A stretch of DNA of 64,000 bases from an uncultured Lachnospiraceae bacterium. GTDB lineage: Bacteria > Bacillota > Clostridia > Lachnospirales > Lachnospiraceae. The translations under genes were made by a program, and so were the position numbers. The stretch covers positions 1 to 64,000 of the forward strand of contig CADAIL010000008.1 of the NCBI GenBank assembly GCA_902788035.1. Reading direction: 5' to 3'. The notes beneath the pieces are model-generated. The model was given only the letters and a program-made list of their open reading frames with translations. It was not told the DNA's origin and did no database searches. Shown piece after piece: positions 1-64,000 of the stretch. The first letter of the stretch is position 1. Each line of letters starts with the position of its first letter.

Positions 1-88
1 CTTGCAAAGAGAAACAGTGACATTTCTCGTTTCTGTAAGAGTTAATGCCACTGCTCAAAAACCGTTATTCAGAGTGGAAATAAACTTT

Positions 89-2122
89 TCACTTCAGCGC
101 GATATTCTTGATCGCCTTGTGGGCAAATGTCATCGTTCTGCCGCACGCAAGACCCGTCATGAGGTTCGGATAGGTCTGGGAGAAGAAACCGCCTGAGCAG
201 TCGCCGGTAGCATAGAGACCTTCGATCGGCTCGCCATCCTCCTTGATGACCTGCATATCTGTATTGATGCGGCAGCCGTTCAGAGTCGTCAGATGCCATG
301 CGCAAGTGCGTACACCGTAGTAAGGCGGTGTGTCGACCGGTGTCATACGGTGAGCTTCCTTGCCGTAATCCTCATCAACGCCCTTGGCACAGAGCTCGTT
401 GTAGCGGTTGACGGTGGCTACAAAGTTGTCAGCCGGGATATTCAGCTTCTCAGCCAGCTCTTCAAGAGTATCGGCCTTCTGGACATAGCCGGCCTCGATG
501 AGCTCCTCGATCTTGCCCCACACGAACGAATACGGCATGTTGGAGAGTGCGCCGTTCGGGAACGGGAACAGACGGCAGCAGCCGACTTCGTCGAACTGTT
601 CGCAGTATTTCTCATTGTTGGCGTCAAATACGTCTACATACGTATGATACGGCTGCATCTCCATGGAATGAAGCATGAATTCGTACGGGCCTGACTCGTT
701 GCAGAAGCGCTTTCCATTCAGATTGACCTTGAGGAAGGGCTGCTCGCCGAACCAGAACCACTTTCCTACTGTCTCATAACCGGCGGTCTCATCCGGCTTT
801 ACACAGCAGCGGTTGAACATCATGGAGCAGTGTGTCGGGTCGAGCGCCGCGCCTGCCCACAGCATAGCCTTGATTCCGGAACCGTCGCCGGTGGATCCGA
901 GTGTGTAGACGACCTTCATGTCGAGAGTCATCGGCTGAAGAGCCTTCATCATAGCTGTGTTCGTTGCGTAGCCGCCGGAACACACGAGAACGCCCTTGGA
1001 TGCGTTGATGCGGACAAAGTGATTATCTGTTGCATCCTGAGCGATAGCGCCTGTGACCTTGCCGTCCGCGTCCTGCTCGAGCTTGATGAGCGGCAGGCTG
1101 TAGCGGAATTCGGTATTGCCGTAGGACTCGATATGCTCCATGAAAATGCTGTTGATCGTGACTGTATCGTCGCTGGCGTACTCATCCTTCTTATGCGGGC
1201 TGTGGCCTGTCGCGTACGCTTTGTCACGGCCGGGATCATTAATATTTCCGACACCGCCTTCAAGGCTCATGTAGTACTTGCCGCTGCCCTCAAAGATACC
1301 TGTCAGCCAGTCGACCATAGGTCCGGACTCATTGATCCACACTTTGACCAGATCGCTGTCAATGTAGCCGCCGCTGTAGCGGACGAGTTCCTGCAGAGCT
1401 TCCATCTTGTCGATAGCAAGCTCCGGCATTTTCTGGATCTCTTCCTGCTGGATCTTGGAATCGATAGAACCGATATCCTCACGAATTGTTGTCGGGGTCT
1501 CTTTCTTTTCGATGACCAGAGTCTTAAGGCCTTCCTCGGCCGCAGTCAGAGCAGCGATCCAGCCACCGGTTCCAAGACCCACAATAAGGCATTCTGTATC
1601 GATCGTCTCTGTGATGCTGGCTTCGTCGATTTCCGGGGCTTCGCCGAGCCACTCGTTAGCCTTCTCTTCATGGGCTCCGAGAGTGATCTCCTGACCTGCC
1701 GCCTGAGAAATACAGTTAACAGCCGCCTTGCGGATCGCGTCCGAGGTGATCGTCGCGCCGGAAACCGCGTCGACATCAGCACTCTGTGCGCTGACAATTT
1801 TCTGTGCCATCTCGGGACCGATTACGGCGCCGATATCCGGTGTCTCACCTGCGCAGTCGATTGAAACATCCGTGATCATAGTCTCATCGAACGTCATTGT
1901 GACAGTTACAGGGCTTGCGAGACCCTGCTCTGTAGCGGTATAAGTACCGGGTTTAAACGTAAGGCCACTGGCCACTACATCGCTGCCTGCGGCAACGCTC
2001 GCCGAACCCGATCCCTTTGTTGCCGAATCGGCAAACTCGATTGCACCAAGCGCGACCATACCCGCGGCACCGGCTGCAATACCCTTAATAAAGTCTCTTC
2101 TGCTGATCTGATCTTTAGCCAT
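89..2122 (-). CDS. Tat-exported FMN-binding / FAD-dependent reductase (fumarate-reductase-like flavoprotein)
   Basis: 677 residues. The N-terminus carries a twin-arginine signal (SRRDFIKG followed by an Ala/Gly-rich hydrophobic run, about residues 8-35), so the protein is probably exported folded. Residues about 55-140 form an FMN_bind domain with the flavin-attachment motif SGAT (DAVSGATITS). From about residue 180 a FAD-binding-2 domain begins with a dinucleotide fold (GLGTGG) and ends with the typical 'GLYATGDCSGGFF' flavin region. This architecture matches extracytoplasmic fumarate, urocanate and acrylate-type reductases that accept electrons for anaerobic respiration. The substrate cannot be read from the sequence. 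The start is preceded by GGAG about 11 bases upstream. It stands alone; a 7-bp TGACGGC/GCCGTCA hairpin (2167-2184) lies in its 5' leader. Confidence 0.9.
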   Translation of the reverse strand: MAKDQISRRDFIKGIAAGAAGMVALGAIEFADSATKGSGSASVAAGSDVVASGLTFKPGTYTATEQGLASPVTVTMTFDETMITDVSIDCAGETPDIGAVIGPEMAQKIVSAQSADVDAVSGATITSDAIRKAAVNCISQAAGQEITLGAHEEKANEWLGEAPEIDEASITETIDTECLIVGLGTGGWIAALTAAEEGLKTLVIEKKETPTTIREDIGSIDSKIQQEEIQKMPELAIDKMEALQELVRYSGGYIDSDLVKVWINESGPMVDWLTGIFEGSGKYYMSLEGGVGNINDPGRDKAYATGHSPHKKDEYASDDTVTINSIFMEHIESYGNTEFRYSLPLIKLEQDADGKVTGAIAQDATDNHFVRINASKGVLVCSGGYATNTAMMKALQPMTLDMKVVYTLGSTGDGSGIKAMLWAGAALDPTHCSMMFNRCCVKPDETAGYETVGKWFWFGEQPFLKVNLNGKRFCNESGPYEFMLHSMEMQPYHTYVDVFDANNEKYCEQFDEVGCCRLFPFPNGALSNMPYSFVWGKIEELIEAGYVQKADTLEELAEKLNIPADNFVATVNRYNELCAKGVDEDYGKEAHRMTPVDTPPYYGVRTCAWHLTTLNGCRINTDMQVIKEDGEPIEGLYATGDCSGGFFSQTYPNLMTGLACGRTMTFAHKAIKNIALK

Positions 2123-2327
2123 CTTTCTAGTTGCTCCTCTCCAAAGTAGATGTCAGAAAATGCAAATGACGGCAGAAGCCGTCACTACACATACGATGTA
2201 AGACATATTAATTTTACCTTTTGCACGACCTGTGCGCAAGATAAAATCAAAAATCCGCACTCATCTTTATGCTTATCCGAAATTGTGTCTGGGCCGGTCC
2301 GCAAGCCGCGGCAAAGTTCAGACATGC

Positions 2328-2500
2328 TGTAACGAGCTGCCTTAAACCGTCGCAAACATCATCTTCATCGAAAAACGCAGGTCCTATCTGAGAGCTTAGC
2401 AATGCCTTCGCATTGCTGATCTCTCAGTGAAGGACCTGCAATGTTTTTCTCACGAAGATGAATGATTTGCTGCCGGCAGCGAAGCGAATGACAGCATGTC
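2328..2500 (+). repeat. R1 long-hairpin element, copy A
   Basis: Part of the gene-free stretch 2123-2507. Core 2358-2460 has a left arm CATCTTCATCGAAAAACGC then AGGTCC, and a right arm GGACCTGC then TTTTTCTCACGAAGATG. Between them sits an inner hairpin, AGCAATGC / GCATTGCT, itself flanked by CTGAGAG / CTCTCAG. The outer part continues to the right as TGCTGCCGGC. The same organisation occurs at 12.5, 21.1, 21.3 and 54.0 kb. It ends only a few bases from the truA stop codon, so it could also act as a 3' structure for truA. I do not recognise the family. Confidence 0.85.
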
Positions 2501-2507
2501 CGAACTG

Positions 2508-3272
2508 TCACTCACAATAAGAGCTGACTGTCTCATACTCCGGATAGCGGATCTCGCAGAGGACAAGTCCCTTGGCGATCGCGGTGGGCCCCGCCTTGCT
2601 CCGGTTCCTGGCCTCAAGGACCTCCCTCATATGCTCCGGCGGATACTTGCCTCCTCCTATTTCGAGAAGCGTCCCGGCGATAATTCTCACCATGTTATAT
2701 AAAAAACCGTTTCCGGTGATTCTGAACGTGACCCGGTCACCGGTCCTTATCACACTGGCCTCATAAATAGTTCTCACAGTCGTCTTCGACGAAAAACCGG
2801 AGGCCGCAAACGAAGCAAAATCATGTTCGCCCACAAGCATCCCTGCGGCGGTGTTCATCCTGTCCGCGTCGAGCGGGTAATAATAATGCATCTCAGTATT
2901 GCGGGCAAGCGGATCCGGAAATTTCCGGTTGATCACATGGTACTCGTAGGTCTTGACGGTATCCTGGAATCTCGGGTGAAAGGATTCCGGCACCTTACAT
3001 GAATCCATGATCCGGATATCCTCCGGAAGTCTCGCGTTCAGTGCAAATGCGATCTTCGTCGGATCGATCCTCGACTCCACGTCAAAGCACACGACATTCC
3101 CGAGGGCGTGGACCCCCGCATCCGTGCGGCTGGCGCCCATTGTGCGGATGCGCTCCCCGAAGAGATGCTCGATCGCATCCTCGAGGACATCCTGCACAGC
3201 CGCGCCGTTCACCTGACTCTGATATCCGTGATAATTCGTCCCGTCATAGGCGACAGTAAGTTTTACGCGCAT
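2508..3272 (-). CDS. truA: tRNA pseudouridine(38-40) synthase TruA
   Basis: 254 residues. Converts uridines 38-40 of the tRNA anticodon stem-loop to pseudouridine. The N-terminus MRVKLTVAYDGTNYHGYQ and the catalytic segment GASRTDAGVHA (the Asp of the RTDAGVHA motif) are diagnostic; RMNTAAGMLVGEHDFASF and the NGFLYNMVR segment follow in the expected order. I start at 3272 (ATG, with AAGGA upstream) because the 44 residues encoded upstream look non-homologous. It follows the ECF module on the same strand, a common arrangement in Bacillota. Confidence 0.96.
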   Translation of the reverse strand: MRVKLTVAYDGTNYHGYQSQVNGAAVQDVLEDAIEHLFGERIRTMGASRTDAGVHALGNVVCFDVESRIDPTKIAFALNARLPEDIRIMDSCKVPESFHPRFQDTVKTYEYHVINRKFPDPLARNTEMHYYYPLDADRMNTAAGMLVGEHDFASFAASGFSSKTTVRTIYEASVIRTGDRVTFRITGNGFLYNMVRIIAGTLLEIGGGKYPPEHMREVLEARNRSKAGPTAIAKGLVLCEIRYPEYETVSSYCE

Positions 3273-3299
3273 AGTTATCGGTTCCTTTATCCAAGTGGA

Positions 3300-3330
3300 A
3301 GAAGACCGCCTCCCGAAGGCGGCGGCTCTT
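3300..3330 (-). terminator. Hairpin between ecfT and truA
   Basis: A GC-rich stem (CCGCCT / AGGCGG with a TCGG loop on the minus strand) lies in the 82-bp gap after the ecfT stop. The following tract is TCTTCTTCC rather than a run of T, so termination would be weak or partial and truA may be read through. Confidence 0.45.
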
Positions 3331-3354
3331 GTCAGACATTCTGCAAAAATCTTC

Positions 3355-4164
3355 TCAGATCCATCCCCCGCCGAATATGCAGAAGCAGACAGCTGCCGCG
3401 GCAAATGCCAGCATCAGGATATAAGCAACAAAGTCGCGCTTTTCATATCGAAGCGGTTTCATCTGGGTCCGTCCCTCTCCGCCGTGATAGCAGCGGGCTT
3501 CCATAGCCATGGCAAGATCATTTGCACGCTGAAAAGCAGAAACGAACAGCGGGACCAGAAGCGGTATCATATTGGTCACGCGCTTTATGAGATTGCCGGA
3601 TTCAAAGTCCGCCCCTCTCGCGATCTGAGCCTTCATGATTTTATCCGTTTCCTCCATCAGAATCGGAATAAAGCGCAGCGCGATCGACATCATCATGGAT
3701 ATCTCGTGAACAGGAACCTTGATAACTTTGAGTGGGCTGAACAAGTTCTCCATTGCGTCAGTGAGCTGGTTCGGCGTCGTCGTCAGCGTCATGATCGAAG
3801 ATCCGATGATAAGATAGGACAGACGGACTGCCATTCGGAAGGCCTGAAAAACGCCTTCCTTCGTGATGGTCAGCCGCCAGAACGTGAAGATAACTTCGCC
3901 CGGCGTGAACAGCATGTTAAAAAAGACTGTGATGATCAGAATAAAAATGATGGCCTTCATTCCCTTCAGCATCATGCCGAACGGAACTTTCGAGAGTTTT
4001 ACAAGGGTCACGAGAACAACCGTGACGAACGCGTAGCCGGCCAGGCCTTTGATCAGAAACAGAGAAACAATGAAGACCAGCGTACCGAGAAATTTGACCC
4101 GGGGATCCAGCTTATGGAGGATCGAATCCGCCGGATAATACTGTCCGATCGTGATATTTCTCAT
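3355..4164 (-). CDS. ecfT: ECF transporter transmembrane protein EcfT
   Basis: 269 residues. The membrane scaffold of a group II energy-coupling-factor transporter, linking two ATPases to exchangeable vitamin- or metal-binding S components. It starts with the family signature GQYYPADSILHKLDPRVKF, has about five hydrophobic segments, and carries the two Ala-Arg coupling motifs on its cytoplasmic helices (IARGADF and EARCYHG; the second has Cys in place of the usual Gly). The ATG overlaps the end of the upstream ATPase gene by four bases, so translation is coupled. No S-component gene is in this window, consistent with a shared module. Confidence 0.93.
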   Translation of the reverse strand: MRNITIGQYYPADSILHKLDPRVKFLGTLVFIVSLFLIKGLAGYAFVTVVLVTLVKLSKVPFGMMLKGMKAIIFILIITVFFNMLFTPGEVIFTFWRLTITKEGVFQAFRMAVRLSYLIIGSSIMTLTTTPNQLTDAMENLFSPLKVIKVPVHEISMMMSIALRFIPILMEETDKIMKAQIARGADFESGNLIKRVTNMIPLLVPLFVSAFQRANDLAMAMEARCYHGGEGRTQMKPLRYEKRDFVAYILMLAFAAAAVCFCIFGGGWI

Positions 4165-5024
4165 CTGCAGACCCCCTTTCCGGCCAGAGCTTCCAGGATG
4201 CTCTTCTTTGCCTCATCGACAGTTGTCGCATGTACATCCACAGCAATCCCTTTGGCCGCAAGATCATGCATGATATATGTAATCTGAGGGGCTGCGAGAC
4301 CGATTTTTTCAAGTTCTTCGTAGTGAGTAAAAACTTCCCTTGGCGTACCGTCATATGGGATCTTACCGTCGTTCACAACGATCAGGCGGTCTGCATATCT
4401 GGCTACGTCCTCCATACTGTGGGAGACGAGGATAATGGTTATTCCTCGCTTTTCGTGTAAATAACTGATCTGATCCAGTATCTCGTCCCTTCCCTTCGGG
4501 TCAAGTCCGGCTGTCGGCTCATCAAGAATAAGAACTTTGGGGTTCATAGCCAGGACACCTGCGATGGCTACTCTCCTCTTCTGTCCGCCGGACAGTTCAA
4601 ACGGAGAGTGTCCGTAAAACTTCTCAGGAAAACCTACCTGTGCAAGGGCTTCCCTTGCTCTCGCTTCGGCCTCCTCTTTAGAAAGGCCCTGGTTCTTTGG
4701 CCCGAAAGCGGCGTCTGAGAGAACATCCGCCTCGAAAAGCTGATGCTCCGGGTACTGAAAAACAAGACCGACCTTGGAGCGCAGTGCCCTCCTGTCATAC
4801 TTTTCACCCCAGATATCTTCCCCCTCGAACAGGACTTTTCCCTCTGTAGGCTGCATGAGGGCGTTAAAGTGCTGGATCAGGGTTGATTTGCCGCTTCCTG
4901 TATGTCCGATGACGCCTATGAACTGGCCTTCCTCAATCGCCAGATTGATATCTGAAAGAGCATTTACCTCGAAGACCGTGCCCTTTCCGTATGTATAAGA
5001 AACGTTTTTAAGCTCTAACTGCAT
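4161..5024 (-). CDS. ecfA2: ECF transporter ATPase (EcfA2)
   Basis: 287 residues. ABC ATPase that powers the ECF module. Walker A is GHTGSGKST, the Q-loop is [10 protein letters not shown], the signature is [13 protein letters not shown], Walker B is [13 protein letters not shown], and the switch His is in [10 protein letters not shown] use the ATG at 5024 ([16 protein letters not shown]), a normal start for this subfamily; it lies inside the last codons of the neighbouring ATPase (17-base overlap). Assignment to A2 rather than A1 is by order and by the FQYPEHQLF motif. Confidence 0.93.
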
Positions 5025-5871
5025 ATTTTTCTGCCAGTGCCTCCACAAGTTCATCTCTCGTCAGAATGCCTGCCGGAATATCAATTCCGCTCTTTTTGAG
5101 TTCGTAGGCCAGCTCTGTGACCTGCGGCACATCCAGCCTGTATTTCTTGAGCTTTTCGACCTCGGAGAAAATCTCACGCGGTGTTCCCTGCATCACGATA
5201 TGTCCGGAATCCATGACGAAAACATGGTCAGCGTCAATGACTTCCTCCATATAATGCGTAATAAGGATGACCGTAATTCCCAGCTTCTCATTAAGCTCGT
5301 GGACAGTCCGAAGTACACTCTTTCGTCCGGTCGGATCCAGCATGGCTGTCGGCTCATCCATGATGATACATTCCGGCTGCATGGCTATGACACCCGCAAT
5401 CGCCACTCTCTGCTTCTGACCGCCCGACAGCCTGTTGGGAGACTTCTTGCGATGCTTCAGCATTCCGACCTTGGTCAGACTGTCATCCACTCTCGCCCAG
5501 ATTTCATCTGTAGGAACTCCGATGTTCTCCGGACCGAACCCGACATCCTCCTCGACCACCGTTCCGATGATCTGGTTGTCCGGATTTTGGAAAACCATAC
5601 CCGCCTTCTGGCGGATTTTCCATATCTCTTCCTCCCCGGAGGTATCAATCTCGTCGACCCACATCGTCCCCTCCGTGGGCACGAGCAGCGCGTTCATGTG
5701 CTTGGCCAGAGTAGATTTGCCGGAACCGTTGTGTCCGAGGATCGCAATGAAATCACCTTTCTTAATATCAAGGGTCACATCATCGATTGCCCGGACTCTT
5801 TCGACCTTGCTGTCATCCTCTCCGTATTTCATATAGTCAAAGCACAGCTTTACAGCTTTAATGATTCCCAT
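5008..5871 (-). CDS. ecfA1: ECF transporter ATPase (EcfA1)
   Basis: 287 residues. The second ATPase of the ECF pair, first gene of the ecfA1-ecfA2-ecfT run. Walker [11 protein letters not shown]-loop [23 protein letters not shown] (characteristic of A1), signature [13 protein letters not shown], Walker [13 protein letters not shown], His-loop [14 protein letters not shown] site sits just before the ATG. Its start is 17 bases after engB in genomic order, so engB and the ECF genes may share a transcript. Confidence 0.94.
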
Positions 5872-5888
5872 TCGCGTCTCCTAATTTT

Positions 5889-6518
5889 TTAGATAAGGTT
5901 CCTGATTATGGTCCAGATTTCCTCCCGGCCTTCCTTGGTTTCAGCCGAAAAGGCGATGACCGGAGTGCCGGGCGCTGTCCCGAGCTCCTGGCGGATCGTC
6001 CTTAGAGCTTTCTCTACCTGAGATTTCTTTAGTTTATCTTTTTTTGTCGCGATAATGACCGGCTCCATGGCATTTTCAACGATCCATCTGTGCATGAGCT
6101 TGTCATTTGCTGACGGAGCATGGCGTATATCTACCAGAAGAAATACCGCGCGCAGCATTTTTGATTGTCTGAGATACCGCTCGATCATTTTTCCCCATTT
6201 AGCTTTCACTTCGACACTGGCATTGGCATAGCCGTAGCCCGGGAGATCGACCAGATAGCAATCCGGCGCGAACGGATCCTCAAGCTGCGTGTCCTCAGCC
6301 GGCGTCCCCTCATTCACGCGGTAGTAATTGATTGTCTGCGTTTTGCCCGGCTGGCTCGAAGTCCTCGCAAGGGATTTCCGCTGAATGAGCGTGTTGATGA
6401 GGGAGCTCTTTCCGACATTGGATTTTCCTGCAAATGCCACCTCGATCCGATCCTTCTCCGGCACCGCGCTCGTCACACCGATGACCGTCTCGAGATTCAC
6501 ATTTCTGATTTTTGACAT
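5889..6518 (-). CDS. engB: Ribosome-biogenesis GTPase YsxC/EngB
   Basis: 209 residues. Essential GTPase acting in late assembly of the large ribosomal subunit. G1 is AGKSNVGKSSLIN, the G2 region contains TSSQPGKTQTINYY, G3 is DLPGYGYA, G4 is TKKDK and G5 lies near AFSAETKEG. Length is normal for the family. GAGG lies before the ATG. Its position directly after lon is the classic clpX-lon-ysxC order of Bacillota. Confidence 0.96.
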   Translation of the reverse strand: MSKIRNVNLETVIGVTSAVPEKDRIEVAFAGKSNVGKSSLINTLIQRKSLARTSSQPGKTQTINYYRVNEGTPAEDTQLEDPFAPDCYLVDLPGYGYANASVEVKAKWGKMIERYLRQSKMLRAVFLLVDIRHAPSANDKLMHRWIVENAMEPVIIATKKDKLKKSQVEKALRTIRQELGTAPGTPVIAFSAETKEGREEIWTIIRNLI

Positions 6519-6592
6519 TTATTAACCTCACGGATCAGCGGGCAATGCCCGCTGATGAATTCGATTTCACATGTCTTTGCCCGGATACCGGA

Positions 6593-8896
6593 TCAGGAAA
6601 CAAGGGCTGTACCGAGTACATCCTCCATCGTGGATGCGTAGACGATTTCAAGACCGTCGGTAATCTCAGTCTCCACTTCCTTCATATCATTCCGGTTCTT
6701 CTCCGGCACAAGGACAGTCTTAATTCCGGCCTTCTTGGCGGCCAACAGCTTCTCCTTGAGCCCTCCGATCGGAAGCACACGACCCCGGAGGGTGATCTCA
6801 CCGGTCATCGCCACATCCGCGCGGACTTTGCGCCCTGTGATTGCGGACAGAATGGCTGTTGCCATAGTCACGCCTGCAGATGGCCCATCCTTCGGGACGG
6901 CACCTTCCGGAATATGGATATGAATATCATTGTTGCGGAAGAAGTCTTCCTGAATTCCGTAAGCATCCGCTACTGAGCGAATATAGCTTATACCGGCCTG
7001 AGCTGATTCTTTCATGACGTCACCGATCTGACCGGTGAGCTTGAACTCGCCCTTGCCGGGCATAATATTCACCTCGACCTGGAGCGTTACGCCGCCGACA
7101 GAAGTCCATGCAAGACCTCTGACGATACCGACCTCGTCCTCATCATTGACCGGATTGATACTGTATCGCTCGTACCCCAGGAAGTCCTCAAGATTTTCAG
7201 AAGTTACGGTAATCTTCTTTTGGCCTTCTTCAAGAATCTTCCGGGCAGATTTTCTGCAGATTTCAGCGATCTCCCGTTCAAGAGAGCGCACGCCGGCCTC
7301 GCGCGTATACTTCGCTATAATATCGGCGATTGCTTCGTCCGTGATGACCAGCTGGCGCTTTTTCAATCCGTTCTTCTCAACCTGCTTCGGAATCAGATGA
7401 TCCTTAGCTATGTGAAGCTTCTCATTCTCGGTATAGGAAGTAATCTCAATGACTTCCATCCTGTCAAGAAGCGGCTTCGGAATCGTCTGCAGATCATTGG
7501 CAGTCGCGATAAACAGAACATCCGAAAGGTCCACCGGGATCTCAATGTAGTGATCTTCAAAGTGACTGTTCTGTTCCGAATCCAGGACCTCAAGCAGAGC
7601 AGATGCAGTATCTCCCTTATAGTCGCTGCTGACCTTGTCGATCTCATCCAGCATCATAAGAGGATTTCGCACACCGGCTTTCTTCAGGCCATTTACAATC
7701 CTGCCCGGCATTGCTCCGACATAGGTGCGTCTGTGTCCGCGGATCTCAGCCTCATCTCGCACGCCGCCGAGGGACAGCCTTATATACTTCTTATTCAGAG
7801 CTTCGGCAATAGAGTGTCCGATCGACGTCTTGCCGGTCCCTGGAGGTCCCACAAGGCAGAGGATTGGTCCCGCTCCGTTGCCTGTCAGCTGTCTCACAGC
7901 AAGGAACTCGAGAACTCTATCCTTGACCTTGGTCAGACCGTAATGATCGCGGTCGAGGATCTGCTTCGCGCGGATCAGGTCATGCCTGTCGCGGCTGGCC
8001 TTATCCCAGGGAAGAGCGAGAAGCGTCTCAATGTAGCCTCGGAGAACAGCGCTCTCCGGAGACTGGCCCGGAAGATTCTGGAAGCGTTTGATTTCCTCAT
8101 ACAGCTTATCCTTGACTTCCTTCGGCGCCTTGAGTTTCTTAGTGGCCTCCCTGAAGTTGTCGATATCGCTCAGCGTTGTATCCTCGCCGAGCTCCTCACG
8201 GATCACTTTGAGCTGCTCTCGCAGCAAATATTCCTTCTGGTTCTGGTCGACACGCTCTCTGATTTTTTCCTGCAGTTCCTTGCGGATCGCCATGACTTCG
8301 GTCTCATTGGTGAGAAGAATGCCGAGAGCTTCATACTGCTCCTCCACCGATATGGCTTCGAGGATGATCTGTCTCCTCTCATAGGGCAGCGGCATGTTGA
8401 TAGCGATCTGGCTGAGCACGTACTCAAGATCATCCGACTCCATGATCTGCACTGCGACATCCCGGCTTATATTGTGATCCTGGGTAAAGTATGAAGTAAA
8501 AAGATCTTTTATACTGCGAAGCATGGCCTCCTTCATGGAAGCCGGAAATATGTCCATTGATTCATTCCCGGTGGGCGTGACTCCCGCGAGAATATAATCT
8601 TCGGTCTTTTCAAATGATCCGACGACCGCTCTCTCCATCCCCTCAACGAGAACGCGGACCATATTTCTCGGCAGGCGGTTGACCTGCTTGACAAATGCGA
8701 TCACGCCGACATCCCAGACATCATTGATGTCGGGATCTTCCGTATTCGGGTCGTGCTGCGTGACCAGAAATACCCTCTGGTCCTCCCTCATCGCCCTCTC
8801 AAGGGATGCTCTCGACCTGTCACGGCTCACATCAAAATGAACAATCATTCCCGGCAGGATGCTTGTTCCCCGGAGGGGCACAGCCGGAAGATACAT
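6593..8896 (-). CDS. lon: ATP-dependent protease Lon (first copy)
   Basis: 767 residues. Cytosolic AAA+ serine protease that removes misfolded and regulatory proteins. Order: N-terminal substrate-binding domain ([17 protein letters not shown]), coiled-coil middle, Walker [10 protein letters not shown], Walker B MMLDEIDK, and a C-terminal protease domain with the catalytic Ser in KDGPSAGVT and Lys in [14 protein letters not shown] choose ATG 8896 (GGAGC eight bases upstream) over an upstream in-frame GTG at 8932 that lacks a well-placed site. It follows clpX. Unlike the second Lon at 47.5 kb, no CIRCE or CtsR-like box is visible upstream. Confidence 0.95.
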
Positions 8897-9006
8897 GATA
8901 TCTGCTCCAATATTTTTCAAATGGTAATCCACCTTTTTATTTATTCTCTCGTATCACTAAGCCATCAAAGCCCCTTGCGGGCTTCCCGATCAGACACCGG
9001 TATATA

Positions 9007-10287
9007 CTATTCAGCAGCCTTCATTTCCGCAGAAGCCTCACCTGCATCCTCACGGTGCACGTAAGTCATCGGGGCTTTCCCGTCGACGGATTCTTTCGTG
9101 ATAATGCATTCAACGATCGAGCTGTCAGACGGCACATGGTACATGGCATCTGTGACAGTTTTTTCCATAATTGCGCGCAGACCTCTCGCACCGGTCTTTC
9201 TGACGACAGCGAGGTGCGCAATCTCATTCAGCGCTTCATCCTCGACTGTAAGCTTAACTCCGTCCATCTCGAAGAGAGCGGTGTACTGCTTGAGAAGAGC
9301 ATTCTTCGGCTCCTTAAGGATCCGGATAAGGGCTTCCTCATCCAGGTTATCAAGCGATGTGACGACCGGAATACGGCCGATGAGCTCCGGAATTAGACCG
9401 AACTTGACAAAATCCTCCGGCATGACTTCCTTCAGGATTTCGCCGACATTCTTGTCTTTCGCTGCCTGTTTGATCTCAGCTCCGAAACCGATCGATTTCT
9501 TCTCCATGCGCTTCTGGATCTGCTTCTCAATTCCGACAAAAGCGCCTCCGCAGATGAAAAGGATATTCGATGTATCCATCTGGATCATCTCCTGATGCGG
9601 ATGCTTGCGTCCGCCCTGCGGCGGCACAGAAGCAATTGTTCCCTCGACGATCTTAAGGAGAGCCTGCTGAACACCTTCACCGGACACGTCGCGGGTGATG
9701 GATGCATTCTCAGATTTTCTGCCGATCTTATCGATCTCATCAATGTAAATGATGCCCTTCTCCGCGCGCTTAATATCAAAATCAGCCGCCTGGATCAGAC
9801 GGAGAAGAATGTTCTCGACGTCCTCACCGACATAGCCCGCCTCAGTCAATGTCGTAGCGTCGGCGATGGCAAAGGGCACATTCAGAATCTGGGCAAGCGT
9901 CTGCGCAAGCAGGGTCTTGCCGCATCCTGTCGGACCCAGCAACATTATGTTGGACTTGGCAAGTTCAACATCGAGGTTCTTCGGTGCCTGCAGTCTCTTA
10001 TAATGATTGTAGACCGCGACAGAAAGAACCTTTTTCGCATCGTCCTGTCCAATCACATACTCATCCAGAAAGGCTTTGATTTCTTCCGGCTTCTTAAGGT
10101 TAATTCCTGTATTATCCGCCGGCTCGTCAAGAAGGAGGTCATTCTCCTCAGCAATGATCTCCGAACAGATCTCAATGCACTCATCACAGATATAAATACC
10201 TGCCGGTCCGGAAATCAGCTTTCTGACCTGATTCTCAGTTTTGCCGCAGAAACTGCAGCGAACTTTGCTTGTCATTTTTCCTGCCAT
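9007..10287 (-). CDS. clpX: ClpXP protease ATP-binding subunit ClpX
   Basis: 426 residues. AAA+ unfoldase that feeds substrates to ClpP. The N-terminal C4 zinc finger is visible ([10 protein letters not shown]...[11 protein letters not shown]), followed by Walker A GPTGCGKT, Walker [10 protein letters not shown], the pore loop GYVGEDVE and the RLIGRIPV sensor region containing the IGF-equivalent ClpP-contact area (KSIGFGAE). The ATG at 10287 has GGAG upstream; 12 residues encoded further upstream are not part of the family. It follows clpP, with a terminator hairpin in between. Confidence 0.96.
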
Positions 10288-10302
10288 TTGATCTCCTTTT
10301 TC

Positions 10303-10337
10303 AAAAAAGACTCCTGCACGCATAGCTGACAGGAGTC
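10303..10337 (-). terminator. Intrinsic terminator between clpP and clpX
   Basis: On the minus strand an 8-bp perfect stem GACTCCTG / CAGGAGTC (10309-10316 with 10330-10337) is followed directly by TTTTTT. It would end or attenuate the tig-clpP transcript before clpX, allowing ClpP to be made in excess over ClpX. Confidence 0.8.
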
Positions 10338-10350
10338 TTAGTGTTACTCA

Positions 10351-10938
10351 TTATCGATTTCTGACAACGCTGTCAATCAGTCCGTAAGCTACTGCCTCAT
10401 CAGCTGACATCCAGTTATCGCGGTCAGTATCTCTCTCGATCACTTCGATCGGCTGATTCGTGTTGGCTGCAAGCTCTTCGTTCAGTCGTCTCTTGATCTT
10501 CAGGATATGGTCCGCTTCAATTCTGATATCGGAAGCCTGGCCTCTCGTGCCGCCCGACGGCTGATGGATCATGATCTCCGCGTTCGGCAGTGCCTGTCTC
10601 TTTCCCTTAGCGCCGCCCGCGAGAAGGAATGCACCCATGCTCGCTGCCATGCCGATGCAGATGGTGGCCACATCACATTTGATATACTGCATTGTGTCAT
10701 AAATCGCCCAGCCTGCTGTCACGGAGCCGCCGGGGCTGTTAATGTAAAGGCTGATGTCCTTGGACGGATCCTCCGCTTCAAGGAACAGAAGCTGCGCGAC
10801 TACAATAGAAGCTGTCGCGTCATTCACCTCATCCCCGAGGAAAATAATTCTCTCCTTCAGAAGGCGGGAGTAGATATCGTAGCTTCTTTCTCCCTGCGGT
10901 GTCTGTTCAATGACATATGGTACAAGAACATTATTCAT
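10351..10938 (-). CDS. clpP: ATP-dependent Clp protease proteolytic subunit ClpP
   Basis: 195 residues, the standard length. Serine peptidase barrel that partners ClpX. Catalytic Ser in [11 protein letters not shown], His in MIHQPSGG, and the Asp in the [14 protein letters not shown] region. GGAGG precedes the ATG. It lies 39 bases after tig on the same strand. Confidence 0.97.
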
Positions 10939-10977
10939 ACTGTTACCTCCAAACTTATGTCCGGCAAGTGTCAGAAA

Positions 10978-12267
10978 TTATACCTCGATTGCGTTGTCAG
11001 CGATCAGAGAGATTGCCTTCTGCATAGCGCTGTCTTTACGCAGCTGCTCGATACCGCTCTCACCGAGTGCGGAACGGATCTGATCAGCTGTCATGCCGTA
11101 CTGCTCTGACATCTTGGTGATTTCAGCCTCGACCTCCTCGTCGGTAATCTCAAGGTTCTCAGCCTTTGCGATAGCCTCAAGTGTCAGGCGGGAGCGAATT
11201 CTTCTCTCAGCTTCCGGAAGAAGTGTCTCGATGAACTTCTCTCTGTCAGAACCCTGATATTTCAGGAACTCATCAACCGGAATACCCTGGCTCTGCAGCT
11301 GACGTGCATAGTCCTCGAAGATATTCTCGGCCTCTGCCTTCTTATATACATCAAGAATCTCGATCTCGGATGCTGCAACAGCCTTCTCGACAGCCTCGTT
11401 TTCCTTCGCTGTCTTTGCTGCTTCAGACTTTCTGTCAAAGATGACCTTTCTGAGCTCTTCTTTCAGTTCATCTACTGTGTTAGCTGTCTCGGAGACATCC
11501 TGTGCAAACTCATCATCGATCTCCGGAAGTTCTTCGGCCTGGATAGAATTAACTGTGCATGCAAATGTTGCTTCCTTGCCTGCCAGATCCGGTGCATGAT
11601 ACTCCTCCGGGAATGTCACAACGACATCCTTGGACTCGCCTGCGGAGACGCCGATGAGCTGCTCTTCGAATCCCGGAATAAATGTGCCGGAACCGATTCT
11701 GAGGCTCTGACCCTTGGCTGTGCCGCCATCAAAAGCGACGCCGTCCACTGTTCCTGCGTAATCAAGGTTGATTGTATCGCCGTCAGCTACCGGTCTGTCT
11801 GTGATATCTACCTTGCGGGCATTCTTCTTCTGCTCGCTCTGAAGCTCTTTTTCGACATCCTCGTCAGTGACAGTGACTTCCTGCTTGGAAACTTCCACTG
11901 CCATATAGTTGCCGAGCTTGACTTCCGGCTTAACAGCTACTTCTACTGTATAGATGAAGTCCTTGCCCTTCTCCATCTGGACCGGCATGATTTCCGGATA
12001 AGCGACGACTTCGAGCTCTGCTTCATCGACAGCGTTCGGATAGGACTTGTTTATGCATTCATTGGCAGCATCCTCATAGAAGACGCCCGGTCCGTACATT
12101 TTCTCAATAATATACTGAGACGCTTTGCCTTTGCGGAATCCCGGGATATTGAAACGGCTTTTTGTTCTGTTGTAAGCCGATGTGATTGCCTTATTGAAGT
12201 CAGCTGCCGGTACTGTGACAGTCAGTGTTGCCATGCCGTTCTCAACCTTTTCGATCTTTACGCTCAT
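10978..12267 (-). CDS. tig: Trigger factor
   Basis: 429 residues. Ribosome-associated chaperone with peptidyl-prolyl isomerase activity. The ribosome-binding segment is FNIPGFRKGKA (signature GFRKGK), followed by an FKBP-type domain (DGDTINLDYAGTVDGVAFDGG) and a long helical C-terminal arm. The ATG at 12267 has GGAGGAA upstream; longer in-frame extension is discarded. It heads the tig-clpP-clpX-lon-engB series. Confidence 0.96.
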   Translation of the reverse strand: MSVKIEKVENGMATLTVTVPAADFNKAITSAYNRTKSRFNIPGFRKGKASQYIIEKMYGPGVFYEDAANECINKSYPNAVDEAELEVVAYPEIMPVQMEKGKDFIYTVEVAVKPEVKLGNYMAVEVSKQEVTVTDEDVEKELQSEQKKNARKVDITDRPVADGDTINLDYAGTVDGVAFDGGTAKGQSLRIGSGTFIPGFEEQLIGVSAGESKDVVVTFPEEYHAPDLAGKEATFACTVNSIQAEELPEIDDEFAQDVSETANTVDELKEELRKVIFDRKSEAAKTAKENEAVEKAVAASEIEILDVYKKAEAENIFEDYARQLQSQGIPVDEFLKYQGSDREKFIETLLPEAERRIRSRLTLEAIAKAENLEITDEEVEAEITKMSEQYGMTADQIRSALGESGIEQLRKDSAMQKAISLIADNAIEV

Positions 12268-12335
12268 ATCTTTATAGTTCCTCCTCGTAAATCGGATCAT
12301 GTTGTCTTTATTCACATTTCTACAGACATTTAGAC

Positions 12336-12344
12336 AGTATAGCA
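12336..12344 (-). promoter_or_regulatory. Extended -10 promoter for tig
   Basis: On the minus strand TGC-TATACT (extended -10) lies about 70 bases before the tig ATG. No good -35 is visible, as is usual for extended -10 promoters. Confidence 0.55.
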
Positions 12345-12403
12345 CAGGGTTATGTGAAATCTCAATCCCTTTTAAAAAACTTTTTCAGCCGTCCATACAG
12401 TAA

Positions 12404-12567
12404 GACGGGCTGCACCGAAGCTCCGGGACCGGCGCAAGGATTATGACGGGCTGCATCGAAGCTCCAAGACCGGCGCAAGGATTATGACGGGCTGCATCGA
12501 AGCTCCAAGACCGGCGCACACTTTATAACGGGCTGCATCGAAGCTCCAAGACCGGCGCACGCATCAT
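12404..12567 (+). repeat. Four 41-bp tandem units leading into R1 copy B
   Basis: Four copies start at 12404, 12445, 12486 and 12527 (exact 41-bp spacing). Each contains GGGCTGCATCGAAGCTCC followed by ACCGGCGCA; the first copy differs at a few bases and the last runs straight into the R1 core. A related unit in 28-bp register precedes R1 copy E at 53.9 kb. There are no spacers, so this is not a CRISPR. Confidence 0.9.
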
Positions 12568-12707
12568 CTTCATCGAAAAACGCAGGTCCTTCCCTGCGAG
12601 CTTAGCAATGCATACGCATTGCTGATCTCTCAGTCGGACCTGCAATGTTTTTCTCACGAAGATGGATGCTTTGCTGCCGGAAACGGGTTCATTAAGCAGC
12701 CCGCCCG
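12527..12707 (+). repeat. R1 long-hairpin element, copy B
   Basis: Core 12562-12665. Same arms as copy A. The inner hairpin is again AGCAATGC / GCATTGCT but its loop is ATAC instead of CTTC. The right flank reads TTGCTGCCGG then AAGCAGCCCGCC, shared with copies D and E. It lies between the 3' end of the CYTH gene and the tig promoter, in a 650-bp gene-free stretch that also holds R2 copy 1. Confidence 0.88.
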
Positions 12708-12728
12708 ACTTCGAGTGCATGACGCGAG

Positions 12729-12890
12729 GTAAATCGCGATCTCTGATCGCGCGCGAGCTGCGCAACGCACGTGTGCGTTTTCCTCTGCGCAGCTCTGCGA
12801 TCCGCCGGAGGCTCATTCTTCAACGCAGGCTTTACACCCATGTTGAAGACGAGTTTGATTTACGCATTCCGTATCCTGCGTTGAAGAATG
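12729..12890 (+). repeat. R2 intergenic element, copy 1
   Basis: Starts GTAAATCGCGATCTCTGATC, continues with a 10-bp stem GAGCTGCGCA / TGCGCAGCTC enclosing ACGCAC / GTGCGT, and ends with a second hairpin whose 16-bp arms are perfect: CATTCTTCAACGCAGG (12814-12829) and its complement (12875-12890). The middle segment, TTTACACCCATGTTGAAGAC and onward, is conserved in copy 2 at 19.7 kb. I do not recognise the family. Confidence 0.85.
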
Positions 12891-12917
12891 AAGGCGTTGG
12901 CACCCCCACTTTCCATA

Positions 12918-13364
12918 TTATTTTATACCGGACATAACTGAGTTATGATAGTTCACGTCATAAGTCACATCTTTGTCGAACCACGGCAGGCCCGGAAACG
13001 CCTCCGCCTCCTCCACTGATGAGAACTCAATCTCTGCCAGATAGAGGCCCTTGTGGGGCGACTCAAAATGATCGAGCTCGACAACGAGACCGTTTTCTAT
13101 CGGAATGACATAGCGCACCTTCGAGATCAGTCGACCGTCGATTTTCTCCCGAAGATGCTCATAGGACTTTCTGTCCAACGGCAGATTGTACTCCTCGCGG
13201 GCCATAAGACCGCCTCCTTTGTATGTCAGGATGTAGTCATTATCCTGACGGCGGATGCGGACGACAGGGCGTGTATTGAGGTAACCCTGTTCAATGACAT
13301 GGTGCGGATATGACTCCAGGTCACGGGGAGGCTCCTTGATGAGCCATTTTCTTTCTATTTCCAT
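12918..13364 (-). CDS. CYTH-domain protein (class IV cyclase / triphosphatase superfamily)
   Basis: 148 residues, a single CYTH domain starting with the diagnostic EIERKW. The basic and acidic strands of the triphosphate tunnel are visible: VRIRRQ, YILTYKG, EYNLPLD, KVRYVI, VELDHF and LAEIEF. Family members are usually inorganic triphosphatases, thiamine triphosphatases or, less often, adenylate cyclases; the sequence does not decide between these. A strong AAAGGAG site precedes the ATG. Confidence 0.88.
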   Translation of the reverse strand: MEIERKWLIKEPPRDLESYPHHVIEQGYLNTRPVVRIRRQDNDYILTYKGGGLMAREEYNLPLDRKSYEHLREKIDGRLISKVRYVIPIENGLVVELDHFESPHKGLYLAEIEFSSVEEAEAFPGLPWFDKDVTYDVNYHNSVMSGIK

Positions 13365-13736
13365 ATGGTCGCTCCTTTCATATATCTAAAATTCTTCGTC
13401 AGAGATTAGACTATCTCAGTGTGAAATACCCGATTACAGGGCTCAGCAGCTTCAAGTAACGGTAATATTCCCGCTACATCATAGCACAAATAAGCATTTT
13501 AATATATAATGGATCTTATCGGAAGTTCCGTACGAAAATCCCGATAAAAGGCGATTTGTCAGCCTCAATTCGATTACAGGGGTCAGCGAAGCGATTCCGA
13601 TCACATTACTCTATGAAGCGTAGCAGCAGAGTACCACGTCCATAGGAGCCGCCGCACCGCATGGGGTGGAGGTTCACAGGCATGACTGACTGTACAGCGA
13701 AACAAACGGTAATTATATTTTTTTATGGAGGTAAAT
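13365..13736. other. 372-bp divergent intergenic region
   Basis: Lies between the minus-strand CYTH gene and the plus-strand DJ-1 gene. It contains two copies of GATTACAGGG (13433 and 13569), the second preceded by CGATAAAAGGCGAT; the same pair of motifs recurs at 40.53-40.57 kb. A GC-rich stretch at 13640-13680 precedes the DJ-1 ribosome binding site. I see no gene or recognised RNA. Confidence 0.6.
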
Positions 13737-14297
13737 ATGAGCAGAGTGTGTATTTTTCTGGCGGACGGATTTGAAGAAGTCGAGGCATTAACTCCGGTCG
13801 ACCTGCTTCGCCGCGCCGGCATCGAAGTTGTCACTGTTTCAATGAATGAGGCACCGGAGGTAACAGGCAGGAGCCAGATCACCGTCGTCGCGGACGCCCT
13901 CTGGGCAGACGCGCAGGCGGACACCGCTGATATGCTCGTCCTCCCGGGCGGCCAGCCGGGTGTGAAAAATCTCGGAGCCCACGAAGGACTCACATCTCTC
14001 CTTAAGAAATATGCCGATGAAGGAAAGCTTCTGGCAGCAATCTGCGCCGCCCCGACGATTTTCGGTGCGCTCGGCATCGTGAACGGCAAATGTGCCACAT
14101 GCTACCCCGGTCTGGAGGATCGGCTTACCGGAGCTTCTGTTGTCACTGACCAGCGGGTCGTCACCGATGGGAACATCACGACAAGCCGCGGCGCAGGCAC
14201 TTCAATCCCCTTCGCTCTCCGTCTCATCGAAATTCTAAAAGGCAGGGACGAGGCAGAAAAGGTCGCCGCAGGCATCGTCTACGGTCACAGACGCTGA
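13737..14297 (+). CDS. DJ-1/PfpI family protein
   Basis: 186 residues, a single DJ-1/PfpI glutamine-amidotransferase-like domain (YajL/ThiJ type). It starts MSRVCIFLADGFEEVEAL, with the conserved Glu of the DGFEE motif, and has the nucleophile elbow AAICAAP with the reactive Cys. Family members act as protein/nucleotide deglycases, glyoxalases or redox chaperones; the exact role is not clear. ATG 13737 has GGAGG seven bases upstream; an upstream in-frame ATG at 13725 overlaps that site and is rejected. Monocistronic, closed by the terminator at 14.4 kb. Confidence 0.9.
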   Translation: MSRVCIFLADGFEEVEALTPVDLLRRAGIEVVTVSMNEAPEVTGRSQITVVADALWADAQADTADMLVLPGGQPGVKNLGAHEGLTSLLKKYADEGKLLAAICAAPTIFGALGIVNGKCATCYPGLEDRLTGASVVTDQRVVTDGNITTSRGAGTSIPFALRLIEILKGRDEAEKVAAGIVYGHRR

Positions 14298-14384
14298 TTC
14301 GGATCCTGTGCCCAATCTCGCAAGTTTCATTTTGCGCATTCATCGCAGATTCACGTCACGAGAATTCTACGTCAGAGATTAAAA

Positions 14385-14414
14385 GGGCTGCCGCATAAAT
14401 TCGCGGCAGCCCTT
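14385..14414. terminator. Bidirectional terminator between the DJ-1 gene and proC
   Basis: A 10-bp perfect stem GGGCTGCCGC (14385-14394) / GCGGCAGCCC (14403-14412), with AAAA on the left and TTCT on the right, so it can serve both convergent genes. Confidence 0.85.
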
Positions 14415-14439
14415 CTAGTTGTTTCACTCTTTATTACTG

Positions 14440-15234
14440 TCACATATTCCTCGCCTTATCCGTGCAGGCTCTCACCGCTTCAATCACAGCACTGCGCATC
14501 CCGTATTTTTCGAGCGCGACAACACCTTCAATCGTTGTGCCGGCCGGTGATGTGACCATATCCTTCAATTCTCCCGGATGCTTTCCGGTCTCAAGCACCA
14601 TTTTGGCGCTTCCCAGCACTGTCTGGGCAGCAAAATGGTAAGCCTGAGCCCGCGGCATACCGTCCGCGACCGCGGCATCCGCCATAGCCTCAATAAACAT
14701 ATAGACGTATGCCGGTGAACTTCCGCTAAGGGATGTCACGACCGCCATAAGGCTCTCTGGGACCTGCTCGGCCTCGCTGAATGACGCGATAATGTTTCTT
14801 ACTGACTGCAGTTCCTCATCTGAAACGCGTGAGTTCGGGCAATAGCCTGTGATGCCCGCGCCTACAAGGGCCGGTGTATTCGGCATAGCGCGGACGATTT
14901 TTTTATCGCTGCCAAGACCGGCTTCAAGATCCGCGATCGACTTGCCGGCCATGATTGAGAGGACCACCTGGTCAGATGTGAGAGAATCCCTGATGTCCGC
15001 TGCCACGACCGGAAATACATTCGGCTTGACCGCAAGGAGAACTATGTCGGCGCCTTTTATGCATTCCGCATTATCTTCGAATGTCTCGATTCCGAACGAA
15101 TCTCCGGCTTTCTTTCTTGCCGTTTCAAACTTATCCGCAGCCTTGATCTCAGAAGCAGCCGCAGCACCGTTCTTTATAATACCGCCTATAATAGCGCTTG
15201 CCATGTTTCCGCATCCGATTGATGATATCTTCAT
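14440..15234 (-). CDS. proC: Pyrroline-5-carboxylate reductase
   Basis: 264 residues. Last step of proline synthesis, using NAD(P)H. The N-terminal Rossmann motif is IGCGNMASAIIGG, followed by VKPNVFP and the C-terminal signature region with SGSSPAYVYMFIEAM and SPAGTTIEG. ATG 15234 has AAAGGA upstream. proA is at 39.2 kb; no proB is seen in the window. Confidence 0.96.
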   Translation of the reverse strand: MKISSIGCGNMASAIIGGIIKNGAAAASEIKAADKFETARKKAGDSFGIETFEDNAECIKGADIVLLAVKPNVFPVVAADIRDSLTSDQVVLSIMAGKSIADLEAGLGSDKKIVRAMPNTPALVGAGITGYCPNSRVSDEELQSVRNIIASFSEAEQVPESLMAVVTSLSGSSPAYVYMFIEAMADAAVADGMPRAQAYHFAAQTVLGSAKMVLETGKHPGELKDMVTSPAGTTIEGVVALEKYGMRSAVIEAVRACTDKARNM

Positions 15235-15327
15235 AATACATTCCTTTCGTGTATAAGCGTTACCGGTGCCTGCACAATTCCGCGCGCAGCGGTCGTGCAT
15301 TCAAGTCTCGCTGCTGCCCATGACGCA

Positions 15328-16752
15328 TCAGTTTCCGGCTTCCGCGCCTGTGCCGCTTTCGCTTCCGCCGGCACCGCCTGCGTCAGAGCCTCCCGCCGAT
15401 TCGCCTTCAGAGCTGCCGCCGGAACTGCTGTCCGAGCCGCTGCCGCCATCATTCCCGCCGGAGCTGCTTTCCGAACCACTATCCGAACCGCTTCCCGAAC
15501 CGCTGTCTGTATTCCCGCTGTCCGATCCTGATCCGCCGTCGTCATAGTCATCGTTGTCATAATCATCATAATCGTCATAATCATAATTGTTGTAATTATA
15601 ATTATAATCGTCATATTCATCTTCGTCATAATCATACGAAGGTCTCGGCGTCGGGGTGGGGGCATTCTCCAGTGCTATCTCCCGGTTTATATCGTCAAGA
15701 CTTGCAGGCTCATCATTGGAGATGACAACGCCCGGCACATAGGCTGTTTCAGCCTGCGTCTCCCCGTTCTGCAGATAAGAAAGAACGACCTCCAGTATCT
15801 TTTCTGCCAGTTCCCGGGCGGGCTTGACGACTGTCGCATATACAGATCCCTCACGAACGCTTACTGTCAGCTGGTCATTGTCACCGTCCAGGCATATGAC
15901 CTCTTTTTCAATGTCCAGCGCATTAAGAGCTTCGATGACTGCAAGGGCTTCCTCGCCGTTTCCGCAGACAAATGTGTCGACGGATGAATTCGAGTCGAGC
16001 ACGCTCCTTATTACGCCCTGCACATTCTCACTGTCCAGATCCGCAAGGCCTGCTTCAGTTGCCTCCTTCATATTTGCAAATTCATTCAGTCCCCTTCTGA
16101 AAGAAGCGACATATAGGTTTTCGAAACTGTTATTGGCGTTATAAATCAGCGCGTATGTCTCACGCAGCCGATGGTGTCTCGCAAATATCTCAGCAAGTGT
16201 CGTCATTGCGGAATTCCTGTCTGTTCTGACCTGTCCGTCGCAGACACCTTCATCTGGAACACCGCGATTCACAAGAAAGACCGGAATGCCCGCGTCTTTA
16301 GCAGTCTGTGCGTCAGACTCGATTCCATCACCTGCAATATTGTCACAGATGACTGCGCAAGCCTTATTAGAAACTGCTTCGCCGAAGGCCTTTGACTGTT
16401 TTTCCGCCACGCCGTCATGAGTCTTTACGATGACATCGTAACCTGCCCTCCGCGCCCCCTTAAGGATTATGTCCTCCATCTGGGCAGACAACCCCGTCTC
16501 TGATGAAATAATCAGATATATGGCAGGCACATTCCGCTTCTCCGGGGCTGTCAGCACCGAACTCTCTACAGCTGAGGCTACTGTGCTGTCACCCGGAATG
16601 CTGTCGGTCACGGCTTGGCTGCCCGTTACAACTGCATTTGCGGATATAACCGAATCTGCAGGTACGCCGTTATCACTGGCGGCGCGCCCGCAGCCACATA
16701 CCAGCATCACTGCGGTAACGATGAGGGCAAGCAAGGTTCTTGATCTCTTCAT
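15328..16752 (-). CDS. Sugar-binding-like lipoprotein with acidic low-complexity tail
   Basis: 474 residues. An N-terminal lipoprotein signal peptide ends at the lipobox LVCG-C (about residue 20). Residues about 70-345 form a periplasmic-binding-protein type I domain (galactose/ribose-binding style: 'PAIYLIISSETGLSAQMEDII', 'AVICDNIAGDG', 'VICLDGDNDQLTVSV'). The last 110 residues are low complexity: Pro/Thr, then Asp/Tyr/Asn repeats, then Gly/Ser. No permease or ATPase gene is adjacent, so it may be a receptor or wall-spanning sensor rather than transporter part. The ATG overlaps the dapF stop (ATGA), implying coupled translation. Confidence 0.82.
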   Translation of the reverse strand: MKRSRTLLALIVTAVMLVCGCGRAASDNGVPADSVISANAVVTGSQAVTDSIPGDSTVASAVESSVLTAPEKRNVPAIYLIISSETGLSAQMEDIILKGARRAGYDVIVKTHDGVAEKQSKAFGEAVSNKACAVICDNIAGDGIESDAQTAKDAGIPVFLVNRGVPDEGVCDGQVRTDRNSAMTTLAEIFARHHRLRETYALIYNANNSFENLYVASFRRGLNEFANMKEATEAGLADLDSENVQGVIRSVLDSNSSVDTFVCGNGEEALAVIEALNALDIEKEVICLDGDNDQLTVSVREGSVYATVVKPARELAEKILEVVLSYLQNGETQAETAYVPGVVISNDEPASLDDINREIALENAPTPTPRPSYDYDEDEYDDYNYNYNNYDYDDYDDYDNDDYDDGGSGSDSGNTDSGSGSGSDSGSESSSGGNDGGSGSDSSSGGSSEGESAGGSDAGGAGGSESGTGAEAGN

Positions 16753-17636
16753 AACTTCCACTCCCCTTCAAACACTTCTTCGGCCGGACCGGTCATAAAC
16801 ACATGATTGGTATCGCGGTCCCACTCGATCCGGAGGTCTCCTCCGTTCAGATGCAGTCTGACAGGACTCTGACCGAACCCGTTCAATATGGCTGCAACGG
16901 CTGTCGCGCATGCTCCGGTCCCACATGCCCATGTCTCACCGGAACCTCTCTCCCATACTCGCATTCTTATATCATGCTCTCCCTGCATAGCTGCAAATTC
17001 AGTATTCACACGGTCCGGAAAAGCTTCGTGATGCTCAAAATGCGGTCCGACGCTCTCGATCTGCAGACTTTCCACATCCTCCGGTGAATCCATGAACACG
17101 ATGCAGTGCGGATTGCCCATGGAAACGCAGGTCACTTTATATGTATGACCGAGGACCCTGAGCGGCACATTCACAGCAGTCCTGCCGAAGCTGCCCTCCG
17201 CCATCGGTCTTGAGGAGGCTATCACCTTGTCAGACATCCTCACAGGAATCATCTCAGGCTCAAGAATGGCTTCTCCCATATCAACACGGACATTCTTCAC
17301 CTTGCCGTCTGCTGTCTCGAGAGCGAGAATCTTAACGCCGGATCCGGTTGCGATCCTGACGGTCGTCTTGTCAGTGAGGCCATGATCATAGACATACTTT
17401 CCCACGCAGCGGATACCGTTGCCGCACATTTTACCCCGGCTGCCGTCCGCATTGTACATATCCATCTCAAAATCCGCAATATCAGACGGCTTGATCAGGA
17501 TAAGTCCGTCGGAGCCGATTCCGAAATGCCGATCGCTCACACTTACCGCGACCGCGACCGGATCCTCCACGGTCTCTTTTGTACAGTCAACGTACACATA
17601 ATCATTGCCGATTCCGTGCATCTTCGTAAAGTGCAT
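16749..17636 (-). CDS. dapF: Diaminopimelate epimerase
   Basis: 295 residues. Interconverts LL- and meso-diaminopimelate for lysine and peptidoglycan. Both catalytic cysteines are visible in their motifs: GKMCGNGIRC (first half) and WACGTGACAT (second half). The N-terminus is MHFTKMHGIGNDYVYVDC. ATG 17636 has GGAGGAA upstream; 26 residues encoded further upstream are excluded. Confidence 0.97.
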   Translation of the reverse strand: MHFTKMHGIGNDYVYVDCTKETVEDPVAVAVSVSDRHFGIGSDGLILIKPSDIADFEMDMYNADGSRGKMCGNGIRCVGKYVYDHGLTDKTTVRIATGSGVKILALETADGKVKNVRVDMGEAILEPEMIPVRMSDKVIASSRPMAEGSFGRTAVNVPLRVLGHTYKVTCVSMGNPHCIVFMDSPEDVESLQIESVGPHFEHHEAFPDRVNTEFAAMQGEHDIRMRVWERGSGETWACGTGACATAVAAILNGFGQSPVRLHLNGGDLRIEWDRDTNHVFMTGPAEEVFEGEWKL

Positions 17637-17789
17637 ATTGTTCCTCCGTCCACTTATTTGCTCCAAAGCTGTCAGGGTTCTAATCTCTGACAGCGCGGGA
17701 TCCGCCGTCTCCATGACAGATCCCGAGGCTAAACTTAAAAAATTATAACATAAAAACCATACATGGCAACACAGAGTTTCGGACGCACC

Positions 17790-18932
17790 TTATTTCCGCC
17801 GTCCCTTGCAGTAGGAAATGAAGCCGCGCAGGATCTTCTTATCCTCGGCATCCATGAATTTCATGCGGCTGATTTTTCTCTCCGCACTCTCGAAGTGATC
17901 CGCAAGTACACTCCGGGCGTACGCCAGAGCGCCGGATTCCTCAAATATTCTCTGAACCTGCTCTATATCTCTGCTGGTCACATGCTTCTTGCCGTAATAC
18001 TGAAGAAGTTCTTCCGCAAATTCGGGCTTCATAGTACGCACATACATATAGAGGATCGTCTGCTTGTACTCAGCCACATCCGATCCGACATCCTTCCCGA
18101 GGATCTTCGGATCTGCAAATACTCCCAGAATGTCATCCATGATCTGATACGCGATACCAATGTCCCGCGCGCACCTGTCAAGGGCTGCCATCTCCTTTGG
18201 TTCCGCGCCGCCGAGGATCATGCCCAGATGGAGCGGTCCGATCACCGAGTAGCCGGCTGTCTTAAGGAAGTAAATATCATAAATGGACTTTTCGAGGAGT
18301 TTTGCTCTTTCCTCCTCCCCGATGCCGGGATCCTGGATCTCGTAGGGCAGGACCACGTCCAGGAGTTCGCCCCTGAGTGTCTGAATGACAATGTCATCAA
18401 AATAAGAGATCAGCTGTCCCAGGGCAGGGTCGGAGCCGTAGGAGTCGGCCAGAAGTTTATTTGCATAATAAATACCGAGATCACCCACACATATGCCGAC
18501 AGATTTCGCTATTTCCTGAGGTCTTTCAATGCCGGATACCATTCGGATATCTCGCACGTCGAGCCGGTGCTCATAGCGCCTGTGGACCGTAATTTTTCCT
18601 CTTCTCTGGGCAGCATTGTCTATAACATCATCGTGGACAAGCACCCCCGTCTGGAACATTTCAAATGTCTGCGCAAGCGCGTCGCTGACCGGCAGATCAA
18701 TATCTGAAGCTCCGCGTGCATGCCGCGCAATCTGATAACCGAACACGACAAGCATGCCGCGCAGCATTTTCCCGCCCTGATTAAGGTCCGCAAGGTCCTC
18801 CATGAACGGCCGTATGATCGGATTGTCATCCTTTTTGAGAGACCTGTTATAGGCGTGCGTTTTCTTTTCGAGTCTCTTATATGTCTCCTCATAAAACTTT
18901 CTGAAGGTTTCCAGATTTCTGTCTTTTCTCAT
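17790..18932 (-). CDS. Polyprenyl synthetase family protein
   Basis: 380 residues, an all-helical trans-prenyltransferase. The first aspartate-rich motif is VHDDVIDNA (DDxxD) and the second is YQIMDDILGVF; the GGKMLRG segment is the FARM-preceding substrate region. It condenses isopentenyl diphosphate with an allylic primer to make a polyprenyl diphosphate; chain length cannot be read. It is longer than typical farnesyl synthases (about 300). It follows uppS by three bases, so the two prenyltransferases are probably co-expressed. Confidence 0.9.
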   Translation of the reverse strand: MRKDRNLETFRKFYEETYKRLEKKTHAYNRSLKKDDNPIIRPFMEDLADLNQGGKMLRGMLVVFGYQIARHARGASDIDLPVSDALAQTFEMFQTGVLVHDDVIDNAAQRRGKITVHRRYEHRLDVRDIRMVSGIERPQEIAKSVGICVGDLGIYYANKLLADSYGSDPALGQLISYFDDIVIQTLRGELLDVVLPYEIQDPGIGEEERAKLLEKSIYDIYFLKTAGYSVIGPLHLGMILGGAEPKEMAALDRCARDIGIAYQIMDDILGVFADPKILGKDVGSDVAEYKQTILYMYVRTMKPEFAEELLQYYGKKHVTSRDIEQVQRIFEESGALAYARSVLADHFESAERKISRMKFMDAEDKKILRGFISYCKGRRK

Positions 18933-18935
18933 CGC

Positions 18936-19640
18936 TTATTTTCCTTTGTTGATCTTGATAGTCTCATAATAGTCAAGAGCCGCTTTCATGTCTGCCTTCG
19001 AAAAATCCGGCCAGAGCACATCCGTGAACCAGATTTCCGAATAGACCGTCTGCCACGGGAAAAAGTTTGACAGTCTGCGGTTGCCTCCGGTCCGAATGAC
19101 CAGATCTATATCCGGGACGCCGGCAGTGTCAAGATAACTTTCGAACTCCTTCTCGGTGAGATTTTCCGGATCGACCTCTCCTCGGGCTGCCTTCTCCGCG
19201 TACGCCTTGATCGCGCGGACAATTTCATCCCTGCCGCCGTAGGAAATGGCAATCTGAACAAGTAGATTCCTGCAGTGGGCTGTCATGCTCTCCGCCTTAC
19301 GCACTGTCTCCATAGACTCATCGTCCAGCCTTGACAGGTCGCCGATGACCTTGATTCGAATATCTCTGTTTATACATGTATCAATCTCATCACGGAAAAA
19401 TTTACCCATCAGCTTGAAGAGGCTGGAAACCTCCTCACGGCTCCTCTCCCAGTTCTCCGTTGAGAACGCATAAACAGTGAGATACGGAATTCCCTCATCC
19501 TGACACCATGTACACGTGTCCATAAAAGCATCCAGTCCCTTCTCATGGCCCCGCATGACGGATGTAAACATATGCTTCTTCGCCCACCTGCGGTTTCCGT
19601 CCATGATAACACCCAGATGTCTCACTTTGTTTTCAGCCAT
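18936..19640 (-). CDS. uppS: Undecaprenyl diphosphate synthase (cis-prenyltransferase)
   Basis: 234 residues. Makes the lipid carrier for cell-wall precursors. Motifs: HLGVIMDGNRRWAKK (catalytic Asp), YAFSTENW, IRTGGNRRLSNF (family motif RTSGExRLSNF has Gly-Asn where Ser-Gly-Glu is usual) and EIWFTDVLWPDF. The changed RTGGNRR region is worth noting because the Glu there is normally conserved. ATG 19640 has GGAG at a good distance. Confidence 0.93.
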   Translation of the reverse strand: MAENKVRHLGVIMDGNRRWAKKHMFTSVMRGHEKGLDAFMDTCTWCQDEGIPYLTVYAFSTENWERSREEVSSLFKLMGKFFRDEIDTCINRDIRIKVIGDLSRLDDESMETVRKAESMTAHCRNLLVQIAISYGGRDEIVRAIKAYAEKAARGEVDPENLTEKEFESYLDTAGVPDIDLVIRTGGNRRLSNFFPWQTVYSEIWFTDVLWPDFSKADMKAALDYYETIKINKGK

Positions 19641-19670
19641 AAGCATCTCCTTTCATTAATCAGTCTGTTT

Positions 19671-19898
19671 GTAAATCGCGATCTCTGATCGCGCGCGAGC
19701 TGCGCAACGTACTTGTGCGTTTTCCTCTGCGCAGCACTGCGATCCGCCGTGCCAAGCATGCGTAACAATGCTCCAGTGGAGCATTGTGTAGCTGAGGCTC
19801 ATTCTTCAACGCAGGCTTTACACCCATGTTGAAGACGAGTTTGATTTACTCATTCCTCTCATGACTAAAGTCACGAGTATCCTGCGTTGAAGAATGAA
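19671..19898 (+). repeat. R2 intergenic element, copy 2
   Basis: Nearly the same as copy 1 at 12.7 kb, but it carries an extra hairpin module, ACAATGCTCC / GGAGCATTGT (about 19770-19792), and a second insert CTCATGACT / GTCACGAG inside the last hairpin. The 16-bp perfect arms CATTCTTCAACGCAGG lie at 19800-19815 and 19881-19896. One stem change relative to copy 1 (C to T in ACGTAC opposite GTGCGT) would be a G-U wobble in RNA. It fills most of the 317-bp gap between uppS and the hydrolase gene. Confidence 0.85.
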
Positions 19899-19957
19899 AT
19901 TGCGGATCTCTGCATCGGGAGAATCCGCATCAGCAATTCAGATGATCCGCACACAGC

Positions 19958-20902
19958 TTAGAATCCTGCGAAAAAATCCTCCATCGCGGCTACATATTTG
20001 TCCGTGTCCTTCAGGAAAGACATAGCATGTGTCGCCTCCTCTACGAGGCAGATTTTCTTGGGGGCGCTGCAGGCCTCATAGTTGCGTACACTCATATGCG
20101 GCGGAACGAACCTATCCCAGGTGCCGTGGACAAATAAGATCGGGACTTTCGCGTTCCGAAGGATATCCGGCGCATTCTTCTCCTTGAGGTCAATGCCTGC
20201 CAGCCATCTGGCATATCTGTTGACCATGGGCATCAGCGGAACTGTCATTCCGTTCATATAGGTTTTCGAAACATGAACCGCAATGTCGTGCGGGTTCGTA
20301 AAACCACAGTCGCAGATAATGCCCTTAACATTCTCCGGCAGTTTCTCGCCTTCAGCCATAGCGACTGTTGCCCCGCCCATGGAGACGCCGTGCAGGTACA
20401 TCGGCAGATGGCTGCCCGCTTTTTCATTCATGAAGGCACACCAGAGAGCAAGGTCCTCGCTCTCCCTGATTCCCATCGTGATGTACTTCCCTTCACTTCT
20501 TCTGTGAGCTCTCTGCTCGATCATGAGCACGTTGGAATCTCTGTGATAATATCTCAGAATTCCCGCAAAATCCTTATAGCCTGTGCTGTGATAACCATGG
20601 ACGAGGATCACATTCCTCACTGCTTCCTCCTCAGCCGGCAGGAAGCTGCCCATGAGGCGAAGACCGTCGCCCGAGGTAATGCTCACATCCGAAAAATCCT
20701 GAGCTTCGTTCCAGTGGATCTCCTCAAGATAGCGATCCTGCAGTTCGGGGGTGGTGTATTCCTTGTCTCCGGGCGGGTCATCATCGTAGGTCCCGTGTCG
20801 GAGGAGAAAGCCCTTGAAAACATTGTATGCTGCTGCTATCGTGCCTCCCGCGATCATTGCGGCGGCGCCGGCAGTGATGCTGCCAATAATTCTGTAACTC
20901 AT
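19958..20902 (-). CDS. Membrane-anchored alpha/beta hydrolase
   Basis: 314 residues. One N-terminal membrane segment (residues about 5-28), then an alpha/beta-hydrolase fold: oxyanion segment LVHGYHSTG, nucleophile elbow LHGVSMGG (GxSxG Ser), Asp in VHGTWDRFVP and catalytic His in EEATHAMSF. Similar proteins are annotated as BAAT/serine-aminopeptidase-like or YqkD-type hydrolases; the substrate is unknown. AAAGGA precedes the ATG. It is flanked by repeat elements on both sides. Confidence 0.88.
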   Translation of the reverse strand: MSYRIIGSITAGAAAMIAGGTIAAAYNVFKGFLLRHGTYDDDPPGDKEYTTPELQDRYLEEIHWNEAQDFSDVSITSGDGLRLMGSFLPAEEEAVRNVILVHGYHSTGYKDFAGILRYYHRDSNVLMIEQRAHRRSEGKYITMGIRESEDLALWCAFMNEKAGSHLPMYLHGVSMGGATVAMAEGEKLPENVKGIICDCGFTNPHDIAVHVSKTYMNGMTVPLMPMVNRYARWLAGIDLKEKNAPDILRNAKVPILFVHGTWDRFVPPHMSVRNYEACSAPKKICLVEEATHAMSFLKDTDKYVAAMEDFFAGF

Positions 20903-21035
20903 GGTTCCGTCATCCTTTCACGTCATAATAGATCATTCACGCCTAAATATAAGACGGCATGGGGTTTAGATATCTGTCCGAAATATATATGGAATAATTA
21001 TATCATAGAATCACCCTTTTTTCGATGATTAGTGC

Positions 21036-21182
21036 GTGTGGAATAACAGATCGGGCGGGTTGTTCCGGCTTTGACGAGCAGCAGCAGATCAGGCGGGCTG
21101 TTGTAGTATTACGTGTCCGGCAGCAGAGTATCCATCTTCGTGAGAAAAACATTGTTGGTACGACTGCTTGCGATGTGAGGCA
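21036..21182 (-). repeat. R1 element, truncated copy C with duplicated flank
   Basis: A 95-bp segment (21060-21154) is repeated without change at 21193-21287 (offset 133). The segment is the right-hand flank and right arm of an R1 element in minus orientation. Copy C then breaks off after CGACTG and lacks the inner hairpin and left arm, so it is a remnant created by duplication or partial deletion. Confidence 0.88.
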
Positions 21183-21192
21183 AAGGTTATGT

Positions 21193-21425
21193 TTGTTCCG
21201 GCTTTGACGAGCAGCAGCAGATCAGGCGGGCTGTTGTAGTATTACGTGTCCGGCAGCAGAGTATCCATCTTCGTGAGAAAAACATTGCGTATCCGACTGA
21301 GAGATCGCAAAATGCGAAGCATTTTGCAAGCTCGTAAGGAAGGATATGCGTTTTTCGATGAAGATGATACTCTGCTGCCGGGCTTATAAACCCAGAAACA
21401 GCCTGCCTGACCTGATACTGCGACA
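21193..21425 (-). repeat. R1 long-hairpin element, copy D (inverted orientation)
   Basis: A complete element read on the minus strand. Its arms carry CGGCAGCAGAGTATC on the left, with the same change mirrored on the right, where other copies have AAACATC / AAAGCATCC. The middle stem is GCATATCC / GGATACGC instead of GCAGGTCC / GGACCTGC. The inner hairpin is GCAAAATGC / GCATTTTGC. All three stem segments therefore differ from the other copies while keeping pairing. It sits in the 573-bp gap between the hydrolase and the small export gene. Confidence 0.9.
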
Positions 21426-21433
21426 AAAGCGAC

Positions 21434-21462
21434 AAAAGGGGCCGCCGCAAAGCGGCAGCCCC
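21434..21462 (-). terminator. Terminator after the hisC / export-protein operon
   Basis: On the minus strand the stem GGGGCTGCCGC / GCGGCGGCCCC with a TTT loop is followed by TTTTG, 14 bases past the stop codon. Confidence 0.8.
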
Positions 21463-21475
21463 TGACATTGACATA

Positions 21476-21964
21476 TCACATATGAAAGACCCCGTACGAA
21501 ATGAAGGTCATGATGGTAGCCGCGATCGCGATGCCGAGAAGAATCGCGAGAGAGGCCTTCTTAATATCGATCTTGAGAAGTGAAGCCGCAAGCGCGCCCG
21601 TCCATCCCCCGGTACCCGGAAGCGGAATGCCCACGAACAGCGTAAGCCCCCAGAACTCCGCCTTCTGAATGCCCTCAGACTTGCCCAGCGCCCGCTTTTC
21701 GAGCTTTCTGACGATACCTCCAAAGAGCTTCGTCGGTCTCAGCCAGTCAAATATCTTCGTGATAAAGAGCAGAATGAAGGGGATCGGTATAATATTGCCT
21801 ATGACGGAGAAGAGAATCGCCTCCGACATCGGAAGCATAAGAAGACGCGCGACCGGTATGCCTCCGCGCAGTTCAATGAGCGGCAGCATAGAAACGACCG
21901 CGACAATTGCCTGCGGCGGCAGGAATGAAAGGTGGGCAGCGACCCACTCAGCAACAACAGTCAA
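21476..21964 (-). CDS. Small multi-drug export protein family (COG2426-like) membrane protein
   Basis: 162 residues with about four hydrophobic segments. The sequence 'LPLIELRGGIPVARLL' and the glycine-rich 'GIPLPGTGGWTGALAASLL' are the conserved features of the small multi-drug export family; actual drug export is poorly established for it. The start is TTG at 21964 with GGAGG seven bases upstream. It follows hisC by 12 bases and probably shares its transcript, although no functional link is obvious. Confidence 0.82.
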   Translation of the reverse strand: MTVVAEWVAAHLSFLPPQAIVAVVSMLPLIELRGGIPVARLLMLPMSEAILFSVIGNIIPIPFILLFITKIFDWLRPTKLFGGIVRKLEKRALGKSEGIQKAEFWGLTLFVGIPLPGTGGWTGALAASLLKIDIKKASLAILLGIAIAATIMTFISYGVFHM

Positions 21965-21976
21965 TGATAAACCTCC

Positions 21977-23032
21977 TTATTTTATCCCCATATCTTCCAG
22001 ACACTCGAACAGCCTGTCCATCTGAGCGTCCTTTCCGATCGTGATCCTTAAATAATTGCGGATCCTCGGCTTATCGAACCAGCGCACATACACTCCGTTA
22101 GCGCGAAGATAATCATAAATATCCCGGGCTTGTACATCCGGATGTGTCACGAACAGGAAATTCGCGGATGATTCCTCGAACTTAAATCCCAGATCACGGA
22201 AACGCTTCATGACCCATTTCCGTGTCGCGCAGACTTTCGCGCAGGTCCGCTCAAAATGCTCTTTGTCGGAAAGTGCGGCGGTACCGAGCACGATCGACGG
22301 ATAATTCATCGTATAGGAATTAAAGCTGTACTTGACATCATTAAGGTACCGAATCGTCCCCGGGGCGGCCATCGCGTAGCCGATGCGGAGACCGGCCAGA
22401 CTTCTCGACTTGGAGAAGGTCTGTGTGATGATCACGTTGTCATACTTATGAACGAGCGGCAGAGCGCTCTCCGCGCCGAAATCGACATATGCCTCATCGA
22501 CGATGATGATTGAATCGGGATTGGCCTTAACGATCATTTCAATCGTGGCGACCGGAATGGCTACGCCGGTCGGAGCATTCGGATTGGCGATCACAATGCC
22601 GCCGTTTTCCTTCATATAGTCTTCCGGCACAATGTGGAAATTCTCATCAAGCGGCTGGGTCTCATAGGGTATCCTCAGCATCTCTGCCCAGACGTCATAA
22701 AAGCTGTATGTTATATCCGGGAAGAGGACCGGCTTCGCGGAATTAAAGAAGGTCATGAACAGCATAGCCAGCACATCGTCCGAACCGATTCCCGCAAAGA
22801 CCATATCATTTGACAGCCCGTATTCTTTCGCGATTGCGGATACAAGCATATCGGCCTTCGGATCCGGGTAGAGTCTGAGCGGTCTTGCCCTCATTTCCCG
22901 CAGAGCTTTCGTGACCATGGGAGACGGCGCGTACGGGTTCTCGTTGGTGTTCAGCTTGACAATGTCCTGCTCTTTCGGCTGCTCACCCGGAACATAAGGC
23001 ACTACCCTTCGAACATTGTTCTCCCAGCTCAT
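21977..23032 (-). CDS. hisC: Histidinol-phosphate aminotransferase
   Basis: 351 residues. PLP enzyme of histidine biosynthesis (fold type I). The N-terminal 'KLNTNENPYAPSP' is typical of HisC, the PLP Lys lies in TQTFSKSRSLAGLRIGY, and 'NPNAPTG' is the substrate-binding segment. No other his gene is nearby, so it could also serve another aromatic or imidazole amino acid. Its ATG overlaps the stop of the upstream aminotransferase gene (ATGA). Confidence 0.9.
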   Translation of the reverse strand: MSWENNVRRVVPYVPGEQPKEQDIVKLNTNENPYAPSPMVTKALREMRARPLRLYPDPKADMLVSAIAKEYGLSNDMVFAGIGSDDVLAMLFMTFFNSAKPVLFPDITYSFYDVWAEMLRIPYETQPLDENFHIVPEDYMKENGGIVIANPNAPTGVAIPVATIEMIVKANPDSIIIVDEAYVDFGAESALPLVHKYDNVIITQTFSKSRSLAGLRIGYAMAAPGTIRYLNDVKYSFNSYTMNYPSIVLGTAALSDKEHFERTCAKVCATRKWVMKRFRDLGFKFEESSANFLFVTHPDVQARDIYDYLRANGVYVRWFDKPRIRNYLRITIGKDAQMDRLFECLEDMGIK

Positions 23033-24216
23033 AGGCCATACTCCTTCGCGAGTTCCGCAAAGCCCGGAAGTGAATTCTTCACTGTCTCATGGGATACGCA
23101 GTAGGCAAGGCGGGTCCAGCCGGACTTGCCGAAGCTCGAACCGGGCACGATCAGGATCTGTTTTTCCTTGGCTTTTGCCACAAAAGCCTTCTCATCGTCT
23201 TCCGGAGATTTGAGCCAGAGATAGAAAGCTCCCTGCGGCTCTACAAATGTAAATCCGGCTTTTGAGAGGCCTTCCATCAATACACTTCTGTTCTCTGCAT
23301 AGTAAGCCACATCTGTCTTCTCATCAAGGCATCTTGCGACGACCCTCTGCATGAGGGACGGAGCGTTGACGAAGCCGAGGATGCGGTTAGCGACATTTGC
23401 ACCCGCAATCATATCTGAGAAATCATCGATCTCCGACGGGAAGCAGAGCCATCCGATACGCTCGCCCGGCAGGGACAGCGACTTGCTGTAGGAGTAGCCG
23501 ACGACTGTATTTTTGTACAGATCCGGGATCCACGGAACTTCGTAATCACCGTAGACGATCTCACGGTACGGTTCATCGGAGAAAATGAAGATCGGATGAC
23601 CGAATTCTTTCTCCTTTTCCGAAAGTACCCTGGCCACCGCCATGAGAGACTCCCTCGAATACACAACGCCTGTGGGATTGTTCGGTGAGTTGATAATGAC
23701 AGCTTTCGTCCTCTCGTTCACACTGGCAGCAAGTGCCTCCACATCCGGCTGGAATGTCTCAGCGTCACAAGGGATCTCAACAAGTTTTCCGTCATAATTG
23801 GTCACATAGGCGCGATACTCCGTAAAGTAAGGGCTGAATGTAATGACTTCATCGCCCGGGTTCAGGATCGTCTTCATAAAGACGTTCATACCGCCGGCGG
23901 CACCGACGATCATAAGGAGATTCTCAGCGCTGTAGGATGTTCCGTAAAGACCGTTAAGATGCTCAGCAATCGTCCCACGTACATCCTCATAGCCGGAGTT
24001 GCTCATATAACCGTGGACCATCAGTGAATCCTCATTCTCGAGAATATCATAGACAGCCTCTTTGACTTTTGCCGGAGCCGGAACATTGGGGTTTCCGAGG
24101 CTGAAATCGTATACATGATCAGCTCCGTAAATAGCTGCCATCTTCTTGCCTTCCTCGAACATAGCGCGTATGACCGAGCTGTTCTTCACGTAACCCTTCA
24201 TCTTCTCAGATATCAT
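23029..24216 (-). CDS. Class I/II pyridoxal-phosphate aminotransferase
   Basis: 395 residues, fold type I. 'FSLGNPNVPAPAKVKEA' at the N-terminus, 'NSPNNPTGVVYS' and the PLP-Lys segment GYSYSKSLSLPGERIGW place it in the aspartate/aromatic aminotransferase group. The donor and acceptor cannot be read. Strong AGGAGG before the ATG. Overlaps hisC by four bases, suggesting the two aminotransferases are made together. Confidence 0.92.
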   Translation of the reverse strand: MISEKMKGYVKNSSVIRAMFEEGKKMAAIYGADHVYDFSLGNPNVPAPAKVKEAVYDILENEDSLMVHGYMSNSGYEDVRGTIAEHLNGLYGTSYSAENLLMIVGAAGGMNVFMKTILNPGDEVITFSPYFTEYRAYVTNYDGKLVEIPCDAETFQPDVEALAASVNERTKAVIINSPNNPTGVVYSRESLMAVARVLSEKEKEFGHPIFIFSDEPYREIVYGDYEVPWIPDLYKNTVVGYSYSKSLSLPGERIGWLCFPSEIDDFSDMIAGANVANRILGFVNAPSLMQRVVARCLDEKTDVAYYAENRSVLMEGLSKAGFTFVEPQGAFYLWLKSPEDDEKAFVAKAKEKQILIVPGSSFGKSGWTRLAYCVSHETVKNSLPGFAELAKEYGL

Positions 24217-24231
24217 AATAAAGCCTCCTGT

Positions 24232-25455
24232 TTATTCCACAACGATCTTTCTGAAGTTCTTCTTGCCGCGGCGCACAATGAAATCTTCGCCCGTGATGTC
24301 ATCTTTAGTAAACTTAGCGAAAACATCGGTCACTTTGGCATCGTTGACAGCGACACCGTTCTGGGAGATTGCCCGGCGGGCTTCGCCGTTAGATGTCACA
24401 AGGCCTGCCTTGACAAGCAGGGCGATCATTCCGATCTCACCGTTTTCAAAGTCATCGTCGTGAAGGACTGTAGTCGGTATTTCAGCCTTGGCTCCGCCGC
24501 CGAAAAGGGCTCTCGCGGCATCCTGGGCTTTCTGTGCTTCCTCCTCGCCGTGGACAAGCTTTGTCAGCTCGAACGCGAGTATCTCCTTGGCCTTGTTGAG
24601 CTCTGCTCCTTCCCACTTATCCATCGCGTCGATTTCCTCAAGCGGAAGGAATGTGAGCATACGGATGCACTTTAATACATCGCTGTCGGCGACATTTCTC
24701 CAGTACTGATAGAACTCATACGGAGAGGTCTTGGCAGGATCGAGCCAAACGGCGCCGCTGGCTGTCTTGCCCATCTTCTTTCCCTCTGAGTTCAGCAGAA
24801 GTGTGATTGTCATGGCATGAGCATCCTTGCCGAGTTTTCTGCGGATGAGCTCTGTGCCCGCCAGCATATTGGACCACTGATCATCACCGCCGAACTGGAA
24901 ATTGCAGCCGTAATCCTGGTACAGTCTGAAGAAGTCATAAGCCTGCATGATCATGTAGTTAAATTCAAGGAATGTAAGGCCCTTTTCCATTCTCTGCTTG
25001 TAGCACTCAGCCGTAAGCATGCGATTGACGGAGAAGTGGGCTCCGACTTCGCGCAGGAAGTCAATATAGTTGAGATCAAGCAGCCAGTCCGCATTGTTCA
25101 CCATGATGGCCTTGTCGTCGGAAAAATCGATAAAACGGCTCATCTGGACCTTGAAACAGTCGATATTGTGCTGGATCGTCTCCTTAGTGAGGACCTTTCG
25201 AAGGTCCTGCCTTCCGGACGGGTCACCGATCATGCCTGTGCCGCCTCCAAGGAGGGCGATCGGCTTGTTGCCTGCCATCTGAAGTCTCTTCATGAGGCAG
25301 AGAGCCATAAAATGGCCTACATGAAGGCTGTCCGCTGTCGGGTCAAAGCCGATATAGAAAGTGGCCTTGCCGGAATTGATCAGTTCTCTCACCTGTTCCT
25401 CATCGGTCACCTGGGCGAGCAGGCCTCTTGCCTTCAGTTCTTCATAAATCTGCAT
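24232..25455 (-). CDS. tyrS: Tyrosyl-tRNA synthetase
   Basis: 407 residues. Class I synthetase. HIGH-type motif [16 protein letters not shown]-type motif KMGKT, tyrosine-binding segment '[25 protein letters not shown]', and a C-terminal S4 RNA-binding domain ('[22 protein letters not shown]'). ATG 25455 ([13 protein letters not shown]) has GGAG upstream. The gene is preceded by a structured leader of about 155 nt that lacks T-box sequence, unusual for tyrS in Bacillota. Confidence 0.96.
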
Positions 25456-25612
25456 CGTTTTTTCTCCTCTATGTGTAGTCTCCATGCTCCGAGGCTCATA
25501 TTCGGGGGCATCCCCCTTGATACTTAGCCAGAGCCTAAATGGGTATCGACCGACTTCACGTGCCCAAGGCAACGGTCAATTGCGTACGAAAGCAATCTCA
25601 TACGCATGTCTG
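25456..25612 (-). ncRNA. Structured 5' leader of tyrS, unrecognised class
   Basis: Reading 5' to 3' on the minus strand: P1 GCGUA/UACGC (25605-25601 with 25586-25582), overlapping an alternative helix AUUGC/GCAAU; P2 GACCG/CGGUC (25577-25573 with 25552-25548), enclosing UGCC/GGCA; P3 GAUAC/GUAUC (25547-25543 with 25523-25519), enclosing UUAG/CUAA; P4 GGGGG/CCCCC (25516-25512 with 25508-25504). The loop of P3 carries AGGCUC, which can pair with GAGCCU downstream (25497-25492) as a pseudoknot. There is no AGGGUGGNACCGCG T-box sequence. A 27-codon ORF (25607-25524, with a UAC codon) also fits but has no ribosome binding site. Confidence 0.55.
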
Positions 25613-25618
25613 CGTGAT

Positions 25619-25647
25619 AGTATAACCAAAAGAAAAGCCAAAATCAA
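25619..25647 (-). promoter_or_regulatory. Promoter of tyrS leader
   Basis: On the minus strand TTGATT (25647-25642), 17-bp spacer, TATACT (25624-25619). Transcription would start near 25612, giving the whole structured leader. Confidence 0.75.
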
Positions 25648-25655
25648 GAATACCG

Positions 25656-26261
25656 TCAGTTAAATAAATATGCAAATGGATCTTCTTCCGACATAAAGCG
25701 CTCAATATGGTAAGCCAGCTGAGCCGCAACGGTCTCCTCTTTAAGAATCCTTCTTGCCTCCTTGCGGTCAATAAGAAGTGCCTCGATCTCCTCGTTCTCC
25801 TCCAGATACTTTTTGGAAGTCTCCCCGCTTATATATCCGTAGACACAGGCACAGCTCTCATCTGTCATGCCGACAGTGGTAAACCGCGGCGCTTCGAACA
25901 TGGGATCAACATCGATCGGTGTGAGAGTCAGTCCCGTCTCTTCATGGACCTCCCGGACAGCCGCCTCCCTGTAGGACTCGCCCTCATCTACAAGTCCTGC
26001 GGGGAACTCATAAATAAATCCGTCAATAGGATAGCGGTACTGACGGATCACAAGCACTTTCTGCCTATCCTCGGTGATTGCGTAAATAATGACTCCGTCA
26101 GGTTTATTCACGTGCGTGACACACATAAGATCTTCCGGCTTCTCAGCGCGTGAGGCAACAAAATATTTGCTCGTCTTTCCTGTCTTTCTCGTAGTTACAA
26201 GCTCGTACATATTGAGGAATCTGTTTTTTGTCTGCTGATGGATCTCATTGATAATTCCCAT
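25656..26261 (-). CDS. NUDIX hydrolase (ADP-ribose pyrophosphatase-like)
   Basis: 201 residues. The NUDIX box is complete: GLVDEGESYREAAVREVHEETGL within residues about 105-130. 'VLVIRQYRYPIDGFIYEFPAG' just upstream is typical of ADP-ribose/sugar-nucleotide pyrophosphatases. ATG 26261 (MGIINEIHQQ) has AAGGAG upstream. It lies after the L,D-transpeptidase gene on the same strand, about 100 bases away. Confidence 0.9.
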   Translation of the reverse strand: MGIINEIHQQTKNRFLNMYELVTTRKTGKTSKYFVASRAEKPEDLMCVTHVNKPDGVIIYAITEDRQKVLVIRQYRYPIDGFIYEFPAGLVDEGESYREAAVREVHEETGLTLTPIDVDPMFEAPRFTTVGMTDESCACVYGYISGETSKKYLEENEEIEALLIDRKEARRILKEETVAAQLAYHIERFMSEEDPFAYLFN

Positions 26262-26360
26262 TTCTTTCTCCTTTTCATGATAGCCGACCGCCCTGTCCGC
26301 TCCGGTTTTTCTGATTCGATTAAAAGAAGCAGGGCCGTGCAGCCCCGCATTCTCGTTCAT

Positions 26361-28427
26361 TTAGTATATAACGACCGCCTCGCCGTCTATGACATTCTCG
26401 AATATGACTTTCATAGCCGCAAGGGGCGTATTGACACAGCCGTGGGAGCCGTCATACAGGTACATCTCCTGAGTATACTCCGAGTCTTCCCTCCACTGCG
26501 CGTCATGAATTCCTTCCGACTGATTGAACGCGATCCAGTAGTCCACAAGCTGTTCGTATCCGTGGGTCTCGATCGTTCCAAGAACTACATGTTCTTCATG
26601 CCAGTCGACCGAATAGCAGCCCTTATGCGTGATGCGGTCTTCTTCGTCCGTCGGCATACCCGTGACGACATTGGTATCGATGAGAAGCTCACCGTCCTTA
26701 TACATCCAGAGGTGCTGGTCGGCAATGCTGATTTCGATATACGTGTCCCCGAGACCGTTATTGGTCGTATAGAGAGGCTTTCTCCAGTAACTGACCTCAT
26801 AGCTGCCCGTGTCGTGAGCATTGAGTTTCTCTATGATATCCTCTCCGACAGCCTCCTCGTTGAGCTCGTAGCCGTAATCGCCGCCGGGGGTGATATCCAC
26901 TTCGATCCCGTCATACGTCGTGAATTTAAAGGATCTTCCGAGCGAATCGTGTTTTTCTCTCCACTCGGACATCAGGTTCATGACCTTATCCTCATCGACA
27001 TATAGCCCGTCTTTTCCCTCTGATATCAGACCGTTGATGATTTCTCTGGTCAGGACCTCGGGAGTATCCCAGAAAATGTAGGTAAGCCCCGCGGATTTCA
27101 TGTACTCATTCCACTCATGGAGCCGTTCGCTCAGCTTCTCATCCGAGCTGTAGACCTTCGGCAGAATGTGATAATCCTCAAGGTTCAGAGTATCATTGCC
27201 CGTGAGCATACATTCCAATGCCTGGGCTTTGGCTGCGTCCACGTCAATCGTTGTACCCAGAACTTCCGTAAATATGACATAGTTGCCGGTCTCATCCATA
27301 GCCACATGTGCGTCCTGGGGCTCGACCATGGTCGTCGTCTTGAAGCCGGGCATTTTCTTCAGAATATCGGCAAATGCAGCCTCATCATAGCTTACATTCT
27401 CCTCTATCACAATCTCATTCTTTCTGAAGAACGAAATCGGCCACGCAAACTGATTCTGCCCCTTCAAAGCTTCCTTGATCCACTGCATGCTCTCATACTT
27501 AAGGTTCACAGCGGATCCTTCTATATGATCCTGCGAGCCGTCCAGATTGCGCACAGTAAGAATATAGTCATTGATCATCGGTTTTATCATCTTACTGGCG
27601 GAAGCATATGATTTTAGTCCGACTTTGGTTCCGTTCAGAGTTGTCCTCGGCATGAAAATGAAGGAAAACACGAAGGCAAACACCAGATAGACGCCCAGGA
27701 CCGCGCCAAGGATACCGAGAATCTTTTTCCTGTTTTTTTCCGGAATCCCGGTGAAGAGTTTTTTGACAAATGCGCAAAATGCTGCAAATGCCGTTCCCGC
27801 TTTAGCCTTGATATCGAATTTCTCTTTAGACCCAGCGGGCGGAGTTTCTGCATTGGCAGTCTCCGCGCTTTCGTCAGTCTGAGACCCGGCTTTTTTACCG
27901 ATTTCCTCACTGTCGTTCGTCCGAGGCCTTACTTTTTTTCTGGGCCTGACTTTCTTCCTGCTCTCCTCACTGCTGTCCGATTCCTGTCTGACTTTCTTCC
28001 TGCTCTCCTCGCTGCTGCCCGATTCCGGCCTGGCTCTCTTCCTTACCCGCTTCTTAGGCTCCTGCTTTTCTGCATCGTTGGCACTCTCTTGTCCGTCCAT
28101 GACGGGATCGGCTTTCTTTATGTGGACCTTCTTCTTTTTCAGCTCGGCCCCGTCCTCAGCAAGCACGTCCGTAATCTCACCGGACTCAGCCCGCTTTTTG
28201 CGGACTTTCCGCGTTTTCTTCCCCTTACTCTCACTTCCGGTCTGCGGCTCAGCCTTTGTTCTGCCGGCTCCCTGCTCCCCACTGGCCGGTCTCTTCCGAA
28301 CTTTTTTCTTTTTCTGTACAGAACCGGACTTCACGCTGTCCGGCATATCATCGGTCACTTTGGGCTCCCCTCCGGCTCCTTCTGCCGGTTCCGTGATGAC
28401 CTCTGATTTCTTTACATCATCTGCCAC
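26361..28427 (-). CDS. L,D-transpeptidase (YkuD) with peptidoglycan-binding domain and charged cytoplasmic tail
   Basis: About 688 residues. Residues 1-220 are low complexity and very basic/acidic, including duplicated ESRKKVR blocks (SSEESRKKVR twice), predicted cytoplasmic. One membrane segment follows ('ILGILGAVLGVYLVFAFVFSFIF'), then a PG_binding_4-type region, then a C-terminal YkuD domain with the catalytic Cys motif SHGCVNTP. It would make or modify 3-3 peptidoglycan cross-links. I start at GTG 28427, directly after GGAGGAG; an in-frame ATG at 28523 without a ribosome binding site would add 32 residues. Confidence 0.88.
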   Translation of the reverse strand: MADDVKKSEVITEPAEGAGGEPKVTDDMPDSVKSGSVQKKKKVRKRPASGEQGAGRTKAEPQTGSESKGKKTRKVRKKRAESGEITDVLAEDGAELKKKKVHIKKADPVMDGQESANDAEKQEPKKRVRKRARPESGSSEESRKKVRQESDSSEESRKKVRPRKKVRPRTNDSEEIGKKAGSQTDESAETANAETPPAGSKEKFDIKAKAGTAFAAFCAFVKKLFTGIPEKNRKKILGILGAVLGVYLVFAFVFSFIFMPRTTLNGTKVGLKSYASASKMIKPMINDYILTVRNLDGSQDHIEGSAVNLKYESMQWIKEALKGQNQFAWPISFFRKNEIVIEENVSYDEAAFADILKKMPGFKTTTMVEPQDAHVAMDETGNYVIFTEVLGTTIDVDAAKAQALECMLTGNDTLNLEDYHILPKVYSSDEKLSERLHEWNEYMKSAGLTYIFWDTPEVLTREIINGLISEGKDGLYVDEDKVMNLMSEWREKHDSLGRSFKFTTYDGIEVDITPGGDYGYELNEEAVGEDIIEKLNAHDTGSYEVSYWRKPLYTTNNGLGDTYIEISIADQHLWMYKDGELLIDTNVVTGMPTDEEDRITHKGCYSVDWHEEHVVLGTIETHGYEQLVDYWIAFNQSEGIHDAQWREDSEYTQEMYLYDGSHGCVNTPLAAMKVIFENVIDGEAVVIY

Positions 28428-28596
28428 AATCTCCTCCAAGTACCTTAAGCAGTATCTGACAGTGCGTTTTACGCCCTCTTCAAGGTCATTATGCAAGTCA
28501 GACACCGAACCAGTTTCGTCCATTCCACAGCCGCTTCGTCATCCGTGCGGAACGCGTACTGCCTGGACTTCACACAGTGCAAACGTCATATGAAGT

Positions 28597-28605
28597 GATT
28601 ATAGC
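28597..28605 (-). promoter_or_regulatory. Extended -10 promoter for the L,D-transpeptidase gene
   Basis: On the minus strand TGC-TATAAT lies 70 bases before the first possible ATG and about 165 before the favoured GTG. The intervening sequence shows no strong structure. Confidence 0.5.
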
Positions 28606-28713
28606 ATAAGACGGATTACTTAGGTAGTTTTTTCGATTTTGACTTACTACATATCATATGCGGGTTCGAAGCCGGGGATAGCGTTCCTCATGACAAAAGC
28701 TTCTTATTTAGCG

Positions 28714-28753
28714 CAAAAAAAGGACCGCCGCAAGGTATGAACTGCGACGGCCC
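28714..28753 (-). terminator. Terminator after the DUF975 gene
   Basis: On the minus strand a stem AGGGCCGTCGCA / TGCGGCGGTCCT (two mismatches) is followed by TTTTTTT. Confidence 0.85.
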
Positions 28754-28793
28754 TGTCAGGGTCTCAAAGTATAATTATCTCAACCGTTTTCGG

Positions 28794-29519
28794 TCATACA
28801 CCCTGCGGATCAAGCGAGATTTTCTCACGCAGAGCCATATAGAGAGCGGCATCCGTGAGACCTTTATAGGGGTTCACATAGAAAATGCCGACAAGCCCAA
28901 GTGTGATGGCCGAAAGGAACGCCCACCCGAGGAAAGACAGATCAAGAATGAACGCATTCCACTTCTCTCCGTCCATCATACGTCTTGATATTGAAAATAC
29001 TTCACGCCACTCAAGATCCGGGTTCTCGGCAAGGATATACGGTATCATCCTGTATTCATAGCTTTTAATAATACCCGGTATGATTAGGAGCAGCGTCCAG
29101 AGTGCAGTGAATACTGTTCTCAGAAGCATGGTGATAATCCCATTCGCATAATTCATTTTAAAGCCGTAAGTAAGTCTGTCCAGCTCACACGGCGCATACA
29201 GATCTTCCATGAAATATCTTCGAATGCCGATCTCAAGCGGGTTCATCACAAGGATTCGAAGCGCCAGACCCGCGATTCCCGCAAGCAGCGCAACTGCAGC
29301 TATCACCATGGCGATTACGCCGAAATACGGATTATTATTCAATTGTTCAAAAATTTCGATGTCCGTTGTCGATTCAAACTGTTCTGCTCCGCGCGCCGTT
29401 CCCGAAGAAGCCGTAGCCGTGCAGAGCATCAGGAGAAATCCGACCAGAACGGATTTCCAGTAAGACCCTGTGAGGGCATTTTTAGCCATGCCCTTAAGTG
29501 TAGCTATATCCCAGTTCAT
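28794..29519 (-). CDS. DUF975 family membrane protein
   Basis: 241 residues with about four to five hydrophobic segments. The start 'MNWDIATLKGMAKNALTGSYWKSVLVGFLL' and the later 'YEYRMIPYILAENPDLEWREVFSISRRMMDGEKW...DLSFLGW' are the hallmarks of DUF975, an integral membrane family of unknown function common in Clostridia. GGAG precedes the ATG. It lies downstream of the two small peptide genes but is separated from them by their terminator. Confidence 0.88.
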   Translation of the reverse strand: MNWDIATLKGMAKNALTGSYWKSVLVGFLLMLCTATASSGTARGAEQFESTTDIEIFEQLNNNPYFGVIAMVIAAVALLAGIAGLALRILVMNPLEIGIRRYFMEDLYAPCELDRLTYGFKMNYANGIITMLLRTVFTALWTLLLIIPGIIKSYEYRMIPYILAENPDLEWREVFSISRRMMDGEKWNAFILDLSFLGWAFLSAITLGLVGIFYVNPYKGLTDAALYMALREKISLDPQGV

Positions 29520-29534
29520 ATTTTCATCTCCAAT

Positions 29535-29595
29535 AAATCGAGCAGGTAACGAAAATCCCGCCTACTCGTCCTGTCGGGTTTGTGCAACACGATAA
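29535..29595 (+). repeat. R4 terminator-linked block, copy 1
   Basis: Contains CTACTCGTCCTGTCGGGTTTGTGC on the plus strand (core CGGGTTTGTGC), directly followed by a hairpin. Aligned blocks with the same order lie at 32.85 and 54.25 kb. Here the block is opposite in sense to the flanking genes. Confidence 0.6.
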
Positions 29596-29619
29596 AAGGC
29601 ACCACATATGTGTGGTGCC
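29590..29619 (-). terminator. Terminator of the small-peptide operon
   Basis: Perfect stem GGCACCACA / TGTGGTGCC (29598-29606 and 29611-29619) with a 4-base loop. On the minus strand it is followed by TTTTATCG. It lies 25 bases past the stop of the second peptide gene. Confidence 0.8.
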
Positions 29620-29644
29620 TCAATCTTTCTTAATTCAACCGCTA

Positions 29645-29752
29645 TTATGACTGAGCATGTGCGCAGTAATCTTCCATTACGTCCTGATACTTGCCGCCAG
29701 CGGTCTCTTCGACATTCATTTCAAGAATTGTCGGAACTTCCCACTTCTCCAA
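29645..29752 (-). CDS. Small RiPP-like precursor peptide 1 (35 aa, TTG start)
   Basis: 35 residues, beginning at TTG with AGGAGG eight bases upstream. The first 20 residues are a leader-like block, MEKWEVPTILEMNVEETAGG, which aligns with peptide 2 at almost every position (KWE-x-P, NV-x-ETAGG). The leader ends in a double Gly. The short core KYQDVMEDYCAHAQS has one Cys and ends in QS, like peptide 2. Such KWE-x-P / GG peptides resemble precursors of ribosomally made, modified peptides, but no radical SAM, LanM, cyclodehydratase or peptidase gene is adjacent. The alternative is a small signalling or metal-binding peptide. The TTG start hides it from ATG-only gene calling. Confidence 0.75.
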   Translation of the reverse strand: MEKWEVPTILEMNVEETAGGKYQDVMEDYCAHAQS

Positions 29753-29884
29753 GGCTTAATCCTCCTTTAAATTACAAATTATCCGCACAAAATCGATGAC
29801 TTCATCAAATAGACATTGAAATGCAATCACCACAATTTAGTGCAGAAATTGCATAGGAGACTTACTCCCCCTCGAATTGTCTGA

Positions 29885-30004
29885 TTATGACTGGCCACCC
29901 TTGCAAGGACAACCGCAGTAGCACTCGATCGGCATATCGGACTGGCCGCCTGCTGTCTCCTGAACGTTGAGTTCCTTGACTACCGGTGCTTCCCATTTCA
30001 TCAT
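29885..30004 (-). CDS. Small RiPP-like precursor peptide 2 (39 aa, Cys-rich core)
   Basis: 39 residues, ATG at 30004 with AGGGAGG eight bases upstream. The leader block KWEAPVVKELNVQETAGG matches peptide 1; the core ends ECYCGCPCKGGQS, with four Cys in an alternating C-x-C-x-C-x-C pattern. The two cores align at E-x-Y-C and at the final QS. First gene after a strong promoter; peptide 1 follows about 130 bases later and a terminator closes the unit. Possible roles: a modified peptide (thioether or thiazole), a metal-binding peptide, or a signal. Homology to a named family is not established here. Confidence 0.8.
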   Translation of the reverse strand: MMKWEAPVVKELNVQETAGGQSDMPIECYCGCPCKGGQS

Positions 30005-30041
30005 TGCAAATACCTCCCTATTTTTTTGTATTGCTTCTCAA

Positions 30042-30070
30042 AGTATACTTCTATACTTCAAAAAAGTCAA
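30042..30070 (-). promoter_or_regulatory. Promoter and dyad operator of the small-peptide operon
   Basis: On the minus strand TTGACT (30070-30065), exactly 17 bp, TATACT (30047-30042), giving a leader of about 30 nt. A perfect dyad AGTATA-CTTC-TATACT (30042-30057) overlaps the -10 box and is a plausible operator. The rest of the 333-bp gap up to the EamA gene (30071-30337) is AT-rich with no gene visible. Confidence 0.8.
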
Positions 30071-30337
30071 TCGACCCTTCAATTTTTACATAAATATTAC
30101 TAAATGCAACTCCCCAGAAAGATTTACAGCCCAAAATAAGGCTTTTTCTCTCCGCATACAATATATATACTCCTTAAATCCCAAAAAGTAAAGTTTTCTC
30201 AATAAAAAATGACGTTTTTTTCCTTATGTTTTAATTTTTGTACATATTATAACGTTACTCATGTCCGATGCCCGGCAAAACTCATACCCTATCCGGAAAA
30301 TCCGCAGTGGAGTTCCGGTCAGCGCAGTCCGACGAAA

Positions 30338-31222
30338 TTATAACTGAGAAATCACGATTGCCGCAAACATGAGCACACACCCAAGGATCTCCCTCGCAGA
30401 CATAGCCTCGTGCAGGACGACCCACCCCGCAAGGGCTGCGAACACACTCTCGAAACTCATCGCGATCGATGCGACGGCAGGGTCAAGCCCGTCCTGGGCT
30501 ACAATCTGAAGAGTATACCCCACCGCGCTGCTCATAAATCCCGCATAGAGAATCGTCGGCAGCGCTGCCATAACACCTTCCGCATTGAACGGCTCAAAGA
30601 CCAGCATACATATACCTGCAAATATTCCTTCAAACAGGAACTCCAGAGCTGCAAGCTTTACCGGATCCGTGTACTTTACAAAATAGTTGACCGACAGAAT
30701 CTGCAGACTGAAAAGAAAAGCGCACAACAGCATCCAGCTGTCCCCTGCCGACAGTGTAAAGCTTTCCCCCATGCACAGAAGATACAGACCTATGACCGCC
30801 AGCATGACGCATCCCCACACCTTCCTGTTCACGCTCCGGTGCAAAAAAAATGACAGAACCGGAACGAGCACTACATAGAGAGCAGTGATAAAACCGGCCT
30901 TGGCTGTCGTTGTAAAGCTGATGCCGATCTGCTGTGACGCGCTGGCCGTAAACAGGAAAAAGCCGCAGACCGCACCGCCAAGTATGAGCATCTTTGACTG
31001 TCCGGCAGTCTTCTTAACCCGGTCTCCCATTCTTATAAGCACCTGTTCCCGCACCGCAATAACAGGGAGCAGGGCAAAAAAAGCGATCCACGTCCTTGCA
31101 GTGAGGAAGGTGAAAGGCCCTACAAAGCCGGCCCCAATGCTCTGTGCTGCAAATGCGCAGCCCCAGATGAGGGCTGTTACAATGAGGACCAGTGTGCATA
31201 TTATTTCCCGCCTTTTATTCAT
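30338..31222 (-). CDS. EamA/DMT-superfamily transporter
   Basis: 294 residues with ten hydrophobic helices in two EamA repeats ('LIWGCAFAAQSIG' in the first; 'LPTILYAGFMSSAVGYTLQIVAQ' and 'FESVFAALAGWVVLHEAMSAREILGCVLM' in the second). These carriers export metabolites such as amino acids or purines; the substrate is unknown. I use ATG 31222 (MNKRREIICT), although its ribosome binding site is weak; ATG 31252 is also possible. It lies upstream of the peptide genes on the same strand but the peptides have their own promoter. Confidence 0.87.
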   Translation of the reverse strand: MNKRREIICTLVLIVTALIWGCAFAAQSIGAGFVGPFTFLTARTWIAFFALLPVIAVREQVLIRMGDRVKKTAGQSKMLILGGAVCGFFLFTASASQQIGISFTTTAKAGFITALYVVLVPVLSFFLHRSVNRKVWGCVMLAVIGLYLLCMGESFTLSAGDSWMLLCAFLFSLQILSVNYFVKYTDPVKLAALEFLFEGIFAGICMLVFEPFNAEGVMAALPTILYAGFMSSAVGYTLQIVAQDGLDPAVASIAMSFESVFAALAGWVVLHEAMSAREILGCVLMFAAIVISQL

Positions 31223-31331
31223 ATCTGCCGTCCGTTCCAGAAAAATATCCATCTCGCATCAAATTTCTTAAATTAAAATTTAAGAGCGCTTCGCTTAGTC
31301 CGATAAGACATAATAGCACAACCTTACATGG

Positions 31332-31402
31332 CAGCAAAGCTTTTCTTTTTGAGTTGCCCGCCATATACTGTGGTATACTAACTGATAACAGCAAAGCTTT
31401 TC
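31332..31402 (+). promoter_or_regulatory. Promoter between paired direct repeats upstream of tcdA
   Basis: A 14-bp direct repeat CAGCAAAGCTTTTC lies at 31332-31345 and 31389-31402, bracketing TGG-TATACT (extended -10, 31371-31379). A hairpin TCAGCCCT / AGGGCTGA follows at about 31412-31432 in the leader. The repeats could bind a regulator; none is obvious. Confidence 0.45.
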
Positions 31403-31503
31403 ACTTGATGGTCAGCCCTTCTTGAGGGCTGAATGCATAAAGCCGCAATAAACCGTTGTCTGCAGCAAGCGCAAGTTCTGAGCTGAAAGGATATGAGATT
31501 TAA

Positions 31504-32256
31504 ATGAAGAATGAATTTTCACGCACCGAGCTTCTGCTCGGAGAAACGAGCATGATAAAGCTATACAAAAGCCGGGTAATTATCTTCGGCGTTGGCGGAG
31601 TCGGAGGATACGTTGCTGAAGGTCTCGCAAGAAGCGGAATCGGTCAGATAGACATAGTTGACAATGACACGGTCGCCCTCTCCAATATCAACAGGCAGAT
31701 CATAGCCCTGCACAGCACATTGGGCAGGGACAAGGTAGACGTGGTAAAAGAACGTCTCCTTGATATCAATCCTTCCATTAAAGTCACTCCTCACAAGTGC
31801 TTCTATCTGCCGGAGACCGCTGACAGATTCGATTTTTCCGAATATGACTATGTTATTGACGCAATCGATACGGTCACAGGCAAGATCCAAATCATCATGC
31901 AGGCCGAAGAGGCGGGAGTCCCCGTCATCTCCAGTATGGGATGCGGCAATAAACTGGATCCGACAAAGCTCAAAGTCGCCGACATTTACAGCACCTCTGT
32001 CTGTCCTCTCGCCAAGGTCATGCGGCGGGAGCTCAAAAAAAGAGGGATAAAAAAACTGAAGGTCGTCTACTCGGAGGAACCTGCGTTAAAGCCCGGGGAA
32101 GTCGGAACTTATGCGAACGATTCCGAGACATCTTCGGAATCTCAGCAGGAGCATGCCGGAAGAAGGAAGGCAGTCCCCGGCTCGACCGCATTTGTACCTT
32201 CCACAGCAGGGCTCATCATAGCATCTGAAGTCGTAAAAGATTTGATTGAGCGTTAA
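31504..32256 (+). CDS. tcdA: tRNA threonylcarbamoyladenosine dehydratase (TcdA/CsdL), ThiF/MoeB family
   Basis: 250 residues. E1-like enzyme that cyclises t6A37 of tRNA using ATP. The nucleotide-binding motif is GVGGVGGYVAEGLARSGIG, followed by DNDTVALSNINRQ and the Asp-containing 'YVIDAIDTVTGK'; 'SSMGCGNKLDPT' and 'CPLAKVMRRELKKRG' are typical of TcdA. A ThiF-fold enzyme can also act in peptide modification, but the fit to TcdA is full length. Confidence 0.93.
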   Translation: MKNEFSRTELLLGETSMIKLYKSRVIIFGVGGVGGYVAEGLARSGIGQIDIVDNDTVALSNINRQIIALHSTLGRDKVDVVKERLLDINPSIKVTPHKCFYLPETADRFDFSEYDYVIDAIDTVTGKIQIIMQAEEAGVPVISSMGCGNKLDPTKLKVADIYSTSVCPLAKVMRRELKKRGIKKLKVVYSEEPALKPGEVGTYANDSETSSESQQEHAGRRKAVPGSTAFVPSTAGLIIASEVVKDLIER

Positions 32257-32317
32257 TTGTGCATTTTTACCAATAAATTATTCAACGTTTTCTTCTAGTG
32301 AAGTTTTCGCTAAAGTG

Positions 32318-32326
32318 TGGTATAAT
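32318..32326 (+). promoter_or_regulatory. Extended -10 promoter for the MarR gene
   Basis: TGG-TATAAT, about 40 bases before the MarR start codon, in an AT-rich leader. Confidence 0.6.
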
Positions 32327-32366
32327 TAATTAATCACTAATTGCGCTGGATGCGTGGGGGATTAAC

Positions 32367-32831
32367 ATGTCATTTGAAGGCGACTTTCAAACCATTTATA
32401 CGAAGTTCAAACTGCATTTTTACAGAGAGATCTTTGGCAATTGGACAATGCGAGAGGCTACTTTGACGACTGTCGAGACATTTTGCATGGAAGTAATTTA
32501 TGCCATGCAGCGTCCGACGATCAACGAATTCGCCAATTTTATCAGAATTTCACAGCCCAATGCGGCCTACAAAGTCAATAATCTGATCCGCAAGGGTTTT
32601 CTCCGGAAAGTCAGATCTCAGAAAGACAAACGTGAATATTTCCTTGAAGCGACCGACAAGTATATCGATTATCTGGATATTAAGAATTCATATATGCACA
32701 AGGTTCTTGAACGTCTTGAGGGCAGGTTCTCAGAAGCCCAGCTGGAAGAATTGGACAATATGTTCAAAATCATTTCCACCGAGCTTATGCCCGAGATTCC
32801 TGATTTCCAGCAGAGAAAGCGGGATGCATAA
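32367..32831 (+). CDS. MarR-family transcriptional regulator
   Basis: 154 residues. Winged helix-turn-helix: 'PTINEFANFIRISQPNAAYKVNNLIRKGFL' is the HTH and 'RKVRSQKDKREYFLEATDKY' the wing with the conserved D-x-R pattern, followed by a dimerisation helix. GGGGG lies before the ATG. No obvious target gene is next to it; the neighbour ald is convergent. Confidence 0.9.
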   Translation: MSFEGDFQTIYTKFKLHFYREIFGNWTMREATLTTVETFCMEVIYAMQRPTINEFANFIRISQPNAAYKVNNLIRKGFLRKVRSQKDKREYFLEATDKYIDYLDIKNSYMHKVLERLEGRFSEAQLEELDNMFKIISTELMPEIPDFQQRKRDA

Positions 32832-32851
32832 TCGCAGTATATACGTGTGGC

Positions 32852-32930
32852 AAGAGCGCTTTAATGCAATCATTACTCGCTCTGCCGGGTTTGTGCCGCT
32901 AAGAAAGGCTGTCGAATTCGACAGCCTTTT
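32852..32930 (+). terminator. R4 block (copy 2) with terminator between the MarR gene and ald
   Basis: Block GAGCGCTTTAATGCAATC then TTACTCGCTCTGCCGGG and TTTGTGCCGC (32852-32900), followed by the perfect palindrome AAGGCTGTCGAA / TTCGACAGCCTT (32905-32928) and a T-run. The block has the same order as at 54.25 kb; read as protein both give QERFN-x-x-ITR-x-x-GFV. Confidence 0.8.
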
Positions 32931-33001
32931 ACTTATGTCTTACTATTCTCAGGACAGAATCTTTTATGGGAAGACCCGAACAAAAGTCATTCTCCTGTGA
33001 A

Positions 33002-34120
33002 TCAGAAGAGATCCTCTATATTATAATATTCGTACTGGCCTTCAAACGCTTCGGCGACCTTCTTGCATACGACTTTTCCGTCATAGGTATTGATACCGGA
33101 ATAGATGGCCTTGTTGGCCTTGCAGGCTCCTTCAAGACCGAGATTCGCGATCTGGAGACCGTAAGCCAAAGTTGCGTTGGTCAGGGCGATTGTCGAGGTC
33201 CTCGGAACTGCTCCGGGCATATTGCCGACACAGTAATGAATTACATTGTCGACCTTGTAAATCGGGTCGTCATGCGTCGTCACATGGGAAGCCTCTCCGC
33301 AGCCGCCCTGATCGATTGCGACGTCGACAAAGACCGCACCGTCTTTCATCTCCTTAAGATATTTCTTCTTAAAGAGCTTCGGGGTCGTCCCGCCGGGGAT
33401 AAGAACCGATCCGATGACCAGGTCAGCATCCTTAACTGCCTTCTCAATGTTGGCATCCGTCGAGACCAGAGTCTGTACGCGTGATCCCATTATGTCGTCG
33501 ATATAAGCAAGGCGTTTCAGATTGATGTCGATGATGGTGACATTTGCACCCATACCCACTGCGATCTTGCATGCGTTCATACCGACAGTGCCAGCGCCGA
33601 GAATAACTATATTGGCCTTCGGAGTTCCCGGAACACCGGCAAGCAGGACGCCCTCTCCTCCGAATCTCTTCTCAAGATACTTAGCGCCTTCCTGGATGGA
33701 CAGGCGGCCGGCAATCTGGCTCATCGGCGCAAGGAGCGGTATGCTCCCATCCTTCTCGATCAGGGTCTCATAGGCAACGCCCTTGACCTTGCCGCGAAGG
33801 AGCGCGTCGAGCTGCTCCTGATCAGCCGCCAGGTGCAGGTAAGTAAAAAGAATTATGCCCTCATGGAATGAATTGTACTCGTCAGGGAGAGGCTCCTTGA
33901 CCTTAACCATCATGTCGCACACATCCCACACAGCCTCTGCTGCCTCAAAAAGCTCGGCACCGGCTGCTTCATACTCTTCATCTGTAAATCCGGAACCGAG
34001 ACCGGCTCCTCTCTCGATAACGACCTCGTGTCCTGCTGCCACATACGCCTTCACATTGTCCGGTGTAAGGCCGACCCGAAATTCATTATTCTTAATTTCT
34101 TTAACGCATCCTACTTTCAT
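33002..34120 (-). CDS. ald: Alanine dehydrogenase
   Basis: 372 residues. NAD-dependent interconversion of alanine and pyruvate plus ammonia. Diagnostic segments: MKVGCVKEIKNNEFRVGLTP, 'GAGLGSGFTDEEY', 'MVKVKEPLPDEY' with the catalytic Lys, 'YLHLAADQ' with the catalytic His, and the Rossmann motif ILGAGTVGMNACKIAVGMGA. Full length, monocistronic. Confidence 0.97.
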   Translation of the reverse strand: MKVGCVKEIKNNEFRVGLTPDNVKAYVAAGHEVVIERGAGLGSGFTDEEYEAAGAELFEAAEAVWDVCDMMVKVKEPLPDEYNSFHEGIILFTYLHLAADQEQLDALLRGKVKGVAYETLIEKDGSIPLLAPMSQIAGRLSIQEGAKYLEKRFGGEGVLLAGVPGTPKANIVILGAGTVGMNACKIAVGMGANVTIIDINLKRLAYIDDIMGSRVQTLVSTDANIEKAVKDADLVIGSVLIPGGTTPKLFKKKYLKEMKDGAVFVDVAIDQGGCGEASHVTTHDDPIYKVDNVIHYCVGNMPGAVPRTSTIALTNATLAYGLQIANLGLEGACKANKAIYSGINTYDGKVVCKKVAEAFEGQYEYYNIEDLF

Positions 34121-34282
34121 ATTGTTTCCTCCGAACTATAGTTTTTTCGTGAAACGAGAATTCTTCTCCGGCTTTTAGCCTGATCCGCGATGAAATTGAA
34201 TCTCACCTTTGAGAATAATCCATAAATATTATAGCAGAATCGCCAATATTTGTATCTATATCAATACAATTTCTTGAGCTTT

Positions 34283-35125
34283 TTACTCCCCCTTAGCCTT
34301 TCCGATAAGGGCAAATATCAAAAAAGCAGCTATGTCCACCGCAACAATTGTGGATCCCACAGGTGTTCCGCCCATGATAGAAATAATCATACCGACCAGT
34401 GTGCATACCACGGACAGGACCGCCGAACATACTGTGACAGTGAAAAAACTCTTGAAAATACGCATTGCGGACAGTGCCGGGAAAATGACCAGAGCAGAGA
34501 TCAGCAGCGAACCGACAAGGTTCATCGCGAGGACAATAATGACTGCAATGATAACAGCAATCATCAGGTTGTATCCACCTACATTTGTTCCGACAGCCAT
34601 GGCGAAATTCTCATCGAAAGTTACGGCAAATATTTTATGGTAAAAAACAATGAACACGCAGATGACTGTGATTGAAAGGATCACGCAGAGAATAACCTCA
34701 CCCAGTGTCAATGTCAGGATCGATGTAGAGCCGAACAATGTGCTGCAGACATCGCCCGAAAGGTTGGTTGAAGTCGAAAACAGATGCATAAGCAGATAAC
34801 CTATGGCAAGCGCCCCTACTGAGATCATTGCAATCGCGGCATCGCCCTTGATCTTCGTGTTGCTCCCTGTCCGAAGCAGAAGCACTGCGCATGCGACAGT
34901 GGCCGGCAGAACGAACAGCATCTCGTTACTCAGGTTAAGGACCGACGCTATCGCTATTGCCCCGAAAGCGACGTGGGACAATCCGTCACCGATGAATGAG
35001 AAACGTTTCAGTACCAGAGTCACCCCCAAAAGTGACGAGCACAAAGCTGTCAGTACGCCTACGACGAGTGCGTACCGAACGAACGGGAAAGCCAGATATG
35101 AAGCAAGTGTCTCGAAAAAACCCAT
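34283..35125 (-). CDS. Metal ABC transporter permease (ZnuB/MntB/AdcB type)
   Basis: 280 residues with about eight hydrophobic helices, ABC-3 family. 'LGVTLVLKRFSFIGDGLSHVAFGAIA' and 'GDAAIAMISVGALAIGYLLM' are the conserved stretches. Imports zinc, manganese or iron together with the upstream ATPase. Its start codon overlaps the stop of the ATPase gene (TAATG). No solute-binding protein gene lies in the operon, so a partner must be encoded elsewhere. Confidence 0.9.
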   Translation of the reverse strand: MGFFETLASYLAFPFVRYALVVGVLTALCSSLLGVTLVLKRFSFIGDGLSHVAFGAIAIASVLNLSNEMLFVLPATVACAVLLLRTGSNTKIKGDAAIAMISVGALAIGYLLMHLFSTSTNLSGDVCSTLFGSTSILTLTLGEVILCVILSITVICVFIVFYHKIFAVTFDENFAMAVGTNVGGYNLMIAVIIAVIIVLAMNLVGSLLISALVIFPALSAMRIFKSFFTVTVCSAVLSVVCTLVGMIISIMGGTPVGSTIVAVDIAAFLIFALIGKAKGE

Positions 35126-35919
35126 TACTCTCCCCCCTTTATCATGTTCGTGTTCATAGCCGGAATCCTTGAGAGATCCTTCTCCTTATCAGACTTGCCG
35201 CTGCGGATATCCATCTTACCGTGATGAAGCTTCATAAAGTATCTGCCGATTGGACTCTTCATATAGTCGTATTTTGTTCCAAAGAATACGTTCTCCTCGA
35301 TATGCAGGATATGGGTGGCATACCTTAAAGCAGCATGGATATCATGGGATACCATGATAATCGTTATATGTTCCTTGCGGTTCAAGCGCTCAATCAGCTC
35401 GTACATCTCGGCTGTCGCTTTGGGATCAAGGCCTGACACCGGCTCATCGAGGAACAGCAGCTTTCTGGTCGCGCACAGCGCTCTCGCAAGCAGAACACGC
35501 TGCTGCTGGCCACCGGACAATTCCCGATAGCAGCGATCAGCCAGATGTGTGATATCCATCTTTTCCATATTCTCATCTGCAAGGGCCTTCTCCTCATTAT
35601 TATAAAAAGGACGAAGCCCCATTCTGGACTGGCATCCGGACAGAACGATCTCCCTGACGGAAGCCGGAAAATCTCTCTGTACGAGGGTCTGCTGGGGAAG
35701 ATAGCCTATTTCATTGGCTCGAAGGCCATCGCCAGCCTCTATTTTTCCTTCAGCAGGTGCCTGCAAATGCAGCAATGTCCGCACCAATGTAGACTTTCCC
35801 GATCCGTTCTCTCCGACAATGCAGAGGTAATCCCCCGCGTTGACCTCAAAGGAGAGCCCCCGGACAAGTACATTTTCTCCGTATCTGAGTGTTAAATTCG
35901 TACATGTGAGCTGTGCCAT
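35125..35919 (-). CDS. Metal ABC transporter ATP-binding protein (ZnuC/MntA/AdcC type)
   Basis: 264 residues. Walker A GENGSGKST, Q-loop 'YLPQQTLVQRDFPASVREIVLSG', signature LSGGQQQRVLLARAL, Walker B LLFLDEPVSGLDP, His-loop MVSHDIHAAL. The 'FPASVREIV' segment is typical of zinc/manganese transporters. Divergent from the riboswitch-controlled mntP gene. Confidence 0.92.
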   Translation of the reverse strand: MAQLTCTNLTLRYGENVLVRGLSFEVNAGDYLCIVGENGSGKSTLVRTLLHLQAPAEGKIEAGDGLRANEIGYLPQQTLVQRDFPASVREIVLSGCQSRMGLRPFYNNEEKALADENMEKMDITHLADRCYRELSGGQQQRVLLARALCATRKLLFLDEPVSGLDPKATAEMYELIERLNRKEHITIIMVSHDIHAALRYATHILHIEENVFFGTKYDYMKSPIGRYFMKLHHGKMDIRSGKSDKEKDLSRIPAMNTNMIKGGE

Positions 35920-36004
35920 GTTCTATCTCCTGCTTCATGCTACCTTAGAAACTGTTTTCGAATTATATCACAAAATATAAAATAGTAAAGCCGAACTTTA
36001 TTAG

Positions 36005-36036
36005 GGTTGACTAACCATTTGTATCCTTCTTATACT
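36005..36036 (+). promoter_or_regulatory. mntP promoter with dyad over the -35 box
   Basis: TTGACT (36007-36012), 18-bp spacer, TATACT (36031-36036). A short dyad GGTT-GACT-AACC (36005-36016) within TTAGGGTTGACTAACC covers the -35 and loosely resembles DtxR/MntR-family boxes. It lies in the intergenic region shared with the divergent metal-uptake operon. Confidence 0.6.
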
Positions 36037-36042
36037 TTTATT

Positions 36043-36206
36043 GATTGAGGGAGTAGCAGGCGCCCGGCGCTGCAAGTCAACATACTGACCGCAAGGTCTG
36101 GCTTGCATTAAATTGCGAGACTCATGTATAAGCATTGACGCTGTACATGGCTCGTTTTATACGATTTTTTGACCAGGTACGGCGATCGCGTACCTGTTTT
36201 TTTGTC
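36043..36206 (+). ncRNA. yybP-ykoY manganese riboswitch with terminator platform
   Basis: Contains GGGAGTAG (36049-36056) and AAGTCAACATACT (36074-36086), the two conserved blocks that form the Mn2+ site in this class, then a GAGACTC segment (36117-36123). It ends in a terminator with stem CAGGTACG / CGTACCTG (36174-36181 and 36189-36196) and TTTTTTT. The gene downstream is the Mn exporter mntP, a classic target: Mn2+ binding is expected to prevent termination and switch export on. Confidence 0.85.
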
Positions 36207-36224
36207 TCATTAGCGGAGGAGCTT

Positions 36225-36899
36225 ATGTCTTCAATTTTCATTTTTGTATTTAACAGTATCCTGCTCGGAGCCGGACTGGCTATGGATGCCTTTTCGGTCT
36301 CGATTGCCAACTCCCTGGCCAATCCCGATATGAATCGGAGGGAGAGATGGCGTATAGCCGGGGCTTTCGCCTTCTTCCAGTTCCTCATGCCCATGATCGG
36401 ATGGATCTGTGTTCACACGATTGTGCAGATGTTCAACTCGTTTCAGGCATTCATACCCTGGATTGCACTGATCCTCCTCTCCATTATCGGCGGAAACATG
36501 CTCCGTGAAGGCCTTCACCCGGACGAGGCGGAAAAGGTCGAGTGCCCGAAAGACGGATATCTCTGTCCGAAGACCCGCAGACTATGTCCGAGAGACGGGA
36601 AGGAGTGTCCTGTTTCGGATAGCGCACCTGCATACCTGTCCACTCACACTCTTGTTCTTCAGGCAGTTGCAACATCTATTGATGCCCTCTCTGTCGGTTT
36701 CGCGATTGCTGAGTATAATACACTGATGGCATTTACAGCCTCATTGATCATAGCCGCCGTCACTCTTGCCATATGCCTCGGCGGCATCAAAATCGGCAAA
36801 AAGGCTGCGGATAAGCTCGAAGGCAAGGCATCCATTCTCGGCGGACTTATCCTGATCGGCATCGGACTGGAAATCTGGATCTCAAACATTTTCTTTTGA
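36225..36899 (+). CDS. mntP: Manganese efflux protein MntP
   Basis: 224 residues with six hydrophobic helices in two repeats. The conserved acidic segments 'GLAMDAFSVSIANSL' and 'ATSIDALSVGFAIAEY' are the family's metal-pathway Asp motifs. The central loop is long and Cys-rich (ECPKDGYLCPKTRRLCP and onward, five Cys), an insert not usual in MntP and possibly metal-sensing. ATG 36225 has GGAGGAG upstream; longer upstream reading runs into the riboswitch terminator and is rejected. Confidence 0.93.
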   Translation: MSSIFIFVFNSILLGAGLAMDAFSVSIANSLANPDMNRRERWRIAGAFAFFQFLMPMIGWICVHTIVQMFNSFQAFIPWIALILLSIIGGNMLREGLHPDEAEKVECPKDGYLCPKTRRLCPRDGKECPVSDSAPAYLSTHTLVLQAVATSIDALSVGFAIAEYNTLMAFTASLIIAAVTLAICLGGIKIGKKAADKLEGKASILGGLILIGIGLEIWISNIFF

Positions 36900-36914
36900 C
36901 AAGGAAAGTCACAC

Positions 36915-39038
36915 ATGAACTTATTAAAACCCAATGAAGCTCAGGAAAAGGCGATAGAGACCCTGAAAGGACCTGTCATTCTGATCAGCTGTCCCGGTTC
37001 CGGTAAGACGACCACGCTTGTCCGCCGGATTCACCATTTGATAGAATCCGGCGTCGATCCGGACCGAATCCTCATGGTCACATTCACCAACGCCGCAGCC
37101 GCCGAAATGAAAGTCAAATATCAGAAGCTGTTCGGGGGCAGCGCACCCTCCGTACCGATGATGACCATCCACTCTCTCTGCTTCAACATTCTCCGCATGG
37201 AGGGAGCGTACTCAATGGACTCCCTCTACTCCGAGCAGGAAAAGCGCGACTATTTCATGCGCGGTCTAAAGAAGCTGAGCTGGGTCAACGACGCCTGGGA
37301 ACTTTCCCAGTCCATCATGACCGAGATCTCCATCATTAAAAACAACTATATAGATCCTGATACCTATATCCCGACGAGCTGTGATAAACAGGTATTCAGA
37401 AAAATCATGGGCAGCTATGAAAAGCACAAAGAGACACTGGGTAAGATTGATTTCGATGATATGCTGTTAAAATGCCTCGAGCTCCTTGAGAGCGATGTGA
37501 GGATACGGGACCGCTGGCAGGACCGCTTCGACTACATTCAGTGCGACGAGTATCAGGACACCAACCGTATTCAGCGGGATATTCTGTATCTGCTTGCCGG
37601 CAGGCACAGGAACCTCTGCGTCGTCGGTGACGATGATCAGTCAATCTACATGTTCCGCGGCGCGCTTCCGGAGATCATGCTGCAGTTCCCTGAAGATTAC
37701 GCAAATGCATCCTCCATCTCCATGAGCACGAACTACCGCTCAGGCCAGGCCATTGTCGATATGGCCTCAAGGCTCATCGCGATGAACCGGCACCGCTTCC
37801 CCAAAGACTTTATCTCTGAGCGCGGGCAGAACGGAACTGATGGCCTCGCGGTCTACAAAAAATTCAAGACCCACGGGGCGCAGATGGATTTTGTACTAAA
37901 GACCATAAAGAAACGTCATGAGAAAGGTGTCCCATACAGCGAAATGGCTGTCATTTTCCGGACCAACAGACAGGCAGGACTTCCTGTCTCGGAGCTGGCC
38001 AAAAATGAGCTTCCTTTCTACACGACAGAGGCTGTGAGTTCCGTCTACGATGGCTGGATGTTCCGGGGTATTGCAGCCTATATCCGTCTTGCCACTGGCA
38101 CAGGGTCCCGAGATGATCTCCTCTATGTGCTGAACAGGCCGAATCGTTTCCTTGCGGAGAGTGCATTTGCATCATGCGAATATACCGCAAAAAGTATGCT
38201 TGCGGCAGCAGGTTATCTGAAAAAAGACGCTGCCTGGAAGTATCAGGCTGCGGAAAAGAACATTCGGACCTGGATGAGAAATTTCGGACCGGGGACACTG
38301 ACTATGACAGATCACCCCGACAAGGTATTCGAGAAACTGGCGGACCCGCTCGGCATCGATTATGATGAATACGTCCTCTCCTATGCCAAGTTCCGGAACT
38401 TTGATGAGAAGGAGACCAAAGAAGAGTTTCAAGCTCTTCGGAAAGAAGCCTCCGCCTTTGACACGATTGAAGAATGGCTCCGTCACGCAAGGTCCGAGAG
38501 CATTCATATCCGCGAGGTATCCCGCAAAAAAGACCGGACAGGCATTCAGATCACTACAATGCATAAGGCCAAGGGCCTTGAGTGGGATACCGTGTTCGTC
38601 ATAGATGTAAATGAAGATATCGTCCCCCACAAGAACACACTTGAGTCCATGGCCCAGGTCGAGGAGGAGCGCCGTCTTCTCTATGTAGCCATGACGCGGG
38701 CCAAAAACGCGCTCTACATCCTCTGCTCCGGCAAAGAGTCACCTTTCATGAAGCAGATGAAGACCGCTCTCGAAAAGGAGGAGGAACAGCGCCGAAGGGC
38801 TGAGCTTAATCGTAGGCTGGAGGAAGAAATCGCCGCAAGGAAGGCTGCCGGAGAGCTTACTGACGCGCCCTCTGATCCCGTGCTGGGGCTGGTCGTAATG
38901 CATCGCAATTTCGGCAAGGGCTATATCACCTCAGTCGATAACGACAAGGGTCTCATCACAGTACGCTTTGTCGATAAGGAACGCTCCTTCATGTACCCGC
39001 AAGCCTTCGACCGGGGCTTCCTCTCTGTTATAGAATAA
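36915..39038 (+). CDS. UvrD/Rep-family (SF1A) DNA helicase, first copy
   Basis: 707 residues. 3'-5' DNA helicase. Walker A is SCPGSGKTTT (PGSGKT instead of the usual AGSGKT), then TFTNAAAAEM, Walker B CDEYQDTN (DEYQD for DEFQD), VGDDDQSIYMFRGA, TNYRSGQAI, TTMHKAKGLEWD and VAMTRAKNALY. The C-terminus has a Tudor-like PcrA-type tail ('MHRNFGKGYITSVDNDKGLITVRF'). It shares architecture with the copy at 45.1-47.3 kb but is clearly diverged. Starts 15 bases after mntP. Confidence 0.92.
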   Translation: MNLLKPNEAQEKAIETLKGPVILISCPGSGKTTTLVRRIHHLIESGVDPDRILMVTFTNAAAAEMKVKYQKLFGGSAPSVPMMTIHSLCFNILRMEGAYSMDSLYSEQEKRDYFMRGLKKLSWVNDAWELSQSIMTEISIIKNNYIDPDTYIPTSCDKQVFRKIMGSYEKHKETLGKIDFDDMLLKCLELLESDVRIRDRWQDRFDYIQCDEYQDTNRIQRDILYLLAGRHRNLCVVGDDDQSIYMFRGALPEIMLQFPEDYANASSISMSTNYRSGQAIVDMASRLIAMNRHRFPKDFISERGQNGTDGLAVYKKFKTHGAQMDFVLKTIKKRHEKGVPYSEMAVIFRTNRQAGLPVSELAKNELPFYTTEAVSSVYDGWMFRGIAAYIRLATGTGSRDDLLYVLNRPNRFLAESAFASCEYTAKSMLAAAGYLKKDAAWKYQAAEKNIRTWMRNFGPGTLTMTDHPDKVFEKLADPLGIDYDEYVLSYAKFRNFDEKETKEEFQALRKEASAFDTIEEWLRHARSESIHIREVSRKKDRTGIQITTMHKAKGLEWDTVFVIDVNEDIVPHKNTLESMAQVEEERRLLYVAMTRAKNALYILCSGKESPFMKQMKTALEKEEEQRRRAELNRRLEEEIAARKAAGELTDAPSDPVLGLVVMHRNFGKGYITSVDNDKGLITVRFVDKERSFMYPQAFDRGFLSVIE

Positions 39039-39040
39039 AA

Positions 39041-39145
39041 GGAGGCTGTCGCTTAAGGCGTGCCAGCACTATGTATGGCAGACGTTATTTGCAAATGTCT
39101 GCCATACATAGTGGTGGCACCTTCTTATGCGACAGCCCCTCTTTT
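39041..39145 (+). terminator. R3 conserved-loop hairpin terminator, copy 1
   Basis: Nested palindrome. Outer stem GGCTGTCGC / GCGACAGCC (39044-39052 and 39129-39137); inner 17-bp perfect stem CACTATGTATGGCAGAC / GTCTGCCATACATAGTG (39067-39083 and 39097-39113); loop GTTATTTGCAAAT; then a T7 tract. It lies between convergent genes. The same loop and layout recur at 42.7 kb. Confidence 0.9.
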
Positions 39146-39151
39146 TTTATC

Positions 39152-40432
39152 TCAGATCAGGTCTTTAAAGTGGAACTGTGATCTCCCCTCTGCGTAATCA
39201 CCGACGATCTGGCCGCAGCCGTTGATCCTGTACTTATAGGTCATAAGACCTTCAAGACCGACGGGACCGCGAGCATGGATCTTGCTTGTTGAGATACCGA
39301 CCTCTGCGCCGAATCCGTAACGGAATCCGTCCGCAAAACGCGTGGAGCAATTTTGGTAAACGCCTGCCGAGTCAACCATCTGCATGAAGTACTCTGCTGT
39401 CTCCGGATTCTCTGTGAGAATGGCGTCAGTGTGGTGGGACCCGAACCGGTTGATGTGATCCACAGCCTCCTTCACACCGTCCACAAGCTTCACGGAGATG
39501 ATGAGTTCCAGATATTCTGTACGGAAATCGTCCTCGCCCATAATCTCACAGGGGATGATCTCCGAAACCTCTTTTGTGCCACGGATCTTAACACCGGCAT
39601 CCTCCAGAACTTTCCTTACTTCAGGCAGGAATGTGCCGGCAATCGATCGATCAACAAGAAGCGTCTCGACAGCATTGCAGGCCGCCGTGTACTGGCATTT
39701 GGCGTCAACGATAACCGGAAGAGCTTTGGCCATATCACAGTCTTTGTCCGCGTAAATATGGCAGATGCCGTCCGCATGTCCCATGACCGGTATCTTTGTG
39801 TTGTCCATGATGTATCTTACAAATGCATTTGAGCCGCGCGGAATAAGAAGATCCACGTCTCTGTCGCACATAAGTAGCTCACTGATTTCATTGTGCTGTT
39901 CTGCCTGAAGCAGACATCCCTCCGGCAGGCCTGCTTCCACTACACTCTTGTAGATGACAGAAAACAGAGCCCGATTCGTCTCAGCGGTCTCCTTTCCGCC
40001 TTTCAGGATCGCACAATTGCCTGACTTTATAAGAAGAGAAGATATCTGCACGAGTGCATCCGGTCTTGCTTCAAAAATAACTCCGATTACGCCGATCGGG
40101 CAGCTTACCCGTGTGAGAACGAGCCCCTCATCCATCTCTCGCATGATCTGCTTTCTGCCGATCGGGTCCGGCAGAGAAATCAGCTGATGAATGCCGTCGA
40201 TGACCGACCGAAGTTTTCCCTCGTCAAATTTCAGTCGTTTAATAACGGCTCCCTGAATGTTATTCTTTTCCGCATTTGCGAGATCAATTTTATTAGCGGC
40301 AAAAATCTCATCCTTGTTGGCACACAGTGCTTCAGCCATAGCCGCAAGGGCAGCGTTCCTCTGCTCTCCTGTCGTCGCTGCAAGGAAAGGGGATGCCAGC
40401 TTCATTTTGTGGGCTTCTTCGCGAATATTCAT
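39152..40432 (-). CDS. proA: Glutamate-5-semialdehyde dehydrogenase (gamma-glutamyl phosphate reductase)
   Basis: 426 residues. Second step of proline synthesis. 'VSCPIGVIGVIFEARPDA', 'LIPRGSNAFVRYIM', the catalytic Cys in 'CQYTAACNAVETLL' and 'FGAEVGISTSKIHARGPVGL' match ProA along its full length. GAGG precedes the ATG. proB is not adjacent; proC is at 14.4 kb. Confidence 0.96.
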   Translation of the reverse strand: MNIREEAHKMKLASPFLAATTGEQRNAALAAMAEALCANKDEIFAANKIDLANAEKNNIQGAVIKRLKFDEGKLRSVIDGIHQLISLPDPIGRKQIMREMDEGLVLTRVSCPIGVIGVIFEARPDALVQISSLLIKSGNCAILKGGKETAETNRALFSVIYKSVVEAGLPEGCLLQAEQHNEISELLMCDRDVDLLIPRGSNAFVRYIMDNTKIPVMGHADGICHIYADKDCDMAKALPVIVDAKCQYTAACNAVETLLVDRSIAGTFLPEVRKVLEDAGVKIRGTKEVSEIIPCEIMGEDDFRTEYLELIISVKLVDGVKEAVDHINRFGSHHTDAILTENPETAEYFMQMVDSAGVYQNCSTRFADGFRYGFGAEVGISTSKIHARGPVGLEGLMTYKYRINGCGQIVGDYAEGRSQFHFKDLI

Positions 40433-40924
40433 AATTTACTCCTCTTTAAAACTGTCTCTTAAGGGCAACATCTTTAACTGCTCTTCACCTGTTCCGCTTC
40501 CTGACGGGATCCTGCCCCGCGGAACTTCCGATAAAAGGGCGATGAAATCGCCCGTATTATGATTACAGGGTTCGCGCAGCGGTTCCTGTGATATTGTACT
40601 ACAGAACTTTCTTCAAATCGAGCATTTTCACGCTTTAATTCGTCAAATCAGTAAAATGGATGCCTTGCAGTCGGAAATGAACCCCAGAAACCTGAACTTT
40701 TCCCATATAATATTTTCTGACATTTTCGTTGTTTGGCAGCATTAGATTGATATTTAGCATCAAAAGTGATATATTTGTTTACAAGATAAACAACTCGGAA
40801 TATGCATCATGCATTATATACTGCGATTATGCACTATATGATCTGCCGGAAATCTGTCCGACTTAACCGAATACACGGGAAGCACTGACTGCCTGTAACT
40901 ATGCACGCAGAAAGGAGAATCATT
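40433..40924. other. 492-bp divergent intergenic region upstream of ade
   Basis: Contains a hairpin GGGCGAT-GAA-ATCGCCC (about 40537-40553) set between CCGATAAAAG and GATTACAGGG, motifs also seen at 13.4-13.6 kb. From 40720 to 40850 it is AT-rich with repeated GCAT/ATGC steps. I looked for a purine riboswitch because ade follows, but the conserved core is not present. No gene seen. Confidence 0.55.
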
Positions 40925-42661
40925 ATGCCCACCTATACAGAGAGCTACTCAGCTAAAATCAACCGAAAAGTTCAGAGAAAACAGCACATAGTAGCTGTTG
41001 CCGCCGGGAGGATCCCCGCTGACCTCATTCTGAAAAATGCGACATATCTGAATGTGTTCTCGAACGAACTGTGTACGGGCGATATCGCCATAGCGGACGG
41101 TCTGTTCGTCGGCATGGGAACCTACAGCGGTCCGAATGAAATTGACATGTCCGGGAAAGTCATCACACCCGGACTTCTCGACGCACACATCCATCTTGAA
41201 AGCTCGCTTGTGTCACCTTATGAATTTGCCAAGGCTGTCCTGCCCCACGGCACGACCACAGTCATAACAGATCCTCACGAGATTGCAAATGTCATGGGTA
41301 CCGACGGCATTGAATACATGTTAGAGGCAACAGAAGGACTCCCGGTCGATGTGCATTTCATGCTTCCGTCCTGTGTTCCTGCAAGCCCGGTGGACGAGGC
41401 CGGGGCTAATCTCGATTACAGGGCCATTGATTCTTTCTACGATCATCCTCGTGTCCTCGGTCTTGCCGAAATGATGAATTATATCGGAATCATCAACGGC
41501 GATGCCAATTGTCTGGAAAAAATAGCCGGCTCCCAATCTCATCACAAAAAGATTGACGGTCATGCCCCCGGTCTTACCGGCTGTGACCTGAATGCATATA
41601 TAGCCGCGGGAGTATACTCTGACCACGAGTGCGCGGAGGTCGAAGAAGCGATGGAAAAACTTCGCAAAGGTCAGTTCATCATGATCCGCGACGGCACAGC
41701 TGCCCACAATCTTGATAAGCTGATTCCGCTCCTTGTACCGAAGTACTATTCAAGATGTATGTTCGCGACAGACGATAAACATCCGAATGATCTGCTGGAA
41801 ATCGGTCACATGGACTTCCACATCCGCAGAGCAATAGCTGCCGGAGTCGATCCGATCATCGCAGTCAAGACAGCCAGCCACAATGCGGCCCGCTATTTCC
41901 TTCTGAATAATAAGGGAGCGATCGCGCCCGGCTATCTGGCGGACTTCGTCGTCGTCGACGATCTTGAGAGCTTCAAAATTCACAGCGTATATAAACGCGG
42001 TGTACTGCGCTACGCTGACGGAGAAGTGCTCCCGTTCCCGGAGCCGAAGATCGACTCCTTCCTGAAGGAACGCGCCATGAACACTTTCCATGTCGGCGGA
42101 AAACTCAGTGCAAAAGATTTTATGGACAAACGGCCGCGCGGCGTCATAGGTATGGTCCCCGGTGAAATCATCACCACAGACGAGGGCTATGCAGATCACG
42201 TCGACACCGAAAAAGATATTCTGAAGATTTGTGTCATTGAACGCCACAGAAATACAAGGCATATCGGTATAGGATATATCAAGGGCTATGGGCTCAAAAA
42301 GGGTGCTGTAGCCACCAGCTTCTCTCACGACTCCCACAATATCATAGCAGTGGGCGTAAGCGAGGAGGATATCGCCCTTGCCGTCAACAGGATCGTCGAT
42401 ATTCACGGCGGCATCACAGTCGTTGCGGACAATGAGCCGATCGCGGATGTTGTGCTTGAGATCGCCGGTCTCATGAGTGACCGCAAGCTGACCGAGGTCA
42501 ATGATGATCTGGAGAACGCGAAAGATGCGGCCTACAAGCTGGGCGTCTCCCACGGCATCGACCCGTTCATGACCTTGAGCTTCATGTCTCTGCCGGTCAT
42601 CCCGGAGCTGAGACTCACTACTCGCGGCATCATTGATGTGAACACGCAGCAGTATTTATAA
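40925..42661 (+). CDS. ade: Adenine deaminase
   Basis: 578 residues. Deaminates adenine to hypoxanthine in purine salvage; amidohydrolase superfamily with a dinuclear metal site. Metal-ligand motif DAHIHLESS, second His region 'DPHEIANVMG', 'HAPGLTG', and the AdeC C-terminal domain with 'SFSHDSHNIIAVG' and 'LSFMSLPVIPELRLT'. ATG 40925 has AAAGGAGA upstream. Monocistronic, closed by the R3 hairpin. Confidence 0.95.
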   Translation: MPTYTESYSAKINRKVQRKQHIVAVAAGRIPADLILKNATYLNVFSNELCTGDIAIADGLFVGMGTYSGPNEIDMSGKVITPGLLDAHIHLESSLVSPYEFAKAVLPHGTTTVITDPHEIANVMGTDGIEYMLEATEGLPVDVHFMLPSCVPASPVDEAGANLDYRAIDSFYDHPRVLGLAEMMNYIGIINGDANCLEKIAGSQSHHKKIDGHAPGLTGCDLNAYIAAGVYSDHECAEVEEAMEKLRKGQFIMIRDGTAAHNLDKLIPLLVPKYYSRCMFATDDKHPNDLLEIGHMDFHIRRAIAAGVDPIIAVKTASHNAARYFLLNNKGAIAPGYLADFVVVDDLESFKIHSVYKRGVLRYADGEVLPFPEPKIDSFLKERAMNTFHVGGKLSAKDFMDKRPRGVIGMVPGEIITTDEGYADHVDTEKDILKICVIERHRNTRHIGIGYIKGYGLKKGAVATSFSHDSHNIIAVGVSEEDIALAVNRIVDIHGGITVVADNEPIADVVLEIAGLMSDRKLTEVNDDLENAKDAAYKLGVSHGIDPFMTLSFMSLPVIPELRLTTRGIIDVNTQQYL

Positions 42662-42679
42662 GCTTATAATTGCACACTA

Positions 42680-42782
42680 AAAGGGCTGTCGCATTAAGAC
42701 GAGTCACCACATATATGGCAGACGTTATTTGCAAATGTCTGCCATATATAGTGGTGACACCGTCTAATGCGACAGCCCCTTA
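42680..42782 (+). terminator. R3 conserved-loop hairpin, copy 2
   Basis: Outer stem GGGCTGTCGCATTAAGACG / CGTCTAATGCGACAGCCC; inner stem GTCACCACATATATGGCAGA and its complement; loop again GTTATTTGCAAAT. Relative to copy 1 one inner base pair changes from G-C to A-T on both sides. The T tract is weaker here (CCCCTTAATTAA). Confidence 0.88.
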
Positions 42783-42829
42783 ATTAATGTTATTACAATT
42801 GCTTAATACGCTCTTCCGCACTCACCTGT

Positions 42830-43408
42830 CTATATTCTGCGTGACATGGGCAGCATAAGAATCGCGCCTGCCACGAGACCTCCCACATGGGCGACCAGAT
42901 CGATTCCCTCTGTGTAAAACCCCGGAAGCAGAGCAAGAGCCAGACCGAAAATGACCCTGGTGACAGGAATCCTGAAGATATCTCTGCGAAATAGATAAAG
43001 GATAACGATAGCTCCCAAAAGAGCAAATACCGCTCCGGATGCCCCGGCAGAGACACTGGACGACCCGCTTGCGATGTCTGCTATAAGGCTGCACACATTT
43101 CCGCAAAGCCCTCCGATGAGATAAAGAACAAGGTATCTCACATGCCCCAGCATCTTCTCGAGGTTCTCCCCGAGAGCCGCAAGGACGATCATGTTGCTGG
43201 TCAAGTGCGTGATTCCGAAATGAAGGAACATGCTGGTAAAGAGCCTCCAGACCTGCCCATCCAGGATATAGGGCGTGTAGGCGGCTCCAAGCTTCAGCAT
43301 AACTCCCTGATCCTGACTCCCGCCTATCACTTCACTCAGGAGAAAAGCAGCGGCATTAAGCCCAATCAGGACATAAGTAACAAAACAAGTGTCCGTTTTT
43401 CTATGCAT
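42830..43408 (-). CDS. Rhomboid family intramembrane serine protease
   Basis: 192 residues with six hydrophobic helices. Conserved 'WRLFTSMFLHFGITHLTSNMIVL' (with the oxyanion-side HxxxN), catalytic Ser in AGASGAVFALLGA and His in VAHVGGLVAG. Cleaves membrane-embedded substrates; target unknown. ATG 43408 (MHRKTDT). Two bases separate it from the end of the purF-like gene, so they are co-transcribed. Confidence 0.92.
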   Translation of the reverse strand: MHRKTDTCFVTYVLIGLNAAAFLLSEVIGGSQDQGVMLKLGAAYTPYILDGQVWRLFTSMFLHFGITHLTSNMIVLAALGENLEKMLGHVRYLVLYLIGGLCGNVCSLIADIASGSSSVSAGASGAVFALLGAIVILYLFRRDIFRIPVTRVIFGLALALLPGFYTEGIDLVAHVGGLVAGAILMLPMSRRI

Positions 43409-43410
43409 AC

Positions 43411-44832
43411 TTATTCCCTGCCGTCCCAGCAGTATGTGCAGAGATTCTCGCGCGGGATTCCCGTAGCCTCGCACATATCGTCAAGCCGGTTGAATCTCAG
43501 AGATGTAAAGCCCATGTCCTCGCAGATTCCCTGCTGCATCGCTTTATATCTCTCTGAATCCGGATTGGTATACTCAGCTATAATTTCGGGCGGAACATCC
43601 GTCGTTCCCTCGAGTTTTGCAATAACTCTTCTCGCTATCAGCTCCATCTCGGAAGTAGACCTTGAGAAATTAATAAACTTGCAGCCGAAAAGGATCGGCG
43701 GGCAGGCAGGTCGCACATGAACTTCTTTGGCTCCGCTCCTGTAGAGGAATTCTGTCGTCTCGCGAAGCTGTGTGCCGCGGACAATTGAATCGTCAATAAG
43801 GAGAAGTCTCCGGTTCTCAATCAGTTCTTTAACCGGAATAAGCTTCATCTTAGCAATCAGATCACGCTTTGACTGCATGGTCGGCATAAAGGATCGCGGC
43901 CACGTCGGCGTGTACTTGATGAATGGGCGTGAGAATGGGACGCCGGATTCATTGGCGTATCCCACCGCATGGGCAGTACCTGAATCCGGTACACCGGCGA
44001 CCGCATCGACTTCATTTTTCGTCATTCCGTCGCGCTTTGCGAGGAGTTTTCCGCACCGCACGCGCATGCCCTCGACCGAGACGCCCTCGTAGCTGGATGT
44101 CGGATATCCGTAATAGACCCACAGGAAAGTGCAGATACGCATCTTCTTTCCCGGTGCCGCAAGTGTTGTGACACCATCAGCTGTGATGACGCACACCTCG
44201 CCCGGTCCGAGTTCCTTGTAATCAGTATATCCAAGATTGAGGTAGGCAAATGACTCAAGGCTTGCGCAGTAACCTGTCTCCTTTTTGCCTATGACGAGCG
44301 GAGTTCTGCCGACTTTATCTCTCGCACAGTAGATTCCTTTAGCAGTGAGAAGCATGAATGACATTGAACCCTCAATGACTTCCTGCGCGTAGCGGATGCC
44401 TTCAATAAGATTATCTTTGGTGTTGATGAGGGCAGCAACAAGCTCCGTTGAGTTGATTTCACCGCCGCTCATCTCCATAAAGTGTATATTTTTCTGATTC
44501 AGGATCTTATCGATCAGCGCATCTTTATTATTGATACGTCCGACCGTCGTGATTGCATACGCGCCGTGGTGAGAACGGATGAGAAGCGGCTGCGGCTCAT
44601 AGTCGGAAATGGATCCGATACCCATGCAGCCATGCATCTCATTTACATCTCGCTCGAACTTTGTTCTGAAGGGACTGTTCTCAATGTTGTGTATCGCTCT
44701 GTTGAAACCGTCTTTTTCATCGTAGACCACCATGCCGGCTCTTCTGGTTCCCAGATGCGAATGATAGTCTGTACCGAAAAACAAATCAAAAACGCAGTCT
44801 TCTGTCTGTGCTGATGCGAAAAATCCTCCCAT
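43411..44832 (-). CDS. PurF-like amidophosphoribosyltransferase paralogue lacking the N-terminal catalytic Cys
   Basis: 473 residues. Domain order is that of glutamine PRPP amidotransferase: an Ntn-type glutaminase domain (residues 1-240; 'HLGTRRAGMVVY', 'GSISDYEPQPL') and a phosphoribosyltransferase domain with the PRPP loop LLLIDDSIVRGTQLRET. The chain begins MGGFFAS where PurF has MCGI(F/V)G: the nucleophilic Cys is replaced by Gly, so glutamine cannot be hydrolysed in the usual way. It may use ammonia, or do something else. CGGAGAG precedes the ATG. No other purine biosynthesis gene adjoins it; adenine salvage (ade) is close. Confidence 0.85.
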   Translation of the reverse strand: MGGFFASAQTEDCVFDLFFGTDYHSHLGTRRAGMVVYDEKDGFNRAIHNIENSPFRTKFERDVNEMHGCMGIGSISDYEPQPLLIRSHHGAYAITTVGRINNKDALIDKILNQKNIHFMEMSGGEINSTELVAALINTKDNLIEGIRYAQEVIEGSMSFMLLTAKGIYCARDKVGRTPLVIGKKETGYCASLESFAYLNLGYTDYKELGPGEVCVITADGVTTLAAPGKKMRICTFLWVYYGYPTSSYEGVSVEGMRVRCGKLLAKRDGMTKNEVDAVAGVPDSGTAHAVGYANESGVPFSRPFIKYTPTWPRSFMPTMQSKRDLIAKMKLIPVKELIENRRLLLIDDSIVRGTQLRETTEFLYRSGAKEVHVRPACPPILFGCKFINFSRSTSEMELIARRVIAKLEGTTDVPPEIIAEYTNPDSERYKAMQQGICEDMGFTSLRFNRLDDMCEATGIPRENLCTYCWDGRE

Positions 44833-45136
44833 ATGCTCTCCGTTTCTTCAAGTTATTCAAAACTCGCTGTTTTCTCTTAATCTATCCAATAAACGCGTAC
44901 ATTATATCAAAAGTTTTCTGTTTCGTATTCAGTAAATTTCAGAACTGTTGATTTCAATAAAACATTGTCACAGCACGGAAAATATATCGACAGATTAACG
45001 AATTTTTGAGTGTCAAAGCGTTCAGCCGGGAAAATCCTGACGATTCCACCGCAAAACGAAGTACGGATTTTGCGCCCGTTAGAATCTATCAGGAACGCCT
45101 CGGTCTTCTACGACCGATATTTCCGGTCGGAAAACG
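44833..45136. other. 304-bp intergenic region with promoter for the purF-like gene
   Basis: On the minus strand TGA-TATAAT (44909-44901) is an extended -10 promoter about 70 bases before the purF-like ATG. Near the other end a hairpin CGACCG / CGGTCG (45111-45129) follows the helicase stop codon without a T-run. Between them the sequence is AT-rich and I see no gene. Confidence 0.55.
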
Positions 45137-47284
45137 TCATATGCATGTGAGCTTCACCCTGGCAGAAATCAGTCTGGATGTCTCGTGCGCATCGAACTTG
45201 ATCTCATAGGCGTTCCTCTCCTCAATGTAACGCAGGATACTGCCCTCCCCGAACACACCGTGCATGACACGCGTTCCCTCCGGCAGCTTTTCCTCCGCCA
45301 TGGACCGCAGATAATCCTCGCTCCAGCTGATATCTCTCCATGCTTTTTTCACCAGATCAGGTGCAGGCTCATTTTCCCAGTCAACAAACCTTTTATCAAT
45401 CTCGAGAATGAACCGCGATGGGTAGCGGAAAGATCCATCTAAGTTCCTTCCCTCAGAGTCAGTGAAGTAGAGGCCTCGCTCAGCCCTCGTGACTGCGACA
45501 AATGCAAGGCGCCGCTCTTCCTCCATAGCCTCTCTGGTGGCTGTCTTTTTGGCCGGGAACACCCCCTCCTCCATGGACACCAGAAAGATATGCGGAAATT
45601 CAAGGCCCTTGGCAGTGTGAACTGTCATGAACTTGACGGCTTTGCGGCTTGCGGCCGTGTCGGCATTGGAAAACAGCGCGACATGGTTCAGGTAATCAGC
45701 CAGCAGAGCTTCCTCCCCGCATGTCGTCTCGTACTCATAAATCGACTGCCGAAGCTCCGCAAGATTATCAAGCCGCTCCTGGCTGCCCTCCGTCCGCAGA
45801 GCTTCCTCGTAGCCGCTCTCTTCGAGAACCGCTGCGACAAGCTCCGAGATCGTCATTTCGTGGCATCGCTTTTCGAAATCCGCCATCATGTCGAGGAATT
45901 TCCGGGCTCCGGTCCTTCTGAAAAGTTCCTGGTCCGCAGTCTGTATGAGCGCGTCGATGAGCAGGCAGTTATTCTTTTCCGCGTACTCCCTGAGGAACCG
46001 CATCCTCTGCTCGCCGATATTTCGTTTCGGCTGGTTGACGATTCTTGCAAATGACAGATCATCCCGAAACGCGATCAGCCTCAGGTACGACAGGACATCC
46101 TTGATTTCCGCCCTGTTGTAGAACTGCACTCCTGAGTAGAGCATATACGGGATCTCCTTTTTGAGGAAGACCTCCTCAAAAGTCCGTGTGACGAAATGAG
46201 ACCTGTAGAGAATCGTGATATCGGAGGGCTGTACACCGCTCTTCTCCAGTTCCAGCACCTTCCCGGCGACCCACTCCGCCTCGTCACGGGCATTTCCCGC
46301 ATGGTGCCAGACGGGTTTTTCTCCCACATCCAGAGTCGGCAGCAAATCCTTTTTCATGCGGTTCACATTTTTAGATATCAGGGAATTGGCGGCGCTCAGT
46401 ACAGACTCGGTGGATCTGTAATTATCCATCATCATGATGGTTTTTGTATTCGGAAAATTCTTGTCGAAATCGAGCAGGTAGCGAATATTGGCTCCTCTCC
46501 AGGTATAAATCGTCTGATCGGGGTCTCCGACGACAAAAAGATTCTTATGATAGTCGCACAGGACAGCCATCAGTCTGTACTGAAGGTCATCTATATCCTG
46601 AAACTCATCGATCATGATGTATTCGAGTCTTTTCTGCCACTTGAGTTTTATTTCCTCACTGCTCTCAAATATGTAGAGGACGAACTTGATAAGGTCATTG
46701 TAGTCGAGTCCGAAGCATTTTTTCTGCTGGTAAAGGTACCCGTAAAACAGTATGTCGTCCACCTTCTCCGCCTTCAGATACTTCTGCCTAAGAAGGTCGA
46801 TCGGCATAGCAATCATATCGCGATAGTACTCAGGCTCGAACTTGCACTTCCTCATCTCGAACATATCCCTGGCATCCTTGAAAGTCTTGTCCCGAAGTGT
46901 CAGGTTCCTCTCGCTGTAGATGATCTGCAGCATGGCATCTATATCAGAATTATCGAGCACCAGAAAGCTCTCCGGATACTGGATCGCGTGGGAATCTTCC
47001 TGCAGAACAGATACACAGAAGCTGTGAAATGTGCTTATATAACCGGTGTCATTATCCCGGGTCAGCTGCCGGATGCGGGAACGCATTTCATTGGCGGCTT
47101 TGTTGGTAAAGGTCACACACAGAATATTGGACGGCAGAACGCCGATTTCATTTACAAGGAACGCGAACCTGTGCGAGAGAGCACGCGTCTTGCCGCTTCC
47201 TGCACCGGCGATCACTCTTATAAATCCCTCTGTGGAGGTCACCGCCTCCCGCTGGCTCTGACTGAGTCCTTTTAATTCTTCCAT
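45137..47284 (-). CDS. UvrD/PcrA-family (SF1A) DNA helicase, second copy
   Basis: 715 residues. All motifs of the family: Walker A GAGSGKT, VTFTNKAANEM, Walker B MIDEFQDI, VGDPDQTIYTWRGA, DNYRSTESV, MTVHTAKGLEFPHIF and VAVTRAERGLYFT. The C-terminus has the PcrA-like tail ('VMHGVFGEGSILRYIEERNAYEIKF'). Acts in repair, replication restart or plasmid replication. More canonical than the copy at 36.9 kb, so this one is the better PcrA candidate. Confidence 0.93.
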   Translation of the reverse strand: MEELKGLSQSQREAVTSTEGFIRVIAGAGSGKTRALSHRFAFLVNEIGVLPSNILCVTFTNKAANEMRSRIRQLTRDNDTGYISTFHSFCVSVLQEDSHAIQYPESFLVLDNSDIDAMLQIIYSERNLTLRDKTFKDARDMFEMRKCKFEPEYYRDMIAMPIDLLRQKYLKAEKVDDILFYGYLYQQKKCFGLDYNDLIKFVLYIFESSEEIKLKWQKRLEYIMIDEFQDIDDLQYRLMAVLCDYHKNLFVVGDPDQTIYTWRGANIRYLLDFDKNFPNTKTIMMMDNYRSTESVLSAANSLISKNVNRMKKDLLPTLDVGEKPVWHHAGNARDEAEWVAGKVLELEKSGVQPSDITILYRSHFVTRTFEEVFLKKEIPYMLYSGVQFYNRAEIKDVLSYLRLIAFRDDLSFARIVNQPKRNIGEQRMRFLREYAEKNNCLLIDALIQTADQELFRRTGARKFLDMMADFEKRCHEMTISELVAAVLEESGYEEALRTEGSQERLDNLAELRQSIYEYETTCGEEALLADYLNHVALFSNADTAASRKAVKFMTVHTAKGLEFPHIFLVSMEEGVFPAKKTATREAMEEERRLAFVAVTRAERGLYFTDSEGRNLDGSFRYPSRFILEIDKRFVDWENEPAPDLVKKAWRDISWSEDYLRSMAEEKLPEGTRVMHGVFGEGSILRYIEERNAYEIKFDAHETSRLISARVKLTCI

Positions 47285-47492
47285 AAATCCCCCGATTTTT
47301 TTACCCGCTTCCTTGTCTTAAGACCGCGGGAATCAGTGCGCAATGACATATTTACTGACAGAATCCCTGAACATCATTATACGAACTAACGTTCGCAGTG
47401 TCAATTAATATGTCAGCCTCCGATATCGAATAATGTATGTACGACCAAAAGCCACAGGCGTCTCCGTTCCGACCTGAGCACAATAAAGAAGA

Positions 47493-47517
47493 GCTGCCGC
47501 AATTTAATGCAGCAGCC
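47493..47517 (-). terminator. Weak terminator after the second lon
   Basis: On the minus strand GGCTGCTGCATT pairs with AATTGCGGCAGC-like sequence, followed by TCTTCTTTATT. Stem has mismatches; no strong T-run. Confidence 0.45.
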
Positions 47518-47542
47518 CTACGTCTGTGTCATTTTTCATTTA

Positions 47543-49840
47543 TCAACTGACATTCTCAATGACGTCATTCAGAATTCCAAGAGCCTGAAGCACCTCTTCC
47601 ACCGTGCTGACAGGTGTAATCTCAAGCACGAACTTGACCTCCTCGGCCACATCTCTGAGATCTTCAACATTGTCTTTAGGAATAAAGACATGCGTTGCCC
47701 CTGCCCTCTGTGCCGCCATGAGCTTCTCCGGCAGTCCGCCGATCGGTTTCACGTCGCCCTGCAGGGATACCTCACCCGTCATAGCAACCTGCGGGCTTAC
47801 CGGCACACCTGTGACCAGCGATGAAAGCGCTGTTGTCAGAGTAATGCCTGCAGACGGTCCGTCCTTCGGCGTCGCTCCGTCCGGTACGTGAATATGAAGA
47901 TCACTCTCCTTGAAGAGTTCAGTCTTCTCAGGGAATATTGACTTCACAAGGCTCACCGCGATTTGAGCTGACTCCTTCATGACATCTCCCAGCTGACCGG
48001 TGACAACAGTCTTACCGCTTCCTCTGGTGAACAATGTCTCAATGAACAGAACCTCGCCTCCCACCTGGGTCCAGGCGAGACCTGTCACAACGCCCGGTCT
48101 GGCCTCATTTTTCACAAGACCGTGGCGGATCGGGTGCATATCCAGATAATCCCTCAGATTATCTGTGTCGATCACAAGCCCCTCATCTTTCCCGCGGACA
48201 ATATCGACCGCTGCCATTCTGCACAGAGTGTCAAGTCTCTTCTTTAATCCTCGCACACCTGCTTCCCTTGTATAATCGCTAATGATTTCATTCAGGGCAT
48301 CGTCGGTGACAGAAAGGCTCTCCTCGCGGATTCCGACCGCGCGCATTGCCTTGGGCAGAAGATGTCTTCTCGCGATCTCATATTTCTCAGTCGGAGTATA
48401 CCCCTGGAACTGAATGACTTCCATACGGTCGAGAAGCGGCGCAGGAATCGTATCGAGGGTGTTGGCCGTGCAGATAAAGAGAACATTCGAAAGGTCATAC
48501 GGTACATTCATATAATGATCCGTGAACGTGTTGTTCTGCTCCGGGTCAAGAACCTCGAGAAGAGCACTGGCCGGGTCTCCGTTATAGGAAACCCCGAGCT
48601 TGTCAATTTCATCGAGCACCATGACCGGGTTGGATACACCGCTCTTGGCTATGCCGTCCATGATACGCCCCGGCATAGCTCCGATGTACGTTCTTCTGTG
48701 ACCGCGGATATCAGCCTCATCGCGGGCACCGCCGAGGCTGACTCTGACATACTTGCGGCCAAGTGCATTTGCAATACCCTGACCTATAGACGTCTTGCCG
48801 CTGCCGGGAGCTCCGACAAAGCACAGGATCGAACCCGACTGCTGCCTCTTAAGGTTCATGACAGCAATCTGCTGAAGTATTCTTGACTTGACTTTTTGCA
48901 GACCGTAGTGAGTCTCGTTGAGTATGGCTTCCGCCTCGTCAAGGTCAATATTTACGGCTTTCTCCTTCACCCATGAAAGGCTGAGGAGGAAATCGAGATA
49001 ATCATAGAGCATTCCGGATTCAGGGCCCGCCTGACCTTCCTGCTTCAGGCGATTCAGGACCTTCTCCGCTTCCTTGCGCGCAGTCTCATTCATTCCGGAT
49101 TCCCGGATCCTGATCTCGAACTTGCGCAGCTCGGTCACTTCCTCGGGATGCATCTCATCCAGCTCTTTCTGCAGATATTCCATCTGCTTCTTTATTGCGG
49201 CCTCGCGGTAGATCTTTTTGTGTTCTTCCTCCTGAGCATTCTCCGCCTCGTTGTTGATCTTGTAAGCTTCAAAGTTCTCATAGATCATGTTCTCCATGAG
49301 TTCCTGGCGCGCTGCCCTGCTGTCTTCTGCGAGAACAGCATAGCGCTCCTTGCTCGAGTTCATGAGCCATGGACCCATCGCGGAGACGATTTCTCCGACC
49401 GAGTGCCACTGAGCAATAAATGCCCTCGATATCTGAACATTCTCAAAATTCTCTGCGTACTTGAACAGTTGACGCTTGAGCTTCTTCAGTCTCTCCTCCG
49501 CCACATCAGGGTCGAGGTCGTCGATATCCTTTCTCTTAGTTATATCAAGATCTATACTGTGGTCATTATAAATCGTGATCTCATTTAGATTTACACGACT
49601 GCCCGTGCGAATCACTATGTATCCGTTCTGATTAACTTCGGAGATAGAACCCTGCACACCGATCGGATAAAAGCTGTCTTCGGTAAGCTCCTCACGCGGC
49701 AGGTTCTCGCGGCACAGGATCACAGTGACCTTTTCACCCTGATTCGGCACTTTGCCTGTCATCTTCTTATAATAATCTGTCTGCAATACAAATGTGCTCT
49801 CGGGCACAAGAATGCTGTTGTAAACCGGTACTACTGCCAT
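47543..49840 (-). CDS. ATP-dependent protease Lon (second, heat-shock-regulated copy)
   Basis: 765 residues with complete Lon architecture: N-domain (MAVVPVYNSILVPESTFVLQ), Walker A GAPGSGKTS, Walker B MVLDEIDK, protease Ser in KDGPSAGIT and Lys in GLPEKLMAAQRAG. It differs clearly from the first Lon, especially in the N-domain that selects substrates, so it probably degrades a different set. It is under a textbook CIRCE element and a consensus promoter. GGAGG precedes the ATG. Confidence 0.94.
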   Translation of the reverse strand: MAVVPVYNSILVPESTFVLQTDYYKKMTGKVPNQGEKVTVILCRENLPREELTEDSFYPIGVQGSISEVNQNGYIVIRTGSRVNLNEITIYNDHSIDLDITKRKDIDDLDPDVAEERLKKLKRQLFKYAENFENVQISRAFIAQWHSVGEIVSAMGPWLMNSSKERYAVLAEDSRAARQELMENMIYENFEAYKINNEAENAQEEEHKKIYREAAIKKQMEYLQKELDEMHPEEVTELRKFEIRIRESGMNETARKEAEKVLNRLKQEGQAGPESGMLYDYLDFLLSLSWVKEKAVNIDLDEAEAILNETHYGLQKVKSRILQQIAVMNLKRQQSGSILCFVGAPGSGKTSIGQGIANALGRKYVRVSLGGARDEADIRGHRRTYIGAMPGRIMDGIAKSGVSNPVMVLDEIDKLGVSYNGDPASALLEVLDPEQNNTFTDHYMNVPYDLSNVLFICTANTLDTIPAPLLDRMEVIQFQGYTPTEKYEIARRHLLPKAMRAVGIREESLSVTDDALNEIISDYTREAGVRGLKKRLDTLCRMAAVDIVRGKDEGLVIDTDNLRDYLDMHPIRHGLVKNEARPGVVTGLAWTQVGGEVLFIETLFTRGSGKTVVTGQLGDVMKESAQIAVSLVKSIFPEKTELFKESDLHIHVPDGATPKDGPSAGITLTTALSSLVTGVPVSPQVAMTGEVSLQGDVKPIGGLPEKLMAAQRAGATHVFIPKDNVEDLRDVAEEVKFVLEITPVSTVEEVLQALGILNDVIENVS

Positions 49841-49856
49841 GGTTTCACCTCCTTTG

Positions 49857-49883
49857 TTAGCACTCTGCTTGTATGAGTGCTAT
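49857..49883 (-). promoter_or_regulatory. CIRCE (HrcA operator) upstream of the second lon
   Basis: TTAGCACTC-N9-GAGTGCTAT: 8 of 9 arm positions match the CIRCE inverted repeat (last base T instead of A). It overlaps the start of transcription of the lon gene, the usual place for HrcA repression. Confidence 0.93.
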
Positions 49884-49910
49884 TATTGCATCAAAGGTAA
49901 TTTTTGTCAA
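49882..49910 (-). promoter_or_regulatory. Promoter of the second lon
   Basis: On the minus strand TTGACA (49910-49905), 17-bp spacer, AATAAT (49887-49882). A perfect -35, abutting the CIRCE site. Confidence 0.85.
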
Positions 49911-49994
49911 GCACTTCATACTTTATTAATAAGTCTCGTTCCCTCATGGCCGTAACAGAAGAGACGGGCGGCATCTGTGTCTCAGAATCCGGCG

Positions 49995-50044
49995 CAAAAA
50001 AGCTGCCTGCGGTCAGACCATATCAATGGTCGGACCGCAGGCAG
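49995..50044 (-). terminator. Terminator of the phasin-like gene
   Basis: 13-bp perfect stem GCTGCCTGCGGTC / GACCGCAGGCAGC (50001-50013 and 50032-50044) with a further GACCAT/ATGGTC pairing in the loop, followed on the minus strand by TTTTTT. Confidence 0.92.
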
Positions 50045-50080
50045 CGGTTATAGGATCAATTTAAGTCAGATTATATCGTA

Positions 50081-50632
50081 TTATTCTTCAGCGACTGCAT
50101 CAGCGACCGGCTTCTCAAGGTCTACATCTTCTGCCGGAGCAACGACATCGTCAGCGACAGCTTCCTCTACGATTTCATCAACAGTCTCAAGCGCATCTGC
50201 CAGAGCTTCAGCATCGCCCTCAGCTACAGCGTCAACGACGGGCTGATCGATCTCGGCATCAGGAGCATCGACTGTGTCATCCCCAACTGCATCTTCAACG
50301 ATAGCATCAACGACTTCTTCAGCCTCTTCCTTGGCCTCTTCCTTTTCCTTCTTGTCAAGGCGGTCAAGCATAGAGCGGATCGCGTCACGCTGCTCCTTCG
50401 TCATCTCGTCGATAGAAGCGATCACTTCCTTGACATTCTTCTGGATATTATCCGGATTCAGGTTCTCTTTTGCTTTTTTCTTGAACTCTTCATTGAGGAC
50501 CTTGCCCTCTTCCACTGTGAGCTCACCCTTCTTTACAAGGTCATCGATGATGACGGAAGCCTTCTCTCCTGTGATAGCAACTGCGCCTACGCCTGCAAGA
50601 AAAATTGTTCTCAAACCGTCCTTTAATTTCAT
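50081..50632 (-). CDS. Phasin-like acidic coiled-coil protein
   Basis: 183 residues. The first 90 residues ('LRTIFLAGVGAVAITGEKASVIIDDLVKKGELTVEEGKVLNEEFKKKA') resemble the phasin / PhaF-like helical family found in many Bacillota that do not make polyhydroxyalkanoate. The last 90 are extremely acidic, rich in Ala, Asp, Glu and Val, with repeated VDAVAE/VADAVAE units. Probable cytosolic helical bundle; role unknown. ATG 50632 has AGG-x-AGG upstream. Confidence 0.7.
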   Translation of the reverse strand: MKLKDGLRTIFLAGVGAVAITGEKASVIIDDLVKKGELTVEEGKVLNEEFKKKAKENLNPDNIQKNVKEVIASIDEMTKEQRDAIRSMLDRLDKKEKEEAKEEAEEVVDAIVEDAVGDDTVDAPDAEIDQPVVDAVAEGDAEALADALETVDEIVEEAVADDVVAPAEDVDLEKPVADAVAEE

Positions 50633-50809
50633 TTTGTTACCTGCCTTTCTCCACATAGATAAAAATGCAAATGCAAAAAACCCTAAATCAAAGTATATCT
50701 GAAATCTATAAAAAAGGAATACCTTTCACGTAAAATTAGCAATTATTTCTTAAAACGTTCACAGAATTTTATCTATTATTACTAATTATTTATTTTCTTT
50801 AGAAAATTT

Positions 50810-51787
50810 TTAACTTTCAGATACAGAATCTTGAACGGCATCAGCGTCATTTGCCGAATCGGAGGATCCAGCCTCGTCAGCAGAGTCCGAACTGTCAGTT
50901 TCTCCGGCGTCATTCGTATCAGTGGCTCCTGCAACATCATCCTTGTACAGAGCAACGAACTCCTCCAGGGTCAGATTGTGCTCCATAATATAGGTCGCTG
51001 CCTCAACGCCGACATAACGGAAATGCCACGGCTCATATATGATACCCGTAATATCTTCTTTCCCATCCGGGAATCTGACGATGAAACCGTAATCCTGGCA
51101 GTGAGCTTCCATCCACTGGTACATTGCCGTATCTTCGAGTATTGCGCTCTTATACTCGTAGTACTCTTCGGTTATGTCAGCCGCAAGTCCGGTCTGGTGC
51201 TCCGACGTGCCGGGGCGTGCGACAATCGTTGCGGCAGTCTCCTCGTCATACTCCTCGCATTTCTTCTCAAAGAGATACTTCTGCAGATCGTAGCTGCGGT
51301 AGCCGGATGACAGGTAGACTGTATTACCCGCATCCCGGCAGTCCGACACGAAGGCCTCCATTGCGTCATAAATCCGGTAATCGACCTCGATATCCTCGAT
51401 CGGGACAACATCGGGACAATAGTCCTCTATCGAATTCCATGGATTTGCAAGCACATATTCCCAGCTATTGATATCTATATCAGGCTTATCGGCATAGGGG
51501 TCGGGAGTCGGCGTGGCAGTCGGCTCCGGAGTCACTGCAGAAGCAGAAGACGCGTCCCCTGCTTCCAACTGCGCCGATGCCGCATCCGCTCCTGTCATAA
51601 CATTGCCTGAAAGCTCTGTCTCCTCCGATACGCTGCCGGCGGCTTTTTTTGCCCCACCCGCCGTCAGATTTCGGACTGTCGAAACGCATAGAAGCACTGC
51701 GCAGGCAGTCATAAGTACCCTGAACGCCAATAACTCTCCGCCGGTCAGGTTCTTCTTTTTTTTCTTTCTTCTTTTTTGCGTTGCCAT
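50810..51787 (-). CDS. D-alanyl-D-alanine carboxypeptidase, VanY/M15B type
   Basis: 325 residues. A basic N-terminus and one membrane segment (about residues 18-38), a Ser/Thr/Pro-rich linker, then a zinc peptidase M15B domain: 'VYLSSGYRSYDLQKYLFEKK', metal ligands in SEHQTGLAADI and the final EPWHFRYVG. Trims the D-Ala terminus of peptidoglycan stems outside the membrane. A disordered Asp/Ser tail closes the protein. It follows the XRE regulator gene by 13 bases, so the two share a transcript. Confidence 0.92.
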   Translation of the reverse strand: MATQKRRKKKKKNLTGGELLAFRVLMTACAVLLCVSTVRNLTAGGAKKAAGSVSEETELSGNVMTGADAASAQLEAGDASSASAVTPEPTATPTPDPYADKPDIDINSWEYVLANPWNSIEDYCPDVVPIEDIEVDYRIYDAMEAFVSDCRDAGNTVYLSSGYRSYDLQKYLFEKKCEEYDEETAATIVARPGTSEHQTGLAADITEEYYEYKSAILEDTAMYQWMEAHCQDYGFIVRFPDGKEDITGIIYEPWHFRYVGVEAATYIMEHNLTLEEFVALYKDDVAGATDTNDAGETDSSDSADEAGSSDSANDADAVQDSVSES

Positions 51788-51800
51788 TAAAATCTCCGAA

Positions 51801-52148
51801 TTATTCTTCCGCTGTCATTTTCAATGCGTCAACATAGCCTACCACTCGTTCGCGGTAGTGCGAGGGAAGCTCATTAATGTCACGAAGAAGCCTGTACTCA
51901 GCAGAGTCGCGCCTCAGTACGACGAAATCGACTTTCCACTTACTGCTGTCATCAGTCCCCGTCAAAAGCTCTGACGGACTTATGTCGAGAACGTCACAGA
52001 TGATCATGATCTTATCCGCTGCCGGGTTAACATGCTTGCCTTTCCAATCGCTGATCGTGCTCTGCGGGATGCCCGTCGCCATTGCAAAGTCTTTCTGGGA
52101 TATTCCCTTCTCCTTCAGGACCTGAAAAATTCTCTCGCTTATTATCAT
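51801..52148 (-). CDS. XRE-family transcriptional regulator
   Basis: 115 residues. An N-terminal helix-turn-helix of the Cro/CI type ('FQVLKEKGISQKDFAMATGIPQSTISDWKGKHVNPAADKIMIICDVLDISPSELL'), then a short C-terminal part of unknown role. ATG 52148 follows GAGGGG. Upstream dyad and promoter suggest autoregulation. It probably controls the VanY gene downstream; the divergent GH32 gene is another candidate target. Confidence 0.9.
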   Translation of the reverse strand: MIISERIFQVLKEKGISQKDFAMATGIPQSTISDWKGKHVNPAADKIMIICDVLDISPSELLTGTDDSSKWKVDFVVLRRDSAEYRLLRDINELPSHYRERVVGYVDALKMTAEE

Positions 52149-52179
52149 AGTGAACCCCTCTCTCAACTATATGATGAAT

Positions 52180-52241
52180 ACACTTCTGCGTTTAAGTGTT
52201 ATTCTCTATTCCATTATCGTATAAGAACTGAAGAATTTCAA
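52180..52241 (-). promoter_or_regulatory. Promoter and dyad upstream of the XRE gene
   Basis: On the minus strand TTGAAA (52241-52236), 17-bp spacer, GATAAT (52218-52213). Just downstream lies the dyad ACACTT-N8-AAGTGT (52180-52199), well placed as an operator. Confidence 0.65.
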
Positions 52242-52437
52242 TCAAAGAACTGTATTTATTCTCAAAAAACCTTAAAAGTGTCTCTTTTTACCATGTCTTT
52301 TTCCACAAATCCAGCCGTTTTTAAACTGTTTTTATTGTCATTTTTGCCATACTCATATAAAATATAAGATAGCAGGACCGCATAAACAGCTGTCCTTGAA
52401 CGCGTACGTAAAAAAATATCCTTAGGAGGTGGCTACC

Positions 52438-53895
52438 TTGAAACAATGGACTCTCGAAGAGCGCTACAGAGTGTTGCAGAGCGCGGATGAAATCAAAGAT
52501 CTCTATGATCGTATCCAGACATCTAACTACCGCCAGAAATACCATGTACAGCCGATGACCGGTCTTTCCAGTGACCCGAACGGTTTCGCTTATTACAAGG
52601 GAACATGGCATCTGTACTATCAGTGGTGCCCGTGGGGTGCGGTACATGGACTTAAGTACTGGTATCACGCAGTCTCTACAGACCTTGTCCACTGGAAGAA
52701 TGCCGGTGTCGGCATGTGGCCGGACACGATCTATGACAACAAAGGCTGCCATTCAGGCTCCGCTATTTCTGACGGTGAAGATCTCTACATGTTCTACACA
52801 GGTAATCACAGAGATGAGAACTGGGTGAGAACACCTTACACATGCGCCGCTATTCTCGGACCGGACGGCCAGCCGAAGAAGCTTCCGGAGCCGCTCTTCG
52901 GACCGCGCGACGACTACAGCGAGCATCAGAGAGACCCGAAGGTCATCTATGTTCCGGAAAAGAAAAAATACTTTATCTTTATCGGCGCTCAGACCCTCGA
53001 CAAGAAGGGCACAGCTCTGATCTATGAATCCGACAAGCTCCTTGAGGGATGGAAATTCGCCGGCCAGCTGAACGTACCGGGATTTGAAGATTTCGGCGGT
53101 ATGTGGGAATGCCCGTGCATCGTCAATATCAGCGGCAAGGATGTCCTGATCTTCTCACCGCAGTATACAAAACTTCCGGGCCGTGCAGAGAGCACGAACC
53201 ACAACGTATACATCGTCGGCAAGATGGATTACGATACCCTGACCTTCACACCGGAATCCGGTTATCAGTATCTCGACTTCGGTTTCGACTTCTACGCAGC
53301 TCAGTTCGCTGCAAATGTCGGCGATCCGGAAAAAGCCATCCTTGTCGGATGGATCGGTCTCCCGGACAACCATTACTGCACAGAGCCGGAAGAGTGGGAA
53401 GGCAGCATGAGCCTTATGCGTGAGGTACGCCTTAGCGGTGACCGCCTGATCCAGAACCCGATTCCGGAAATCACATCCCTCCGTGATGAGGAGATCGCAG
53501 CGGAAGGCAAGCTTCCGGCATTCTGCGAGGTCGAGGCCAACTTTACAGGCGGCGACGCCGACTTCAATCTCTTCACGAAAGCTGACGGCACAGGCGGTGT
53601 TACACTCCACTATGACGCAGCAGCCAAGGTCATCACTGTATGCAAGTCCGGCATGAACAAGCGCTTCAACGAAAACGTCGGTGAGACACTCGACATGCCG
53701 CTGACCAGCGATTTGAGGAAGCTGCGCATCATGATCGACAGATGCTCCTTCGAGATTTTCGCCAATGACGGCGAGGAGACCTTCACGGCTCACATCTATC
53801 CGGAAGCTGATGAGCATAACTACACTATCACAGACAACGGCAGCGTAAAGATCTGGACGCTGAAGCCGTCTGTCGAGGACAACTTCATCGTATAA
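52438..53895 (+). CDS. Glycoside hydrolase family 32 enzyme (fructan/sucrose hydrolase)
   Basis: 485 residues. Five-bladed propeller plus C-terminal beta-sandwich. The nucleophile Asp is in SSDPNGF, but the usual WMNDPNG reads LSSDPNG. HQRDPKV supplies the transition-state Asp and MWECPCIV the acid/base Glu. Likely acts on sucrose, sucrose-6-phosphate or small fructans; no signal peptide, so cytosolic. The start is TTG 52438 with AGGAGG eight bases upstream; an in-frame GTG at 52429 overlaps that site. No sugar transporter gene is adjacent. Codon use is more GC-rich and optimised than its neighbours, suggesting high expression. Confidence 0.9.
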   Translation: MKQWTLEERYRVLQSADEIKDLYDRIQTSNYRQKYHVQPMTGLSSDPNGFAYYKGTWHLYYQWCPWGAVHGLKYWYHAVSTDLVHWKNAGVGMWPDTIYDNKGCHSGSAISDGEDLYMFYTGNHRDENWVRTPYTCAAILGPDGQPKKLPEPLFGPRDDYSEHQRDPKVIYVPEKKKYFIFIGAQTLDKKGTALIYESDKLLEGWKFAGQLNVPGFEDFGGMWECPCIVNISGKDVLIFSPQYTKLPGRAESTNHNVYIVGKMDYDTLTFTPESGYQYLDFGFDFYAAQFAANVGDPEKAILVGWIGLPDNHYCTEPEEWEGSMSLMREVRLSGDRLIQNPIPEITSLRDEEIAAEGKLPAFCEVEANFTGGDADFNLFTKADGTGGVTLHYDAAAKVITVCKSGMNKRFNENVGETLDMPLTSDLRKLRIMIDRCSFEIFANDGEETFTAHIYPEADEHNYTITDNGSVKIWTLKPSVEDNFIV

Positions 53896-53901
53896 ACAAC
53901 A

Positions 53902-53985
53902 CGGCAGGCTGCAGCGAAGATCCTGAAACCGGCAGGCTGCTGCAAAACATTTGAAGCCGGCAGGCTGCAGCGAAGATCCTGAAAC
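53902..53985 (+). repeat. Three 28-bp tandem units leading into R1 copy E
   Basis: Units start at 53902, 53930 and 53958; the next would start at 53986, where the R1 left flank CGGCAGCAAACATC begins. Each contains CGGCAGGCTGC; units 1 and 3 are identical, unit 2 differs. Related in sequence to the 41-bp units at 12.4 kb. Confidence 0.9.
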
Positions 53986-54140
53986 CGGCAGCAAACATCA
54001 TCTTCATCGAAAAACGCAGGTCCTACCCTGTGAGCTTAAAAAAGCTAACGCTTTTTTGATCTCTCGGTCGGACCTGCAATGTTTTTCTCACGAAGATGGA
54101 TGCTTTGCTCCCGGCAACGAAATTCACAAGCAGCCTGCCA
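53986..54140 (+). repeat. R1 long-hairpin element, copy E
   Basis: Core 53996-54100. Middle stem GCAGGTCC / GGACCTGC as in A and B. The inner hairpin is AAAAAAGC / GCTTTTTT with loop TAAC, fully different from other copies yet paired. The right flank TTGCTCCCGG then AAGCAGCCTGCC is the inverse of the tandem-unit sequence GGCAGGCTGC on the left, so the outermost ends also pair. Lies in the 505-bp gap between two convergent genes. Confidence 0.9.
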
Positions 54141-54246
54141 AATTGCTGACTAAGACCGGATACAACATCTGCAATCGAGAATGAAAATTTCTCCTCGATT
54201 TTCGCACACAAGCACTCTGCTTTTTATGTTGTGCATTCAATGCCGC

Positions 54247-54336
54247 AGGAGCGCTTTAATACGCGCATTACCCGCTATGTCGGGTTTGTACTGCAAAAAA
54301 AAGCTGCCGCCAAATCTGCGCGACAGCCTTTTTTAA
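54247..54336 (+). terminator. R4 block (copy 3) with terminator
   Basis: Block GGAGCGCTTTAATACGCGC, then ATTACCCGCTATGTCGGG and TTTGTACTGC (54247-54296), followed by a stem AAGCTG-CGC / GCG-CAGCCTT with mismatches and TTTTTT. Same order as at 32.85 kb. Confidence 0.75.
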
Positions 54337-54400
54337 ATATGAGATGCCCCCCACCTCTATTTCAATATTATCGCCCAGCAGAAACTACCTGTCGGGTTCT

Positions 54401-55003
54401 TTACTCAGTGACCAGCCTGACGATAATATCCGCACACACATCCGGAGATATCGTGCACGTGTCGAGACAGATCGTATAACGCGTGCAGTCAGCAATGTCC
54501 GTTCCCACAAATGTCTTGTAGAAATTGTTCCTGTACGTATCGCGCTGCTCTATGTACTTGGAGATATCCTTTCCCTGTGCCTCATCGAGCTCAGCCGCAT
54601 GAACTTTTCTCTTTTCGAGATCGCCATAGCAGAATACGTCGAACGAAGGGATTCCCGCTTCCTGCAGCACATAGTTGGCACAGCGGCCGACGATGATGCA
54701 CGGTGACTTCGCAAGCTCCAGAATGACTTCTTTCTCGGCTTCATAAATCTTCTTGACGTAATCCGGATAGCTCCCGACAGCAATATTCATGATCGCGTTC
54801 ACAAACCTGCTCCTGGACGTGATATCCTCTCCGTCCTTCAGGATCGCGTCAATATCATATCCGCTCTCCGCGACAGTCTTCTTTACAAAATCCTTGTCAT
54901 AATACGGAATACCGAGTTTCTCCGAAACTTTTGCTGCAATCGTCCTTCCGTACGCTGCATACTGACGATTGATTGTAATTACAGGTATTTTTTTCTCAGA
55001 CAT
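54401..55003 (-). CDS. Cytidylate kinase-like family protein
   Basis: 200 residues, P-loop kinase-like. The N-terminus 'ITINRQYAAYGRTIAAKVSEKLGIPYYDKD' corresponds to the 'ITISREYGSGGR' of the family, but the Gly-rich phosphate loop is degraded (AAYGRT). 'SPCIIVGRCANYVL' and the basic 'YRNNFYKTF' segment are conserved family features. Nucleotide phosphorylation is plausible but not certain. Confidence 0.82.
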   Translation of the reverse strand: MSEKKIPVITINRQYAAYGRTIAAKVSEKLGIPYYDKDFVKKTVAESGYDIDAILKDGEDITSRSRFVNAIMNIAVGSYPDYVKKIYEAEKEVILELAKSPCIIVGRCANYVLQEAGIPSFDVFCYGDLEKRKVHAAELDEAQGKDISKYIEQRDTYRNNFYKTFVGTDIADCTRYTICLDTCTISPDVCADIIVRLVTE

Positions 55004-55165
55004 ATCCTTGCCTCATTTTCTGATAATTCTTAATTCCAATGACCGGAATTCTGCACTAAGTATACCATTAATTTAGACTGATTTGCACACTTTCGGCAAT
55101 GTTTTTTAAAAGAGATGATATTTGCGCCGAATTCCTGATCTCTATAACAGACTGTCTGAACTATC

Positions 55166-56119
55166 CTAACGAGTCCTGACAGGTTCAAGTATGCGGTCAT
55201 GCAGACTGAAAGAGATATACATGAGTCCCAGTATGATCAGCGCCTGAGGGAATATGAACATACATAATATGCAGAGCAGTGTTGCGGCGAACCTGTTAAA
55301 GCGAAGCCTTCTTTTCATGAAAAGTGCTGCAGCTATGATACCGAAAGCCGCAAGATACAGGTATCCCACGACCCAGAGTATCTGACCCACGCTCTGAGCG
55401 GCCTGCGTCGAATTCGGGTTCAGGAAGACAGTCGAGCCGTAAACATAGGCGATGACCGCAGCAACACCTGTCCACTTGGGCGGATATATCGCAGAGACCG
55501 GCCTTGGTTTCTCGATTGAATAATGCAGCCTCTTCAGTATCATGATGCTCAGCTGATATACGATAAATCCGTCCAAAAGGCCTGCGAGGACCATGCTGAT
55601 AATAAAGAGCTGCAGCATGGAGCTGTCGCTGAAAATGATCGCATACGGACCGCTGGCCGCGTCGACATTGGCCTTGGCAAGTGCCTCCACCATCGAATTC
55701 TGCATAAGCGCTATATCCTCGGCCAGGTTGTAACCGAAGACTGAAGCCAGCGCGACGTTACTGATCACACTGAGTACTCCCGCTATGCCCATGACAATGA
55801 ACATGGTGATTGTCATATCGACCTTTTTGAAGAGACACGCACCGAAAATCAGACCGAGGAGGGCAGATGACACCGCGTAAAAAATGGACGTCACTGTTCC
55901 GAAAAAGAGCGAGAACGCGCACATGCCGGCAAATACCATAAGCCCGCTCTTCCAGTCGAATTTGGCCGAGTAAACGACCATGGGAACGGGGAGTATGTAA
56001 ATAAAAAAGCCCTCGAACACACCGCCGGTCTGGCGGTTCAGAAGGAGAAGCATGGCGAAGATCGCGAGGATCATCGCTCCGGTCGTTATTCTTAGTGTAT
56101 TGTTGTTCATCTTATCCAT
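55166..56119 (-). CDS. DUF2232/YybS-like polytopic membrane protein
   Basis: About 317 residues with eight or more hydrophobic helices. Layout ('LRITTGAMILAIFAMLLLLNRQTGG...IYILPVPMVVYSAKFDWKSGLMVF' and the C-terminal 'QSVGQILWVVGYLYLAAFGIIAAALFMKRR') fits the DUF2232/YybS family, thought to relate to S-component-like transport. The start is uncertain: ATG 56119 lacks a clear ribosome binding site. Divergent from the sensor kinase. Confidence 0.75.
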   Translation of the reverse strand: MDKMNNNTLRITTGAMILAIFAMLLLLNRQTGGVFEGFFIYILPVPMVVYSAKFDWKSGLMVFAGMCAFSLFFGTVTSIFYAVSSALLGLIFGACLFKKVDMTITMFIVMGIAGVLSVISNVALASVFGYNLAEDIALMQNSMVEALAKANVDAASGPYAIIFSDSSMLQLFIISMVLAGLLDGFIVYQLSIMILKRLHYSIEKPRPVSAIYPPKWTGVAAVIAYVYGSTVFLNPNSTQAAQSVGQILWVVGYLYLAAFGIIAAALFMKRRLRFNRFAATLLCILCMFIFPQALIILGLMYISFSLHDRILEPVRTR

Positions 56120-56235
56120 AGTACATACTATACAACCGCGGAGAATTTTTGGCAAATAAATTTGTCCGGGGAAAAATCAACAGCCTTTTCATAGTACAAT
56201 GTTCGCTTCAGTTTATATACAAATGGCTTTAAAAT

Positions 56236-56243
56236 GATATAAT
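56236..56243 (+). promoter_or_regulatory. Extended -10 promoter for the sensor kinase gene
   Basis: TGA-TATAAT about 75 bases before the kinase ATG; leader contains GGGCGTGACAGCGCGATTG with a partly matched TTACACGC downstream. Confidence 0.5.
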
Positions 56244-56317
56244 ACATACAGATGCCGCATTGCAGGGCGTGACAGCGCGATTGTTACACGCTCTGAATAT
56301 CTGTCAGGGAGAACTGT

Positions 56318-57622
56318 ATGCCAACATCTCTTCAAGTATTTATCGCACTGGAATTATGGGGATCGCTCTTCGTTATTCTGCTTGCAATATGTATTTATTT
56401 CGTCGGAAATCGCCGTATTGACGAGGAACGCTGGATGTTGCGGCTCCTTCTCGCTACCGGTGTCCTGCTGACCAGCGATGCCTTCACCTGGATTTTTAAC
56501 AAAGCGCCGGGCAAAGGTGCCTACGATGTCCTCATTATCTCGAACTTTCTGGTCTACATTATGGGATATGAGATCTTAAGACTTTTCACAAGATACGTGA
56601 CATGTCTTTTAGGACCCGGGCCAATGGCAAATGCAGTTTACGTGATTGCCCATGTCGGTATGCTGCTGACGTTCATCAATCTGTTTACCCACTTCATGTA
56701 CTACATAGATGCTTCAAATGTATATCACAGAACGAACTGGTTCGTTCTTTCGCAGAGTCTTGGTCTGATAGGAACAGTGTGTCTTGGCATACATATATTC
56801 ATTCGCAGACAGAAGCTGGTCAACCTGAGGACGCTCGTCCTCATAACCTATATTGTCCTGCCTTCTCTGGCCATGGTCATTCAGTCCTTTTACTATGGCA
56901 TTCCACTGCTGAATATCGCCATCTCAGCTGCGCTCTTTCTCAATCTCACTGTCATGCTTCTGTATCAGAGAAGGAGAATCAGTGAGCAGGCCGAGGAGCT
57001 CATTGCAAGCGAGAGGAAGCTGATCGAGGAGCGAGAGCTCATAAATGACATGAAGATACGCCTTGTTCTGTCGCAGGTCAAGCCTCATTTTCTCTTCAAT
57101 GCCCTGAACGCGATCTACTATCTCATAGAAAAATCTCCCATGCAGGCACAGGCCGCCATTGACAGCTTTTCAGATTATCTTCGCGGCAACATGGAAGCTT
57201 TGGAGCACACAGCGCTGATTCCAATCTCGCAGGAGATGAAGCATGTAAAGAGTTACCTCCGGCTCGAGGAAATGCGGTTTCAGGATGAACTGGAAGTCAT
57301 CTATGACGTTAAAGCCCTCAATTTTGATGTGCCGGCTCTTTCAGTCGAACCGATAGTGGAAAACGCGGTGAAGCACGGTATCAGCCAGAATGAAAACGGC
57401 GGATATGTGAAAATCAGCACTGATGAGACTGAGGCAGGCTATGAGATAAAAGTCGAGGACAACGGAGCCGGATTCGATGTCGGGGACATCGGCAATGACG
57501 GGCGTCTTCACGTGGGTATTGCAAATGTCAGGACCCGCCTTGAGAGCATGGCAAAGGGTACCCTTACCATTGAATCCGAAATCGGAAAGGGTACCTGTGC
57601 GACCATTTTTATTCCGAGGTAA
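56318..57622 (+). CDS. LytS/YesM-type sensor histidine kinase
   Basis: 434 residues. Six to seven N-terminal membrane helices (residues about 5-215) with no large external domain, a coiled linker, then a His_kinase domain with the phospho-acceptor in LSQVKPHFLFNALNAIYYL and an HATPase domain (VENAVKHGI, 'VEDNGAGF', 'GIANVRTRL'). Such kinases normally pair with a LytTR-type response regulator, but none is adjacent, so it is an orphan here. Confidence 0.92.
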   Translation: MPTSLQVFIALELWGSLFVILLAICIYFVGNRRIDEERWMLRLLLATGVLLTSDAFTWIFNKAPGKGAYDVLIISNFLVYIMGYEILRLFTRYVTCLLGPGPMANAVYVIAHVGMLLTFINLFTHFMYYIDASNVYHRTNWFVLSQSLGLIGTVCLGIHIFIRRQKLVNLRTLVLITYIVLPSLAMVIQSFYYGIPLLNIAISAALFLNLTVMLLYQRRRISEQAEELIASERKLIEERELINDMKIRLVLSQVKPHFLFNALNAIYYLIEKSPMQAQAAIDSFSDYLRGNMEALEHTALIPISQEMKHVKSYLRLEEMRFQDELEVIYDVKALNFDVPALSVEPIVENAVKHGISQNENGGYVKISTDETEAGYEIKVEDNGAGFDVGDIGNDGRLHVGIANVRTRLESMAKGTLTIESEIGKGTCATIFIPR

Positions 57623-57652
57623 GCCGGTTCGCGGAATATTAAGTGCCGGCAG

Positions 57653-58933
57653 CTATTCATTATCGGGCAGAAGGCCTCCACCTGTAGCCCACACGATGTG
57701 CACCGCCTGATCCATATGCTCATAAAGACCGTGCTCTTTGATATACTTCTCCCACTCGTTTCCTCCGCGGCAGATCTCGGAAAGCCCCTTAAAGCCTGCA
57801 CATGCGGACGGCTCGACGCGGATATTCTCGAGATCCATGAGCATCTTCTGATAAACAGGCAGCTTTTCATCCGAAACAGTAAAAGCTCCGGAGACAAGGT
57901 GCTCCATCATTCCGCACACAAAGCCGGACGGCTTCCCGACCGCAAGCCCGTCCGCGATCGTGCGTCCGCTGAGGCCGATATCCTGCACGCAGATCCTGTC
58001 ATGTTCTCCTGTCGCCATTCCCAGAAGAAAACAGGGAGCTTCCACCGGCTCAGCAAAGAAACAGTGGACATTGTCTCCGAAAAGTTCCTTAAAGCCGAAT
58101 GTGATTCCTCCGGGAGCTCCTCCTACCCCGCAGGGCAGATACAGGAACAGCGGGTGAGTCTCATCGACAGCAATTCCCGCTTTCCGAAGCTGCACCTGCA
58201 CTCTGAGCGCGGCTGTGGAATAGCCGAAAAAGAGGTCTTCAGAGTTCTCATCATCGATAAAAAAGCTCTTTTCGTCAGTTAAAGACTCCCTGCGTCCGCT
58301 CGCAACTGCCTGACCGTAGTCCCCCTCGTACTCTTTAACGATAACACCCTCGCTGCGAAGAAGATCCTTCTTCCACTGTCTGGCGTCACACGACATATGC
58401 ACAATTGCCTTAAAGCCGAGTTTTGCTGCCATCCGGCCGATACTGATTCCGAGATTTCCCGTAGAACCGACCTGAATCGTGTACTGACTGAAAAAAGACC
58501 GGAATTCGTCCGAATCAATCTTTTGGTAGTTGTCCGTCGGCCACAGCATGCTGGCCTTCTGAGCGAGGGTCTCCGCTATCTTCAGAACTTCATGAATACC
58601 GCCTCTGGCTTTCACCGAACCCGCAATCGGAAGTCTGGCGTCATCCTTCAGGAATACCGTGCCTTTGATTCCCGCTCCTTCTTCGTTCATCTTCTCTTTC
58701 ATGGCAGGAATCGAGATAAGCCCGGATTCAATGACTCCCTTTTTGTCTGCTGTCTCCGGAAATGCGGAGGCGATATACGGCAGGAACCGCATAAAGCGGT
58801 TCTGAGCAGCCTTCACATGTACGAATTTATAGCCGAGGATCTCACTCCTCGGTTCACACTTATTAAGTCCGGGATTCAGCCAGACCGTCTCTTTTCTTTC
58901 TTTTAAGCTTTCGATTACATCCATCTCATTCAT
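57653..58933 (-). CDS. dsdA: D-serine ammonia-lyase
   Basis: 426 residues. PLP fold type II enzyme converting D-serine to pyruvate and ammonia. PLP Lys in PIAGSVKARGGIHE, phosphate-binding loop VGSTGNLGISIG, substrate segment 'PCGVGGAPGGITFG', and the C-terminal 'HIVWATGGGLLP'. Length fits DsdA. I use ATG 58933 (MNEMDVIESL). It is convergent with the kinase gene. Confidence 0.95.
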   Translation of the reverse strand: MNEMDVIESLKERKETVWLNPGLNKCEPRSEILGYKFVHVKAAQNRFMRFLPYIASAFPETADKKGVIESGLISIPAMKEKMNEEGAGIKGTVFLKDDARLPIAGSVKARGGIHEVLKIAETLAQKASMLWPTDNYQKIDSDEFRSFFSQYTIQVGSTGNLGISIGRMAAKLGFKAIVHMSCDARQWKKDLLRSEGVIVKEYEGDYGQAVASGRRESLTDEKSFFIDDENSEDLFFGYSTAALRVQVQLRKAGIAVDETHPLFLYLPCGVGGAPGGITFGFKELFGDNVHCFFAEPVEAPCFLLGMATGEHDRICVQDIGLSGRTIADGLAVGKPSGFVCGMMEHLVSGAFTVSDEKLPVYQKMLMDLENIRVEPSACAGFKGLSEICRGGNEWEKYIKEHGLYEHMDQAVHIVWATGGGLLPDNE

Positions 58934-58970
58934 CCTCAAACTTCTCCAGGTGCATATCCCTTTAAGTATG

Positions 58971-58993
58971 AAAAAACCGGTCCGAAGACCGGC
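58971..58993 (-). terminator. Terminator after the STAS gene
   Basis: On the minus strand a stem GCCGGTC / GACCGGT closed by the stable TTCG loop, followed by TTTTTT. Confidence 0.93.
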
Positions 58994-59002
58994 TTTGCTT
59001 TT

Positions 59003-59302
59003 TTATTCAATAGTCAGAATATCGGAGAAACCTGTGACGTCAAATATCTCCATGATCTCAGGTCTTACGTTCCTGATCACCATCTCGCCCTGCTTATTCA
59101 TCTGCTTCTGGGATGAAAGCAATACACGAAGACCTGCAGAAGAAATGTACTCTAATGCCTCAAATTCAAATATAAGGGATTCCACGCCTGAAAGGCTCTT
59201 CCTCAGCTCATTCTCCAGCTGCGGTGCCGTAGTCGTATCAAGTCTGCCTTCAAGAGCAAAAGTAAGTTCTGATCCATTAGCTTTCTGTTCAATCTTAAGC
59301 AT
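59003..59302 (-). CDS. STAS-domain anti-sigma factor antagonist
   Basis: 99 residues, a single STAS domain (SpoIIAA/RsbV type). The phosphorylatable Ser lies in EYISSAGLRVLL. Unphosphorylated, such proteins bind the anti-sigma kinase and release its partner. ATG 59302 has GGAGG upstream. It directly follows the kinase gene (17 bases), the normal order reversed from spoIIAA-AB. Confidence 0.93.
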   Translation of the reverse strand: MLKIEQKANGSELTFALEGRLDTTTAPQLENELRKSLSGVESLIFEFEALEYISSAGLRVLLSSQKQMNKQGEMVIRNVRPEIMEIFDVTGFSDILTIE

Positions 59303-59319
59303 AGCTTCCTCCACACAAA

Positions 59320-59727
59320 TTAAATATTTTTCTTAATTGTCAAAATGTTCTTATTATCCGCATATTCATATGAAACGTCATCCATACTCCTCTTCACCAT
59401 AAAGATGCCGAGTCCTCCGACCTTGCGGTCTTTGGCGGAAAGGGTGACATCCGGCTCCGCAACCGCAAGAGGGTTGAAAGGAACCCCGCTGTCTATAAAT
59501 GTAATAGTCACAGCTCCGGGATTTTTTTCTGTATCCAGCCGTATCACCGCCTCCCCTTCTGCGGGAGTATATGCATATTGTGCGATATTGACAAAAATCT
59601 CTTCCACCGCCACATCGATCTGCATCTGTGCTTTCATGGAGCAATCTGCCTCTTCCAGATTCTCATCCACAAACGCGATTACCTGGTCCAGATTTTCAGT
59701 TCTGGCACCAATTACCAGTTCTTTCAC
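59320..59727 (-). CDS. RsbW/SpoIIAB-like ATP-binding anti-sigma kinase
   Basis: 135 residues, one HATPase_c domain. N-box 'AVEEIFVNIAQYAY', G1 'FIDSGVPFNP', and 'KVGGLGIFMVKRSMDDVSYEY' match RsbW-type serine kinases. The start is GTG 59727 after AAAGGA; longer reading into the promoter region is rejected. It would phosphorylate the downstream STAS protein. No sigma factor gene is seen in the window. Confidence 0.9.
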   Translation of the reverse strand: MKELVIGARTENLDQVIAFVDENLEEADCSMKAQMQIDVAVEEIFVNIAQYAYTPAEGEAVIRLDTEKNPGAVTITFIDSGVPFNPLAVAEPDVTLSAKDRKVGGLGIFMVKRSMDDVSYEYADNKNILTIKKNI

Positions 59728-59924
59728 ATGCTTTTCCTTTCCGCATGAGATCCGTCCGTTGAAGATCATGCCTCCTAAAACAGAATCTCTTCTCATACTT
59801 TGAGGACCGATTCCGGCCTCTCATGTCCGTACGAATCCGGGATCTGCTTTGCAGCTTACTATAAGTTCAAGTCACGCTGCCCTCCGTCTGTAGAGCCGGG
59901 AGCATCTCACACTGTGATATATTA

Positions 59925-59954
59925 TTTATAACAGACTCCGGCAAATATTGTCAA
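59925..59954 (-). promoter_or_regulatory. Promoter of the anti-sigma kinase / STAS pair
   Basis: On the minus strand TTGACA (59954-59949), 18-bp spacer, TATAAA (59930-59925). It lies in the 277-bp gap after the cyclase gene, so the pair can be expressed separately from the upstream cluster. Confidence 0.78.
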
Positions 59955-60004
59955 CTGTATAGCCGTCCCCATTTCTCCCGACGTGAAATAATCCGCAATT
60001 TGGT

Positions 60005-61408
60005 TCAGCATTCCGAATAAAGATTCCTGAGCCACTCATCAAATCCTTCTCCCTTAGCGGTAAAGGCAAGGGTAAACGTATTGCCGCTGTCCGTTCTTAC
60101 GACCTTGGCATACAGATCAAATCCGGAGTCGATCATCAGATTGTCATAAATCTGAAGAGCTCCGTTCGTATGCACTTCGACCTGACTTGCGGACACCGCT
60201 GTGATTTCGCAATCAGCTGTCTTTCCGCTTACGGATTTGTCCTTCAGGATATGAACTTTCACGCGGACAGGTTCGTCAAGCTCCGTGAGCTCATCCTGTA
60301 CGTTCTCAAGATGCAGGTCATATTCACCGCCGATTCCGATCACATGAAATATCTGCGTTTCGCCGTGAACGCCTTTCATCCTGCAGCTAAAAGAATCCTC
60401 GATATCAAGTTCCTCCGATACTGCCCTCCGCGTTCCGGACGAAATCAATATCATGCCGCCCGTTGTCAGGCTTTCAATTCTTCCTGCCATGTTGACCATC
60501 GGGCCCATGACCCCGTATTTAGTGCGCTTTTCCGACCCTATATTGCCGAGGATAACATCCCCTGTATTAATTCCGATACCCATTGACAGAGGTTCATAGC
60601 CTCTTGCGATATTCCACTCATTTACCGCGCGCATCCGGTTCTGCATAGCAATCGCGCAGGCGACGGCATCGTCCGCGTGACTTGCCGTCACGGACGGAGC
60701 TCCGAAGAGAATGAACATCCCGTCCCCAAGGAACTCAATGATCGTTCCCTTATACCGGCTGATCTCCTCGTACATCTCCTCAAAATAATGATTGAGCATG
60801 GTAATAAGGGCTTTGGGCTCAGTTCTCTCGCACAGCATGGTAAAGCCCCGAAGGTCGCTCATCAGAATCGTGACGCATCGCCTGCTTCCGCCCATCTTCA
60901 TGCCATCCGGCGTATCCAGTATCTCTCTGACTATGTCATCCGACAGATACCTGCCGAAGGTCTCCGTGATCAGCTTATTGCGGATCTCCAGTTTGGCATT
61001 GAGTGCCCTGATCTCGCTCATGGCTTTCATGGCATCACGCAGATCAAATAATTCGGTCACATCGCTTATGACCAGAACGATACCTTTGACCAGACCGTTA
61101 TCATGGAGACACGAGGAGACAACTCTAAGCCTCTTTTCGGACTTGCCGCAGACATAGGGGACATATCTCTCCTGCCGCATTCTTCGGTTACGTATCGCGT
61201 CGAGTACAGTCTCCGTGAATTCGTCGTTGCCTTCCTCGTCAAAGAAGCTGAGAGCAAATAGTTGTCCGACCAGCTCACCTTCTTCCCTGCCGAGTATAGT
61301 CAGGGCAGCTCCGTTCACAAGCTCTATAATACCTTTGTGGCTTATAGCCATCACGCCCTCAGACATATCGGCGATGACACTTTTTGTTATAGATACCATC
61401 CGATCCAT
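60005..61408 (-). CDS. PAS-linked class III nucleotide cyclase with C-terminal domain
   Basis: 467 residues. A PAS domain (about 5-120), a short coiled linker, a class III cyclase domain (about 165-345) and an unassigned C-terminal domain of about 110 residues. Metal-binding Asp residues are in ILMSDLRGFT and IEFLGDGMFILFG; the transition-state Asn and Arg are in VNMAGRIES. The usual adenine-selecting Asp/Thr before this is replaced by Gly (YGVMGPMVN), so the product (cAMP or another nucleotide) is uncertain. GAGG precedes the ATG. Three bases after the phosphatase gene. Confidence 0.87.
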   Translation of the reverse strand: MDRMVSITKSVIADMSEGVMAISHKGIIELVNGAALTILGREEGELVGQLFALSFFDEEGNDEFTETVLDAIRNRRMRQERYVPYVCGKSEKRLRVVSSCLHDNGLVKGIVLVISDVTELFDLRDAMKAMSEIRALNAKLEIRNKLITETFGRYLSDDIVREILDTPDGMKMGGSRRCVTILMSDLRGFTMLCERTEPKALITMLNHYFEEMYEEISRYKGTIIEFLGDGMFILFGAPSVTASHADDAVACAIAMQNRMRAVNEWNIARGYEPLSMGIGINTGDVILGNIGSEKRTKYGVMGPMVNMAGRIESLTTGGMILISSGTRRAVSEELDIEDSFSCRMKGVHGETQIFHVIGIGGEYDLHLENVQDELTELDEPVRVKVHILKDKSVSGKTADCEITAVSASQVEVHTNGALQIYDNLMIDSGFDLYAKVVRTDSGNTFTLAFTAKGEGFDEWLRNLYSEC

Positions 61409-61411
61409 ATA

Positions 61412-63574
61412 CTACCTCAGCTTGACAGCCATCATAGTGATGTCATCGAACTGCGGTGCATCACCGGCAAATTCCTTAACAGCCTCGTACACATTATGAA
61501 TGACCTGCGAAGCGTCGGCTTCCGGTTCACGATTCAGGACCTCGAGCATACGGTCTGTTCCGAACATCACATTGTCAGAATCCGTCGTCTCCGGAACTCC
61601 GTCAGTATAAAGGAAGAGAGTGCCGCCGTGCTCGAGCACGAACTCATATTTCCTGTAGGTTATATCCGGCATACCGCCGATAACAAAGCTATGTCTGTCC
61701 TTCAGAAGCTCGAATTCTCCGTTCTTCTTCCTGATGACCGGATATTCATGGCCTGCATTGGACGCGACAACGTGGCCTGTCGAAATCGTCAGGATGCCCA
61801 GCCACACGGTAACAAACATATCCTCCTCGTTATTCTTGCAGATCTGGTCATTGACCCGCTCAAGGACCTCATTTGGAAAGTCGCAGAGCATAGTATTGTT
61901 GTTGACAAGGATCTTCGACATCATCATGAAGAGAGCTGCAGGAACACCTTTGCCTGACACATCGGCCATGACCATAGCCAGATGGTCATCATCAATGAGG
62001 AAGAAATCATAGAAATCGCCGCCGACCTCCTTGGCCGGTTCCATCGTAGCGAAGATGTCAAGCTCTTTTCTTCCGGGGAATGGCGGGAATATATTCGGCA
62101 GCATATCCGCCTGAATTTTTGTCGCAAGCTCAAGTTCTGTCCCGATACGCTCCTTCTCAGCAGTAATTTCTGTAATGTGCTTAATATATGTTTGTGTTTT
62201 GGCTGATATATCCGCAAATGACTCGGCAAGTACCTCGATCTCATCATCTGTCCGATATTCGTTCTTCATCTTGAACAGAGGATTGCTGTCATTCAGCGAG
62301 GCCACCTCCCTCGCCATTTCATTGATCGGCGCAACAATTCTCTTAGCCAGCGACAGGGATCCCGCGAGCGCAAGGGCCATAGCCACGAGAAGGAAAACTA
62401 TCAGGAAAACCTGACTGCGCCCGGCATTCTTCTCAGCCGTCCCCGCAGCCTCGCCGACGATTTCATCGTGCGTTGCTGCCATTATGTCGACAGGCTCATG
62501 GACTGTTGCCGCATCTATGACGGAGAAGAGTGACCATCCGATCGAGCCGATAGGTGAGCCTGTCATATAATAATCTATTCCGTCGACCTGTATGCGCTCG
62601 ACATCCGTGTTAACCGTCATGGCTTTTTGAGCGAATGCGGCAAGTTCCGCATTTGCAGACTTTCTCAAATCGACAGCCGAGTCCGCCAGTACCGGTGCAA
62701 ATGTCCCGCTTCTCTGAGGTGAAAAGATCACGCGGCCGTCCTGGTCAACAATACATACAAATCCGGCGGTTTCGCCTGTTTCCATGATAGCTTTTTCCAT
62801 GGCTTCCAGGAAAAGGTCTGCGCCTGCGACCGCGACGAGCTTTCCGTCAAGGTAAACAGGATACGCGCACACGATTTCTTTTCTTCCGGTAAAAATATCC
62901 TGCTGCAGCCCTGTAAAGTATATTCCCCTGTTCCTCACAGCACCTTTATACCATTCGCGCTCAGTCACCGGTATGTTCATCACAGTTCCGTCATCTCTGA
63001 TCTTGCCCAGTGGGTCGCTGTCAGCTATGAGTATGATCCCATCGGGCGTCGCGACAAAACAGGAATTGGCCTGATCTATTGTCTTGTAAATAGAACTCAT
63101 TGCCACCTGGAGATTGCCCAGAAGTCCTATTTCGCGCGCAATCTCCGGATTTTCTGTATCCACTCCCGCCGCAGTGATAAGCTGCACGCTGGGGCTGCCC
63201 TGCTTCTGCGGATCCGGAGCATAGGACGGAACCTCGCGCAGACCGTCCGGATTGGCATAGAGGTCCCGGGTAATATCCGCAAGCGTAATGACCGGAGCGG
63301 CTACCTCCCTGAACATGGAGTCGGCTATATAAGCCTCAAGAGAGGCTTCACGGGTCATTGTCGTATCGATGACTCCTTCCATGATCGCAGTCGTACTGTC
63401 TGTGACTGCAGTCTTCTGCTCTTCGCTTGTCTTCTGGAAAAGCGAGGACAGGCTCCTGGTCTGATATACCGCAACACCCATGAACGCAAGGACGATCAGG
63501 ATAATTGAAAACAAGACCAGATTAAAAATTTTCTGCTCGAGACCGCCAATGACCAGGTTTCTAATCTTCTTCAT
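61412..63574 (-). CDS. Membrane PP2C/SpoIIE-type serine phosphatase with sensor domain
   Basis: 720 residues. One membrane helix near residue 15-40, a large extracellular dCache-like domain (40-390), a second helix, a HAMP region ('KRIVAPINEMAREVASL'), a coiled coil, then an RsbU/SpoIIE phosphatase domain. Metal-binding motifs are present: EVGGDFYDFF, ADVSGKGVPAALFM and FDDITMMAV. It would dephosphorylate a STAS protein in response to an external ligand. GGGAG precedes the ATG. Confidence 0.92.
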   Translation of the reverse strand: MKKIRNLVIGGLEQKIFNLVLFSIILIVLAFMGVAVYQTRSLSSLFQKTSEEQKTAVTDSTTAIMEGVIDTTMTREASLEAYIADSMFREVAAPVITLADITRDLYANPDGLREVPSYAPDPQKQGSPSVQLITAAGVDTENPEIAREIGLLGNLQVAMSSIYKTIDQANSCFVATPDGIILIADSDPLGKIRDDGTVMNIPVTEREWYKGAVRNRGIYFTGLQQDIFTGRKEIVCAYPVYLDGKLVAVAGADLFLEAMEKAIMETGETAGFVCIVDQDGRVIFSPQRSGTFAPVLADSAVDLRKSANAELAAFAQKAMTVNTDVERIQVDGIDYYMTGSPIGSIGWSLFSVIDAATVHEPVDIMAATHDEIVGEAAGTAEKNAGRSQVFLIVFLLVAMALALAGSLSLAKRIVAPINEMAREVASLNDSNPLFKMKNEYRTDDEIEVLAESFADISAKTQTYIKHITEITAEKERIGTELELATKIQADMLPNIFPPFPGRKELDIFATMEPAKEVGGDFYDFFLIDDDHLAMVMADVSGKGVPAALFMMMSKILVNNNTMLCDFPNEVLERVNDQICKNNEEDMFVTVWLGILTISTGHVVASNAGHEYPVIRKKNGEFELLKDRHSFVIGGMPDITYRKYEFVLEHGGTLFLYTDGVPETTDSDNVMFGTDRMLEVLNREPEADASQVIHNVYEAVKEFAGDAPQFDDITMMAVKLR

Positions 63575-63595
63575 ATATATCTCCCATGTGTTATA

Positions 63596-64000
63596 TCACA
63601 TCCAGGCATCGTACCTGCCCGCTGCGTCAGCCAGTTCCCTGATCAGAGCCTCCTCAGCGTATGAGAGTGATGTATCCGTCTTTTCGGCCTCATCCATTTT
63701 CGTGACCATCTCGCAGGCTTCAAGGTAATCCTTTGTCAGGCGGCGAAGTCTGCGGGACAGATGCTCGATGCAGCGTACGACCAGAGAAGGCGAAGTCTTA
63801 AAGAGCTCCTCCAGTTCTTCTTCTGTTATTTTGCGAAGAACAGTGTCATCTTCGATTACCACTGCTGTCGCGCTGCGCGGGAGTTTCTCGATAAGACCCA
63901 TCTCGCCAAAGAACGCATCCTCCTCAAGCAGGACCAGCTGCTTTTCTTTATCAGTGCCATAATCTGTATAAATTCCGATGCTGCCGAGCTGTATGTAGTA
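63596..64000 (-). CDS. Cyclic-nucleotide-binding domain protein (5' end outside window)
   Basis: The last 134 residues are visible. The phosphate-binding cassette is conserved: 'VLLEEDAFFGEMGLIEKLPRSATAVV', with the Glu and Arg that contact the cyclic phosphate. The rest is helical ('LVVRCIEHLSRRLRRLTKDYLEAC') and carries no helix-turn-helix, so this is not a Crp-type regulator as far as seen. It is followed after 21 bases by the phosphatase gene and then the cyclase gene. Confidence 0.88.
   Translation of the reverse strand, partial: YYIQLGSIGIYTDYGTDKEKQLVLLEEDAFFGEMGLIEKLPRSATAVVIEDDTVLRKITEEELEELFKTSPSLVVRCIEHLSRRLRRLTKDYLEACEMVTKMDEAEKTDTSLSYAEEALIRELADAAGRYDAWM

Follow-up and report, generated by a model that had tools for sequence, protein, structure and literature searches.

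The core of a lasso peptide requires an N-terminal residue together with an Asp or Glu seven to nine residues further on. Paeninodin-like lasso clusters are already known, both in Lachnospiraceae (PMC7533575) and in polysaccharide loci (PMC13381572). Lasso leaders of Bacillota carry a WxxP motif (PMC13381572) and a Thr lies near the cleavage site, at position -2 in most lasso peptides (PMC10368454) and, by assumption, at -3 in those of rumen Lachnospiraceae (PMC7533575). According to a review (PMC9266682), the lasso HprK-like kinase PadeK acts on the C-terminal Ser, and hexoses carried by the phosphate have been linked to PsmN, a nucleotidyltransferase homologue. In paeninodin RREs a Gly replaces the Asn found in Tyr-binding RREs, and Trp is preferred (Popov et al. 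2026, PMC13381572); PbaB1, the RRE of paeninodin, was crystallised together with its WxxP leader (PDB 9x90).

We analysed a stretch of 64,000 nucleotides (the window) from an uncultured Lachnospiraceae bacterium. An earlier note, made from the sequence alone, had drawn attention to two tiny paralogous genes of 39 and 35 codons with a shared leader, and had suggested that they are RiPP precursors modified in trans. That suggestion is supported, and the class can now be named: judged on sequence, the products of the pair are very probably lasso precursors of the paeninodin-like (class II, phosphorylated) type, with maturation in trans by a cluster on another contig, C11, of the same genome. The features of the locus are as follows.

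30004..29885, minus strand: precursor gene 1, ATG start, 39 aa, MMKWEAPVVKELNVQETAGGQSDMPIECYCGCPCKGGQS; leader M1-A18, core from G19
29888..29950, minus strand: predicted core of gene 1, GGQSDMPIECYCGCPCKGGQS, or from the second Gly; C-terminal Ser
29924-29926, minus strand: codon of the predicted ring Glu of gene 1 (Glu27), invariant in 12 genus precursors
29752..29645, minus strand: precursor gene 2, TTG start, 35 aa, MEKWEVPTILEMNVEETAGGKYQDVMEDYCAHAQS; leader M1-A18, core from G19
29648..29698, minus strand: predicted core of gene 2, GGKYQDVMEDYCAHAQS, or from the second Gly; C-terminal Ser
29672-29674, minus strand: codon of the predicted ring Glu of gene 2, from the genus precursor alignment
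30013-30018, minus strand: ribosome binding site (RBS) of gene 1, GGGAGG, 8 nt from the ATG, kept in RGIG5770
29761-29765, minus strand: RBS of gene 2, GGAGG, 8 nt from the TTG, kept in three congeners
30070-30042, minus strand: promoter TTGACT-17-TATACT, hexamers and spacing kept in three congeners
29597-29620, minus strand: terminator hairpin 3' of gene 2, 10 pairs, architecture kept in congeners
30338-31252: EamA transporter gene, flanking the precursor pair
28794-29519, minus strand: DUF975 membrane protein gene, directly downstream of the precursor pair

The DUF975 gene stays near the pair in congeners, lying about 3 kb away in G330. Elsewhere in the window there are two Lon-type protease genes, at 6593-8932 and 47543-49840.

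The two genes are 51% identical to each other and are separated by 132 bp. That they are genuine paralogous genes is confirmed by their full synteny in the closest congener, the sheep ileum MAG Lachnospiraceae RGIG5770 (G299/G312), and by purifying selection on their coding sequence, both against RGIG5770 (dN 0.053, dS 0.25; dN/dS ~0.2) and against the more distant congener G330 (dN 0.21, dS ~1.7; dN/dS ~0.12). RGIG5770 conserves both genes, their RBSs, promoter and terminator, as well as the TTG start of gene 2; the strong RBSs do share one spacing, as had been remarked. The consensus promoter is a more mixed case, in that its score alone does not exceed chance (three sites versus 2.4 in shuffles), but its hexamers and spacing are conserved as listed above. 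The proposed terminator holds up well: the folded region has an energy of -18.6 kcal/mol (z = -5.0) and, in the more distant congeners, the stem differs in sequence while its architecture is the same. Our scan calls this hairpin on the plus strand, and it can be read in both directions. The cores had been described as divergent, with a common QS ending; this is true between the paralogues, but each core is conserved from species to species.

Scans of the two peptides alone against Pfam and NCBIfam gave almost no matches. Gene 1 matches the NCBIfam family lasso_PadeA_fam (NF033524) at 14.1 bits, below the cut-off of 27, and it was this sub-threshold match that raised the lasso hypothesis; gene 2 has no match to the same model. 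The model must be considered insensitive in this family, since only nine of 18 precursors in the family sample match it at E <= 1. The leaders contain KWEAP and KWEVP respectively, so that the WxxP RRE-binding motif is present in both. Across the genus, W4, P7, V14, E16, T17, A18, G19 and E27 are invariant in all 12 precursors, and 11 of the 12, including both window peptides, have a C-terminal Ser. The shared QS ending can be understood because this Ser is the known lasso kinase site. Thr17 is invariant in two precursor alignments (A2 and A4). Each peptide has a Gly followed by an acid at a suitable distance, namely Glu9, or Glu8 if the second Gly is residue 1. More broadly, an acidic residue is found at T+10 or T+11 in 17/18 family cores, against 5.3 expected, and none of 20000 shuffles reached as high a count.

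Two cleavage sites may be considered. Cleavage at ETA|GG would place the Thr at -2 and give a nine-membered ring, Gly1-Glu9, while cleavage at ETAG|G would place it at -3 and give an eight-membered ring, Gly1-Glu8. Gene 1 also has a C-x-C-G-C-x-C motif, retained across four species; in gene 2 a single Cys is retained. What is conserved speaks for a Gly-Glu lactam and a phosphorylated Ser, and does not imply Cys modification; the Cys residues are possibly an extra beyond it, forming tail disulfides or binding metal.

Searches of the own genome revealed a lasso B2 protease and a PqqD/RRE protein adjacent to one another on contig C11.

L015:5384-12771 (contig C11): tightly packed maturation operon
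L015:10075-10995 (contig C11): HprK-like kinase gene, the candidate kinase for the C-terminal Ser

The operon comprises genes for an ABC transporter, the HprK-like kinase, PqqD, B2, an NTP_transf_5 protein, a VanZ-like protein and an asparagine-synthetase-like cyclase, so that B1 (RRE), B2 protease and cyclase are all encoded in the genome. Upstream of the maturation genes lie LicD-like, polymerase-like and glycosyltransferase-like genes, in the context of an exopolysaccharide operon. Both PqqD (103.6 bits against the lasso_PqqD_Bac cut-off of 80 in NCBIfam) and B2 (69.4 bits against 33 for lasso_biosyn_B2) score above threshold, and B2 retains its Cys, His and Asp. The best NCBIfam match of the cyclase is to the lasso cyclase, at 119.6 bits far under the cut-off of 525; it retains the SGGLDS pyrophosphate loop and is without the glutaminase Cys at position 2. 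A precursor gene inside the cluster is usual, not essential, for lasso systems, and here the leader profile detects none on the whole 74.7 kb of C11. Run against the entire genome, the profile finds only the two window genes. A weak third protein match, on C4 (E 0.97), was dropped as it is without the leader motif. Measured to the nearest contig end, the distance is ~29.6 kb for the precursors and ~14.7 kb for the cluster, and the two must therefore be at least ~44 kb apart.

The nearest solved structure to the C11 PqqD is that of PbaB1 (PDB 9x90, E 1.3e-18). The C11 protein and the PqqDs of congeners carry the paeninodin-type Gly, and in the C11 protein the Trp pocket also retains its Gln and Phe; these residues are linked to WxxP leaders (PMC13381572). 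A second PqqD, on contig C3 of the genome, is without this Gly. It is found in a locus (L016, G000:C3:140000-155000; positions 5918-8990, minus strand) that also encodes an HprK-like P-loop protein and an NTP_transf_5 protein and adjoins a gene for a 1606-aa surface-protein-like product. No lasso B2 or cyclase was seen at the C3 locus, where an ORF of 84 aa with FVTPVIL near its N-terminus is a possible precursor.

The same arrangement recurs in congeners. In RGIG5770 the cluster is present at 79-96% identity; the 21.9 kb fetched around it contain no precursor, and the two precursor genes are on another contig. G311 and G330 are more distant, their core enzymes (exporter, kinase, RRE, B2, nucleotidyltransferase and cyclase) being 42-58% identical to those of our genome. 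Each keeps the pair next to EamA and has the cluster on another contig, no precursor being found around either cluster; in G330 the contig coordinates put the precursor site and the cluster at least ~136 kb apart. All of these are draft genomes, so that physical distances are lower bounds. Among 42 genomes of the genus, precursors were found in five, B2 in six and both in four (p = 6e-4, the congeners not being phylogenetically independent). The fifth genome with precursors, G304, is a fragmented assembly in which B2 was not detected and the cyclase shares a contig with two of the four precursors. No precursor was detected in G309 (64% complete), which has B2, nor in G319 (89% complete), which has the whole maturation cluster (L132, G319:C116).

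The earlier note had proposed a profile search for the leader across Lachnospiraceae, and would have been refuted by a lack of homologues; these do exist. A profile built from only the two window peptides matches in seven of 299 family genomes, five of which are among the nine with a lasso B2 over the cut-off (Fisher p = 3e-6, own genome left out). One of the remaining two, G188, has a tail-only match that was not counted as a precursor. In the fetched loci of relatives, precursors with the same leader lie near B2 or cyclase genes. Radical SAM and the other enzymes that had been suggested for tabulation are not the relevant ones. A wider profile of 18 sequences retrieves nine genomes at E < 1e-4, eight of them with B2, although the resulting p = 6e-14 is partly circular in that some training sequences came from B2 loci. 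In the ninth, G285, the precursor is beside a cyclase. Partial matches in G209, G325 and G283 were not counted as precursors.

Four genomes (G096, G115, G066 and G047; L059, L060, L062 and L064) each contain two to five lasso-type precursors. Their tails are very different from one another and sometimes of low complexity, with Ser as the last residue in some and Lys or Asn in others, despite the presence of HprK-like kinase genes. Dispersed precursors now seem less likely to be common in the family, since the extra precursors in G203, G115:C87 and G285 adjoin a cyclase of their own. Only those on G096:C29 and G115:C16 have no cyclase nearby. The former (L065:8021-8224) lies on a contig of 293 kb; the 16 kb fetched contain neither cyclase nor B2, and the lasso enzymes of that genome are on another contig. 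It is possibly a second, independent case of an orphan precursor.

These data bear on other explanations of the pair. Linear polyphosphorylated peptides (LPP) suggest a route in which an RRE, an HprK-like kinase and a protease would yield a linear phosphopeptide with no lactam. RRE, kinase and NTP transferase are common to LPP and paeninodin systems, which are frequently found together in one genome (PMC13381572), and our genome has, at C3, a PqqD, P-loop and NTP_transf_5 locus without B2 or cyclase. However, the LPP leader is YxxPxVLxHQxIxFETxxS (PMC13381572), whereas the window leaders have WxxP and none of the rest, including HQxIxFET. Moreover, the C3 RRE is without the paeninodin-type pocket and a candidate precursor of its own lies beside it, while the Glu of the window peptides is invariant and B2 co-occurs with the precursors. 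We therefore consider a linear product improbable.

Conservation of the C-x-C-G-C-x-C motif of gene 1 in four species, and of one Cys in gene 2, could instead indicate another RiPP class, its Cys residues modified by, for example, a radical SAM enzyme or a YcaO enzyme from another locus. This is very unlikely given that this leader and those related to it occur with lasso enzymes, and that relatives beside such enzymes often have no Cys, yet retain the acid and, in many cases, the C-terminal Ser. Short Cys-rich proteins can bind metal, and the pair might accordingly be small unmodified cytosolic proteins, whose likeness to lasso leaders is fortuitous or relictual. Against this stand the specific conservation of a leader whose relatives lie beside lasso enzymes, the co-occurrence statistics, and purifying selection on leader and core alike, so that an unmodified protein is very unlikely as well.

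Maturation of the pair as lasso peptides by the C11 enzymes can be envisaged as follows. The two genes would be transcribed as a single small operon, and the lasso PqqD/RRE protein (B1) would recognise each leader by its WxxP. Phosphorylation of the C-terminal Ser would fall to the HprK-like kinase, and the NTP_transf_5 protein may further decorate the phosphate. The transglutaminase-like B2 protease would cleave after ETA (or ETAG), and the asparagine-synthetase-like cyclase would link the Gly thus exposed at the N-terminus with the conserved Glu, yielding a threaded lariat for export as a lasso peptide by the ABC transporter. Rather more speculatively, and with considerable doubt, we suggest that this is a stable split pathway, in which one precursor-less cluster in a polysaccharide operon acts in trans on two conserved precursors that differ from each other, contain Cys and are under a promoter of their own. 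The product might even have two components, with phosphorylated (perhaps glycosylated) C-termini linking them to the cell envelope or exopolysaccharide.

In the open-access literature we found no description of a lasso cluster that is conserved without a precursor gene while a conserved precursor pair lies at a distance. Lasso mining usually seeks precursors beside the enzymes, and such searches would miss these peptides. The pair has remained apart from the cluster while the cluster proteins diverged to around 50% identity, so that the neighbourhood rule probably misses real substrates and lasso clusters apparently lacking a precursor may nevertheless be active. The separation also makes it testable whether one RRE and cyclase set accepts substrates in trans in its native host. 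Equally, with precursors and cluster separately deletable or inducible, the role of paeninodin-like peptides in polysaccharide loci becomes open to experiment.

Compared with described systems, LPP (Popov et al. 2026, PMC13381572) resemble ours in their discrete RRE, HprK-like kinase, NTP transferase and conserved leader with variable core, but differ in a YxxP leader of longer consensus, an SpI-type leader peptidase and the lack of a cyclase. Another described system is that of the rumen Lachnospiraceae lasso clusters of Sabino et al. 2020 (PMC7533575), which share the leader type MKxWNxPxxxELxINETA-G, have kinases and polysaccharide genes in the cluster and were reported commonly to have precursors with a C-terminal Ser. 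There, in contrast, the search for precursors was confined to the neighbourhood of the enzymes, and the listed ring acids are Asp, at a distance of 8-9 residues from predicted Gly1. Our system also resembles the paeninodin-like lasso peptides (paeninodin PadeA/K/B1/B2/C/D; pseudomycoidin PsmK/PsmN). The peptides have in common WxxP, a Thr near the cleavage site, an acid at the ring position and a C-terminal Ser; the enzymes have in common a discrete RRE B1 with B2 and cyclase, an HprK-like kinase, NTP_transf_5, an ABC exporter and a polysaccharide-locus context. Unlike in those systems, the predicted ring acid here is Glu instead of the usual Asp, the cores contain Cys (four in gene 1) and the precursors occupy an operon of their own at a distant, syntenically conserved site.
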